From positions 2,976,001 through 3,040,000 of the forward strand of contig NW_027248941.1 in assembly GCF_036711975.1 (NCBI RefSeq): DNA of 64,000 bases, in the 5' to 3' direction. How positions within the stretch are numbered: position 1 is the stretch's first letter; every line of letters starts with the position of its first letter. The position numbers and the translations under genes are program-made. The notes beneath the pieces were generated by a model. The model searched no databases. It was not told the origin of the DNA and was given only the letters and a program-made list of their open reading frames with translations. This DNA is from Onthophagus taurus (lineage: Eukaryota; Arthropoda; Insecta; Coleoptera; Scarabaeidae). Positions 1 to 64,000 of this stretch are shown in pieces.

Positions 1-2349
1 AGAGTTTTGCAGTAAAACGAGAATGAAAAGTGAGCGAAAATTGCGTAAGATAGATTATAGATAAAAATCTTTTGAAAAAAACTATAATATAACGGAGGTG
101 AGTGTCTCAGCAACGAGAATGAGTCGGAATGAGTCACCGGTTTGTCATGGCACTGACAACGGGGTAACCTCGATTCTCCGAACAGGTATAAATTGATGAA
201 ACGGGCACGTTGGGAACACAAATAATGAATACCTCGTCGTCTACTTATAACGGAATTTCGTTTCAAATTTAAATTCATAAAGTGTCCCATAAAATTTCAA
301 CACAATTTAATATTTAACTGTTGAATTTCGGGGTCTAATTAGAATCGGTTTCGACAACACGATCCCGTTAATTGCACTGATCAAAGAACCGGGGGGGTTG
401 AGTTCTCCTTTGAAGGTGTTCCTGAATTCCCCAAAACGGCTCGTGATATTGTGTTCGGGGTTTAAATTATTGAGGTCGAATCAAATACATAACTTGTTAT
501 ATAAAATCGTGGGATAAAATTTATTTTTTTTAAGGAAAATTCGCACGCTTTCTAAAGCGACGTTTAAAAAAACTGATAAAAAAATAAAATTCGTTCCGAT
601 TGAAAACCTAACCGGGGGAAATTCGAACGGAAAATCTGTTTGTACTGAGACTTAATTTCATCCGAGCCGCGTGGGGGGCGAAAAATTAATTGGAAATTCA
701 ATTAACCCCTTCCGAAACCAACGAACGACGCGGACAGCTTTCGAAGTGTTTACTTTCAAAGTTTTTCCAACCCCTACTTTCAAAAAAAATCTAATTATCT
801 TCCTCCTTTTAAGATATCTACTTGAAAAAAATTAATTAAAAATTCAAAATAAAAAAATAAAATTGATTTAATTAAAATAATTTTGAAAGATTCGTAATCA
901 CCAATAATAATCCTTTCAAATGAGTACCAACATGACATATTTTTGACTTAAAATTTGACACATTTCTAATCATCATTAAGAATCCTTTAAAATGAGTACA
1001 AACACCACACAGTTATCTTTAATATTAATGAAGTTACGGTCAACTTCCAATTACAAATGTCAACGTCAATTTTGACATGTTTGTTATCGTCGTGAAAATC
1101 CCAAACGTGATGCGTTTAATTCCAATATTACTCGAGATATAAGCAACTTCCTGTTTTAAATGTCAACGTCATTTTGACAATCTTAATTTTTAGTTTTAAA
1201 ATTTACCACAAAAATTAAGGTTGGTATTAATATTTAAAAATTATGTTGCTAATTTCATTGTTGCCAACTTCAAGTTTAATATAAGTACGAAGGCTTTAAG
1301 TTTAATATTTTTTATTATAACTTTGTTGTTTTCGATAAAAATGCATCATGTTTGTGTTCATTCCAAAGGATTTTTTGCGGATATTAAAAATATGTCAAAA
1401 TTGACATTGACACTTCAAAGCGGAAGTTGACCATATCTCCCTCAACATTGAAGTTAAATGCGTCGAGTTAGGACTCATTTTAAAGGATTTTTAATGAAAA
1501 TTACAAATATGTCAAAATTAAAATTGAAATATGATTTTATATACTGTAACAATGAGAAGTGTGTGAAAGTTTCTTACCTCAGTGTAGAAAATTGAAATTC
1601 AGCTTTAATCAAGAAGGAAGCAACTTCCAAACGTTTCTTATACAACCTCGAAAGGTTAGGTTAATGATCGCGACTCAATTATAAGAGTTTTTCTTAAAGC
1701 TAACCTAAATGAATCATTTTATACCGACTCTGCATATTCAAATCGAAACGGTTTTAAAAAATTAATTTTATATCGTATTTAGAGATAACATAGTGGTTTT
1801 GTTGCTGATTCAGAATTTAATAATAAATGTAAAAAAATTCTTCTAAAAATAAATTTCTTAAAATACTAAAGTGTTAATCAAAAACGTTTCAGCGCTTAAA
1901 TTGTTTTAAAACCACCTGTACCGAGAAATTACCATCATAAAGGGAACCCCTCAATACACCTGAACCCCTCCAAAAACTCAAACACCACCGGATAACGTTC
2001 CCCTAACCTCAAAAGGTTTACAAAACAGGTGGTTGTTTACAATTTACACCCCGCAAAAAAATAACTTTGAATTTTTAAATTCTTAAAAATTAATGTTAAA
2101 ATAAAAAAATTTTGAAAAAAAAACTTACCTTTTAATGATAAATAAAGAATAAGCACCCTGTATAAAGTTTTTTCAGGTAGTGAGACAGACATGTTTTTTA
2201 AAACCACACCAGGTAGTAAGTAAAAGGTAACCAAGTCGGCTATGATGGCCAACAACACAAAACAATTGGTAAACGGCACTGTTTTCGTTTGAAAATTTTA
2301 CGACTTTTCACAAGTTTTCAGAGACTTTCTCGATTAAAAAAGTGCATAA
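1..2349. other. gene-free AT-rich stretch
   Basis: No coding exon could be supported here. Short open frames lack splice context and have AT-driven composition. The stretch holds one block of the palindromic dispersed repeat family (about 901-1510, listed separately) and two telomere-like TTAGGTTA stretches too short to mean anything. Confidence 0.6.
901..1510. repeat. palindromic dispersed repeat family, copy block 1
   Basis: Motifs of the form AATCCTTTAAAATGAGTACA occur near 905-1000 in one orientation and reappear inverted near 1350-1500 (ACTCATTTTAAAGGATTTTT). Between them lie AACTTCCA and GGAAGTTG segments, also in inverted pairs. Related blocks lie at 7905-8500, 10675-11815, 21280-21430 and 43085-43495, so this is a repeat family and not a chance palindrome. 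It looks like a degenerate MITE-type family; no target-site duplication could be fixed. Confidence 0.6.
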
Positions 2350-2556
2350 ACGGTCACTACTTACAACTTTCCGGCACTTTTCGACAAGTTAACGGCGATA
2401 TCCGCGACTTTTTCTTCGTTTAAAGCCACAATTTCAAGCAAGGAGAGCGTGTCACTCCGCGAAACGCTCTTCACCACTCTGTCGAAAAACGACGATGTTT
2501 CCCTCTACGCGGCGTACGCTGAACTAAACCGGACACAAACGAAGTTCATTCGAGAG
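2350..2556 (+). CDS. doubtful exon-like open frame, unknown
   Basis: An open frame runs from just after a stop at 2347 to a plausible splice donor after GAG at 2556 (GAG|gtgtgc). It encodes about 69 residues, including SKNDDVSLYAAYAELNRTQ. The patch is richer in G+C than its surroundings. No ATG starts it, no clear acceptor precedes it and no partner exon was found downstream. It could equally be the transcribed leader of a gene outside the window or chance. No family recognised. Confidence 0.15.
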
Positions 2557-2572
2557 GTGTGCGCAAAAACTT

Positions 2573-2593
2573 TTCTCTCTCTCTCTCTCTCTC
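2573..2593. repeat. CT microsatellite
   Basis: An almost pure TCTCTC tract of about 20 bases lies directly after the doubtful exon and could be polypyrimidine sequence or a plain microsatellite. Confidence 0.7.
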
Positions 2594-2659
2594 CGACTTT
2601 CCTATTGAAACGATTTTCCCTCTTCGTCTTATCTATTATTTATCAACACCGCACCTGAT

Positions 2660-3490
2660 TTCAATAATAATAAATTGCTGATAAATTGTTATTACTAAAT
2701 AAAATGATGATTTTTAAGGAGATTAGATAAGATTAACCGTAATAAGATAAAAACGTACCTGCTTTTATTGTTAGGTTAGGATTTAACGGAGCGTACAATG
2801 AGTTAAATAACTGTAAACGTTTTGTTTGCCGCGGGAACAGTTCGTAACATGAAGCGCGGCGCTCGGAATTGAATTACGCAAAATTAATACGTGTTTAAAA
2901 CGGGACGCGGAAGTTATTTCTTCACAAAAATAATAATTACGCTTTAAAAACGATTCGACTTAAAAATGACGTTTCTTTCATGTCGGTAAAACAGATTCTA
3001 ATTTAAAACATTTATTTGCAGAAATAAATAAAATTGATTTAAAATAAAAAGATTGTTTAAATTGTTCAAAAAAGATTGTTGATGTTAGTTTGTTTGATTT
3101 TAAATTTAATGTTAATAATAAAAAAAAAAATTTACTAGTAGTGACATCTAACGGAATTTCGTTAAAAATGGCGCCGATAAAACAGAACATAACCCTAATA
3201 AAAATATTAAATTGATTATTTATGGTGATAAGAACTACGAAATTCAATGCTTTTACATAATATATTTGATATATTCTTATTTTGATTTATATAAATCACA
3301 TAGATAGACTTTAACGATATATTTCTTTTTAGATAGCACCCATAAAGTAAGTTGAGGTTATGTAAACTTCCATTAAAAAAGTATCATTTCAAATCAATTC
3401 GGATAATAACACAAATTAAGTCTAATTCATAACAAAAAGTACAGATCTGTATAATAAAGCACCACAAATACATAAATATGTCTCGAAGAC
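2660..3490. other. gene-free stretch
   Basis: AT-rich DNA between the doubtful exon and the 3' end of the cytochrome b561 gene. The 89-residue antisense frame at 2978-3247 has low-complexity FN-rich content and no splice or family support. Nothing else was seen. Confidence 0.5.
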
Positions 3491-3496
3491 CTCCGT

Positions 3497-4406
3497 TTAT
3501 TCATTTCTCGTCAAAGCGATTTCATCTTCAGGGACATTCTCTCGTTTATACTCACGCTCATTCACCAAATATAAAGTTAAAACGGAAAAGAGGGCAGTCA
3601 ACATAGCCAAAGTGTTTACAAGGTAACCTTCGGGGGGAAATCGTTTGTATTTGTCACTTAAAAAAAATCATCGCAATCAAATTAATTCGATTAAATTGAT
3701 TTAATTGATTTACCTTAAACTGAAAATTGCTTTTTCGCAGAACCCCATAAGAGCGGTAAAGGAAGCTAAAATGAAAATTGCAGTACCAATGTTAACGTGA
3801 GCCGGTAATAAAGTTGCACGGAGATCTTTAGTAAAACCCGGAAATAAAAAGCAAGCAAATCCAACTACGTACTAAAAAAAAATTTGGTCTAATGATGATT
3901 TAAATACGACTTTTAAATAAATACCTGAAGACAAAAAGCGATTACAGTGGTTAATCCCAACCAAGAATGCATCGTATATAAATTTGGTTTATCAACGGCT
4001 AAATTATGCGAATCAAAAGCTGTAATTAAACCAAATATGGTTAAAAAAATTATGGAGAAGTGAACCCCAGCGTGAGCCAGCTTCAATCTCCTTTTAGTAT
4101 CATATCTCCGACTACGATACAATAAAATCGCTGAAAAATAATAATCTTAAACCATTAAAACCACGATTGTAATCATGTTCCATCAAAAATTTGTTTACCT
4201 TGCGAATACAATAAAATCATTCCGAAAAACATTAGGAGAGGATGCCAATTAAACTCTAAATCTGGGTGAGATCTTCCGCTTAACCCCCCTCGAAAAGCAA
4301 AAACCCAAATTAACATGACAACGAAAATTGTTACTCCCAAAATGGTCGTTGTATAAAATAAGGTGTTGAAACGCTTTGTTGTTTGATGTTCATTTCGAGC
4401 TTCCAT
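3497..4406 (-). CDS. cytochrome b561 transmembrane ascorbate-dependent reductase
   Basis: Four coding exons: 4406-4199, 4130-3925, 3871-3714, 3656-3497 (243 codons, phases consistent). The product is a six-helix b561 protein that moves electrons from cytosolic ascorbate across a vesicle or plasma membrane. The conserved haem-ligand histidines lie in FNWHPLLMF (first core helix), KLAHAGVHFS, YTMHSWLGL and LPAHVNIG. Length is close to the usual 220-260 residues of animal CYB561. An acceptor lies 12 bases before the ATG (ttttag|GAACCAA), and a donor at 4465 implies a non-coding 5' exon reaching about 4620. The nearest relatives should be animal CYB561/CYBRD1 and the insect gene nemy; which paralogue cannot be told by eye. 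Confidence 0.92.
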
Positions 4407-4871
4407 TTGGTTCCTAAAAGAATTCCCTCAATCTGACTTAATTAAGTGAAAAAGAATTGTTACCCGAAAAGAAGTGATTTTTTAATTTCTTTACTATCTC
4501 GTCTATTTCTCGTTGTTAAATTCGCCTGTTGATTCGTTTTAAACATCAATAGGACATGAATCGTTGGCAACAAGTGGGATTATAAAATCAATAACGTTTT
4601 AGACGTTGTAGTTATCTACAATGAAGGTAAAAATAAACTAATACATTTTAATTATAAATAATTACCTTATTTTCGATAAAAAGGAATGGAATTTTAGAAT
4701 GTTATGACTACAACGTACTTTTTGTGATGTGTTTATGATTAAGAGGGGATTTACAGTAAACTTTAATGTTTCGGTTAGATAACCAGCATTACACAAACAT
4801 TCTTTTTGATCTAGATTGTTTGTAAATTCATTTATTTAAATCTAATTCTAGTAAACGTCAAAATTATAATA
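4407..4871. promoter_or_regulatory. shared upstream region between divergent genes
   Basis: Less than 470 bases separate the b561 start codon (-) from the start of the next gene (+). The b561 5' exon occupies about 4465-4620, leaving roughly 250 bases as a possible bidirectional promoter. No TATA box or initiator stands out. Confidence 0.35.
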
Positions 4872-5237
4872 ATGTTATCGTTTTTATTGAATTTATCCAA
4901 AAATTCTTTATTAAAACAAATTTTAAGTAATACCAATCGAAATTTGAGGCAAATTAGTTGTTGTCACGATGACATAAAGGTGCAAGAAAGGAAAAATAAG
5001 AAGAAGACGAATAATTTTAAAGGAATTTGTTCGAATACAGAAAATTTTAACGACAAAGAATGCGTTGTGAATATTTATTTGGACACGGATCAATCGAAAA
5101 TCGAAGAAAGGGAAAGTTTTATTCGGTTCTTAGAGAATTTGTTGGATAATTCCGATTTGGATGATCAAGTTAGGAGGAAGATTGAGAAATTTTTGGATGC
5201 GATTAGGTTCCAATGTGTCGATGGGGTTAAAATTTAA
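4872..5237 (+). CDS. small unknown protein, possible mitochondrial presequence
   Basis: A single-exon frame of 121 codons. The first 30 residues are basic, hydrophobic and free of acidic residues (MLSFLLNLSKNSLLKQILSN followed by RNLRQIS), as in a mitochondrial targeting peptide. A lysine-rich linker follows, then a charged helical C-terminal part (ERESFIRFLENLLDNSDLDD, then VRRKIEKFLDAIRF). Codon composition is less AT-extreme than in the neighbouring spacer, which supports real coding. No family recognised. It is transcribed divergently from cytochrome b561. It could be a lineage-restricted gene. Confidence 0.5.
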   Translation: MLSFLLNLSKNSLLKQILSNTNRNLRQISCCHDDIKVQERKNKKKTNNFKGICSNTENFNDKECVVNIYLDTDQSKIEERESFIRFLENLLDNSDLDDQVRRKIEKFLDAIRFQCVDGVKI

Positions 5238-5439
5238 GTAAATTTTATTTTGTTGTTTTCGGAAATTAAAATTAAATCTAAAAAATTTTTGGAAATTTTT
5301 TTTAGTGGAAGATAAGCTAAAAAAATTTTAATTTGTTGACAGTTAGATGTCAATTTTGGCATTTAACCTCAAAAATTATATTTTATTAATTGATGTTTAA
5401 TGTCAAAAAAAATCAAATCATAAAAATTATTTAAAAACT

Positions 5440-5945
5440 AGAAAGGCAACAAGAACAGAAGACTATTTCAATCGAGTTTAGTATTTAAGGCGTTGTAACT
5501 GACTTTGGTTTATATTTGTATTGTCCAAGAATAAAGCGAAAATGTTAAAAATGTCAAAATGTTAAAAAATCAATCATTACTTCAAAACTAGAAGCGATGG
5601 AAGAAAATGTTATGGATGAAAATTGTTGATATCGAACCAATTAAGCTTAATTCATAACGATGTTTTATTTCAGCTGTTATTATTTTCTAGAAACAAAGCA
5701 AAAATGTTATAATATTGAAAAATCAATCACTACTTCAAAACTACAACCGCTGGAAGAAAATGTTGTGCATGAAAATGGTTGATTCTTATTTCATAACAAA
5801 GTTTTATATCAGTTGTTACCATTTTCCAGAAATAAGGCGAAAACTTTAAAAATGTTAAAATGTTGAAAAATCAATCATTACTTCAAAACTAGAACCGATG
5901 GAAGAAAATATTCTGTACGAAAATTGTTAATATTGAACCAATCAA
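5440..5945. repeat. ~150-bp tandem repeat, three degenerate copies
   Basis: The segment ATCAATCA(T/C)TACTTCAAAACTA followed by a GAAGAAAATGTT-type stretch recurs with TTCAAAACTA at 5581, 5734 and 5882, i.e. spacings of 153 and 148 bases. Copies differ by substitutions and small indels. There is no coding capacity. The repeat fills most of the spacer between the small unknown gene and the homeobox gene. Confidence 0.75.
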
Positions 5946-6319
5946 GAATAATATAACAGTAAATATAACAATAATTCTTTAAATCACAAACACAGTCTTT
6001 CTTTTGAAAGAAAGAAAAAAATAAAATGCTTAAAAATAATTTAGGTCGCAAATAAATGTGTATATACATATATATATACAGATTTTCCGTCTATATTTTC
6101 CCGGAAACCCTAGGAAAACGGCCGCGGGCTTTCAGGTGAAAAAAATATCGAGTGCATAAACGGTTGTAGAGCTTCGATACGGGGCGTTAAAACACAATTG
6201 TAAACCGTCAGAAATGTTCAAACACCTCGCCGAGTTCGTTGTTTGTTGTATCGCGTTAAAAAAAATTTATAAACCACCAAAAAACCATTTAATTTAATTT
6301 ATTTTTCGATCTTGTTCGA

Positions 6320-7345
6320 ATGGATTTAAAATCTTCGGGTTTAGAAGACGTCGTCGATACGACCGCGCAAGAGATGGCGCTCGGTTCGAGTTTCCCCATG
6401 GACTACGACCGGAAATATGGTAACCCGCCGCTATATGTAGCTAATAATTAAATTTTTCCTTTCTTTTCTCGTCACGCGTTTTAATTGAATTTAATCTGTA
6501 ATTTAATTTATATCCACGACGTTCGCGTACCTTAACGCGGTTAAGAGTTAATTTAATTTTAGCTGAACCTTACGATCAAGAGTTCGACGTCCAGTTTCAA
6601 AACGGCGACGAAAGCGCCGCTCCCGGCACCAGCGGCGTCAAAAGAAAACAACGCAGATATAGAACGACATTTTCAAACTATCAATTAGAAGAGCTAGAGC
6701 GAGCTTTTAATAAGACGCATTACCCCGATGTATTTTTCCGCGAGGAATTAGCGCTTAGAATCGATTTAACTGAGGCTCGAGTTCAAGTTTGGTTCCAAAA
6801 TCGGCGCGCTAAATGGAGAAAACAAGAAAAGGTTATTCATAAAACAACGACGGGAAATGGATCAACCGGAATTCACTCTATATCATTATCGGGTAATTTT
6901 AGTAAAATTTTATGATAATAATTTGAAATAAACACTATTTTTAGGTTGTGGTTCAAGTTTAGATAATTCGCTTTTAAATTTCGCGCCAACGATCGATCAA
7001 AATACTTCTTCAAACTTATTTTTAGGGTTGGAATGGCCGCCGATGAATACCATTAACTTTCAAAACGCTATTTCGCCCCTAGAAAATGATTGTGCCAGCG
7101 GAGGGATGGTTAACGAGGGCCTTAACAACGATCGGGTTAATAACGAAAATTCTATTTTAATAGCTGATCATCGGATATCAAATTCGATACAAAACGTCGG
7201 TTTGATGGGGGATCATATTTTATTAAGCGATGATATAACGGATCGATTAACGAGTAGTTTGAATTTAATCCAAGATGATATCACGATCGATCCTGAATTG
7301 TTAACCCTTAAACCGAAATGTTTAGATAATACCGGAGATGAATAA
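6320..7345 (+). CDS. Pph13: paired-class (aristaless-type) homeodomain transcription factor, probably Pph13
   Basis: Exons 6320-6419, 6563-6892 and 6945-7345 give 276 residues. The homeodomain lies about residues 61-120: it opens [20 protein letters not shown] and ends with helix 3 [17 protein letters not shown]. Glutamine at position 50 (WFQN) is typical of the aristaless/Arx/Alx group. The segment [20 protein letters not shown] resembles Drosophila Pph13 more than aristaless (DVFTREELAMKIGL), from memory of those families. No paired domain, octapeptide or OAR tail was seen. Pph13 acts in photoreceptor morphogenesis and rhodopsin expression. The assignment to the aristaless group is firm; to Pph13 it is inference. 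Confidence 0.85.
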
Positions 7346-7576
7346 CTTAATTAAAATTAAATTAATTTGAATTAAATTGGGTTTCATTTAAGATTAACCT
7401 TAATTTCTCCCACATTTTGAGGTTAAGCTCACCTTTTACCACGCTCCGATTCGCTTTTAAGATGTAATCTTCTCCTATTATAGTCACATTATTTTATTGT
7501 GGTTATTACTCGAGTCAAAAAAATTCTTTTTAAAAGAAAATTTCTTCAGTTTAACTCGATTCCCAGATAAACCAAG

Positions 7577-10342
7577 ATGTTCATTTCAACAAAAATCAAT
7601 TTTTTTCTCACAATTATCATTTACGCGAATAGCGAAGAATATATTTACCCAAAATCGACACATTTTAGAGATAATTTCCAGACGATTTTTGATAGGAGAA
7701 ATGTTGCCGTAAAAAAATACTTGGTTAAGAATACTAATCGGTTGGGTTTTTACAACGTTCAAACGGGAGATGAATTTTTCCTGCACGATTTCGACGTAAC
7801 GCCGAGTTTTAAAACGAAACAACACAACAAAGATGTCCTTGAGTATCAATATTCCGGATATACAACGAGGGTGAGTTAAAATATAATTGGATAACTTTAA
7901 AAATAGTAATCTCCGTTAAAAATCCTTTAAAATGAGTACAAACACGACTTGGTTGTCTTTAAAAATAAAAATAAGATAATCGATGTGTGGATTTTAAAAT
8001 GGATGATCAAAATTTTTAATCGTCGTTGAAAATCCTTTAAAATGATACCAAATACGTCGGGTTTATCTTAATGTGTTTTCATTTCAAAATGGCGGATTAA
8101 TTTTTTAATTTTTTAGGTTATCTTTGTTATTTGTAATGATAATTCCGTCGAGTTTGGAATCATTTTAAAGGATTTTCTATTGCAAATAAGATAATGTTGA
8201 AAAAGAATATAGAAAAATTAAGAAATTAATAAATGCGAATAAATTATTTAATAAAAAAAATAATCGAAATCAAAATTTTAAAGTTTGCAGCTAAAATCCT
8301 TATTCTGCATTGAAAACTCTTTAAAATGATACCAAACTCGATTAGTTTATCTTGAACCGAGCCGCCATCTTGAAAAGAGACGGAGTCTTTTCAAGATGGC
8401 GGCTCGGTTATTTAGGTTTTTTAGGTTATCTTTGACATTTTTAAAGATAACCCCATCGAGTTTGGACTCATTTTAAAGGATTTTTTATTTCCTACGCGAT
8501 TGTGTTAAAATAAATTTGAAAAATTTAATAAAAGAAAATTATATTTATAGAAATCAACTTTGTCAACGACTTCCCGACCAATTATCAAAAAAACAAGTAA
8601 TAAACCGACGAGAAAAGTGGTGAGAACGACGAAACGGAGTCAAATTCAACAAATTAAGATGAAAAATGGTTTTTCGACGACGAAAAAACCGAACCGCCAA
8701 CAAAATAAAAATAAATTTAAGCAAAAATTTCAAAATAATTGCCAGAAAAAAAATAATAAAAATGTTAAAATTAAAACGACGAAAAAACCTGGATTGAAAT
8801 TAAAAAATAGAAATAAAAAGATTAAAAACAATTTTAATCCAAGTGCAAATGCGATTAAAAATTATTTAAATTCGTTAAAAAATAAAAATAACCATCGTGG
8901 AGAAAGAAAAATGTTTTCTTCATTTGAAGGTTTAAAAAACTCCACGAAAACTTTAACCAATCAATTTTTAAGTTTATTCACAATCATGCAATTCGACAAT
9001 TTCGAATGTTCGATTAACAATGAGAATGATAGCGAGGGGGATTTAAAATATCGCGGGATTTGTGTCAACGAAGCTCGATGTTTGAAACTAGGGGGAATCC
9101 CCGTCGGTCAATGCGCTAACGGATATGGAATGTGCTGCATTTGTGCGTATTTATACAAAAATTAAAAAGAAAAGATTTAATTCAACAATTTTAGTTCGAA
9201 AAAATTGTGGGGAATCGACAAATCGAAATTTAACTTATTTAGAGAGTCCTAATTACCCCAATTTTTACCCAGAAAAAATCGATGAAGATGACTTAATAAC
9301 TTTAAATGAAGATGATGAAGATTACGAATCAAATTCAAGAGAAGACATTGATTTGGGTCAATTCGAGGTTGATGATGATGATGAAAAAGAGCCCAGAGAT
9401 GATGATTTGGGTGATTTAGCTTGTATTTTTTGGGTGGATAAAGTCTCGAAGGAAATTCAGCAAATTCGAATCGATTTTATTGATTTTGAGGTAATTGCTT
9501 AATTAATTTCTTTTAATTAATTATTTTTTTTAATAGTTGATAGGGCCTTCACAAAATGGGGATTGTTTCCAAGAAAAATTTGTTGTTTCTGGTCAAAACA
9601 TAAATAACATCCCGATTATTTGCGGATACAATTCGGGGCAACACTGTAAATATAATTTAATTTAATTAAAAAAATTAACCCCACCAAAAAAAAATTTTTT
9701 TAAGATTACATCGACGTTAACGCCTTAAAAGGACCCCTACAATTCTCAATTTTATCAACATCATCGAACCCAAAACGTTATAAAATGTTGATAACCCAAT
9801 TAAGCACGAATTGTAACAACAACAATAATTGTTTGCAATCTTACGACTCAATCAGTGGAGTTATTCAAAGTTTTAATTACGAATCATCGCAATTAATGAG
9901 AAGTCAACCTCAATATATGGTAAAAAAATTTAATTTTAATTAATTAAATTAATTTTTTTGTTTAAGAATAACTTAAATTACGCGATTTGTATCAAGAAAT
10001 TACCCGGATTTTGCTCGATTACCTATCAAATTGATCAAAACGATGAGTTCGACTTAATTAATAATAATGAAGATGAAAAAATCGAATCATCTTCTTGTGA
10101 AAATGATTACATCGTTTTAAGTAATACTAGGATATGTAACGAAGGATTTACAACCTCAATTACGGGTAAATAACACAAAGACACATAATAATTTTCTTTG
10201 ACCTTTTCTATTTCGGTATTTCGAGCTCATAAATAATTTTTTTTTAGATAATAATCCAGGTCCAATCGTAATTAACGTCCGATCTGACGAGGAATACACT
10301 GGAAGAGGATTCAAAATTAATTTTAACCAAAATAAATGTTAA
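7577..10342 (+). CDS. secreted CUB-domain protein (insect family, function unknown)
   Basis: Seven exons (7577-7870, 8551-9142, 9195-9490, 9537-9645, 9705-9919, 9967-10165, 10248-10342) encode 599 residues with consistent phases. An N-terminal hydrophobic segment (TKINFFLTIIIYANS) is the likely signal peptide. A very basic, Lys/Thr/Asn-rich low-complexity region fills most of exon 2. A small Cys cluster follows (ARCLKLGG, then GQCANGYGMCC), as is common just before CUB domains in insects. Next comes a CUB-like module beginning RKNCGES with LESPNYPNFYPE, interrupted by a long Asp/Glu insert. A second half contains CGYNSGQH, CIKKLPGFCSITY and a terminal FKINFNQNKC. It is probably an extracellular adhesion or immune-type protein; no enzymatic domain was seen. 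Confidence 0.8.
7905..8500. repeat. palindromic dispersed repeat, block 2, in intron 1 of the CUB gene
   Basis: Inverted pairs of the CTTTAAAATGAG...CTCATTTTAAAG type flank a centre that is a nearly perfect hairpin. At about 8349-8410 the arm AACCGAGCCGCCATCTTG is followed, after a short loop, by its reverse complement CAAGATGGCGGCTCGGTT. It lies wholly within the first intron of the CUB-domain gene. Confidence 0.8.
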
Positions 10343-10388
10343 TTTAAATAAACTTTAAAATTGTTTCTAAATTTTTGTTATTTTTCAA

Positions 10389-11998
10389 AGCACCGTTGAG
10401 AATACAACCAGCTGGTTCGAGAAACGAACGTTGAAATATTCAAGGGAATTCGAAACGATGCAGCAACCTTCCAGGTTACACTGCAACTTTTACTACTTCG
10501 CCAGCAATAAGTGGAACACCTCTACATACTGCATTACACCCGAGGGGGTTATTCTAGAATTTGAGTGGGCGCAAATGACGTTCTTAAGAAAATCCATTTG
10601 GGATTACGTGTTGTTGATTTGATTTTTTTTTAATTTTATTATTAAGAGAAATTAATTTATTAATTTACGAAATCTACGCTAAATTTCCTTTAATTTGAGC
10701 ACAAACACGACTATTTTATTTTAAAAAATAAAAAAAATCGTTGACAGAAAATTTTCAAAATGGCGGAGTAATATTTAATTCGAAATCTAGGCTAAAAGTG
10801 CTTTGAAATGAGCCCAAACACGTCTACTTTATATTAATAAATAGAAAAATTACAAAAAATTGGGGTGATTCATTTCAAAATGGCGGAATAAATGACGTTT
10901 TATGTCATATTAGTAGTTTTTGAGATAAATTAGTCGTGTTTGGGCTCATTTGATAACATTTTTTATTATTTACAAGATGGTGTTGAAGATAATTGGGAAA
11001 AATACAATTTTTGTAGCAACTGTCAAATTTAGTTAATTCTAAAATGGCGGATTTATAATCAAATTATTAATCTTGATTAAAAATCTTTTAAAATGAGTTC
11101 AAACACGACTGCTTTATCTTAATAAGTAAAAAAAATTGGAGTGATTAAATTTCAAAATGGCGGAGTTGACATTTTATGTCAAAATGGTGGTGTTTAAGAT
11201 AAATTAGTCGTGTTTGGGCTCATTTTAAAGCAATTCCTATTTACTACAAGATAGTGGTAGAGATAATTGGCAAAAACAATTTTAAATGTCAATTTTAATT
11301 AATTCCAAAATTGCGTATTAACAATTAATTATTAACCTCGATTAAAAATCATTTAAAATGAGCCCAAGCACACCTACTTTATCTTAATAAATAAGAAAAA
11401 ATTTAAAAATTGACAATTAAATTTCAAAATGCCGGAATTAATGACATTTTATGTCACATTGCTGATTTTTAATATAAATTAGTAGTGTTTGGCTTCACTT
11501 AAAGCACTTTTTATTTCTTACAAGATGCTTTTCAAGGCAATTAAAATTTTTTTTAAATAAAATGGAACGATTTAACATAAATATCATTTTTGATGAAACC
11601 CTCATTGAATTTCCTTTAATTAGAGTACAAACTCGACGGGATTATCTCAAAAATTAACCGAAATATGACACTTCAAAAATAGGCGTTCGTCGCTTGTTTT
11701 TCGAGCTGTCAAAAATTTAAACTTCGACATTTTCGTTATTTTTAAAGATAACTTGGTTGAGTTTAGGCTCAAATTATCGCATTTTTCGCGGAGATTGCGA
11801 TAATAATACTTTTTAAAATTTTAAAAATTAATTAATTTTAGCGGCTCATTTAATATCGGGGCGATATGGACATTCTCACATGGATATTCAGAAAAAGTTG
11901 ATGTGGGGGTTAAAATTGATTTTATCGAATGTGTTGATAGTTTCAGTCACTATGGTTTCCGGTGTCTACGCGATGATACATTATTAACCTCAACGGGT
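10389..11998 (+). CDS. doubtful two-exon gene or gene fragment, unknown
   Basis: Two stretches with coding-like composition. The first, after an acceptor-like ttttcaaag at 10390, runs open to 10620 and encodes NTTSWFEKRTLKYSREFETM, then SRLHCNFYYFASNKWNTS, YCITPEGVILEFEWAQM. The second, after the acceptor TTTTAG at 11841, is open to about 11996 in two frames. One frame gives a hydrophobic helix (SNVLIVSVTMVSGVYAMIHY); the other gives FIECVDSFSHYGFRCLRDD and joins in phase if the first exon ends at ATGAC|gttctt. No convincing start codon exists. Family not recognised. It could be a degraded gene or the 3' end of an alternative transcript of the CUB gene. Confidence 0.25.
10675..11815. repeat. 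palindromic dispersed repeats, block 3
   Basis: At least four units in alternating orientation. Forward motifs AAATGAGCCCAAACACG(T/A)CTA are followed by TTCAAAATGGCGGA and then inverted CGTGTTTGGGCTCATTT. The motif 'TCAAAATGGCGG' repeats near 10757, 10871 and 11153. The density suggests tandem or nested insertion of one short inverted-repeat family. Confidence 0.75.
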
Positions 11999-12193
11999 TA
12001 TGGGTACTAAATGGAGATCATAGTGGGCGACTCCTTTTTTCACCGAGTACTTTTAGTTTAAAGTTTGCAAGCGCCGCGTAAGGAAATAGGCGGCGCCACC
12101 GGTTGGTTTGAATTTATTAATTTATCTAAAATAATTAATTAATTTTTTTTTGATTTAAATTAAAATTAAAACATTTTTTTTTATTAATGTGTG

Positions 12194-15100
12194 ATGAAAA
12201 TACCAGTTAATTTTTCGCGTAAAAATTCGAACGAAATGGAGAATAACAATTATAAAGAAGTGAGTACGTTGTTTATGGAATCGGAGAAGCGGAAAAGTTC
12301 TCCTGGTGAGTGAATTTTATGCCCGTTTAAGTTCATAAAAAATTCATCTTCATGAATTGTTTAATATGCAGTCATTAAAACGGAAAGTTGTAAAACTAAT
12401 CGATATATTAATTTAATTCTTTTTAGGGTCATCGAGAAGACCAAGCAACGAGAGCGGGTGCAGTTTCAACATGCCTTCGTACGAGCGCTTGGACACCCCA
12501 TCGTATTTGAACAATACTCGCTCGAAATCTTTGGTTAATTTGCCAAAAAACCCAACGGGGAAGCTCTACGAAATCGACAACGAAGATCGCTTAAACGGAA
12601 TCGAGGAAAGCCCGAGGAATAAATTGTCCCGAAGAAGATCTTCGTTGCAACTCGATAAAAGAATCGGGAAAAGCTCGATTCAACCGATAAGCACGCCTTT
12701 AGCCAAAGACTGTTTTGGGCCGCAATTAAACAACGACATCTCAAACACTTTACCCGGAACCCCAATCCCTTCTCTTGTACCAGAAACACCCGATTTTGAT
12801 TTTGGCGCAACTCCCCCCATAACACCGATTGAAAAGGAAGAGGTACAAAAAATTATTTATTTTAAATTTTTAAACCAGCCTGTAAACATCAAAATTAATT
12901 ATTTTTAAACGAACGCTCAAAAAGTGTCCTATGAGGTGTTCAAAATTGCGATTAAATAATAAATCAGTTAACCCACCTCATTTTTAATCGAACCGTTTAA
13001 ATATTCACGAAACCCATTGATTTAAAAACACCTGTAAAACACGCAAACGACAGTTTCAAGTCGACTAATCAAAATTGTTTTTTCATTTAGACACCGGATC
13101 CGGAAAGTTTGTATTTTCGCGACGGTCGTCGTAAAATCGACATGGTCCTAGTATACGAAGAGGAAGAATTCGGCGTGATGACCGAGGCCGAGGCGAAACG
13201 GCGCGATCAACGCAAAACGTTCCAAGACAACCTAATGAAGGAAGGTTTAGAACTCGAATTGGAACACAAAGACTTAGCGTACGACGGAAAAACGTGGTTC
13301 CTTAAAATCCACTTACCCTGGAAAACGAAAACGAGATACGCGGCCGTTATGGGGATGAAACTCCCCACGAAACGGTTCATAACAATATCGGTTAAAGCGT
13401 GGGACGACGACAAAAACGCAAAGTTACAGAAAGGGTTTTATTCGCGTTGGAGGGACAAGTGGAAGGAAGTTTTTGAGTACGATCATGATTTGATTGATCC
13501 CGAACCATCGTTTTATGATAGCACTTATGGACCGGATCGCGAGGAGCAATTTATTGTTAAAGATCGCGTCACCGCGTATTCGAGCGCGCAAAGAAGTTTG
13601 ATTGTCATGCAAATATTATTAAGAGTTAAATTCGATGACACCGATAAGGTGGGAATTCGAAGACTTTTAAATGACACGACCTATTTGGCTTGTTTCCCTT
13701 TGCACGAAGGGAGGTTTGATAAAGAAGATAGCTCGGGGAAAATTTTAGATCGGCGCTTACTGTACCTGCAATGGGCGAGGCCTTCAAAGTGGTACAAAAG
13801 ACAACCTTTAAATATGGTTAGGAAATATTTCGGGGATAAAATCGCGCTGTATTTTTGTTGGTTGGGGTTTTACACGAAGATGCTTTATGCCCCGGCGATT
13901 GTGGGAACTTTGTGTTTTCTTTATGGGTTATTTTCGATGGATAGCGAGGATAATATTCCAAGGTAAGGACACTCTGTATATTATTTGAAATAGATTGATT
14001 CAAAAAAATTTTACAAATTTATACCACTTATTCGATATCTCCACTGTGGAGCGTTATATATCGATTTAACAATGACATTTTGAGATTATCTCGATAATTA
14101 TTGCTTTAATAAAACAATTTTTTTATTAAAAACAATTTGAATTGATTAAAAAAAACATTTCGATTAAATTTATTTCAAAAGACTAAATTTTAGTTTTACT
14201 TTTTGACCACCCCTTGTATATTTATTAATTTTTAAAGCGAATCAAAAAATGTTTCGAATAATAATTGATCCAAATTTGATAAAACAAACTTTTTTTCTTA
14301 ATAAATTTATTTGATATATCCGCTAGGGGGCGCTGTACACTATTTTAAAAGTGACATTTTGAGGATAGTCCATTAATAATTGATTTAATAAAACAACTTC
14401 ATTAACAAAAAGGATTTAGCATCGCAAAAATAAAATTATATACACACAATTTATTCTATACAGGGTGTCTCACGTAACTGGTTCGTTAGAACTTTTTTTA
14501 GGTTCCAGTATTCGTACAGTTTTGAAATTTTGGTAGTATGGGTTGTTCAGTCAGAACTTTCGATCTAAAATATTTTCAAGATGACTGCCACTTCCGGTCT
14601 ACCGGAAGTAGACCATAACTTCGTTATTTTAAATGGAATGCTATAGTTTTTATTACACCTTTTAATTGTACGTAAAAAAATATGTTGACTTTCATAAAAG
14701 TTATTGGTACCTAGCGTTTTTCGTTTTCGAGTTATTTTGATTTTAAGATTTTTTTGGCAAATTTCGCCATGCTCTTTAAAACCTTATATCCCAGCCAACG
14801 TTCTTTCAAAAAAGCTCTAAATTGGCACGATTACTCTTCAGATGCTGTCAAATAGATTGTCATATATTGTATCAGAATATCTTATACAGAATGGTCAAAA
14901 ATTGAATTACCGTTTCTACATATTCAATGCGGAGAAAGTCGAAATTTTTAAATGGAATACCCCATTTTTTATTAGCCTACACGAAAGGGAATTTAATTCT
15001 CTACAATTTATCTATAAACATTCCTATACCTATTTATTGTAGTTTCTCTCATATTCGTAAATTTATCAAAACGTGCAGGAAATGCAGGAAACCGTTTGTA

Positions 15101-18100
15101 TTTTATTAGAAGGCCATGACATTTTGACAGTTTTTTGTTTAATTTATTTATATTATTATTTGTACTATTAACTACTATTGATAACCTTTTAGTTTACTAG
15201 CTTTTACTTACCAAAAATAGCAAACAGAAGATCAAATAAATTAAACTATTAAAACAAAAAGTTAATGATAAAAATTAGATTTCAATAAAAATATAAATTT
15301 GTTATAAAATTGAATTTGGAAATGCAATAAAACACGGTAAAATATTTATTTCGTTGTCTTCATCACTGGTGACCGGAAATATGCGATTTCTTTTGGTCTC
15401 GATATATCCAGAACTAAGAAATTCTTTATCAATTCTTTGAAATTTTTCCTTGTGATGGGCGTTAGGTTTGTTAGGCATCTCTCGTTAAGTGTTCGACACG
15501 TCCTATCCAAAAGTTTATTACATTCGTCGTCAAATGTAACTAATGACAACAATAATACAAACATGGACCAAAAACTGTCAAAATCCATAGCTTTCTAATA
15601 AAAAACCTGGATTTCGTGCATGTTTTAATAAATTTCGCAATATGAGGCAAACTGCAATAAATAGGTATGAGAATGTTTATAGATAATTTGTAGAGAATTA
15701 AATTCTCTTCCTGATAGGCTAAAAAAATATGGGGCGTTCCATTTAAAATTTTCGACTTTCTCGCCATTGAATATGGAGAAACAGTAATTCAGTTTTTGAC
15801 CAGCCTGTATAAGATACTCCGATACAACAAATGACAATCTATTTGACAACACCTGAAGAGTAATCGTGCGAACGAAGATCTTTTTTGAATGAACGTTGGC
15901 TGAGATATGAAGTTTTAAAGAGCATGTTGAAATTTACCAAAAAAAGCTTAAAACCAAAATAACTCGAAAACAAAAAACGCTAGGTACCAATAACTTTTAT
16001 CAAAGTCAACCTATTTTTTTACGTACAATTAAACGGTGTAATAAAAACTATAGCATTCCATTTAAAATAACAAAGTTGTGGTCTACTTCCGGTAGACCGG
16101 AAGTGGTGGCCATTTTGAAAATATTTTAGATTGAATGTTTAGAATGAACAACCCATGCTACCAAAATTTCAAACCTCTACGAATAGTGGAAACTAAAAAA
16201 GTTCTAACGAACCAGTTACGTGAGACACCTGTATACACAACACTGTATACTATACAGGTGATTAAATTGTACGTATTAATACAAAAAATTTTTTAGCAAA
16301 GAAATTTGTGATGAAAAAGGACCAGGCAACATAACATTATGTCCGATGTGCGATAAAGCCTGTAGATACCAAAAATTACAAGACAGCTGCAAATTCGCTC
16401 GATTAACCTATTTATTTGACAACCCAGCGACGGTTTTTTTCGCGATTTTTATGAGCTTGTGGGCCACGCTTTTCTTGGAACTTTGGAAACGGAAGCAAAG
16501 CGTTATCCAGTGGGAGTGGGACCTCCACGACGTCGAGCTAGACGAGGAGGCGCGCCCCGAATTCGAGACGAGCGTAAAAACGTTTCGAACGAACCCGGTC
16601 ACCCGCGAGAAAGAACCCTATTTGCCGATGTGGTCGAAAGCGGCTCGATTTTTCGTTACTGGATCGGCGGTGTTTTTCATGGTAAATCTCATCAAATTTG
16701 ATTTAAATTTTTTATTAAGAAATTTTTTAGATGTTAATAGTATTATGCGCCGTACTTGGAACGATTATTTACCGCTTATCTTTAGTGACGGTTATTTATG
16801 GGGGTGGGGGAGTCTTTTTGAAGAAACACGCGAAAATTTTTACTTCGATATCGGCCGCCGTCATCAATTTGATCATCATCATGTGTTTAACGAGGGTAAT
16901 TTTTATTTTGGTCGTTTATTTATTAAAAAATAATATTTTTGAATTAAGTTTTACCACAAATTAGCCATTAACCTAACAAACATGGAGAATCCGAGGACAC
17001 ACACCGAATACGAAGACTCATACACGTTCAAAATTTTCCTATTTGAGTTTATGAACTTTTATTCTTCGTTGATTTACATCGCGTTTTTTAAGGGGCGATT
17101 TTTTGATTACCCGGGGGATACTTTAACGAGATCGTCCGAGTTTCTGCGAGTTAAAGGGGATGTTTGCGACCCGGCCGGGTGTTTAAGCGAACTTTGCATA
17201 CAATTGGCGATTATTATGATTGGGAAGCAAGTTTTCAATAATTTCTTGGAAATTTTTAACCCCAAATTTTATAATTGGTGGAGATGGAGGGCGCATCGCT
17301 CCCACACAAAAGATTTAACGCGGAAACACACGAGATGGGAAGAGGATTACCATTTGCAAGACCCCGGGAGATTAGCTCTTTTCGACGAATACTTAGAAAT
17401 GAGTAATCACCCCAAATTTTAGCTCAGCTTATTTTTAACCATCATTTAATTTTAGTTCTCCAATACGGATTCGTAACACTTTTTGTGGCCGCGTTTCCGC
17501 TCGCTCCTTTATGTGCCTTATTAAACAACATAGCAGAAATTCGTTTGGACGCCTACAAAATGGTTACGCAAGCTCGGAGGCCCTTAGCTGAGAGAGTAGA
17601 AGATATCGGGGCTTGGTACGGGATTTTAAGAGCTATAACGTACTGCGCAATCGTTTCAAACGTAACTAAGCACCAATAATTAATTTAGTTCACTTAAATT
17701 TTGTATTTTTAGGCCTTTGTAATCGCATACACAAGCGATTTCATCCCAAGGATGGTCTACAAATACAAATACTCCCCAAACGACACCTTAATCGGCTACA
17801 TAGACTCCTCTCTCTCCGTTTTTAACACATCCCATTACAAGGAAAACATGGGTGGTGACACCACCGAAGAAGAAGCACCCCCAACCTGTCAATATCGCGG
17901 CTACAGAAACGACCCCGATAACGCAGACCCCTACGGATTGAGCCCGCAATATTGGCACGTTTTCGCCGCGCGTTTGGCGTTCGTCGTCATCTTCGAACAC
18001 ATCGTCTTTTTCTTAACGGGGGTTATGCAGTACATGATACCCGACGTTCCGTCCGAGTTAAGAACGCAAATACAACGGGAAACTTTGTTGGCCAAAGAGG

Positions 18101-19373
18101 CCAAATACGAGCACGGTTTGAAAAAATCCGACTTCGATTACGAAGATTTACTTGGAACGATAAGGGAGAATAATAACGCGAGTAGGATTGAAAGAACTCC
18201 AGGTAAATTTGAAGTTTAGCTGTCAAATTTGACGTTTCATTTTTGACAAGTAAATTTGACGGCAAAATTAATTTGATATTCCGAAATTAATTTAATTTTA
18301 AGTTAAATTAGTGATTAAAATCGATTTCTTACCTTTAATTGTGATGAATCGGGGAACAGCATCTATAAAAAACAATTAAGACTTAAAGTTTTTAATCGAA
18401 TTCTCGCTGATAACTTGGATTGAACTACGTTAAGAACACAAAAACACTATATTCTTCCTTTTTTATTAATTAACACGCGATTTTTAATCGATTTTAAACC
18501 AAAAAACTTTCACCTACAAATTATTTTTTGACAACTGAAAACTGACATTAACTGGTGGTGCCATCTCTGAGTGATTTGACGTATTACACGAGAATTTATG
18601 ATTTAAATAATTTAAAATTTATTTATTTATATCATTTAATAAAAAACGTTTCATCATTTCTTTCTAATAGATTTATACATTTTTACAAGAAGTAGTTTTG
18701 TGTTTCAACACAAAGAATAAATTTCCCCGTTATCCAACAAACTTGATTCCTTCTAACTCACCTTTTTGATTTGAAAAATATTCCTTTTTCGCTAATTCTT
18801 CCTAAAAGATTAATGTAATGTGAAAATCGATATAAATTAATTAGAAACTCACCTATATGTGATAAATTAATAATTTGAGCGTTAATGTTTTTGTTATTTA
18901 GGATTTTTTGTTAAAACAAGACTAAAAAGCGATAAAGTGAGGTTATGGCAATTAGATGCTGTTGCGAAAAATAGATGGTGCTCTCAAATTAATGTCATTA
19001 ATTAAATTTATTTAATAGAAATAAAAACATTGATTAAAATACCAAATTAAAATTAAACTAAAATTAGAATAAATACAGGTTAAAAGCAATAAATTAATGT
19101 AATTAAATCATTTTTATTCTTATTTTAATCAATTATTATTTTAAATATAGAGTTTAATAATTACTAAAAAATTACTTAAGCCACCTTTATAAAGGTATAA
19201 TCAATAATTTATTATATTAAGTTGTGATTTATTCAACTATTTAATTTTTTATAGCTATAAAAGGTCCGTGGGCAAGAAGATTAAGCAAGATTTCGGATGG
19301 TTTGGACGCGCACGTTGAGGTGACCTCAAAAAAAAGGAATTCGAATAATTCTACGGTTTGGGAATATACTTAA
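12194..19373 (+). CDS. anoctamin / TMEM16 family protein (Ca2+-activated chloride channel or scramblase)
   Basis: Nine exons: 12194-12305, 12427-12842, 13091-13962, 16297-16681, 16731-16895, 16949-17402, 17456-17661, 17713-18202, 19255-19373; 1072 residues, all phases agree. A Ser/Pro-rich cytosolic N-terminus comes first, then the anoctamin dimerisation domain from [20 protein letters not shown]. About ten membrane helices follow. Residues that bind Ca2+ in ANO1 appear conserved: Glu pair in FDEYLEMILQYG, and Glu/Asp in [12 protein letters not shown]. The exon at 16949 needs an acceptor AAG at 16946-16948, giving [17 protein letters not shown], which matches the family better than the later ATG. 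Intron 3 hosts a fold-back transposon. A poly(A) signal AATAAA lies at 19490. Which of the insect anoctamins it is remains open; an ANO1/2-like (subdued-type) identity is only a guess. Confidence 0.93.
14000..14400. repeat. two degenerate monomers related to the 147-bp satellite
   Basis: Within anoctamin intron 3, the segment ending CCGCTAGGGGGCGCTGTAC (14320-14338), preceded by TTCTTAATAAATTTATTTGATA, matches the unit of the large satellite at 61800-63320 (TTCTTAATAAAATTTCTCTATATCTCCGCTAGG, broken here for length). A more diverged copy lies at 14020-14060 (ATATCTCCACTGTGGAGCG). Upstream of both, TGTTTCGAATAATAATTGAT resembles the satellite's TGCTTCAAATAATAGTTGAT. Confidence 0.65.
14457..16235. 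mobile_element. long-arm inverted-repeat (fold-back) DNA transposon, copy 1
   Basis: The ends read TATACAGGGTGTCTCACGTA on the left and the reverse complement TACGTGAGACACC-TGTATA on the right. The arms are very long: similarity extends from 14457 to about 15136 and from about 15545 to 16235, with indels and substitutions of a few percent. The centre of about 400 bases holds an antisense reading frame with a helix-turn-helix-like sequence (separate entry). Each arm contains a CTTCCGGT-N2-ACCGGAAG palindrome. It sits inside anoctamin intron 3 in an otherwise intact gene. Non-autonomous; family not assigned. Confidence 0.85.
15346..15588 (-). pseudogene. transposon-borne helix-turn-helix remnant (copy 1)
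   Basis: An 80-codon frame in the centre of the first fold-back element. Its part [19 protein letters not shown], followed by [16 protein letters not shown], aligns with the frame in the second fold-back element ([35 protein letters not shown]). The spacing and motif are like the DUF4817-type N-terminal helix-turn-helix seen in insect transposon proteins; this is recall, not a search result. The N-terminal 15 residues come from the repeat arm. There is no catalytic domain, so it is a remnant. Confidence 0.5.
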
Positions 19374-19741
19374 CGATTTCTTTTGGCTCGTCTTATTCAA
19401 ACGAATTAGAAGAATACTATGTATATAATTAAGACATAACTTGTAAATATGTTAAGTAATTCGATGTAATTGTTTTTGCAACTATATTTAATAAATTACA
19501 TTGTTATTAATTTTCTTATCGATGTTACAAGAAAAATGACAACTTTAATGATTGTTGATTATTATTTTAATTGATATAAATTAAAGAAAATTGTGTAAAT
19601 ATGTTGTTAAAGTCCTTAGATTGATTGAAAATTAATGGTGGCGTTTTGAATAGTTATCAGAGATACTACACAATATTAAAAACAATCGTGATTTAGTTGA
19701 TATCGAGAAATCGACGCGATTAAACTATTAAATCAAAGAAA

Positions 19742-21240
19742 ATGTTGAGTAAATTAGCCCCGATACAAATTGAATGTAAGAATTATGTTCATCCATGGAC
19801 CGAAAGTTGTTTGGAAGCTACCATGGGGGCTTACATCCAAGCAATTATCTTTGCTTTTAAAATATATGGTTCAGTACATTTGGTAAGTTGATTTAAATTA
19901 ATTAATTTTGTAATTAATTGAATTTTTAAGTTGGCATTGTTGATGAAAGGGATACCACCTCGGAAAGATGACATCAAAAAAACATTAATAGGAATTTTCC
20001 AATCATCAGCCTTTTTAAGTGGAAACACTTTTGGATATTCATTATTTTTATGTATTTTTAGACGAGTATTAGGAAACTTCAACATTTTAACCGCATCATT
20101 TGTACCATCATTTCTTGCAAGCATCTTTGCGATATTAATCGAGAAACCATCAAGAAGAACGTTATTAGCGTTATACTTGAGTAATATAGCGACTGAAACT
20201 GTATGGAATATGTTGGTTTCGAGGAAAACGGTGCAACCAATTCGTTTTGGAGAAGTTGCAATTTTTGCAGGGAGTATTTCGGTACTTTTAACAATTTTTA
20301 GAAGCGGCTTGCACTTGATTAAAAATGAAAAACACATTGATCCATTATTTAAAGTATTGAGGTAAGCACTTGATGTCGAAAACGTGCCACTTTATTAAGT
20401 AATCCGTATCGACTCGATGTGTGAGTTATCTTATTTATTTATTTAATTATCTTTTAGGCTAATTATTGGGAAAGACGAAGAAACAATCAAAAAGACGAAG
20501 AAGTTGTGCCCACACCGTTTTAGTTGCTTAAATTACATTTTAAAAGTATTAAAAAAAAATTTATTTGAATTTAAATTGATATTAATAATTACAGGGAACA
20601 TCAAAAATCTTTTTAATAGGCTTATCGATCCAACTTGGCATAAAACTCGTTTTAAACGCAAAAATTTTAGTTAAAACCCCAACAAAATTCTTCCTCGAAA
20701 GCATTTTTCGTTTAAACTCAATTAAATTGGCGACGTTTTTAGCGGGAACTTGCGGAATATTTCGAGCCGCATCCTGTTTTTTGAGGAAAATCACCGGGGA
20801 AGATCACTTTATGTACGCAATCCCCGCAGGGTTATTAGCAGGAATTGCGTTCACGCAATACCCCAAAAAAACCATTGCTTTATACGTTTTATGGAAAACC
20901 CTACATGTGAGTTAAAATTGATTCAATCAAAGTTAACGCCTCCTTTTAGATTGTTTATAACTTAGGAATCGATCACAATTTGGTGCCCGAAATTCCAGGA
21001 TTTAATATGATACTATACTCACTTAGCGTAGCGATTTTATTCCATACCGCGATGTTTGAGCCACAAAATTTGAGGCTGAGTTATTGGAAATTTTTGTACA
21101 ACGGCTCCGCAGGGAGAATAGCTTGCATGGATAGAAGCGCATTTGAACCGTGGGGATTTGGAACGTTGGAGGGATTGGCCGAAACAATCGCGAAAGCAAA
21201 AACGCCGAAAGTTATTCAATTTACAGGGATTAAATGGTGA
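19742..21240 (+). CDS. TMEM135-like multi-pass membrane protein
   Basis: Five exons (19742-19882, 19931-20361, 20458-20545, 20595-20906, 20950-21240) encode 420 residues in consistent phase. The product has several hydrophobic helices, an N-terminal HPWTESCLEATMGAYIQAI motif matching the conserved Trp/Cys signature at the start of TMEM135, a Cys-containing loop (KKLCPHRFSC), and a conserved C-terminus ending TGIKW. TMEM135 acts at peroxisomes and mitochondria in cholesterol export and organelle dynamics in vertebrates; the role in insects is inferred. It lies about 370 bases downstream of the anoctamin on the same strand. Length is close to human TMEM135 (458 residues). Confidence 0.8.
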
Positions 21241-22103
21241 TTCTTTTTTTAAATAAATTTAATTTTGTTTTAACATTAATCTTCATAAAAAATGCTTTAA
21301 AATGTACCCAAACACGAAATGTTTATCTTGAAAAACTAAAAGTAGCCCCACTTCCGGTTTAACCGGAAGCAATTCATTAATTTAAGAAAAACCATCTTGC
21401 GTGTACTCTAATAGAAGGATTTTTAATTTTGAGTTTATTAAACGCAACTTGTCTTAATAAAATATTAATGCGAAAAAAATTTGCGCTTAAACCGGAAGTA
21501 GTTAATTTATTGAACAAATCATATCGTACGTATACTATCAATTTCTAAATAGATTTATTTAAATAAAATAATAGCTATAATAATAAATAGATTTACAATT
21601 TATAAAAAAGGGATTTCCATATAAGTACTATCTAGTATAGAAGATATTATATATATGGGGATTTCTTTTGTGAGGTTAATGTTGTAAAATGTTGGTGTTT
21701 CGAGCGCCATCTCTGTTTGGTTAATTACTACTAAATAAAGTTATTATTAAATATGAACTTTTATTGATTTTTTTTGTAATAAATACTTAAATTTCACATT
21801 TAAATCGCTTTCTGGAATTAAATATCATTGTTGTTATTTAATTTATATTTTTGGAAAGCTTGTTTTTGTCAAAAACCTGACGTGAAGTTGGAATTAAACG
21901 TAACCTCAAATTATATTTTAATATTATTTTCATTATTTCTTATTGTGTTTTAAGTAATACATGAATAAAAGCTTTTTTACATAGAAAATGAACAATTTTT
22001 ATTTACATCATAACAATATCAAATAAATGTAACAAAAAAAAATTTGTTTAATAATATCATTTTGAACCTAAGTTAAAGAACGCAACAAAACTTTCAACAT
22101 TCG
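21241..22103. other. convergent spacer with partial repeat copy
   Basis: Spacer between two convergent genes. At 21280-21430 it holds a partial copy of the palindromic dispersed family (TGCTTTAAAATGTACCCAAA) with a CACTTCCGGTTTAACCGGAA palindrome at about 21350. GCGCCATCT lies at 21704-21712. No coding exon was found. Confidence 0.5.
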
Positions 22104-23691
22104 TCATTCAAAACAAACTGGGGTTATAACAATATTAATTTTTAATTGATCGTTATTCGGGCCGATTAAATACTTGGTTTCGTAAGGTTTCCCGCTACTA
22201 TTATTATTAATAACTGTTGGATTTAATTCTTCGAACGGTATCAAATTGTCCAAATTTAAAACCCTCGATTGCGAATTAAAATAATGCACTTTCTCAATCG
22301 TTTTTATCACAAATTCGATCCCACCTTGTTTCGCGTACAATAAAATCCCAATTCTAACCTTCATGTCATCTTGGGGGATTTCTCGACAAGTCAAAGATAA
22401 CCTCACCGTTGAAAAAATTTCCCCTGGAATTTCAATTGGGCCTTGCCACAAGATTAAATAACACTTTTGAAACCAAACCCCCTTCGGGTATAAATCCACA
22501 ACCCATTCGTTAATCCGATCGGAGTCCGAATCGGTCGCGGAGATATGCGAGGAAAACAAAAACGTGCTTGTATGATAATTCGGTAAATTCCTGAAGTGAT
22601 CAATACATAAAATTGAGCTGAATAAATCTGAAATGTATAAACGAGGGTTAAACAATAATTTTCCTTTATCGGTTTCTAATATTGTTTTAATTATCGTGTC
22701 ATTTTGCCCAGAATGAAAGACCATTGCAATCGTCATTTGATTCACGAAGAATTCTTTGTATTTTTTAACCAACGGGGATAATAACAACTCAGCGATTTCC
22801 TTTGGGTTCATCATAGGAAATCGAATATTTGACATGATCATCTCAACTAAAACATCCATTTGCTTGTCAACGTCCCGGAAATTTAATCCGTTTTGTATCA
22901 ACTGAATTCTTTGCAAATCCAACCATCGTACCATAAAATTATACAAAACCATCTCGTTATACACAATCAAATCATTTTGTTGCAACAAATTAATCACTAA
23001 ATCAACATCTAAATCACTAAAATCCGGACTGTTCGCCACCGCGCTCAAATTCCACTTAATGTAGTTGTAACATTTCGATGAAACCTCTTTGTGCCCGCAC
23101 GACATCGTGTATTGGACCCAAGAGAATAAAACGTTGTGGGCAGCGGCTTGAGGAATGTGCGTTGACATGTATTCTAAGCATAATCGGCTTAAACTCTAAA
23201 ATTAAAGAGTTAAAACAAAAATGTTAATAAAAAATTGATTACCTTCACTATGTATTTATCGGCTAAAGCTAAAATAGCCATAACATTGTTATAAGTAATA
23301 ATAATTTTCCCCGTATAAAAATATTCGAGAAAATTCCCAAAGATAACCTCACATTGCGGGAGTTCTTGGAGAATAACTCGAGTTTTGTAACACTCGCTCC
23401 ATTCGGGTTTACTCAACATAGCCTTAATCAAGAAAATATTAATTTAATTAACAACATAGAATCAAAAACAACCTGAAACACATCGCTGCAAGCGCACAAA
23501 ATGAGCCGGTGCGCCGGGTGCTCTTTATCCCCAACGACTAAATTGATATCAGTCATTAATTTCTCGTGGAACAAATTACGCATTGTTTTTAAAACATTTT
23601 CCGAGTTATCAACCTAAAAAATGATCGATTTTATACATTCCACAAGCTCATCTCGACAACAACTAACAGCCATTTGGCAAGAATTTTCCAT
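22104..23691 (-). CDS. BTB-BACK domain protein, BTBD17/Tango10 type
   Basis: Exons 23691-23668, 23613-23473, 23422-23243 and 23195-22104. With the ATG at 23691 the product is 478 residues. The BTB domain spans roughly residues 9-115: MTDINLVVGDKEHPAHRLIL, CACSDVFQ, LEYFYTGKIIITYNNVMAIL. A BACK domain follows (LDVDLVINLLQQNDLIVYNE), then a C-terminal beta-rich part typical of BTBD17 that ends ITPVCFE. Such proteins are likely Cul3 adaptors; Drosophila Tango10 works in secretion and circadian output (from memory). The first intron is 54 bases with a strong GTTAGT donor. The frame stays open upstream of 23691 as far as an acceptor-like site near 23758, so the start could be further 5'. Confidence 0.8.
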
Positions 23692-24184
23692 CTCCAAATT
23701 GGCGCACCTCCTCGATTTACTCGGCGAACTCTCATCGTCGCAATCAACGCGAAAATTCCTTAAAAATAGTTTAAATAAAAAAAATGTATTAAAATAATTT
23801 ATTTCAATCTGTCAAAACAAAAAAGTGAGGTTATATTACCACATTTTAAGTCTTAATCAACTCACTTATTCTTATTCATGTCGGCTTCATATAAATAAGA
23901 TTAATTCGGCTAAATTTGTGTTATTTTTTAAGATTGAATCGAATTTTTATCTAAAAACTCATTTTAATTAGGTTTATCGCTAAAGTAAACATAGATTTTA
24001 AATATATTAGACAAACCCAAAAAAAAATAATCCATCTTTGTCGCACCACAAATTACAATTACGACATCTTAAACGCAAAAGAAAATTACCACCACCTCCA
24101 TTTTAAAACGTCAATTTCCCCAATAACATAACCTAAAAAATTATACCCAAACACAATTATGCTGTAATTAAAAAATAATAAACC

Positions 24185-24678
24185 ATGGCAGACCGATTAA
24201 CGCAATTGCAAGACTGTATTAATCAGGTAAAAGTTTTTTTTATTATATTCATCAATTTCGTTTTATATTAACAATTTTGTTTTAGCAAGCCGAACATTTT
24301 TGTAACAGCATTGGAATACTGCAACAATACGCTGCACCGAGTAAATTCCCCGGCTTCGATCGTAGCGGGTCTCAAACGCCCCAACAACAACAGCCACAAG
24401 AAGATTACGTTCAATTGTTTACGACGTTAATCGCGAGGTGCTCAAAAGACATCGATACATTAATCGAGTCGTTGCCTTCGGAAGAAAGCTCAACCGAGAT
24501 GCAATTACAAAGCTTGAGAATACTTGAAAATGAAAATCAAGAGGCTGCAAGAAATTTAGAAGAGATTGTAGCGAAAGGACAAGATTTACTCGAACAAATT
24601 CAAGCGGCATTAAGCGATATTGCCCAAGCCCAACTTGAAATGCAACATTTAACGAAAGGATTTAATAATAATGAATAA
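24185..24678 (+). CDS. MED21: Mediator complex subunit 21
   Basis: Two exons (24185-24226, 24286-24678) encode 144 residues, the same length as human MED21. The N-terminus MADRLTQLQDCINQQAEHFC is the family signature; two helices forming a coiled coil follow (LRILENENQEAARNLEEIVA), used for heterodimerisation with MED7 in the Mediator middle module. A Gln-rich loop (TPQQQQPQE) separates the N-terminal helix from the coiled coil. It bridges transcription factors and RNA polymerase II in the nucleus. It is divergent from the BTB gene and followed only 84 bases later by the next gene. Confidence 0.96.
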
Positions 24679-24762
24679 TTAAAATTTTTTTATAATCAGA
24701 ATGAATCATTAAATACCTTTAAAAATTACTTCACTTTAATTCCATTCGAATTCAATTTAACG

Positions 24763-25198
24763 ATGATGTTAATCAACTTAATATTATTCACTTCATTTAT
24801 TGGTGTTTACTCCACATCAATAAATTATATTTCCCCGAAACAAACCGCACCTAAAGGAAGTGTCGTTGAATTAAATTGCTCCTTTACAGCCCCGAATGAA
24901 GCGTTTGAGGCAATTTGGACCAAATTAGAGCCAACAGGAAATCATGTTATTCTTGGTGTTTCGAAGAAAATCGCCGTTTTGGATCCGAGAATATCAATTA
25001 AATACGATAAAGTAAGTTAAAATTATTTTTTGTAGGATAAAATAACAAATTCCTTAAAAATCGTAGAAATTGCCTTCGATTATCTTGAGAATAAATTCGG
25101 CTCAAATGGAGGATTCTGGGGTTTATGCGTGCCAAATTGTTATTCCGAGCTTAAAGATACTTATTTCGTCCAGAACGGAACTAAAAGTATTACAATAA
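24763..25198 (+). CDS. small secreted single-Ig-domain protein
   Basis: Two exons (24763-25011 and 25067-25198) encode 126 residues. Residues 1-18 form a signal peptide (MMLINLILFTSFIGVYS). One Ig V-type domain follows: Cys in VVELNCSFTAP, Trp in FEAIWTKLEP, and the F-strand signature MEDSGVYACQIV. The second exon must start at 25067 (acceptor TCGTAG), giving a 55-base intron; an apparent 24-base intron ending at 25036 destroys the DSGVYAC motif and is rejected. There is no transmembrane segment or GPI signal. Secreted Ig proteins of this kind occur among insect Lachesin/DIP-like and immune proteins; the exact family is unknown. It is tightly linked to MED21 and may share its transcript region. 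Confidence 0.75.
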
Positions 25199-26102
25199 AT
25201 GATAATGAATGTGAATAATTAATAAATTTATTAACATAACCTTAAAAAAATGTTAATTTACTCGATATTTAAAAGATAATATATTATAATTATTTAATTA
25301 ACAAATGCTTTCAATAATAATTAAAAACGATTAAAATAAAAATCATAAATTAATTAATATTTAATTTAATTTTTATGATTTGAAGTAGTTAGAAACCAAC
25401 TTCACATCTTTCCGTTGTTAATGACATTCGTTGGGGGTGAGTTCACGAATTTTTTTAAAAATCTACGGGAAAATCACCATTTCAATTGTAAAAATCACCC
25501 AAAACGTTTTCTTCGGGACGCGATGTAACGTTTAAAATCAATTCTCGGCGGAATTCGGTGATTTTCCGAGTTGAAAATTCAAAAGTAAAATGTTGATTAA
25601 ATTCGTAATTTGTAGCCATCTTGGAAATGTGACGTCGCCGCTTCAATTTTGACGTTAACCTACAAATTTAAAACTAAATAAAATTCTTTTTATGGAAGGA
25701 AATGAAGAATTCTTAATAAAAAGCAGGTTAGTTTATTTTTTATATTAAAACGATTAGAATATACGACCTAAAAAGATTTTTTAATATTGACTGCGTAAAG
25801 TTGAAATTAACTCCGATAGATGGCACTAGTAAAGGTGAGTTTTTAATAAACGTCAAATGATGACGTTCAAAATGAATTTTGTATGATTATTTTAACCTAA
25901 AAATGCAATAAATCAATTTTATTTTTTATTGCGCACACTTTGAGAACCACTGACATATATTACATTGCCGTAGTTTCTGTAATTCGAAGCGCGGCGACAC
26001 TATCGCTGTGCCGTTGCGGTGCTATACAACCGCAAACCGCTTTGCCAGTTGTGTAGCTGACCGCAGAACGTTCGCGCACGACGCCGCGCCTTATTTTTAA
26101 AA
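25199..26102. promoter_or_regulatory. spacer with CRE-like site and a possible orphan first exon
   Basis: A CRE-like GTGACGTCGCC lies near 25628, just upstream of ATG at 25692, which opens a 12-codon frame (MEGNEEFLIKS) ending at a donor (CAG|gttagt, 25726). No downstream exon for it was identified. From 25960 to 26100 the sequence turns abruptly GC-rich (GCGGCGACACTATCGCTGTG) up to the start of the MADF-BESS gene, probably its 5' region. Confidence 0.3.
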
Positions 26103-26867
26103 ATGACATCCTTTTCAAAAGAAGACGAAGAGAAGCTAATAAATATTGTTGCTAAAAATCCAGTGCTTTACGACAAATCTCATGGTAGTTATCGCGATAA
26201 TTTAGTTAAAGATAAAGTGTGGAGAGCCATAGGGAAGGAGGTTAAGCGAAACAGTGAGTATTTATTTATTAAGGTTAGCTAATAAGTATTAAATTTTGAC
26301 AATATTGCAGGTGAAGACTGTAAAACAAAATGGAAATTTATTCGCGATGGTTATAAACGATTCAAGAAAAATCATACATTAGGCATTGGTTCAACAGCCG
26401 CAAAACATTCCAAACAAAAAAGACACCAACTTCTATTATTTCTAGACGACGTTCCCGAACACAGATCTGGAAGTTCTAATTTACCCCCGTCGCCAGAGGG
26501 ACTAGAAATTAATGAAGAAATGGAGGAAACTAAGGATCAATTAATTTTAAAGGAACAAGACGCATCGAACGATGATGAGCCACCCTATACAGAGCATAAT
26601 AGCGACAAGGAGGAGGCAATTGAAGTCGAGATGAAGAGAAGGCTCAAACAAGAATCAATTTTACACCCCTTTAAACAAAGAGATGAACAGAGAATTCCCG
26701 CGAAAAAGGCTGATGACGATATAGAATTGTTTGTCCGTTATATGGGTGAAGTATTGCGAAGTTTGCCACCTGTAGAGAAAGCGCAAGCAAAGAAACAGTT
26801 GCACGCAGTTCTTTCGGACTATGAAATAATGGCGGCGACATATTTATCTGGCAGAATCGATTATTAG
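26103..26867 (+). CDS. MADF-BESS domain protein
   Basis: Two exons (26103-26253, 26311-26867) encode 235 residues. The N-terminal MADF (Myb/SANT-like) domain reads KLINIVAKNPVLYDKSHGSY, WRAIGKEVKRN, then CKTKWKFIRDGYKRFKK. A charged linker follows, with a C-terminal BESS motif at roughly residues 189-225 (DDDIELFVRYMGEVLRSLPP, then KKQLHAVLSDYEIM). MADF binds DNA and BESS mediates protein-protein contact in insect transcriptional regulators such as Adf1 and Dip3. Many MADF genes in insects derive from or travel with PIF/Harbinger transposons. Here the gene is flanked on both sides by short GC-rich segments unlike the surroundings. The reading frame is intact. Confidence 0.88.
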
Positions 26868-28466
26868 TTTATCTTTTTTTGTTTGGCATATAGTAGCAAC
26901 TCATTATGTTCATCTTCTAATAAAAAACAATAACAAACTATCGCACAAGTTGGAATTCAGACATTGCGGTCGACCGCAGTCGCAAGGTAGCCTGTGTTTG
27001 CGGTCTGCCGCTCACCTCAAATCAATGGTATCGAAACAAGTATAGAACATTTTCGAGTGTACCTATCATCTCTGAAAGCCTTATAAAATACAAAGGAATC
27101 ACACGAATGTGTTAATCTTGAGTAAATTAGAAGTTGATGAATAGATCTACATTTCTTGTTTTGATATAAATATAGCGAAGTAAAATGGATACATTTGACG
27201 CAGACTAAATGATTCAAACTTGTTAGGACGAGGCGCCACAACAGACTCTGCACCAATACAAAAGTAGGCAGTATTTATTGCCTAATTCAAAGTAGAGATT
27301 GAGCCACAATAGAGTTCAGCTGCTTTAATGATAGAGACTGAACGAGTAAAAATTATTAAGCCAAAGCGTCACAATACGATACAAAGCGAGGCAACACCTA
27401 TTGTAATACCTCGGCCGCAAGCGACCTCGGCTGACACTGAATAATGAAACCATATTAAGCCAAGCCATCACAATACACCCTCATTATTATAAAGTTAGGC
27501 AACACCATATTACATTGCCCATGACTAAATTAAACCAAGGCCGTTTACAGATCAGTTTAGCAAAGAATATTGTACACCAACACAAAATGTATGATGATTT
27601 AGAAATGATGGAATACGTTTTTAGGTTAAAATGATATTAGTTTAGTGAAAATTACAATATTTATTTACATATTTCCAAATTACTCTCCACATTCGCCTTT
27701 TTTAATTAAATATTATATCGAATATAATAATAATAAATGTATAAATAAACAAGTTTTTCCCTTTTCTTATTCACTTCCGTTTTCTTTTCCACGTTTTTAC
27801 TTTTTTTTTTTTTAATTTATATGATAAAAATTAAATCATAACATTTCTTTTTAAACTTTTTGTAGTGGATTAAAAAACGAAAGTTACAAATAAAAAATAA
27901 TAAAAAATCACAGTGTGTACCAAGTTTTCAAACAGCGCTATAAGGAGAAACACTTACAATCCGTTCTTAACCTCTAAAATAATAATAATAATAACTATAC
28001 ATGTAATGAATAATTTTATTTCTGTTTGTGATTTCTTTTAAATGTGATTCTCGTTATTACTTTTTTTTAGTGTGCAAACTTAAAAATTAATTGTTAAAGG
28101 AATTATTTTGTTCGTTTATCAAATTTTTTGATTCAATTAACTAATTATTTATCTTTTCGAATTTTAACACAGCACTAACTACATCGAACGGTTTTTTTCC
28201 ACCTTAATTCCGTGTAATTGACGTTCTTACATGATTTTTACGTTTCATTAACTATTTACAAAAAAAATTATAATTAAATAAGAAATAATGGAAATTAATG
28301 ATATATTACACGTTTTTTTTTATTTAACACTTCTTCCGTTTAAACTCGTTTCAACCAAAATTTAAGTTATCAAGTTTAAATTTTCTTAATTAATTATAAA
28401 AGTCTTTAATTAGATGATGAACGAATGTCTTTTTAATTTGTTAATTTTATTTTTCCATTTTTTCTA
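26868..28466. other. spacer with repeats, then 3' UTR of SPPL3
   Basis: 26950-27020 is GC-rich and shares the motif ACCGCAAAC with the other flank of the MADF gene. At 27400-27440 the segment CCTCGGCCGCAAGCGACCTC is the reverse complement of a motif in the 115-bp tandem repeat at 59700. From about 27660 the DNA is AT-rich and is probably the SPPL3 3' UTR; its end was not fixed. No coding exon was found. Confidence 0.5.
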
Positions 28467-30639
28467 TCACACCTCCAAGTGTTTTGCTGTTGTGAACGAT
28501 TTAAACGGCTCAGACCACATTCTTCTCAAATCGCCCTAATAATACAAGCGGAAATTAATAAGAACATGAAACAACTTCTGTACTTACTTTTAAATAGGCC
28601 ATAGTTAATAAAGGTAGCAGCGTGAAGGGCACAAGATATAAAAGGGCTGGTTGGGCGGCTTTAAACACCTCCGAGCTAACTGTAGCAGTTAAGAGACCGA
28701 GGAAATAGCCGAGTAATGAACAGTGAAAGTAGGTCAGGCGCGATCCGGTCAAACCTTGCGATTTCTTGTACGCATCGTATCTCAGAACGAAGCACAACAA
28801 TAATCCCGGCATGACGATATCACCAAGACCTAAACAAATTAAATTAATTTTTATTAGGCTACACTTACGCCCTAATTACCCAACATGCTAAAATGACCAG
28901 AATTATGTATACTAGGAAAAACCAGCTTCCCCGGTAAAGATAACTTTGGGGCCTCTTTGGCTACAGTCCCCAAATGAAGCTTTCTAGCTACCAAGCCAAC
29001 GGGGTTATCAGCGGGTCTTGTTGCAACCTAAAAAATGTAAATGTAGAATCATTTAAGAAAAATCGTAAGAACCCACCTTAACCATAACATTTGTGCTAAA
29101 AATATACGATGAGAAAAACACCCAAAATACATCATATATTAACAATCCCGTTAATAGTAACGTAGATACTTTTAAACTCGGTAATCTTACGAATGCTATA
29201 AAAGCTACGCATAAACCCATCCCCATCGCGTCCATCAATAACCAATGACCTAACCTCAAAAAAATCACAAATAATTATTAATTTCGATTAAAACAACGTT
29301 TGTCTTCGTACCTGTTAACACCCAAATGCAAACGATAAACACTGAAAGCGAAAACGATAATAATTCGGCTCCGGTGAATCGGCCGCACATTCCAAAAGAG
29401 ATTTTATTGCCATCCGAACACGGTCTGATTATGTACTGGCACATTGGGAGGAGTAAAAATGCCAGTGCTACAGTTGCTATTACTAAAAAATAATAATAAT
29501 GAACTAAAAATTTAAAAAAAAATTTTTAAGGTTATAATTATTACAAATTTTCTTCTCAAGCTCGATTATATAATAATTTGATAAGATTTAATTATCATAG
29601 TAATTATTCATTACTTTGATTGAATTCCTTTTTAATTAATCAGTATTTTGCAATCAATTACATAAATTTTAAAAAAAGTGAGGTTAGAGTTAAAAAGATT
29701 AAAAAAAACATCATGAAGTTGTCCATTTGTCTATAATATGATAACTAACTTCAAGTTTAAAATGTCAACCTCAAATTTTGACTTATCTTCAGACCCAAGG
29801 ATAACCCCAAATGTTTCTAGTTTTAGGTCTAGTGTTAGTTCTAGTTTTAGTGCAATAAAAATATGCAATATAGGGATATCTTATGCTAACTAGCACTAAA
29901 AAAAATTTTGTTTGAGGTTATAATTATTAAAATTTTTTTTTCTCAATCTCGATTATTTAATAATTTGATAAAATTCAATTTCAAAATAGGACAAAACCCA
30001 TTATTGATTGCTAATAATTATTACTTTGATTGCATTCCTTTTTAATTAATCACTATTTTGCAATCAATTACTTAGAAATAAAAAAAAAAAAAGTGAGGTT
30101 AGACTAAAAAAAGATTATTAAAATTCTAACCTACAAAAATGAAATTAACATAAACTTATTGATTGGTAATAATTATTTCTTTGATTGACTTCCTTTTTAA
30201 TTAATCACTATTTTGCAATCACTTAGAATTTAAAAAAAAAAGTGAGGTTAGATTTAAAAAACTTATTAAAATCTTAACCTAAAAAAAATTAAATTAACAC
30301 AAACTTACTTGCCGTACAAATAGCAAACAACATTTGCATCGAATCGAAAAAGAAAAACATCACCAACAACGATATGCTCGCCCCCAATGGTAAACAAAGT
30401 GCTTGCAACGTATCCAATGTTTGAACGTTCGTTTCAGATTGTAATTGCGTTGTGGGATGTAACAAACAATTAGTTGTTCCGGCGGCTCTATCTCGAGCTT
30501 CTTGTTCCATGTTTAAACTTCGAAACGATCCGTAAACTATCAACAACATTGAAATTAAAAACGTTGAAACACGACTTGAATCTACGATATTGTAAGCCCA
30601 TTGGTACTCGACCGTTTGTTGACCATTCGCATCAGCCAT
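28467..30639 (-). CDS. Sppl3: signal peptide peptidase-like 3 (intramembrane aspartyl protease)
   Basis: Six exons (30639-30309, 29482-29312, 29249-29077, 29027-28880, 28829-28588, 28535-28467) encode 377 residues in perfect phase. It matches SPPL3 along its length: [50 protein letters not shown]. Catalytic aspartates lie in [12 protein letters not shown] (YD motif) and [10 protein letters not shown] (GxGD); the PAL motif is [12 protein letters not shown]. The C-terminus MWSEPFKSF...HLEV resembles the human tail. The enzyme sits in the Golgi and sheds glycosyltransferases and similar type II proteins. Typical for SPPL3, there is no N-terminal signal peptide and no protease-associated domain. 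Confidence 0.97.
29526..30275. repeat. three degenerate direct repeats in SPPL3 intron 1
   Basis: The stretch ATTACTTTGATTG.ATTCCTT followed by TTAATTAATCA.TATTTTGCAA, an A-run and GTGAGGTTAGA occurs near 29605, 30015 and 30172. The first two copies share a further 5' part (GGTTATAATTATTA...CTCGATTAT) starting near 29530 and 29915. This indicates local duplication within the intron. Confidence 0.7.
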
Positions 30640-32887
30640 CGTTAAAACAAATCAATTTTATAATTAAAATTGATCGGGGGACACTTTTTCCTCCTATTTT
30701 TGTTCCAATTTTGAGCGCGTTTTAAACACACCCGAGTTAATTTGACTATCTGTTGAACAAGAAATAAACGTACAAATTAAAAAAAGAAAATTTAAAAAAG
30801 TAATTGGGTATCAGTGTGCTTAGATTATGATTTGACTGATTTCAATGATTTATGGTGGATTATTTTTTGCAGGGTAACCTAACCTTCTTTGCCGGGTTGT
30901 TGGTTCAACTCTGAGAGCCCCGTTTTCGACTGAATTCATCACTGTTCGTCGTTTATGCCATTCATTTTCGTGTATTATTCATTTTTTTTGATTGCGCTAT
31001 ATACATACGGTTATGTATACAGTGACCGCCATGATACATTTCTTCAGAAACTGTTATGTACGTAAGCTCAACAAAAGTTTTTTAAACCAATTTTAAAAGT
31101 TTTTGTGTTAAATATGTGAGAAATCAATAAAAATCGTTAATTACAGTTTAATTCACCGAAATTATTGATTATCGTTAATGATTTTAATTAAAACATTAAT
31201 TTTTCTTGGTATAGAAATTATTTTTTGTGCGTTTTCTTTTGATTGTAGGTGTAATTTTCACCGTAAACTTTCTCCGAGTTATTTCACGCATAAAGTGTTA
31301 TGTGTGCCCCCTTTTTTGTTTGTCGTAGGTGTTGTTGAGATGATTGTCCGGTTATTGTTCACGAAGTAATTAAGAATTTGTGGGATTTCTCACAATTTTT
31401 AAAAATTAATCGTGGTTTTTTATTGAGAGGTTATGCAACCCAAATTACATTTTAAGGTTATTTTGTTCACATTTAATTTTTATAATTATTAAAAATTTAT
31501 TGATTTAAAGCGACTAAGAGGAGTAAATATAAATTTAACATTGTACGATGACTCTAATTAGGCTGCATAACTGAATCGGAAGTTGATTTTACCAACTTTG
31601 TTTGATCACACCATGGTTAATTATGTTAATTACTCCAAATTAATTATTTTCGTGGCTTTATATAATAAGGAATGAGACAATTTTGGTTTTAATTTAAAAT
31701 CACAGTTTCATTTTTATAAAATTAGCTGCAAACTGTTGATTTTCCAACCTCTACAAATAAAGCATTTTTATTTAGTTTAATATAATTTATAAGTAAACGT
31801 TTTTCTTACCAGATTTTCCTTATTAATATCTTTTTTCGGTTGAGCTTAAAAGCTTTAGAACATCATAATACTCTGTATATCCATGGAAACAGGAGATCAT
31901 AACCTAATAATTTCGTTCTAACCTCAAAGTGTTGCTATTTGCAAGATTTTTAATGAAATTATAAGCTTAATATTATTCATTTTTCCAATATTAATTGTTG
32001 TTAATTAATAATAGGAACTTGATGAATGAGTTTGTGTATCTAGGATGCATCGAAGATAATCACGGATTGTTCCTCTCTGTTTCTGACATTGTCAAAATAA
32101 AATTAATTGAATTTTTGAGGTTATGACATATCAGTACCCCTCCAGAGTGCCATGACGCCGCAAAACATTTCTCATTTGTTCTTGGAGTATAAACAATCAA
32201 TCCGTCAAAAAAAATTTATATCAATCACTCCAATTTTTTTATTTTCATAATTTCTAGAAGAACCATCCCGTTTTTTAACCGACGTCCTTCACATCTTCCA
32301 TCCTAAGAAGCCAATTCGAGAAAGATTTAAAAAGAAATTTTAAAAATTAAAGAAAATTTGACGAGAGAAAGTAATTATTAAAAGACGAAGCTCCCTCTAT
32401 TGATCGGAAGCGGTAATAACGACTTGGAAACGTGAAATTGGGTGTAGAAAAAAATTTTTACATTTGGTAACTGACGTCACACCGTTAGGCGGCTCTTTTA
32501 ACTGTCGGTAAGTTGTAAGCGCTGTTTTACCATCTTCGGCAGAGACACGAAGGTGTTTCGCGAGTTTTGCGTGCGCGTCAGTTGAGTCGAAGCTTAGATC
32601 GTGCGGCCATTTTGGTTGCACAGAGGGCACAGAGAACGAAAGCATCTTTCGAACCGTGCGGTGTGTTAAAGAAGAGGAGAACGTCGCAAGACTCCGAAGC
32701 TTATTTTATTATTAAGAAATAAGTGAATAGGGGGCGAAGGAAAAGGCAACGCCCGGGAACAAGAGACGACGTTTTGAGAGAAAAAAGTAGTTCGCGGCGC
32801 GGCGGTTCCCCCGGTTCCGGTATTTGTTGGTTCTTCAACACACTTTCGACGAACCCTTAAAAAAGAGTCATCCACATCCATCCGATA
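30640..32887. other. divergent spacer with 14-3-3 epsilon 5' region
   Basis: Between two divergent housekeeping genes. 32540-32887 is GC-richer and is probably the promoter and 5' UTR of 14-3-3 epsilon. The 63-codon frame at 31178-31369 (FLGIEIIFCAFSFDCRCNF) has no start context, splice or family support. The remainder is AT-rich and featureless. Confidence 0.5.
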
Positions 32888-35800
32888 ATGTCCGAGAGGG
32901 AGGACAACGTGTACAAGGCCAAATTGGCCGAACAAGCTGAAAGATACGATGGTGAGTTGTATTTTTTATGTTGATTTAGTTTTTAATGATAAAATTATCA
33001 TTTTTTTGATTTTAAACTAAATAATTTTTTTGAGATATAACCTAACTTTCTCTTAAAAACCCCCTTTTTTATTTTATTTTTTTTAATCGTTTAAAAAATC
33101 AATTTTTCTACCAAACTATACTATTTTTTGGGGGCCCCCCGATGTTGTCATGACAACCGGTTGGGGATATTGATCTAGTTCTCTGGGACTGCGCGCGATG
33201 ATGAGAGACGAAGACGGATCGAAGAGAAATGGGTTAGAAAGGGATGGAAAAAGGGGCGTTCGTCTGTGTGGGTGATTTTTTTCTTCTCGCGATTCTAAAA
33301 TTTACTTCGGGGTCACCGTTAAAAACTACGCCCCATTTACCCCTTAAAACGTCGAAATAATTTCCCGAAACCATCTTTTTAATCAGTTTAATAAATTTAA
33401 ATTAGGGCGTTGTTCTTCTTTGCATTTTCTTCAACTTTGTTAACAATTAATTCAATAAAATTAATTTTTAGGTTATGTCACCTCACTTTTTCTTTCCCCT
33501 TTTTGCTCCTTATTGGTTGAATCGTCAATTTGTGGTTATTTAAAAATAAAATTAAGTTTTAGTTTGTTCAAATTGGTGGTAAATGTTGCTAAATGCGATA
33601 ACTTCTTAAATACAGTTTGAGGTTAATTCATAACCTCAATCGATACATTATTTTATTTTTAATAAAAAAATTGACGTTTCTAAGATGGATAAAAATCGAT
33701 AGATGGCGTTTCAATAACTAAATTAATTTAATTCTACTTCTTATGGCTGGTATTGTGTCAAAGTCAATTTTTCTTAAAACGGCGTTAATCCGCTTGGAAT
33801 TTCTCACCAACGATAAAATATTGTACCGTTATTATTAACATACGTTAAAAAACGTGAGGAATTTCATTTAATGACGTATTAACATATTTAGTTGAAACGA
33901 ATTTTTTTTTGAGGTTATGTCGAAAAAAATCTTTTATTTAACTTATTATAAAGTAAAAAGAAAAACGGAAATAATTTCCACGTGCCTAACGTCCTCGAGT
34001 ACACTCACACCGGAAGTGCACGGTCGCGGGAAACCAATTATAAAATTATTACCTCTTAACAAGGCGAGTTTTTTAACCTTTTTTTATCTCTTACGAATCA
34101 ATATTTGCCTTTTTTTAGTTGTTGTTATATTTTTATTATAAAAATGCGTTAACACACTCGTAATTGTTATCAATTAATCTATTTTTTTTTAATTAACAAG
34201 TTTGTATGCGGAGGGAATTACTCACAGCTGACTCATCGACCGTTCTCGTACGTAAAATCGTTTTTAAACCGTCGATCCTTTTCAGACAACGACAGTTGGT
34301 GTCGTTTTCTTTTTTAAAACCATTTTCTACGTGCCTTATGGTTAATATAAAGTGGAGGTCAATAACCTCTTTGTATTTAAATTATTTTGCCATAAAAAAA
34401 TCTAAATAATTAGTTGTTGATTTTTAATTAACTAATAGATTTAAATTAACTAAGATTATCAAAAACTATTTATTAGCGGTTTATTTATGACGTTTTGAAG
34501 GTTATGTTGCTTACTTAAAAACAATTATGTTTTTAATTTTTAACAAATTAATTATTAAATTTACATCCCTCCGGATAAAATTAAGTTAAATTTGTAAATA
34601 ATTTTTTCTAAAAATGAATTGGTTTACTAGTAAAATTTTCGTTTCATGGATTGGTATTATTTTTTATCCTACTGTCCAAGTTTTGTATTGAATTTTATTA
34701 AAAAAATTTCGAAAAATATGGTTATAATGCAAGTAATTATACTTGATCCCACAATTAGGTTAATTTGACTTATTTCAATAACATTTCTATATACATCTGA
34801 ATCTTTTTTCACCCTAATTTACCCCATTAACCTAATTTTTGCCCTTTAAGGATTTCTTCATGAAAACTTATTATTGAAGATCCATTTTATGGTTATTCTT
34901 TAATTAAATCGTTGAAAATATAAATCTCATTTAATGTTTTTGAAGTTATGTTGAAAATAATTAGAGGTTGGTAACACTTCGCCCTGAAATTCTTAAAACG
35001 TCAAAAAAAGTTTTTTGAGGTTAATTTTTATAATTTCACATATTATATCAATACAAAAAAATTTGATAAATCGGTTTAAATTTTTTTAGAAATGGTCGAT
35101 GCGATGAAAAAAGTGGCAAAACTTGATGTGGAGCTAACCGTGGAGGAACGTAACCTGCTCTCGGTTGCTTATAAGAACGTGATCGGTGCCCGACGAGCAT
35201 CGTGGCGGATAATTTCGTCGATTGAGCAGAAGGAGGAATCAAAGGGAACTGATGATAAATTGGAAATGATCCGGCAGTATCGCGGTCAGGTTGAAAAGGA
35301 ATTGAGGGATATCTGTTCCGACATTTTATCTGTTTTGGATAAACATTTAATACCGGCTGCTTCGACGGGAGAATCCAAAGTAAGTTAATTAACATTTTTT
35401 AATGATATATTTGAAATAATTTAATTTTTTTGTTGAATTAGGTGTTTTATTATAAGATGAAGGGTGATTACCATCGATATTTGGCAGAATTCGCGACGGG
35501 TAACGATCGCAAAGATGCAGCGGAACACTCCTTGGTAGCTTACAAAGCGGCGAGCGATATCGCGATGACAGAGCTACCACCCACGCACCCAATCCGTTTG
35601 GGTTTGGCGCTAAACTTTAGCGTCTTTTACTACGAGATTCTCAACAGTCCAGATAGGGCGTGTCGCCTGGCGAAGGCAGCGTTCGACGACGCCATCGCCG
35701 AATTGGACACGCTTTCCGAAGAAAGCTATAAAGATAGCACGCTCATTATGCAGCTACTCCGAGATAACCTTACGTTGTGGACCAGTGACATGCAAGGAGA

Positions 35801-35930
35801 TGGTTAGATGAAAATTAATTGATTGAATTTATCAACTGTTTAAGAGAGCTAATTTTAAATTGTATTTTTTGTAGGTGAAGCAGAACCAAAAGAGCAATTG
35901 CAAGATGTAGAAGATCAGGACGTGTCATAA
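32888..35930 (+). CDS. 14-3-3epsilon: 14-3-3 epsilon
   Basis: Four exons (32888-32951, 35090-35379, 35442-35802, 35875-35930) encode 256 residues. It begins [20 protein letters not shown], specific to the epsilon isoform. The conserved groove residues are present: [20 protein letters not shown] (Lys and Arg), [14 protein letters not shown] (Arg-Tyr), [14 protein letters not shown] and LWTSDMQGD. It binds phosphoserine/threonine motifs of many signalling partners in the cytosol as a dimer. The C-terminal tail [15 protein letters not shown] is variable and acidic, as usual. Intron 1 (2.1 kb) is long and typical of a regulatory first intron. Confidence 0.98.
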
Positions 35931-37330
35931 CTGTCTTAAACAAAAAAAATTTATATGGGGCACGAAACGACGGCCCCTTTAGGAGCCCTGGCCACCATCG
36001 TTAATATAAAAAGGGGGTTATTTAAAAAATAACGTGGGAATGAGAAGAGGGTAGAGAACATTGAGTGTGCAGAAAAAAAATAATAATAAAAGTGTTGTGC
36101 ATAATGGACGCTCTATCTACTACTACTACTACAACTACTACTACCGGAAGGATTAAAAAAAATAACACGTAACTACACAAAAAAATGATAAAAAATTCGA
36201 GTTTAACTTGAAAACAAAAAAAGTCGAGAAAAAAAATTAATAATTTTTTTTTGATTTAATAACGAGGGTGGCCGCCGCGTACATAATGTATTATTATTAT
36301 TAATATTATTAGCCGTAACTTTATTGTAATCTGTGTGCGATTGAGTGAGTGCGAGTGAATGTGCGATTGATTCTTTAATTTTTTTTTTTTTTTTTGATCA
36401 ATTACAAAAATAATGTGAAAATGAAGTTAGTGCGAAAGATATTAATAAAAAAAGAGAATGAGTATTTGATTCGTGTCTTTCCGGACGTTTACGGATTTTT
36501 TTCGTCGCGATGCTAGAAAAAAACGCCTTTTTACTACTACAACTGCATTATTATTATTATTAACTAATAATCTAGCAAGTTATAAAAAGAAATCATTAAA
36601 TCACATCCATTTATTATGTGAAGAAAGAAAAATGGAATAAGAAAATGAAATGGAAAAGAATCGGAAACAAAAAGAAAACTGACAACCACCGAGAGCTTCT
36701 TATAATGGTAACTTTAAAGGTAACATTAAAAAAAAATTGGTTATTTAAAATAATTTAGTTTTTTATTTTGAGTTTTAAGTTATTTCCTTGTTAAAATGAA
36801 TCGTTAAGGTTTATAATAAACCTTGGTAATAAAATAAAAATGAGGTTGCTGTCCGAGAGAGAATACGAAAAGGAAATAAGTGAGATTGAGTGTGTTGTTG
36901 GTTTTTTTTCTTTTTGTTTAATTGAATGTGTCGAATCTCTTTTTGGATTTAATTTAACTTAAAAGAAACACGCATACAAAAAGAGGTTATATTTTTCTAA
37001 TTGAGTCATTCCGTATATTTTTTACATTTTAATTTACCCCTAAACACGAAATATTGTATGTACTTAAATCTCGAGGTTTTAATGTGTATTTTTTTTAATC
37101 TTAACATCACCATTTAGCAGGATAATTTTTGTATAAATTTTTTTATCAGCGCTTAGGCGGTTGTTGGTTGAGAAATGAGAAAAGCGTTGCTGGCCCGTTT
37201 TATAGCGTACTGTTTCCACTTATACATATATACATATATTTTTTAGATGTGTAGGCCCCTTTTTTTATGGAAAAGTGAATTAAACTTCAAATTTATGTTT
37301 TAAATAAAGAAAAAATTTACTTCTAAGTGC
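35931..37330 (+). other. 3' UTR of 14-3-3 epsilon (inferred)
   Basis: No coding frame. It contains CTACTACTACTACAACTACT simple repeats near 36115, several A-runs, and poly(A)-signal candidates, the last at 37302 (AATAAA). Extent is inferred from the absence of another gene before the oppositely oriented PhK-gamma terminus. Confidence 0.45.
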
Positions 37331-37774
37331 GTGTGTGAAGCTGTTTTAGATGAGTATGAGTAAAAAACAAACAAATTGCTGTAATTATTATAAAAATTAT
37401 TGAAAAAAAAAAAAAAACCGTAATTTTAATTCCCTTTATTCAAAAATTTTGACAGTTTATAGGTTATGTTTGTTGTGTGGTGGTTTGTAGTTTTGTTGAG
37501 TTTTGTGCTATAATTTAATTCAGGTGAGTTTTTAATTAGTAATAATCACAAAATAAGGTATTTTTAGTTAATTAAATCGATCTTCTGGGCCTTTAACACC
37601 AAACTTGAGAAAAAAAGGTCAATTTAATCGATAATTTTTTCTAACCTCACTTTTTGTTGTAATTTTAATCAAAACTTCCAATTAAAATCTAAATTAGTAT
37701 CTTTATTGGTTAATTAAAACATTTTTAGATTCATTTCTTAAAATTAAACTTAACCTACAAAATTCGTCTAAAAT

Positions 37775-40700
37775 TTATCGATTCAAATTTGCTATATACG
37801 TCTCTTTTAATTCGGTTTTGCTGTGATTTTCAAAGAGAGCGGCGCGGTTTTGCCCCTCGCCTTTCTTAACCCAATGTCCGTAAACTCTAAAAGCACAACC
37901 ATCGATTACTTTCCGCAACATTTTTATCCGGTAGGGATCGATGGCTGCTAAAGTCATGTTTAAGGGTTCCGGGGTGCAATGTAACCGAGTTAACCTGACG
38001 GCTGCTCTTACCACTAAAATTATAAACTGAAACTTTCTTCTTGGGTTAAAAGCTCGTTGCTTTAATTTCTGAAAATTAAAAATTAATTAATAAAAAGAAT
38101 TAGCGATTTTTTTGAAGTTAATAAAATTCAAATCAAACAACACTCAAAGTTAACATTAAAATCGTTTTTTTTACCACTTCGATATCATTATATTGCTGGC
38201 TATCTCTGCGATAAGTTTGTTTAAGCGGGGAAATATCTTCATCGAAAAGCTAAATTTTTAATTAATTACGATTAATAAATAAATGGATAACTAAAGGTCC
38301 GTTGAGTATTAGTTATAAGTTTATCCAACTCGAACAAATTGACGTTGACAGAGTGAGGTAGGAAACATGACGTCATTGTAGGAAAAATATAATATGATAT
38401 ACATATAATATTAATTAGGTCATTAGACGTTTCTGGGGTTCTGGCCAAACAAAAAATTTGAGAATGCAGACTTAAGTATTATCAATTACGTTCTCTTCAT
38501 CTAAAATATTTTCAGATTTCTAGCACTTCCGGTTATACCGGAAGTCGCCACCTACTTTATTTTTTTAAATGGAACACCCTGTATATTTGTACATATTTGG
38601 ATTTGCCTGTTTTGAAGGTTTATAAACAACTTTACTTTTTGCAATTTGAACCAGCAATTCTCGAGTTATTCGAATTTTTCTAGAAAAATTTGCTCCAGCG
38701 GACATTTGTTCAAAAAATCATAGAACACTCAATTTTTGAGATATCAATTTAGGATTCAGAACGTGCTTAAACAACATGATGAAGTATGTTTTGGTGCCGA
38801 GAACGGCTGTCTAGAACGTTTGGTCACTTTACTATGGCACGTTAACTTTTCGAAATTTGGAAGCACCATAACTTCATTTTTTTAAATGGCACCCCCCATA
38901 TTTTATTACTTAGTCGTCTTCGGCGTCTCATTTTACATCTTTTATATTCCATATGTCCTATGCCTAACATTAATAGTTTGAGAAATAATTAGGGTTTTTT
39001 GAAAAATGCTCACATGTCATATGGATATTAACCTAGTGTGCCATGGAAAACAAATGTTTAATGACTTATTGACAAACGTCAAAGTCTAATTTAGGTTGTT
39101 TGATGCTTGTGAGTCTAAAACCAGTTAAAATGGATATTAATAACGTAAATAATGTTTATACAAATGAAGAAATCCATAATTTATTTTTTGTGCACGAAAA
39201 GTGCGACAAAGTTCTTAGTAGAACTTGCAGAATGTTTAATGAAAATTATCCACATTTATCTCCGATGACAAAAGGTAAATTTAGAGGAATAGAAGCAAAT
39301 TTTTTGCATTTTGGACGAATTAATCACGTGTTAAACTGACCAAAAAATGTAGTAGATAATGCAACGGAAGAGGTGAATACCTTGGCTTACTTCGAGCCCA
39401 GTCCCAACACCTCAATTCGAGCTGCCAAAGAAGATCTGGGAATCATACTACGAACTTTGTCGCGCTTTTCATGCAAAAAAAATAAATTAAGAATTTCTTG
39501 ATTTGTGTAAATATTACTTTCGTTATTGTTATCGATTTTAACTCGTAATATTAAGGGACATAACAGATAATTATTAGCTCACATGCATCAAGTGACGTAA
39601 ACAAGTGAGTTTCTGACAAGAACTCATTGAGAAGGCTTGTTTTTCATGGCACACTAGGCTAAATATCCATATGATATGTGTACATTTTTCAAAAAACCGT
39701 AATTATCTCCCAAACTATTAATATTAGGTATGGGCCATATGGGATATAAAAGATGTAGAATGAGACAACGAAGACGACTAAAAAATAAAATATGGGAGGT
39801 GCCATTTAAAAAAATGAAGTTATGGTACTTCCAAATTTTGAAAAGTTAACGTGCCATAAAAAAGTGATCAAACGTTCTAGACCGCAGTTCTCGGCACGAA
39901 AACATACTCCATCACGTTGCTTAAGCATGTTCTCAATCCTAAATTGATATCCCAAAAATTGAGTGTTTTCTGATTTTTTGAACAAATGTCTGCTGGAGCA
40001 GATTTTTCTAGAAAAATTCGAATAAGTCGAGAACGACCGAATCAAATTGCAAAAAGTAAAGTTATTTATAAACCTTGAAAACAAACAAATCCAAATATGT
40101 AAAAATATACAGGGTGTTCCATTTAAAAAAATAAAGTTGGTGGCGACTTCCGGTATAACCGGAAGTGCAAGAAATCTGAAAATATTTTAGACGAAGAGAT
40201 CGTAATTGATAATACTTAAGTCTGAATTCTCAAATTTTTTGTTTGGCCAGAACCCCAGAAACGTCTAATGACCGGTCTCGCTGAGACACCCTGTATAATA
40301 ATATTTTTTATTCATATTCCGTGATAAAAATGGGGGATTACTATTTAAAAAAAAACAGCGATGACGTCATAACTAAAAATTTAAATCCTTAGACCCGTCT
40401 CAGCGATTTTCTATAACCATTTTTAATTGTTTCAACTTTTGGGAAGCACTGTATAAAGAAAAACATAGAAATGTGAATCCTTCCAATGACGTCACAGCAA
40501 CCCCTTTGCGGGGCATACGTTCATAACAACAGCGTTCATAGGGAGTTGGATAACCTTATACCTTGGACATTGGGATAACTCACCATGGTATGAAAAAACA
40601 CGTGATTTAGAGCTTCTCGTATTGAGATTCTTTTTGATGGTTCTAAAACTAAGATTTTTCTAATAAGATCTTTGGGAGAATCGGAAACATCATTCCATTC

Positions 40701-41653
40701 GGGGGAACTAAACGAATATTTTCCTTCAACGATGTTTCTAAGCATCACCATTTGTTTGCGGTGCCAAAATGGGGGGCACCCAACTAATCTTTAATTAAAA
40801 TAATCAATGAAGTATTGAGGAATTTAAATAATACTCACAAAGTGTACATAATAACCCCACAAGCCCATCTAAAAAAAGTTAATTAATAAAAAAATTAACC
40901 TCAAAATGTGACATACATGTCAACTTCAAAGGAATATCCAGGTGCATCATCAAACATGTTGCATTTTAACGTTTCGGGGGCTAAGTACCCTGGAGTTCCA
41001 CACAAATCCATTAAATATTCACCTCGTTGCGTTTTTTTCGCGAACCCAAAATCGGTTATTTTAACATTAAAGTTATCGTCTAATAAAATATTTTCTGGCT
41101 TTAAATCACGGTGGACTATGCCGCAATTATGGATGTGTTGAACCGCCTCGAAAATTTGCCTCATTATATAACGCGTTTTTTTCTCTGAAAACGTTACGAC
41201 CGAAGTTAAGTAATCAAAGAGTTCCCCGTTTTTACACAGCTCGAATACGAGGAAAATAAAAGTTTCCGATTCAAAAACATCTTGTAGTTCAACTAAAAAT
41301 TAATTATTAATTTTCGTTTTAATTTAGTTCGTTGATTTACTTATGTAAGGATGCCCCGCAACTTGTCTTAAAATTTGGATTTCTTGTTTGGTTTCTTCGT
41401 AAGAAGCTGCTCCTTCGTTATCCGTGCTAACATCAATTATTTTCGCGGCGAATTCTTTCCCCGTTTCTTTTTCGATACATCTCCTAACGGTTGAGCTTAT
41501 CCCTCTATTTAAAATGAAATTAACTTAATTGAATTAATGAGGGTGAATGGGAAAACCTAACCTCCCCAAAATTTCTTTTGGTTCGTATTTCGCGTAAAAT
41601 TCTTTCGCTGCGTCTTTATCGGGTAATCGGTCTTCTTCGTCGTCTTTTGCCAT
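37775..41653 (-). CDS. PhKgamma: phosphorylase b kinase gamma catalytic chain
   Basis: Seven exons: 41653-41562, 41504-41341, 41292-40917, 40868-40839, 40788-40584, 38249-38175, 38068-37775; 411 residues, every phase agrees. Kinase landmarks: [14 protein letters not shown] (Gly loop), EFAAKIIDV (Lys), [42 protein letters not shown]. The last two exons hold the calmodulin-binding, glycogenolysis-regulating tail, with the family signature [20 protein letters not shown]. Donor ATG|gtgagt at 40583 joins FFHTM to [13 protein letters not shown]. The 2.3-kb intron between kinase domain and tail contains a fold-back transposon. The enzyme activates glycogen phosphorylase in the cytosol under Ca2+ control. 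Human PHKG chains are 387-406 residues. Confidence 0.95.
38418..40296. mobile_element. long-arm inverted-repeat (fold-back) DNA transposon, copy 2
   Basis: Arms 38418-39060 and 39635-40273 are reverse complements with scattered mismatches: left GGTCATTAGACGTTTCTGGG, right CCCAGAAACGTCTAATGACC. Beyond the right arm the terminus continues to GAGACACCCTGTATA (40296), matching the terminal ACAGGGTGTCTC of copy 1. The left end lacks these about 23 bases and so looks trimmed. The 570-base centre carries a helix-turn-helix-like frame. Each arm has the CTTCCGGTTATACCGGAAG palindrome. It lies within an intron of phosphorylase kinase gamma. Confidence 0.85.
39100..39480 (+). pseudogene. transposon-borne helix-turn-helix remnant (copy 2)
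   Basis: A 79-codon frame (39100-39339) contains [20 protein letters not shown] and [18 protein letters not shown], like the DUF4817-type N-terminal domain of insect transposon proteins. After its TGA stop the same frame continues with [20 protein letters not shown] and [17 protein letters not shown]. This resembles a second helix-turn-helix (cf. patterns such as NPxTSxRxxAxxLGI) used for DNA binding. No catalytic residues follow. It is a decayed N-terminal part of a DNA-transposon protein; family placement is inference. Confidence 0.55.
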
Positions 41654-42309
41654 AACGTTATTTTTACGATTAATTGAGTTATTTGGAATTATTTTAAATA
41701 AACACGTTAAATAACCAACAAAGAACTTGTCAATGTCAAATGAAATTTCAAAACAATTCGATTGTAACGAAGTTAGGCGCGGGCTTATTTAACGTTACTT
41801 TAATTTAATTACTTTTTTATTTTTCTTATAAATCAACATTTATTAATTTGTTAATTAAATTAATTCAAAATTTTATTATAAATTTAGTTTAAATTTATTT
41901 TTGTTAAAAATTATTTCAAAATAATCGTGAAGTTAGATACGTCATGGTGACATATTAATTTGAGGTTAAAAACGAGGATGTGTTTGCACCAAATTGAGGT
42001 GCCTTTATTTCATTTCTATTTTAAATCTAGAAATAATAGAATCTAATAATTAATCTTTATACACTGAGAAATATTTTACTACTAATTTCGACTAGAAATG
42101 TAGCTGTTGTCTACTTAATAATAAAGAAGTCCCCTAAATAAGCCTTTTTGTTATAAAAGAAATTAGAAAAAATTATAGCTGCCCTCTTTCAAAAAAAAAA
42201 AAATATCATGGCCGTTTAATTTAAAGTAGAAATCAAAAAAGGAAAGTGAAAAAAAAAAATAAGACGGCGATTATTGGTGGTTATTTTGGATTCAAATTAT
42301 TTTTGTGAT
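41654..42309. other. spacer between two minus-strand genes
   Basis: AT-rich DNA holding the probable PhK-gamma promoter (directly 5' of 41653) and the 3' UTR of the Cys/Pro-rich gene. A TGAGGTTAAAA occurrence lies near 41955. No exon was seen. Confidence 0.5.
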
Positions 42310-45300
42310 TTAAGGGGTTGAAATGTCCATGTAGGGATAAATGTAGGTTTGAGCCGAAGGTAAGACGAGGGGTATTTCTTCGAAACCCTTTGTTTTCTTA
42401 TTCTTTCTGTTCTCTCGATCGCGATTGATTTCCTCATCGGTTTTGGGGATAAATTTCGGGCGTTTGTAATGAAGTTCAAAGCCGGCATCTTTGGGACAAA
42501 TTGCGCTCCTTGGGTGCAAACCGCGATCGCATTCCTCTGGTTCCGGTTCTTCTGGCTAAATTTAAATAAAAAACGATTTAATTTAAAATCTATTAAAGCA
42601 CTTACTAAAATAAAGCACTTACTTGACATTGCGGTTTCTCAAACTTTTTGCACGGAGGTTTTTTCGGTTTACAACTATCATTATCGAGGAAATACCCAAT
42701 CCTCTCGGCGTTACCCCCAGATGGAGGCCCCACCAACCCTCCTCCGTTAGAAATGTCTGCACTCAATGCCAATTCTTGAAATCCATTTGAGATAGGGGCG
42801 TTTTTGTAGCAACCGCACGGCCCAGCCGGGCAATCCTTAATCAATTTGTGCTTCTTCTCCGGGCAATATGGAGGCTTATGTCTCGGTGCAGGTTCGCGTT
42901 CTTTAACTAACTCAAAAGTGTCGTGTTTGAATGGAAATTTCTTACAGGGATTCGGGGGACACGGTTTGTCCTTTAAAAGAATTGGTTCCTCCTCGATTGG
43001 TGCTAATTCAGCTTCTTGCAAAAATCCTTAAAAAAAATTTAAGATATTCACTATTATTTACTATTTTTGATTTACTATTATTAATCTCCATTACAAATCC
43101 TTTAATTTGATACCAAACTTGATACATTTATCTCAAATATTTCCAGAGATGTCCCCAATTTTAATTATTGTTGTTATTATCAAAGATGGTGGATATTGTT
43201 AGGACTTCGTTTTCGTAACTTTTTATTTTTAAAGGTAACCCAATCGCGTTCGGGCGATTGGGTTACCGATTTTTTTTTTAAATCGGATTATCTCATTCAA
43301 TTTTAATTAAAAATCGTTGAAGTTCATTAAATTCCCTTTAATTTGATACCAAACTCGATATATTTCGGTTAAAAATTAACGTAACTTTGAACCGGAAGTT
43401 AAATAATTACTAACTTCCGGTGTGTAACTTTTTTATTTTTAAAGATACCCCAATCGTGTTTGGACTCATTCTAAACGATTTTTCACCCATTTTAAGATGC
43501 TTACCGTGTAGTTTCGTCGACATGATTTTTTGCGCTTCATTGTTATCCATAACCGGCGTCTTTTTCATGGTTTGCTGTTGCAACCACGCCCCGATTTGAT
43601 CGCCTAACGCGAGCTCTATGCACTTCTTTTTCGGCTTCTTGCACTCGTCCTTTTTCACCTTGTTTTTCGCGCGGATTTCCGCTTCATCTTTCGGCCTTCT
43701 TTCCTCGCAATCTTGTTTCTGTTTACAGGGTGGTTTCTGAAAAACGATTATTTCTTTCAATAAAATAAATTCTTTTTTTCATTTCATTTCCTTACTTCTT
43801 CCAAGCATCTAATACTTTTATGGAGCTTATACCCAACCGAATTTCCGTTGATAATATCGGCATCAAGATTTTTAACGAATTCTTCCTCTTCGAGTTTGCT
43901 TGTTCCTGGTGCGAAATAATCGGTTTCTGTGTGGAAACTTTTGTTGTTGTTTTTAAACGTGGGGTGTTTCCACGGTTTCCACGGGCAGCTGTTGCATTCC
44001 GTTGGCCGAATAAACGGGAGTTCCCCGCAGCGCTCCGAGAACGAGGGATATGGCGAAAAAATTTTTTGGCAAGGTGCTCTGCTTATTTGCCTGGGTGTGC
44101 AACCCCCAATTCTCGCCGGGGCGCAACACGGCATTTTAAACTTCCTACATTTTTTGGCACTCTTATCGGGACACAAAATGGAGGTTTTACTATTTTTGCA
44201 TTTCCTCTTAGAGCCCCCCTTCGTCGAATACTGCCTTCTTTGGCATTTCATTAAAACGGGTTGTTGTTGTTGATGATCATGATGATGGTGTTGCTGTTGA
44301 TGTTGGTGGCGTTGCCTCGAAGAGTGATTTTCGGGTAAAATAACAGTTCTCGCCGCCATTTTTTGTTCGGCCAACATCAACTCAGCTTTTTCTTTATCAC
44401 AAACCGTGTGAGATGGCATCACTTTGACCGGTTCCGGAAATGGGTTTGCTAGCTTAGGTGCTTTTAACGGACGTGTTAGGTTTAACCTCGTCGAGGATTC
44501 CTCAAATTTTCTGCACCAACAAAAAATAAAAATTAACAAGATCAATTCCAAAATCACGTTTTTATTCAATTTCCAAAATCAAATTGTTAATTACACTTCA
44601 AAGCAATTTTTTTAAATAATTTTTAAGGCAAAAAAACGTGCTGCAACGACGCACAGAGGACGGACACTTCCCGTTTTAATTCTGCAACCAAAAAATAAAC
44701 CACAGAAAAAACATCAAAAAAATGTAAACAAATATTCTTTTTGTAGAAAAATTGAAGCTTTGAAGTGCGATTTGATTTGAAACAAAAACGTGATTTTCTC
44801 GACTCCTAAAATTTAAATTAATTTCGTCCTTTTGCGTCGTTACAAAAATTAAAATTTCGCTTTATCCGGATTTGTTGCCTTCACACCTTCTGGGATTTGT
44901 CTTTATTTTGGTTGTTTAGTACTGAAATGACATTGTTGTACCTCGCCTTCTTTATCGACGATTGCTTTTCCTGCTCGTTCGTGGTATCCTGATAAATACT
45001 CGAGTTTATTTCAACCGGCGGCTTGTAATATTCGGGTAACAAAGCTGGTTGAAGATGCTGCATTGCCATCGCGTTCTTTGCCACTTCAGTCTCATTCTTC
45101 ACAGCGTTTCGTTGCGATGCAAAATTTACTACCAACGAAGGCCCAGAACGGTTCGCTCGCGGTTGACATACCTAAAACAAAGCATCATTAAACCCAAACA
45201 AAAACTTTAAAAAGAATTAATCTCTTCACCTGGTATTGAACTGGATTTGATGGCGAAATTGGAGAGTTTGAGTGCGAGGTTTCGCCGGAAATATCGTCGT

Positions 45301-45465
45301 TATTCCGAGATGTTAAGTCCAAGTCGGTTATGTCCCGTTTAGTAGACAACGATCTACGGACCTAATTTGAATGCTCGGCTTTAATAAAAAATCGATTACG
45401 AATTGAAATTAACTTACGTTTTTGACGAATTGACGGTTAATTTTGTTTGCGATGCGTAAAGCCAT
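42310..45465 (-). CDS. unknown Cys/Pro/Lys-rich protein with possible mitochondrial presequence
   Basis: Seven exons fit in phase: 45465-45418, 45361-45230, 45171-44942, 44510-43796, 43736-43505, 43026-42623, 42555-42310; 668 residues. The start MALRIANKINRQFVKNVRRS is basic and amphipathic, like a mitochondrial targeting peptide. A His/Gln tract (QHQQQHHHHDHQQQQ) occurs in exon 4. Many Cys-Pro/Lys clusters follow (KKCRKFKMPCCAPARIGGC, PCPPNPCKKFPF, CPAGPCGCYK). The link between exons 3 and 4 is the weakest: exon 3 can also read on to a stop at 44881 (NQNKDKSQKV), and exon 4 is open to an ATG at 44569 with a hydrophobic start. Two separate genes are therefore possible. Family unknown; Cys-Pro-rich proteins of this sort are often sperm-tail or testis-specific in insects, which is only a guess. 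Confidence 0.6.
43085..43495. repeat. palindromic dispersed repeat, block 4
   Basis: In an intron of the Cys/Pro-rich gene. AATCCTTTAATTTGATACCA occurs near 43097 and CCCTTTAATTTGATACCAAA near 43332. Inverted partners lie near 43450. A local hairpin GGTAACCCAATCGC-GTTCG-GGCGATTGGGTTACC lies at 43235-43268, and ACCGGAAGTT...AACTTCCGGT at 43391-43422. Confidence 0.7.
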
Positions 45466-46794
45466 GATGTTGAAGAGAGGTAAACAACTAATACGGATGT
45501 CAAACACAAACAAACAAATTTACGCGGGTTGTTAGGGGATCAAAAAATTTTATTGGCAACCCTACTTCGATCCATTTTAAATTAGAAATTATTTAAAAAA
45601 GTTTTTGTCAAAAAAAATTAATACAAATATTTTAATATTTTTTTTTTAAATCCCCGCCTTAAATCATCCCGAAATAATACCCAACCACATAATTTTCAAC
45701 CCAACCGCCGTTTTAACAAATTTACACAATTTATTTCAATTCCATCGAGTTTGTATTCAAGTTAACGGAAATTAATCGATGAGGAATTAAAAATTAAGTT
45801 CAAATTTATCAAAATATTTAGTACAAAAAATTAATTAATTACGATTTTCTCTAGAACCATCAATTTTTTATTAAGGCAAGTTGATTTTAATGTACTCAAA
45901 ATTGAAAATCCTCTTATTTTGGTATAAACACGACGTGATTTTATCAATAAAACGAGTACTTAGAGGAACTTTTTTGTTTTTCAAGATAACTAACATATCG
46001 TGTCCTCAAAATTAACAGTCAAAATTAAGATTTTATCCACGATATGGTTTTTTAAATATTAAGTATTGTTTTTTAAGAGCGAAGCTCGAGCGTTTAATTT
46101 TCTTAAGTGAATAAAATGCATCTAAAACACGCATGAAACACGTTTTATCCACAATCACACTCATTTAGAATCAGAATCGCTAAAATTTCTTCTGATGTTA
46201 TCAAAAAATGATTTGACATTTCACTCTGACAGCGGCTATCACCGTAAAAATCATTGCAATTAACTAAAAAAACATTGGGAGGTGTTGAATTGCTGCTATT
46301 TATTTTTCAAGCTAATATAGTTATTAATGGAAAGGAAGTAAAATATGACAAATCAAAGAACGAAATGCCTATTAATATAAATAATAAATAGGATGTGATT
46401 GATTTAAGATTGTATTTTTCATTATTCTACTAGTGGAATAAAGTGGTAAATACAATAAACTTCAATTATAAGGTGATTGTGGATAATAGTATATTAAAAA
46501 ACAAGTTTCGTAAGACACGCTTGAAATGCACGAATTCAAGTTGAAAAACGAGTGGCGAATCCACGAGTTTTTTAATGAATGAGTGCTTTAAGTCTTATGA
46601 AACGTGTTTTTTATGCTATTTTTTGTAATTCGCCTTTTTATCCTTTTTTTTAAACAAAAATAAAATAAATTTTGACAATGTAGGGAAATAGGTATGTAGC
46701 AGTTGGTAACAACGTAACACTTGAAAATAGAAATTTGAATGACAAATAGAAACCGTCAAAACACAAAACGTATTCACCTGATAAAAATGTTTCA
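45466..46794. other. gene-free spacer
   Basis: AT-rich DNA upstream of the Cys/Pro-rich gene. A weak copy of the dispersed family lies at 45895-46010 (AAAATCCTCTTATTTTGGTA). No coding exon is supported; the antisense 69-codon frame at 46616-46825 runs into the transposon end. Confidence 0.5.
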
Positions 46795-48207
46795 TGTACA
46801 GGTGTCCCAATTTCGATGTCCGCATAGGCTATCTCCGAAACTAAAAGAGATAGAAAAAAAGTAGCTTACATGTCATGATCTCGTTTTTCGAGAAACTGCT
46901 AATGCCGAAAACCTCATAGCGCTATCGTCTTTTGTTTTTCCCCTAGAGGCCAAAATTGAAAATATCGTAAAACCAATAAGTGCAATTATCTTGGTTATTA
47001 TTATAGATGGAGTATTATAACTACGACATTATATGGACATTTTTTTACAGAGAATTTCATGACATAGTCGAAACACATTTTTCGGTTTTAGATTTTGAGA
47101 TATCATGAGAATTTTCGTTTTTTTAAATGGAAACAACCACTGATTATTCGCTTATTAAATTCGTTATTTTTTTCTGATTACAAAAATATAGGGTTCGACA
47201 GGTCTATTTCTTATTGTTTTTGTATAAAGCTAAAAATAAACTTTTTTTATAAAATTTCCATCTAGTGTCGTCGACGAAATTAAATTTACAGTTTCCTGTA
47301 AGTTACGGGGCGGTAGGTAAAATCTAAAAAGTTAACAACTAAATAAGAAAATAACTTCTGGTATTTAAGAACAAATCATTTTTTAATGTGTAACATTCTA
47401 ACATGTCAAACTTTTCAAAATTTTCGCAATTCATCTTAAAAACAGGATTTTTAAAGTGACACTTCAGAAAATTTTTGAATACAAACAAATGTTGCTATGT
47501 TTATTTGAATTCAAAAAAAAAACATGAGCGCCATCTATCGATAATTTATTAAGTCATTTAAAAATAATATTAAATCGTAATAAACAATGTGAAATAATGC
47601 AATCTATTCCAACTTTTGTGTAAAACATATATAAATTAAACAGTTCAAGAAATATATTTGTTTCAAATATCAGAAATATGTTTTTTTTAATTTTTAGTTA
47701 TAGAACCGTAATTTACAGGAAACTGTAAATTTAATTTCTTTGACGACACTAAAAGAAAAGTTTATTTTTAGTTTTATTCTAAAACAATAAGAAATAGACC
47801 TGTCAAACCCTATATTTTTGTAATCAGAAAAAAATAACGAATTTATTAAGCGAATAATCAGTGGTTGTTTCCATTAAAAAAAACGAAAATTGTGATAATA
47901 TCTCAAAATCTAAAACCGACAAAACTTTTTTGACTACGTCATCAAATTCTCTGTAAAAAAGTGTCCATATAATGTCTTAGTTATAATACTCCACCTATAA
48001 TAATAACCAAGATAATTACATTTGCGGGTTTTACGATATTTTCAATTTTGGCCTCTAGCGGAAAAACAAAAGACGATAGCGCTATGAGGTTTTCGGCATT
48101 AGCAGTTTCTCGAAAAATGAGATCATGACATGTCAGTTACTTTTCTTCTAACTCTTATAGTTTTCGAATTAGCCTATTCGGACATCAAATTTGAACCACC
48201 CTGTACA
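46795..48207. mobile_element. long-arm inverted-repeat (fold-back) DNA transposon, copy 3
   Basis: Left end TGTACAGGTGTCCCAATTTC; right end GAACCACCCTGTACA in inverse orientation. Arms extend 46797-47305 and about 47705-48207 and include GACGATAGCGCTATGAGG and its reverse complement CCTCATAGCGCTATCGTC, with few mismatches. The centre of about 400 bases has no recognisable ORF; GCGCCATCT lies at 47528. Terminal sequence is similar in style (ACAGG.TGTC) to the other two elements but the arms differ, so it is a separate family or subfamily. Confidence 0.85.
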
Positions 48208-48420
48208 CCTCCCAAAATAAGAGAAATTGCTCAATGTTCAATGTCCTCATCATTGTGGACCTTGTATTCGATGTTAAGAACGCGTTTAAACATCCATAGA
48301 CAAACACTGTCACATTGACAACTAGAAAAATTAATGACCCAATGTCACCTACTTGAACTGATTCCATAAAATGTTACTAAAATCTCATTACAGCATCGGA
48401 TGCTCTAAAGAGTGTCATTA

Positions 48421-48784
48421 CCAGAGCCCGGACAGTTTAGGAAAAGTGCGCCCCTCCACACGAAATGAATTCCATGACAACGTACTTCTTGTCACTTTTG
48501 ACACCTTTTGATCACTAAGTTACTCTTGAAAATTGATTTTCGAGCGTACCTTAGCGAAGAACTTGCTGTGCAACATTAATTAATGAATTAATAAAAATAA
48601 TATAAAAATACGACTGAATTATTCATTTTTGGTTTTATTAAATTTATAATTAATAAATTAATTCATAATTTATTTCGTGACATAAGGTATGACGTATCCG
48701 ACATGTTCGCACCCTTCGATTGAATTTTTGAGACTGGAGTGGGAGGCGTTTTAGGATAACTTTCCTAAACTGTCCGGGCTCTGG
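48421..48784. mobile_element. 364-bp MITE with ~26-bp terminal inverted repeats
   Basis: It begins CCAGAGCCCGGACAGTTTAG at 48421 and ends with the reverse complement CTAAACTGTCCGGGCTCTGG at 48784. The flanking TCATTA at 48415-48420 and 48785-48790 looks like a 6-bp target-site duplication. No ORF. Non-autonomous DNA transposon; superfamily not assigned. Confidence 0.85.
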
Positions 48785-48985
48785 TCATTACAGCACCCGT
48801 TTAGTACTGTAATAGCTTTCATTACCGTCGCGAATTACAAAAACAATTTTATTGTTTTTATATAGTTGCGGCATCTCTCTTCCGCGTAAAGTATTACTAA
48901 ATAAAGTTTTCTGTAATATGTCATTTATTTAAAAAATTAATTTCTAATCAATATTAAAAACAATATTTTATGGGTACAAAATGGC

Positions 48986-50038
48986 TTAATCTAGTTCTAA
49001 TTTTTTGAAAGATCCTTCAACGCCAAAAATGTTATCATAATTCGTTCGTTTTCCCATCCGTTTCGATTCATCGGTTTTTAATTTCTCATTTTCGAGCAAA
49101 AAATCAGCATTATCCTCAATAATTTTGACAGATTCGCCTAAAACAAACCACTTTCATCAAAAATCTTTAACCCAGCAAAAAATAAGAACCGTGTAAAGTT
49201 AACAACGCATCATCACATCCTCCGTATTCCCTTGGAAAGATCTCCAACGGAATTGCTTTAATTAAACTCTCCATGTTCTTGTGCATATAAATGATATCGG
49301 AAATTTCCTTTTTCAAGAATGGTTTAACGACGTTGAGGAATTTCTCGGTTATTCCACTCACGTTGACGATATGAACTGCTTTTAAACGAATCGGCATTGC
49401 TTCTTGCACGAAATATAAATATTTCTTTAACGCGATTATATTCAATTTGAAGACGTGAGTTAATTGGAGACCTGCGCTGTCGAAAATTAAAATATGACCA
49501 TCTTGGAGACCTCGTCTCGGACCTAAAATTGTCACCATCAAATCGATTCTTTTAATTATATCGGTTATATTGAAATGATCCGGATTTGTGTCCCCCAATC
49601 TTAATAGAACTGCCAGAGAGTTCTCTTTGGTGGTTTTATTAAAATCCAAAATGATTCTAAAATGATTTATTTCATTAAAGGTTGAGGTTAAAATAATAAA
49701 ATAAGATTTACCCAGTTTTTAGAGCTTGTTGCATCTCCGAACTAAACGGATCTCGTTTTGAAAAGAATTCAGGGCAATGATCCCTCAAATTATAATAGTT
49801 TTCGATGCAAATTTTCGTTGGTTCCAACTTAAAATAACAACTATTTAAAAATAGGGCGATGTCTAAATCTAAAAATTAATTTTTAATTCAATTTAATCGA
49901 AAAATCTTGTTAAAAACCTGATATTTTTGGTAAATGTGGTTGTTTATTCATCCAATTTTTGATCATTTCGACACTTTCCCGTTTTAAATCGGGTTTTCTT
50001 TCGTATTCATCTTCGAGAGTAACAAATTCTGTAACCAT
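48986..50038 (-). CDS. CRAL-TRIO domain lipid-binding protein (alpha-tocopherol transfer protein-like)
   Basis: Four exons (50038-49918, 49868-49712, 49656-49190, 49137-48986) encode 298 residues in consistent phase. The N-terminal helical CRAL-TRIO-N part holds MIKNWMNKQPHLPKI and DLDIALFLNSCYFKLEPT. The lipid-binding lobe includes DGHILIFDSAGLQLTHVFKL, AMPIRLKAVHIVNVSGITEK and the closing EIFPREYGGCDDALLTLHG. There is no signal peptide, so it is probably cytosolic. Insects have dozens of these proteins carrying retinoids, tocopherol-like lipids or pigments, and the ligand cannot be told from sequence. Confidence 0.92.
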
Positions 50039-50339
50039 TTTTATTACGACAAAATTTCTTATTCTTAAAAGAAAAATTTCTCAGAAACTTGCTTTTATAG
50101 TCATCAAATTGCAATAAAATTGCTTTTTGAAGGTGAAATTAAACCATTTTAAAAATGATTCTTATTTTTAGATGTAAAATAACGGATAATTTCAATGTTA
50201 AATTCCGAATCATCAATTTTAATTGGTGAAGATTAAAGTTTACTTAATAAATCATTACAAACTAATTAAGACTTCAATAATAATCGGTTTAGAATCGTTT
50301 AAATAAATTAATTTCTATAAAATAGAATCAAATTGTTCA
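50039..50339. other. short spacer upstream of the CRAL-TRIO gene
   Basis: AT-rich sequence directly 5' of the CRAL-TRIO start, presumably its promoter. No TATA box stands out and no coding frame was seen. Confidence 0.4.
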
Positions 50340-50578
50340 TCGTTGGGTCTTCCGCTCCATATCATTCTTCATTATCCTCCCCATTTTGAGTACAAAAGTA
50401 ATGAATACATATCGCACCTTTAGAAATAAAATGGCACAATTCAAAAATTGAATATTTTTAGTTTTAATCCATAAAAAGGCGCCCTCTGTCAATTACCGCT
50501 TGTTTTCTTAGAAACACTATTATTTGAATTGTGTCACTTTAGTGTTAAATATGAATCATTTTCTTTATTTTCCTGCAT
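50340..50578 (-). pseudogene. decayed, internally deleted duplicate of the acidic gene at 50928-51365
   Basis: Reading the minus strand, 50578 opens with MQENKENDS, matching MHEDKENDS at the start of the neighbouring gene. The other end gives QNGEDNEE-stop-YGAEDPTM against QNGEVNEEGDGAEEPARMI at that gene's C-terminus. The untranslated bases upstream of the ATG are also alike (GCATCTTTTAAT). The middle of about 140 bases is unrelated or deleted. One in-frame stop is visible near the C-terminal end. This is a local duplicate of a host gene that has decayed. Confidence 0.75.
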
Positions 50579-50927
50579 CTTTTAATGGATTTTTGTTACG
50601 AAAATTGTTAAATTAGCAAAAAAAAATTTAACAAAATATTGGGGTTGTTTTAGTTCCAACTTCACGTCAAATGCTTTGACATAAAAAAATCAATAGAAAT
50701 AATAATTTAATTTCCAAAAACGATGTAAATTCGAAATTTAATTATGTTTACAAAAAAAAAATAAATAAAATTAGATTTTTCGTTCTTTGTTGTACCTTAC
50801 CAAACAGAGATGGCGCTCGACACTTCCAATTTGAGGGTTATAACCTCACAAAAGATTGAATTTAATAAATTGCAACTAAAAACGAATTAAAACTCCAGCA
50901 ATAACTCTTAATTTATGTAAGTATAAA

Positions 50928-51365
50928 TCAAATCATCCTCGCGGGTTCCTCGGCACCATCCCCTTCTTCGTTAACCTCCCCATTTTGATTAACACTTTCG
51001 TTCATCATTGATGTGGTCACAAAACTTCCTTCGGTAGGGCTCGAATTAACCTCACTTTGATCGGAAATTCCAATTTTGAATTCAGAAACGGATGTGTTCG
51101 CTGAAAACGCCGAATTTTCATCGTCATCATCATCAAGTTGACTTGTAGCCGAAACGAAGGATTGCTCGGAATCCTGACAAACTTTTTGGTAATTTCCGAT
51201 ACATTTCGAATCGGTTTTTACAACGTCTTCAATCGTTTCATCGAGAATCTCATTGATTTCATTTTTTACATTAAAATCATCCGAAATTTGATTCGAGTCC
51301 GAATTTGAATTGGAAGAGTTGGTTTTGTTTGTTGAAAATGAATCGTTTTCTTTATCTTCGTGCAT
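50928..51365 (-). CDS. small acidic Ser/Asn/Asp/Glu-rich protein, unknown
   Basis: A single-exon frame of 145 codons. The product starts MHEDKENDSFSTNKTNSSNS and is strongly acidic, with runs such as QLDDDDDENSAF and EVNEEGDGAEEPARMI. There is no hydrophobic segment and no domain recognised; it is probably intrinsically disordered. The existence of a decayed duplicate 350 bases away, with start and stop regions retained, supports a real transcription unit. It could be nuclear, but no localisation signal was seen. Confidence 0.55.
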   Translation of the reverse strand: MHEDKENDSFSTNKTNSSNSNSDSNQISDDFNVKNEINEILDETIEDVVKTDSKCIGNYQKVCQDSEQSFVSATSQLDDDDDENSAFSANTSVSEFKIGISDQSEVNSSPTEGSFVTTSMMNESVNQNGEVNEEGDGAEEPARMI

Positions 51366-51464
51366 CTTTTAATCAATTTTTAATTTTTTACTTTTAGTTG
51401 ATGTTGAAAATGTTACATTTGTAATAAAAAATTCAATTTTTTGAGGTTATGTTTTATATCCAAC

Positions 51465-51957
51465 CACGAAGTAGTATAAGGAGATAAAACGAGCGTACAA
51501 AAGTGGTGGGGGATTTGCTCCAAAATAGGGCGAACTTAATTCTGAGTTATACCTTGTGGCTCTGACGACAGCGCCCCTTGTGTTAAAACTGCAAACTAAA
51601 ATTAAATATGCTTTTTAGGTTATTGTTGCTTGCAATTTGTTCTGACAGATCAGCTGATTTTAGCTGGCACCAATTTTATATTATAAGAGTAATAAAAATT
51701 ATAATAATATTGATTAATATTATTATAATTACTTATTATCTAATATTGAGTTGTAAAAATGGTGTGTAATAATAAAATGTAATGGACAACAAAGGAAAAA
51801 ATTACCGACCTAACCTAAACAGATTAATTTTAATTAGTTTACAGTTTTGCCACCGGGGCGCTGTCGTCAGAGCCACAAGGTAAAACTCTGAATTAGATTC
51901 GCCCTATTCTAGAACACAGTCGCCTATTGCCGTTTTATCTCCTTATACTACTCCGTG
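51465..51957. mobile_element. 493-bp hAT-like MITE with 8-bp target-site duplication
   Basis: The element begins CACGAAGTAGTATAAGGAG and ends CTCCTTATACTACTCCGTG, flanked on both sides by TATCCAAC (51457-51464 and 51958-51965), a perfect 8-bp duplication. Inverted similarity continues inward for about 130 bases per arm, including GCTCTGACGACAGCGCCCC and its partner GGGGCGCTGTCGTCAGAGC. CA...TG ends and 8-bp duplication are hallmarks of hAT elements. No ORF. Confidence 0.9.
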
Positions 51958-51965
51958 TATCCAAC

Positions 51966-52605
51966 GCTTTGTTATAAACAAACTTTGTAAAAATAAAAAC
52001 CTAATATATACATTATTATGATTATTTATGGATGAAATGGAATTGGATTCGAATAATTGCGGCATTTTTTTATAAGATACACTTTTATTATCCATTTATT
52101 TAATCCAATTTTTCTTTTTAACAAAGATACTCTATCTACATTTCTTTTTATTAAAAAAAAATAATAATATACACACAAAAATTTATAATCACTAATTATT
52201 TAATTATTATTATAAAATTTTAATAATAATTATTTTAATATCGAATTTTCTGTCATTCTTGTCACTGTCAAAGAGTTGGGGGAAACGAAAACAGATGTCG
52301 CTAATTGTTTTAAAATATAAGTACGAGAATTAAAAAAGACTTTCACGAATTAACACATAATAATAATAAAAAATAATAATAAAGGCAGTGCTCCTCATTA
52401 AAAGAATTCAATAAATAATTATAATAAAAATACTCATTTCTTAAATTGGCCTAATTTTATCTTAAATTCCTTTTTCCTAAATAGTACTCCTTTAAAAATA
52501 GTACTTCAATTTCCCTAAAAAGTACTCGTTTTAAATCAGCCTTTAATCTTTAAACGCTTTTCATTAAAATCAACTTTGAGAAAATAAAAAATTATTAACG
52601 CCAAA
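51966..52605. other. spacer, probably PR-Set7 3' UTR
   Basis: Very AT-rich DNA with AATAATAAT runs. Several AATAAA-like motifs on the minus strand could serve as PR-Set7 polyadenylation signals. No coding frame. Confidence 0.45.
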
Positions 52606-54538
52606 TTAGAAAGCCAACCACGGATGATGTTTTAACGACTCCTTAGATCGATCCCCGTAATCATAAGTAACCTCCTCGCCCTTTAAAATCCTATCTTTAG
52701 CGATCAAAACCAATCTCGGCTTATTATCCAAGAGAATCGTTCTCGTTATTAAGTTTCCGTTCCTCGAATGATTCACCAAGCGTCCAAATCGGCCGGTTTC
52801 AGCAGTCGCATCGATACTAGAAAACGTTTTGGTTAAAAATCTCACTTTGGTTCATAAAATGAGTCAAAATTTGTGATAAAAACTTTATAACCTCAAATTG
52901 ACATTTGAACTAAATTTTTTTTTGTAATCAATTCTGAGCTCATTTAATAAGTTTTTTTTGTTAAACTCACCAATACTGTTGGTTTCTATATTTAAAATAA
53001 TACATATAACACCCGGCGGTGTGATCCAAAGAGTATTTTTGTTCCCTACGATTAGCTTCGGTTAAATCGATTAAGTCACCGCTGTATTCAACTACAAAGT
53101 CGCCTTTTTCGAAGGTTTTTGTTGTTACGACCCCTCTTCCTTTGCCGTCGAATATTTTAACTAATAAACCATCTTCGGAGCCGCTTCGAACGGCGTCCTC
53201 TAATGATTTTTGTTTCTCCTCTAAAACGGTTTTCTTCGTTTTCCTAATTGAACGCCGAACAGGGAAGAACTCTGTTAACTTCGTGTTTCCCAAATCACTT
53301 TTTGGTTTCCTTTTTCCTTTCGGTGCTTTTTCAACAACGGGCACCACTTGTTCCTGTTGCTTTTCGATCGACAAAGAGATTGTGGGGTTTCGAGCGGTTT
53401 CCATTCGATATTCGATTCGGTGTGGTGTCGATTTTAAATCGTAATGTTGCGGGGTCGAGTTTAAACCTGATTTTTAATTAGTTTATGAGAAAATTGTTTT
53501 GACAAGTTTCGAAAATTTTTGACGTTTCAAAAAAAAATAATGGAGAAAAATCGTAATTTATTTGAAAATTGCGAAAAAATAACCAACTGTTTGGATCAGC
53601 TCCACCGGCAAAGAGACGAATTAAACGTTTTGATTAAAAAGCAAGAAGAGGAGAAGAAAAATTTGTGTTTGGAGATTGAAAAATCGAAATATAAGCTGCA
53701 TTTGGTTAAAAATTATTTTGATTTTTGATTATTTGTTAATAAAATTCATTTTTTAGATCACAAAAAGCCTCGAGCAGAAATTCGAGACGAAATTGCGTTA
53801 TGATACAGCTATAAATCAAGCGGAAGAGGTTTATCGGAATTTAGTGGTTTCATCTAATAACCTTGTGGGGCACATCTCGCAAGAGGTCGATAAATTAACG
53901 TTTTCTAATGATAAAAAAATTGAAACTGATCCTTCTGGAACTTAAATACAATAAAAAAATTTACCCAAAAGCTTCGTTTCTTGTAAGATACATTCCTCGT
54001 CGATAATCTCAAACTTCTCGGTCTTCTCGTCAATCATAGCTTCGTTATAATCCATTTGAACCACCGTCTAAAAAAAAATAACTTAATGAGTCAAATCGGA
54101 AACAATTTTTTTTTTACCTGAAAGAATCGAGTTATCGTTTGAGTCTTCTCCGCCTTTTGCCCCTTCCGCTTCGGATTGGGGGAGTAGCAATCGTCATTTT
54201 CCGGGCACGAAACAACAGCGCGAACTTTTCTGCCTTAAATATAAAGCAAAGAATAAAAATAAAAAAAAGTTAGGTTATGTCAAATTATAACTTTATTTTT
54301 TACACCAATTTTTTGTATTTTTATCAAAAATTGAAATCTAATCTAATTATTCTTTATATTATCACATAATTAAATAATCAAATAAAATTAAATAAATAAA
54401 TAATTATAGGTTAAGTAACCCAAAACAAATCAATTTTCAAAATGGCTGCCCAAACTCATTTTTTCGCATTTTTATCCTCACAACTAGAAATTTCACCAAA
54501 CTCGCTTTAATAACACTCCCAGACCTACCTCGAACCAT
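52606..54538 (-). CDS. PR-Set7: histone H4 lysine-20 monomethyltransferase PR-Set7 (SET8/KMT5A)
   Basis: Exons 54538-54529, 54233-54118, 54067-53965, 53466-52971, 52816-52606; 311 residues, phases agree. The first coding exon is only MVRG. The C-terminal SET domain shows GKGRGVVTTKTFEKGDFVVE, YMYYF, YCIDATAETGRFGRLVNHS and VTYDYGDRSKESLKHHPW. Two PCNA-interaction-like motifs appear: QTITRFF at residues 34-40 and NTKLTEFFPVRR before the SET domain, the second at the place of human KLTDFYPVRR. This suggests PCNA/CRL4-Cdt2-coupled destruction in S phase. It acts in chromatin compaction and mitosis. The intron between exons 3 and 4 hosts a complete gene on the opposite strand. Confidence 0.96.
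53540..53945 (+). CDS. SSNA1/NA14-like centrosomal coiled-coil protein, nested gene
   Basis: Two exons (53540-53704, 53757-53945) encode 117 residues, against 119 in human SSNA1. Almost the whole protein is a coiled coil: ENCEKITNCLDQLHRQRDEL, then EEEKKNLCLEIEKSKYKL and, in exon 2, RYDTAINQAEEVYRNLVVSS. The layout (C..ELxxQRxEL, I/L heptads, AxxYxxILxSSxxLL) follows SSNA1, a microtubule-remodelling protein at centrosomes and cilia. The gene lies wholly in a PR-Set7 intron on the opposite strand, and its stop is only 19 bases from the next PR-Set7 exon, so the two transcripts overlap antisense. Identity rests on pattern and length, not on a search. Confidence 0.8.
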
Positions 54539-55307
54539 GTTTTATCAACTTTCCAAACAATAAAAGCGAATAATTGATGCTTAACGTTTGCGAAGTTTGT
54601 GGCAACTTTCGGGTGGGATTTCACCCAAACCGCGCTTTAGATCGATCAAACGAAGAGACGACGTAGTTACTATCACCTAAACGGCCCGAAAATACGCATT
54701 TTCGCTGATTATCCGGCTTATTTCTAGGAGGGATTCACTCCGGAACTAAAACGCAACCACCATTAAACACGAATTAAATTGCTACGTTTTGATTGGTTGG
54801 GGAAGGTCACGTGAGTTTTATGGCGGGTAATTCAAAACTCATTAAAAAATTATTAATTAATTAATTGTACATAAACAGTAACATCGTTTTGAGTTAATTA
54901 TTCGATTAAAATCAGTTCAATATTACATTATTACTATTAAATTAAGTTTTATCGTTATTGTTGTCATTGAGGTTATGTTTCCATGCAAAATTATTAATTT
55001 ATGCTGATAATTGATATTTAAGAGAACAAAAACGATTAAAATCGATAAAATATAAGTTTTTATTTTAATATTCTTTTGATTCATAAAAATTTTTAAAAAT
55101 AATCTGTCACCGAATAACGATCAATAAAATTTGACAATAAATTATAAACTAAAAAAAAATAATAGTAAATGTTTTAAAACAATTAATAATACAAAATAAG
55201 GTCAATACAAATGCAATCGGTTGAAATACTTTCGTTTGGAATGCTATCAGAAAGTAATAAATTTAGATTTTAACTTTTTTTAACCAAATTTGTGTTAAAG
55301 AAATTCC
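54539..55307. other. spacer with PR-Set7 promoter
   Basis: The region 54560-54800 is richer in G+C and contains GGTCACGTGAG (E-box/CACGTG) at about 54806; it is probably the PR-Set7 promoter and 5' UTR. The remainder is AT-rich and likely the 3' UTR of the citrate carrier. No exon. Confidence 0.45.
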
Positions 55308-56620
55308 TCAAGGAAAAGCCTTATTAAATAATTCCATGAAACTATCATAAATCATAAACGTAATCGCCACATCTAAACATACTCTCGACAACCTGGGAAC
55401 CGTTCCTTTATAATAAGCCAAAGGCCCCTCGTTGACCCAAATCTTCTTGAAACAATCCCAAGTATTCTTATACTGCTTCGCTTCTAAACCTTGCATCCTC
55501 GTTTTAACCACATCCAACGGGGTATTTCCAAACACCGAGGCGGCTCCGGCGAACGCCCCCATTAACCCCACTATATATTTCGGGACGGGTTGTTTCGGAT
55601 CACCCCCTCGATACCAATCCTTAAGTGTTTCCATAACGAAAAATCTAATCGCTTGATTCGAACCTTGCTTAAGAATGGTTGGGGTTAACCCTTTGTAAAG
55701 TCCGAGTACCCCATCTTCTTTCACCATCATCGAAACGCCGTGTACGAAGCCGTGGAACTTTGGGTTCATGCTACGACGGTCGTTTATAAATTTAACTTTA
55801 ACCGTTTCCATTGGGGTGACTGCAAAAATGGCCTCGGCAACGCCGGCTCCCATTCCGCAAAAGAAACGGGCGAACGGAGATATATTTCCGTACTCGTCCA
55901 TTGAGAGCGATTTTAAAAATTCGAAGGCACCAAATCGACAGCCCGCTTTCGGTATTGAACCGTAAATTAAAATGCTTAATCCTCGGTATAACCCAAAGAA
56001 ACCATGATTTCGTACGGTTTTAACCACACAATCTCCGATACCATTGTATTGCTTTTTTAATCCTTTTTCGTCGAGTTGTAATTGGGTTTTTACGTATTCC
56101 GTGGGGTAAGTTATGCATATTTCAATTCCTCCAGTTATTCCTCCTTAAAATTAAAAAAAATAATATTAATTTATTAAGATAACCTCAAATTTGTGATTGT
56201 GAAGTTAGCTTTAAATTTAAATTATTTTTAAATTAATTAACATCTAACTTCACTTTATTTTTATATTTGACAGTTCAGAATGAAACGTAATTAAATTATT
56301 TTCTCTCTAAAATTGTTAAAATTTGGGGAAAATTAACTTAATATCAATAAAAACGATGTAGGGATGTTCTTTAATAAGTTTTAGTTGATTTAAAGTGATT
56401 AATTTGGATGCTTTCGTTGTTGTGATCCAAAAAGGACTTTGGCATAACCTCAAATTTTTTTATCTATGAATTATTTTTTTTTCGTTTTTAGTTTAAAAAT
56501 ACCTGCGATGATCCCTTTAAACGCTTGTCTCGGATTTATAGCCGCCGTTCCATTATCTTCCATCCACGGTCGATGAAATGGATTCTTAAATGGCCTTTTT
56601 TGCAACATCTCCCTATCCAT
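55308..56620 (-). CDS. sea: mitochondrial tricarboxylate (citrate) carrier, SLC25A1 family
   Basis: Two exons (56620-56503 and 56143-55308) encode 317 residues, close to the 311 of human SLC25A1. Three mitochondrial-carrier repeats each show the P-x-[DE]-x-x-[KR] signature: PTEYVKTQLQ, PMETVKVKF and PLDVVKTRMQ. GSNQAIRFFVMETLKDWYRG and SVFGNTPLDVV are typical of the citrate branch. It exchanges citrate for malate across the inner mitochondrial membrane, supplying cytosolic acetyl-CoA. The Drosophila orthologue is scheggia (sea). A donor at about 57245 (CCACAG|gtaaaa) suggests a non-coding 5' exon near 57246-57340. Confidence 0.93.
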
Positions 56621-59600
56621 TTTTGAGTACTACGAAATTAAATCGATTTGAAACCTTTTAAATACTCCCAAAAGTGAGGATTTGCGTCAATTTTGAAATT
56701 GCAAAATTATAAACATTTGGTACGAAAACAAACGTAATTGTGGACTAAATTGTCGAAAAATAGAAAACGACAAAGTAATTTCTATGCTTTTCTTTGATTA
56801 TTATCTACTTAAAGTGTTTATAATTAATGGACGTGAGAAGATAAAGCAAAAAACATTTTTTTTTTGATTATCTCTTTCGTAATTCGAATTTAAGTCGCTT
56901 AATATAAATAATAAACAATTTTAATGGAAAAATTAATGAAATAATGTAACGAAATCGTCCCAATAAAAAAAAAATTACGTAATATGTTTATTAAAGATTA
57001 AATTTTACCTTAATTAAAATAAAGTCTTGGAGATAAGTAATTTTAATCGATACTTCTTAATGAAGTCTTAAAGCCCCAATTTATCTAAAAACGCCAGGTA
57101 ATTCTGACGTAGGCAAATTATTCAATTCAAAATCGCTCTCTAAACAAACGTTCCTACAAAAAACCTTGAACACAAAACATTTTAATTAATCAAAATTGCT
57201 TTAAAAAATTATTTTTAAACGTAAATACGTTTAAATAATTTTACCTGTGGGTTTTATTTTCCTTTTAAACGCTTAAAACACCAAAAACACCCGATGGTCT
57301 AACCTCAAAATCGTTAACGCAGCATTTCGGAGAACTTTTTGACTGGAATCAGCTGGAAATGGGAAGAATTAACCAATCAGAACAGTTTAATGGGTGGTGA
57401 TAAATTTGTGTAGTTTGGGTTGCCTATCTTGTAATAAAAATAATTTGGGAATAACATTTTTATTAAATTAATTGTAATTAAATAATTAAATTAATTTACC
57501 GTTATTTCCAAGTAGATTTAGGATTAAATTCGCTTATTTTGAGGGAGGAATTATTCGAAATTTGATTAGAAAACATTAAATTATGACATTGACTTTTAAT
57601 CAATTTTAATCAATAAATTATTAACGATTATTAAAAGTTCGCCCAATTTCAGTTAGAATTTTGAATGAAATTGAAACGGATAGGAAATTTAAAATAAAAA
57701 AATAATACAAAATAATTAAATTATTTTTTTTGTGGCTATCTTCATTCTGTAATTATATTTATTATTTTTTAAACGTAAATTTATTTTAGTGTTATGGATA
57801 AATCTTATTAATTTAATTTATTTATTTTAATTAAAAAAATCAATTTAATTTAATAATTTTATTTTGTAGCTACATTCAATTTAGTTTGATTTAGATTTGA
57901 CAGTTTTAAGCGTCACTCAAAGATCTGATTTATAATCGAAGACGATGATTAAAAATTACCCTCCAAAGCGAATCAACCACTTCGTATCGACTCAAGAGAT
58001 GTTAAATTATCAACCGCAAGGATCGATAAGTATCCGTCGTATCCGTGTATTAAGAAAAATTAAAGAAGATTTATGCAATTCAAGGATTGGGGTAACCTAA
58101 AATTATAAATGGCCGGTAAGGTAGGTAACTGTAATTAATTTATCTTTAATTTTAATTTTTTATATTTTTAAGTTATTTTTGAATGAAAAATCGATTTTTT
58201 AAAAGAAAATTATAATGAATTAATAATATTTAAAATAAATCTTCGATATAAGAAGTTATCGCAGGGTCACAATCGGCATCTGCGCAATTGCACATTTTCG
58301 AAAGGGCTCTTGGTGGAAATCTACGTTTAGTATCGTGTGAGATGCGGTAAAGGGATCGTGTTTCCTACATGATATAAATTCGGAAATCGTCCAAAACATC
58401 CCTTCAATAATTGTCGATTTTTTTAAACCGGAAATGTTGTAATTTTATATAAAAAGTGTTGGTTAAATTATTTTGTGTGTGAAAACGTGCTGCTTGTGAA
58501 GGATTTTCCGAAATTATTAAGCGAGATGGAAAAGAGGGAGGATGAAGGTCGAAGGAAAGGTGATGATTCTTATTGTTTTCTTAATTTCTGTTTTTGTTTT
58601 AGATTAGGTAGTGAAATAACAAAAATTTTGGGGTGAAATCAGCACGAAATTTGTGTGTAGGGGATGGGAAGTCGTAAAACTACAGTACTAAACGGATCTA
58701 TTCCATTAGAAATTGTCGTAAAATTGTGTGGCCCCCAAACGAAGGTCGTAAATGTTCTCGGTGGCTAATGTTAAATGTTGTCTGGGTTAATTTTAATTTG
58801 TGCGAAAAGAAATTGTTTAAATTAGTGTATGGTTAGCATTCGATCCGCTTTCCATCTCTTTCCCTCTTTCACTAACAATAACGGATGTTTACTGAATGAG
58901 ATACCCGCTTTTATTCCGCTAAGTTTCAAGTTAAACGTAATTCGATGCGATTCCAGACATTAATCTATAGGGTCGTTTCAATTGAATTTATCGAAATCGC
59001 ACTAAATCATTTTAAAATTATTTTCCAAACTTCACATTCTATTTGAGTAATTAATTCGATTCAATTTATTAGATTAATTTGATTTTTTTCATCGATTTCG
59101 ATCGCAAATTTATTTTTAGTCGAATATGAAATGGTAGTAAAAGTAAAGGAAAATAATAAAGAACCTTTTTTAGTTTGATTTTGAACGTGCTCGAAGGGTG
59201 AAGTCCCTTAGGACTTAATCGATACACGTAGAAGGTCAAAAAAATGATAAAATAATTCTTTAAAGTGTCGATGATGAAGGGTTGTAAAAAATAAATTAAA
59301 TGAGGGTTTGTTTTTGAGTGGGTAAATGAAAAGTTGAGCAATTAATTATCTGGATGGGATAGGATGGGAAGTTTAGAAAATTGGAATTCCGATGGTGTCG
59401 GTGTCAACGGTGGAATTTGGTGGAAAAAGTTGCTTGGTATTTATGAAAATGTAAAATAATTATGATTATGCCTCGCAACTTTGGCAAAGTGTTGAAAATA
59501 AGTTTTGAGGAAATCGGTAAGATTCCTGTGTTGTCGAAGTTGGAGGAGTTACTCTATAATTCAAACTTTTCGTCTTTTCTATCGATCGGAACCGTACCGT

Positions 59601-60524
59601 TAGATGAAATCTAACCTTAAATTGATACAATAAATTTCTTTTCTTTCAGAAATTGTAACGAAAACATTTTTTTTTGATTATCAATAAATTTCAGTATTAA
59701 TTACTATACTGTATTGACACCAAACCATGCCATCTCATCACGATGCCAAGCATAATTAAGCCGAGGTCGCTTGCGGGCGAGGTGCTACATTGATACCATA
59801 TTAATGTAAAATAGTATTATCTCTCAAGTATGTGTCATACCTAACCATCTCACCACGATATGAAGCTTAATAAAGCCGAGGTCGCTTGCGGCCGAGGCAT
59901 AATATCGATACCATATTGATACAAAACCAGAGTATATTTCATGTACTCATCAAACAAACCCATATCATCACTATATCAAGCGTAATGAAGCTGAGGTCAT
60001 TTGCAGACGAAGCACAATATCGATACCATATTCTTATTAAGCCAGACCATATTTTAAGTATCCATGCCTAACCATCTCATCACGGTATCAAGCGTGATTA
60101 AGCCGATGGCGATGATGATTCGATGATTCTTTCTTAAATTAACTAATTTTTCCGCCCGAATCGATTAGTGGTGGTTAAAACCTATAACGTTAATTGATTG
60201 TCAAAATAATATGATATAAAAACGTCTTTAAGAAAATATTTGTGAAGTAGATTTTCCGGAACAAGGAATAATTATCTATATTTGCCCAGTCCAAGGACGA
60301 GTAGGTCTCTAATCCAATCCATCCAAGCGAGTACCGAGCACCGACAACTCGAGATGCAAATCCAACGTATTTTTCAGAGGTAAATTTACAATGGAAAACG
60401 CGAACCTACCGTTGTCGCTTCGGAGACAAATAGAGACACCCCCGTTTTTAAATTATCGATCTCCCTTTAAATGTGTCACCTTGAAACTATTTTTTTTTTA
60501 TGCTTTATTTTTTTTTTCGGTTAG
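56621..60524. other. long spacer and probable 5' leader region of the next gene
   Basis: No supported CDS in nearly 4 kb. Candidates only: an open exon at 57945-58091 (MIKNYPPKRINHFVSTQEML..., donor GGG|gtaacc), and a short one at 58526-58559 (MEKREDEGRRK, donor AAAG|gtgatg). Neither joins in frame to the exon at 60525, so they may be untranslated leader exons or chance. GC-richer patches at 58260-58560 and 60290-60360 suggest promoter or leader. The 115-bp tandem repeat occupies 59700-60115. Confidence 0.4.
59700..60115. repeat. ~115-bp tandem repeat, about four copies
   Basis: The motif GCCGAGGTCGCTTGCGG.CGAGG recurs at 59760, 59875 and, diverged, at 59990 and about 60102, each preceded by CATCTCATCACGAT..CAAGC and followed by ATCGATACCATATT. 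Spacings are 115, 115 and 112 bases. A single related inverted copy lies at 27400-27560. Confidence 0.8.
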
Positions 60525-60778
60525 GTTCTTCGAAGATAACAAGATGGAGCTGCTGCTCGAGGCGAAGAACGACCACCGAGCGGTAGTGCCCCAACAAATT
60601 GGCCAAAAACGACATGAAATTGAGCGTTTCCGCTTATAGAGCTCACGCTTCGGCTCATAAAAAAATCTTGGACACCGCTTATCAACTTAATTATGGGTCA
60701 ACGGCGGCTTCACACTATCACCACAATCAACACCATCCTACGACTAGTTCTATTAATACTTCAACGATGCCATTTCAG
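60525..60778 (+). CDS. first coding exon of an unidentified gene that continues past the window
   Basis: After an acceptor (TTCGGTTAG, 60524), the exon runs to a donor (TTTCAG|gtaaaa). The likely start is the ATG at 60614 (context AACGACATGA), giving MKLSVSAYRAHASAHKKILD and TAYQLNYGSTAASHYHHNQH, 55 codons in phase 0. An upstream ATG at 60544 opens a 32-codon overlapping frame (MELLLEAKNDHRAVVPQQIG) that ends at 60640 and could act as a uORF. A His/Asn/Thr-rich low-complexity segment follows. No later exon was found before 64000, so the next intron is longer than 3.2 kb. Product not recognised. Confidence 0.5.
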
Positions 60779-61124
60779 GTAAAAAATTAACTTTTCTAGA
60801 GGTATGATGATGAAAGTAGGTCCTCAAGTAGCCCCATCGCACGCTCGAGGATTGCATGTAAGGGTCTTTTTCTTGTTCAAGATGAAATTAAAGGGGTAAT
60901 TGAGTTGGGTGTTTTTCTTTTTGAAGGGCTTGTTTTTGTGTTGAAGAAAATTTAATTTCGAATATTTCAATAGTTTGATTTATCCCGGTGAGACGACCTC
61001 TTCAAATGTGACCCACAAACTCTTTCGGTGACATGACATGGAAGCAGGCACGTGCTTGGCCTTAAATATATTGAATGGGGGACAAATAACGCTATTTTTA
61101 ACGATCAATATTTTATTTCAAAAA

Positions 61125-61691
61125 TTAACAAAGAGTAATTTTAACCAGAGCTAAATTTCCTCCGTTTCTGGTTAAAGTATAATAAGTCCCGATCGGTTCG
61201 TGCATCGCAGGGGTAAAACTTTTTATTTCTTCCTCCGTAACTAAACCCTTAATTGATGTTTTTCGTTTAAAATCATTTTCATTATTAAGCGAAAGTAATG
61301 ATTCTTGAAACGATTTTAATTTCGATGGGTTTAAATTGAAATTAAACGGTTTGTTTTCGATTTTTTCAACTTCTAAAATCACTTTTTTATTAAAATTTTC
61401 TTCTTTTTTCATTACGTTTTCATCGAAATGTTCTTTTCTTATATCGAAATTATCCTCATTTTTATTATTTAAGTTCTCCTCCGCTAAATAATCTTCGTTC
61501 TGTTCAATTTTGAGTTTTTCAATTTCCCTCACTAAGTTTTCTAATCTTTCGATTCTAAGTTTTGTTAATGTATGAAAATGTTCCTTAAGGACGGCTAATA
61601 CCAAATGGATGTTGGGTAAAGCTAATTTTCTTGTTCTTTCCGAACAATTTGAATATACACATTTCGATTTTTCCAAAAAACTCATTTTCAC
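61125..61691 (-). CDS. single-exon coiled-coil protein, unknown, nested in an intron
   Basis: A 188-codon frame. The first half reads MKMSFLEKSKCVYSNCSERT and then ALPNIHLVLAVLKEHFHTLT with a coiled coil (KLRIERLENLVREIEKLKIE). An Asn/Glu/Lys-rich linker follows, and the C-terminus is FTPAMHEPIGTYYTLTRNGG with NLALVKITLC. The alternative start three codons in (MSFLEK) is possible. It lies on the opposite strand within what appears to be the first coding intron of the gene starting at 60614. The general build (helical N-part, disordered linker) is like small kinetochore or centrosome proteins, but no family could be named. Confidence 0.6.
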   Translation of the reverse strand: MKMSFLEKSKCVYSNCSERTRKLALPNIHLVLAVLKEHFHTLTKLRIERLENLVREIEKLKIEQNEDYLAEENLNNKNEDNFDIRKEHFDENVMKKEENFNKKVILEVEKIENKPFNFNLNPSKLKSFQESLLSLNNENDFKRKTSIKGLVTEEEIKSFTPAMHEPIGTYYTLTRNGGNLALVKITLC

Positions 61692-61799
61692 ACTCGAAAT
61701 TTCACAGACTCGTCAAAAATTTTTGACAACGATTAATGACCGGAAACAAATTTTGTTTTTTTACGAAAAATATTTCAAATAATATTTGATTATAATTGA

Positions 61800-63320
61800 A
61801 AGATGAACAACTTTTCTTTTTGATGTCTCCGCGAGTTGGCGCTGTGTACTCTTATAAAAAACCAGTTTTTCGGTAATAATTAATCCGTGCATGATTAATT
61901 TTATCTAAAAATGCTTCAAATAATAGTTGATTAGAATCAAAAAAGGAACAATTTTTCTTAATAAAATTTCTCTATATCTCCGCTAGGTGGTGCTGTGTAC
62001 TCTTATAAAAAACCAGTTTTTCGATAATAATCCGTGCATGATTAATTTTATCTAAAAATGCTTCAAATAATAGTTGATTAGAATCAAAAAAGGAACAATT
62101 TTTCTTAATAAAATTTCTCTATATCTCCGCTAGGTGGTGCTGTGTACTCTTATAAAAAACCAGTTTTTCGGTAATAATCCGTGCATGATTAATTTTATCT
62201 AAAAATGCTTCAAATAATAGTTGATTAGAATCAAAAAAGGAACAATTTTTCTTAATAACATTTCTCTATATCTCCGCTAGGTGGTGCTGTGTACTCTTAT
62301 AAAAAACCAGTTTTTCGGTAATAATCCGTGCATGATTAATTTTATCTAAAAATGCTTCAAATAATAGTTGATTAGAATCAAAAAAGGAACAATTTTTCTT
62401 AATAACATTTCTCTATATCTCCGCTAGGTGGTGCTGTGTACTCTTATAAAAAACCAGTTTTTCGGTAATAATCCGTGCATGATTAATTTTATCTAAAAAT
62501 GCTTCAAATAATAGTTGATTAGAATCAAAAAAGGAACAATTTTTCTTAATAACATTTCTCTATATCTCCGCTAGGTGGTGCTGTGTACTCTTATAAAAAA
62601 CCAGTTTTTCGGTAATAATCCGTGCATGATTAATTTTATCTAAAAATGCTTCAAATAATAGTTGATTAGAATCAAAAAAGGAACAATTTTTCTTAATAAC
62701 ATTTCTCTATATCTCCGCTAGGTGGTGCTGTGTACTCTTATAAAAAACCAGTTTTTCGGTAATAATCCGTGCATGATTAATTTTATCTAAAAATGCTTCA
62801 AATAATAGTTGCTTAGAATCAAAAAAGGAACAATTTTTCTTAATAAAATTTCTCTATATCTCCGCTAGGTGGTGCTGTGTACTCTTATAAAAAACCAGTT
62901 TTTCGGTAATAATCCGTGCATGATTAATTTTATCTAAAAATGCTTCAAATAATAGTTGATTAGAATCAAAAAAGGAACAATTTTTCTTAATAAAATTTTT
63001 CTATATCTCCGCTAGGTGGTGCTGTGTACTCTTATAAAAAACCAGTTTTTCGTTTATAATTAAATCGCGCATGATTAATCATTAATTTTAGCGAAAAATG
63101 TTTCAAATAATAGTTGATTAGAATCGAAAAAGAAACAATTTTTGTTAATAAATTTTTTTGATATTTCCGATAGGTGTCGCTCTGTACTATTATAAAAAAT
63201 TTCTTTTACACTTTAGCGAGAAATGTTTCAAATAATATTTGTTTATAATTGAAAGAGGAACAACTTTGCTTGATATTTTTTAGTATCTCCGCTAGGTGTC
63301 GCTCTGCACTATTATAAAAA
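61800..63320. repeat. 147-bp satellite array, eight close copies plus diverged edge copies
   Basis: CGCTAGGTGG occurs at 61981, 62128, 62275, 62422, 62569, 62716, 62863 and 63010, exactly 147 bases apart each time. The copies differ by one or two bases, with TAAAATTTC/TAACATTTC variants. More diverged units lie at the edges (61830 CGCGAGTTGGCGCTG; 63178 CGATAGGTGTCGCTC; 63290 CGCTAGGTGTCGCTC) with altered spacing. Each unit carries CTCCGCTAGGTGGTGCTG, close to the CTCF consensus. The near-identity of the inner copies points to recent unequal exchange. Confidence 0.95.
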
Positions 63321-64000
63321 TGTTCAAAGTGAAATCATAATTACATTAGAGTACATCTTGTTTAAGGCTGATTAAAATACTAATAATTCCATAATCAAGA
63401 ATAATGCCGAATACCACTTTATCCTCTTTAGAGGTTAATAACGAAGTGAGAAAGGGGTATTCCTGATGACAATATGACGGAGATGATTATAATTTCCGGT
63501 CGCAATTCAATTTGCGCGCGCCCTTCTCCTTCTCTTCACCTCGCCCCCAGCGCTAATTCGAATAATGGATGTAAACCGTTACGAGAAGTGCTTAGTTAAC
63601 ATTAAAAGTAGCTTTAAAAGAGGGTTTTGATAAAACGTTGAACCTTTTTAAACTTTTAAATTTGTTTAATTAAACTTTTATAATTTAAAAGAGACGTTAT
63701 TTGAAGTTTTAAAATATTTTTCAAGTCTGGAAACTTTTAGCAAATAACCTGTTTACATTCTAATCTCAGTCCGTTGACATCTCTATTGAACCTCTTTCGT
63801 AAAGTGAGGATGGGATGGGGAAATATGCGAGAAAATGCGAGTTGGAATGTAAAATGCCGGTTTAACACGACGATTTTGTTGGAATTGTCACGTCCTGTAC
63901 TCTGGCACCGTCGACGAACAATCTCGACGCTTTAAACTTTACAGTTTACACACTCAGTTTATATACAGTTTACGCCGAGTTTTTAAAGTGTAAAATGAGA
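63321..64000. other. intronic or spacer DNA
   Basis: No exon is supported. GCGCGCGCCC occurs near 63516 in a short GC-rich patch, followed by AT-rich DNA to the window end. If the gene starting at 60614 continues, this is intron. Confidence 0.4.

Follow-up and report, generated by a model that had tools for sequence, protein, structure and literature searches.

A homogenised 147-base satellite array in Onthophagus taurus whose CTCF-like box is probably old and mostly decayed

Introduction

When every unit of a short satellite array carries a sequence resembling a CTCF site, does the array serve as a row of insulator sites, or has a single resemblance been copied along with the unit? This question is raised by an array near one end of a 64,000-nucleotide stretch of the Onthophagus taurus genome (contig NW_027248941.1, positions 2,976,001 to 3,040,000), which is the whole stretch analysed here and is referred to as the window. 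An earlier note on this DNA had suggested that the array may be a cluster of insulator-protein sites at nucleosome-length spacing, lying in an intron or promoter-proximal spacer.

A survey covering arthropods and outgroups reported CTCF in transcript libraries from 105 species (PMC5094011), and the CTCF motif is described as virtually identical in four Drosophila species and as resembling that of vertebrates (PMC3491045); a 14-base CTCF core has been given as CCNNNAGGGGGCGC (PMC10287918). In the DXZ4/Dxz4 macrosatellite, a tandem array for which CTCF binding was shown, conservation between mammals is reported to be restricted to the CTCF motif (PMC3491370), while in rodents new CTCF binding sites have been reported in transposon-borne repeats (PMC7520972). 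Among the titles and abstract openings covered by our literature search, we found no report of a CTCF core in an insect satellite.

Results

The array is homogenised in its middle and diverged at its edges

The exact 147-base spacing of eight units described in the earlier note was reproduced, with cores reading CCGCTAGGTGGTGCTG at 61980, 62127, 62274, 62421, 62568, 62715, 62862, and 63009, each starting 147 bases after the previous one, together covering 61980 to 63024, and all in one and the same orientation. The readings of a diverged copy at 14320 (CCGCTAGGGGGCGCTG) and of an edge copy at 61829 (CCGCGAGTTGGCGCTG) also agree with that note. Matches to the core with at most three mismatches number 11 in the window, compared to a mean of 0.01 in 100 shuffles. 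Tandem Repeats Finder reports one array at 61826-63199 (period 147, 9.2 copies, 96% matches), which a profile of the family widens to 61757-63321 by adding diverged edge monomers. On the plus strand, the widened array comprises a diverged partial monomer at the left edge (61757..61818; profile match 26.2 bits, E 3.4e-7), a left edge monomer in which the core at 61829 keeps GGC (61828..61968), the eight units, the last of them with indels (61979..63154), a diverged monomer with core CCGATAGGTGTCGCT (63166..63275), and the start of another with core CCGCTAGGTGTCGCTC at 63289 (63288..63321).

The core-to-core distance is 151 at the left edge and 158 and 122 at the right edge (cores at 63167 and 63289), indicating that the 147-base period is confined to the homogenised middle. 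Any two of units one to seven share 145-147 of their 147 positions, with four units being the same throughout; the eighth, owing to its indels, matches the others at just 83-85 positions without gaps. The copies thus lie head to tail with high within-array identity, as in a satellite. Since seven near-identical units point to recent local amplification, the eightfold core does not amount to eight independent observations. Searches for RNA families at gathering thresholds (60000-64000) and of phage records (the array) returned no match.

The array lies between two putative genes

The location in a spacer was borne out, in that the array sits between two putative genes pointing away from each other. 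To the left, a minus-strand open frame of 195 codons with no Pfam match (61125..61712) has its first Met approximately 70 bases from the array, which would place a putative gene start there. The putative gene to the right is outside the window and is represented by a plus-strand frame that matches Ion_trans (E 1.1e-7) and begins at approximately 69.05 kb in window numbering. The family profile also detected scattered plus-strand monomers at 64.4, 65.4-65.8, 67.3, and 68.5-68.7 kb (window numbering), as well as at 14238-14430. The last of these comprises a diverged partial monomer (14238..14304; plus strand; E 3.7e-5), flanked by two anoctamin-like exons (one recognised by Pfam, the next by reading the list of open reading frames), and a diverged monomer with core CCGCTAGGGGGCGCTG (14319..14430; plus strand). 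Further tandem repeats in the window were found at 5520-5946, 10847-11527, 30001-30307, and 59730-60032, with periods of 148, 274, 155, and 115, respectively.

Scattered old monomers, at 14.2 kb and at the four places to the right of the array, could have arisen if a transposable element contained the monomer as an internal or terminal repeat and one inserted copy had given rise to the array, and the occurrence of the same core in other repeats of the genome is consistent with this. However, no full-length element with the monomer was seen, and the monomers around the array all lie on one strand, which fits a decayed array better than separate insertions; we regard such an origin as very improbable.

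The core resembles a CTCF site, and the genome is predicted to encode CTCF

A 256-residue query from human CTCF matched C1:27292759-27293526 with 53% identity (E 8.3e-80), the second-best match having an E value of 3.1e-36. The open frame at C1:27292759, compared with the PDB, found human CTCF as its best match (residues 2 to 362, E 3.7e-108). TSGELVRH and SKLKRH are the same in this protein and human CTCF, and TFKLKRH differs by one residue from the human TYKLKRH. By these similarities, the genome encodes a predicted CTCF orthologue with fingers like the human ones.

The core was scored on vertebrate and fly CTCF matrices, which are reconstructions of the JASPAR matrices rather than copies, and all CTCF scores given here are on these reconstructed matrices. 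Each of the eight cores reaches 18.98 bits on the vertebrate matrix and 21.15 bits on the fly matrix, and the unit outscores 5000 of 5000 dinucleotide shuffles, the comparison with shuffled monomers that the earlier note had called for. As no shuffle reached the observed score, the resemblance to a CTCF site is real. The window's top site on both matrices is the monomer at 14320, with 24.29 (vertebrate) and 24.65 bits (fly). CTCF prefers GGC in the core, but T replaces the C of GGC in all eight units, and a GGC form would score 4.5-4.8 bits higher than the GGT form. With TTC in the middle of the unit, 11 of 5000 (vertebrate) and 111 of 5000 (fly) shuffles reached its score; with AAG, 3 and 676 of 5000 did so, respectively. 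In a near-relative array at C1:42.50 Mb, the commonest core, CCGCTAGGAAGCGCT (5 of 20), scores 2.6 bits compared to 21.1 for the window unit on the fly matrix, and 13.6 compared to 19.0 on the vertebrate matrix. The window units may bind CTCF weakly.

The match, the predicted orthologue, the shared orientation of the eight cores, and the position between divergent putative genes would all be consistent with a functional cluster in which CTCF occupies some or all units, holds the approximately 1.2-kb array open, and insulates the putative minus-strand gene on the left from the putative ion-channel gene on the right. Weighing against this are the GGT found in every unit, with its lower score, the preference for C at that position in sites across the genome (below), the lack of excess conservation of the CTCF-critical columns in the family (below), and the fact that a single recent amplification accounts for how many sites there are. 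We therefore consider occupancy of this kind unlikely.

The unit belongs to a dispersed family with several periods

A search of the 291 Mb genome with the unit gave at least 77 matches at E ≤0.001 among the 40 of 253 candidates that were scored, and related arrays occur on C1, C3, C5, C6, C10, and C11, as would be the case for a satellite. The family was sampled as 27 loci, namely 20 fetched regions and seven loci found via the core, and running an iterated profile over these loci gave 261 monomers or pieces. Family arrays have periods of 146-147, 283, 292, and 295, and one short array has a period of 158 by Tandem Repeats Finder. Because these periods differ among arrays (146, 283, 292, and 295), and because the edge distances of the window array (151, 158, and 122) depart from 147, the nucleosome-length spacing named in the earlier note carries little weight. 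A 147-base period is also too short to accommodate both a CTCF footprint and a nucleosome in each unit. Five family arrays (L058, L059, L060, L064, and L065) adjoin other tandem arrays with units of approximately 170-190 bases and, unlike the window array, resemble satellite-rich blocks.

Conservation in the family is not focused on the CTCF motif

If CTCF selected the core, it might be expected to change more slowly than the rest of the unit, and little sign of this was found. Conservation was compared over 123 windows of 15 columns, with each array counted once. In a set of 15 loci, from which L064 and L065 were dropped as near-copies of L063, the core ranks 2nd of 123 (mean 1.47 bits vs 1.20 for the rest), but this set is biased, given that L051, L052, L069, L071, and L072 were fetched for their consensus core and a sixth locus is the window's own array. 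In the nine arrays not chosen by core, the core ranks 27th of 123 (1.49 bits vs 1.40), and the two least conserved of its 15 columns are the Gs of KGGC. Thus, 27 of 123 windows equal or exceed the core in these arrays, compared to 2 of 123 in the biased full set. Variation within arrays is about equal in the core and elsewhere (mean minor frequency 0.082 for the core and 0.088 for the rest), with 42 of 123 windows matching the core in uniformity. The result comes close to the outcome that the earlier note had named as refuting its proposal, namely a core mutating as fast as the rest of the unit. Conservation also showed no correlation with CTCF information content (p >0.4 throughout) across 17 loci (Spearman -0.08 for fly and -0.16 for vertebrate), 15 loci (0.02 and -0.13), or the nine loci (0.19 and -0.10), values that hinge on the reconstructed matrices and on few arrays.

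The outer columns of the core are well kept in the family while the middle two vary, a pattern that could arise if a satellite-binding protein other than CTCF, or a step in amplification, recognises CCRCTAG and CGCTGTGTAC on either side regardless of the bases between them. Conservation equal to or above that of the core is found elsewhere in the unit, as in AAAATGTTTCAAATAA, and this would also be compatible with a holding influence other than CTCF. The rank of 27th in arrays not chosen by core does not favour any special holding of the box, however, and we consider this explanation improbable.

The CTCF-like box turns over within the family

Of the monomers, 191 have a core free of gaps, and their KGGC stretch is TGTC in 77, TTTC in 45, TGGC in 24, TATC in 14, TGGT in 10, and AAGC in 10, with TGAC, TCGC, and TGCC found twice each and AAAC, TTGC, and GGGC once each. 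An intact GGC is found in 10 of the 154 cores from loci not picked by core, a set that includes all of the near-copies L063-L065, the forms being TGTC (72), TTTC (44), TATC (14), TGGC (10), AAGC (10), and TGAC, AAAC, TTGC, and TGGT (1 each). A quick tree built without the core columns (158 rows; unrooted; 87 of 143 inner branches open) requires at least 13 changes between intact and lost GGC, a count to be read against its poor resolution, and its well-supported branches force 5 changes of the TGGC label. In this tree, the last window unit lies closest to monomers from C1:42.50 Mb that carry AAG or AAA. We also considered whether every homogenised array had lost GGC, and this was rejected, as the array at C11:29731569, which was found by the whole unit, keeps GGC in 5 of 6 cores. 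These results indicate that the CTCF-like box turns over; on an unrooted tree whose forks are mostly open, gain of GGC and loss of GGC are not separable.

The CTCF consensus is in large excess and is carried by unrelated repeats

Genome-wide, CTAGRKGGCGC occurs 982 times compared to 55 for the reversed control (base-frequency expectation 44), and the longer CCRCTAGRKGGCGC occurs 340 times compared to 2 (expectation 0.6). Allowing any base for the C of GGC gave 427 matches (control 4), and this position reads C in 81, T in 12, A in 4, and G in 3 of the first 100 matches listed; collapsing these to 63 places (gaps of at least 20 kb) gave C 48, T 11, G 3, and A 1. Changing the second G of KGGC instead gave 108 matches (control 5), of which 49 of the 100 listed lie, by hand count, inside fetched arrays of the 147-base family.

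We read 20 short stretches at the first C1 places, skipping C1:20893561 and taking one unit of a 377-base array. BLAST reduced these to 16 contexts, none of which matched the 147-base family at E <0.001 (best 0.0058). CCR directly precedes CTAG in 6 of the 16 contexts (1.3% expected; p 3e-8), implying that the consensus reaches beyond the pattern searched for.

Several of these sites lie in repeats. A 49-base tandem array (L097, C1:22285000-22285300, at C1:22285042), unrelated to the 147-base family, has CCGCTAGGTGGCGCCAC in the units seen, and it is a better candidate row of CTCF sites than the window array. The 377-base array, identified by its spacing, has the core at C1:1439201. One core-bearing repeat is common to C1:1.73, 3.49, and 19.16 Mb, and another to C1:2.68 and 18.38 Mb. 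A dispersed repeat with the core and with 43-base internal repeats occurs at five loci on C6 and C11, where the profile of the 147-base family finds nothing.

For neighbouring sites 8-20 kb apart in the first 100 matches listed with any base for the C of GGC, we counted 8 outward-facing pairs, 1 inward-facing pair, and 3 pairs on the same strand, and the excess of outward over inward pairs (p 0.04) was noticed after the fact. Outward-facing consensus pairs occur on C1, C2, and C3 at 8.6-17.3 kb, some with an inner spacing of 75 or 259 bases; examples are C2:28943554 (-) with 28955133 (+), and C3:21371308 (-) with 21383404 (+). Such pairs may be the inverted ends of large elements. An origin from Polintons in particular was unsupported in general, given that DNA_pol_B_2 (PF03175) was found inside one of the eight pairs listed, at C2:29206689 within the pair C2:29199883-29217189 (91 of 343 candidates scored). 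At least 51 DNA_pol_B_2 matches were found in the genome, many in long open frames (e.g., C8:20627490 and C11:5481309), and these suggest many Polinton-like elements.

Discussion

The array, its family, and the variation of its core are demonstrated in this analysis. The core resembles a CTCF site at the level of its letters, while selection by CTCF was not seen. As for the proposed cluster of insulator sites, the matrix match, the predicted orthologue, and the position between putative genes stand in its favour, but there was little sign of the CTCF selection on the core that it would lead one to look for. We therefore favour, as the probable reading, that the array is an ordinary satellite, amplified recently, whose CTCF-like box is old and for the most part decayed.

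Under this reading, a dispersed satellite family with a unit of approximately 140-150 bases would have held a CCRCTAGRKGNCGCTGTGTAC-like box resembling a CTCF site. In one unit, GGC would have become GGT by a CpG-to-TpG change, and local amplification of that unit would have produced the array, with GGT inherited by all eight cores. Each copy of the unit would bring the box with it, and the positions most important to CTCF would drift, giving GTC, TTC, ATC, AGC, and GGT. For this reason, the array most likely plays a passive part between its two putative neighbouring genes, amounting at best to a weak row of CTCF sites, and is not kept as an insulator. We infer its passivity, the order of these events, and the CpG decay. 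Counted against decay are the 5000 of 5000 shuffles that the unit outscores, the rank of 2nd of 123 with all loci included, the GGC kept at C11:29731569, the orthologue, and the genome-wide excess of the consensus.

The 1.688 satellite of Drosophila (PMC7642928, PMC5788526), an example of short satellite arrays dispersed among genes, probably differs from the 147-base family in sequence and unit length. The two are alike in being tandem families with homogenised short arrays on several chromosomes. The window array shares with DXZ4/Dxz4 its tandem units and a CTCF-like site in each, but its unit is approximately 147 bases, it is known from sequence alone, and within the core the columns critical for CTCF are conserved least; each unit scores high on the reconstructed matrices, yet the C of GGC is T in 8 of 8. 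The reports from rodents are paralleled here in that several repeats of this genome also carry the CTCF consensus, but those reports concern binding sites, whereas the evidence here is the letters, and the full consensus is mostly absent from the 147-base family.

The array itself is ordinary, being another short satellite near genes, and it offers a caution, namely that eight identical factor-like cores in a homogenised array are one observation. A better lead is that repeats of several kinds carry the CTCF consensus. It is possible, although we hold this tentatively, that unrelated repeats (the 49-base and 377-base arrays, the dispersed C6 and C11 repeat, at least two more, and the outward-facing pairs) each acquired CCRCTAGRKGGCGC, such that CTCF sites would repeatedly have travelled with, or been used by, selfish DNA in this species, the 147-base satellite being a lineage with a decaying site. 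With CCRCTAGRKGGCGC more than a hundredfold over its control and present in several repeats, the spread of CTCF sites by selfish DNA would become testable outside mammals.
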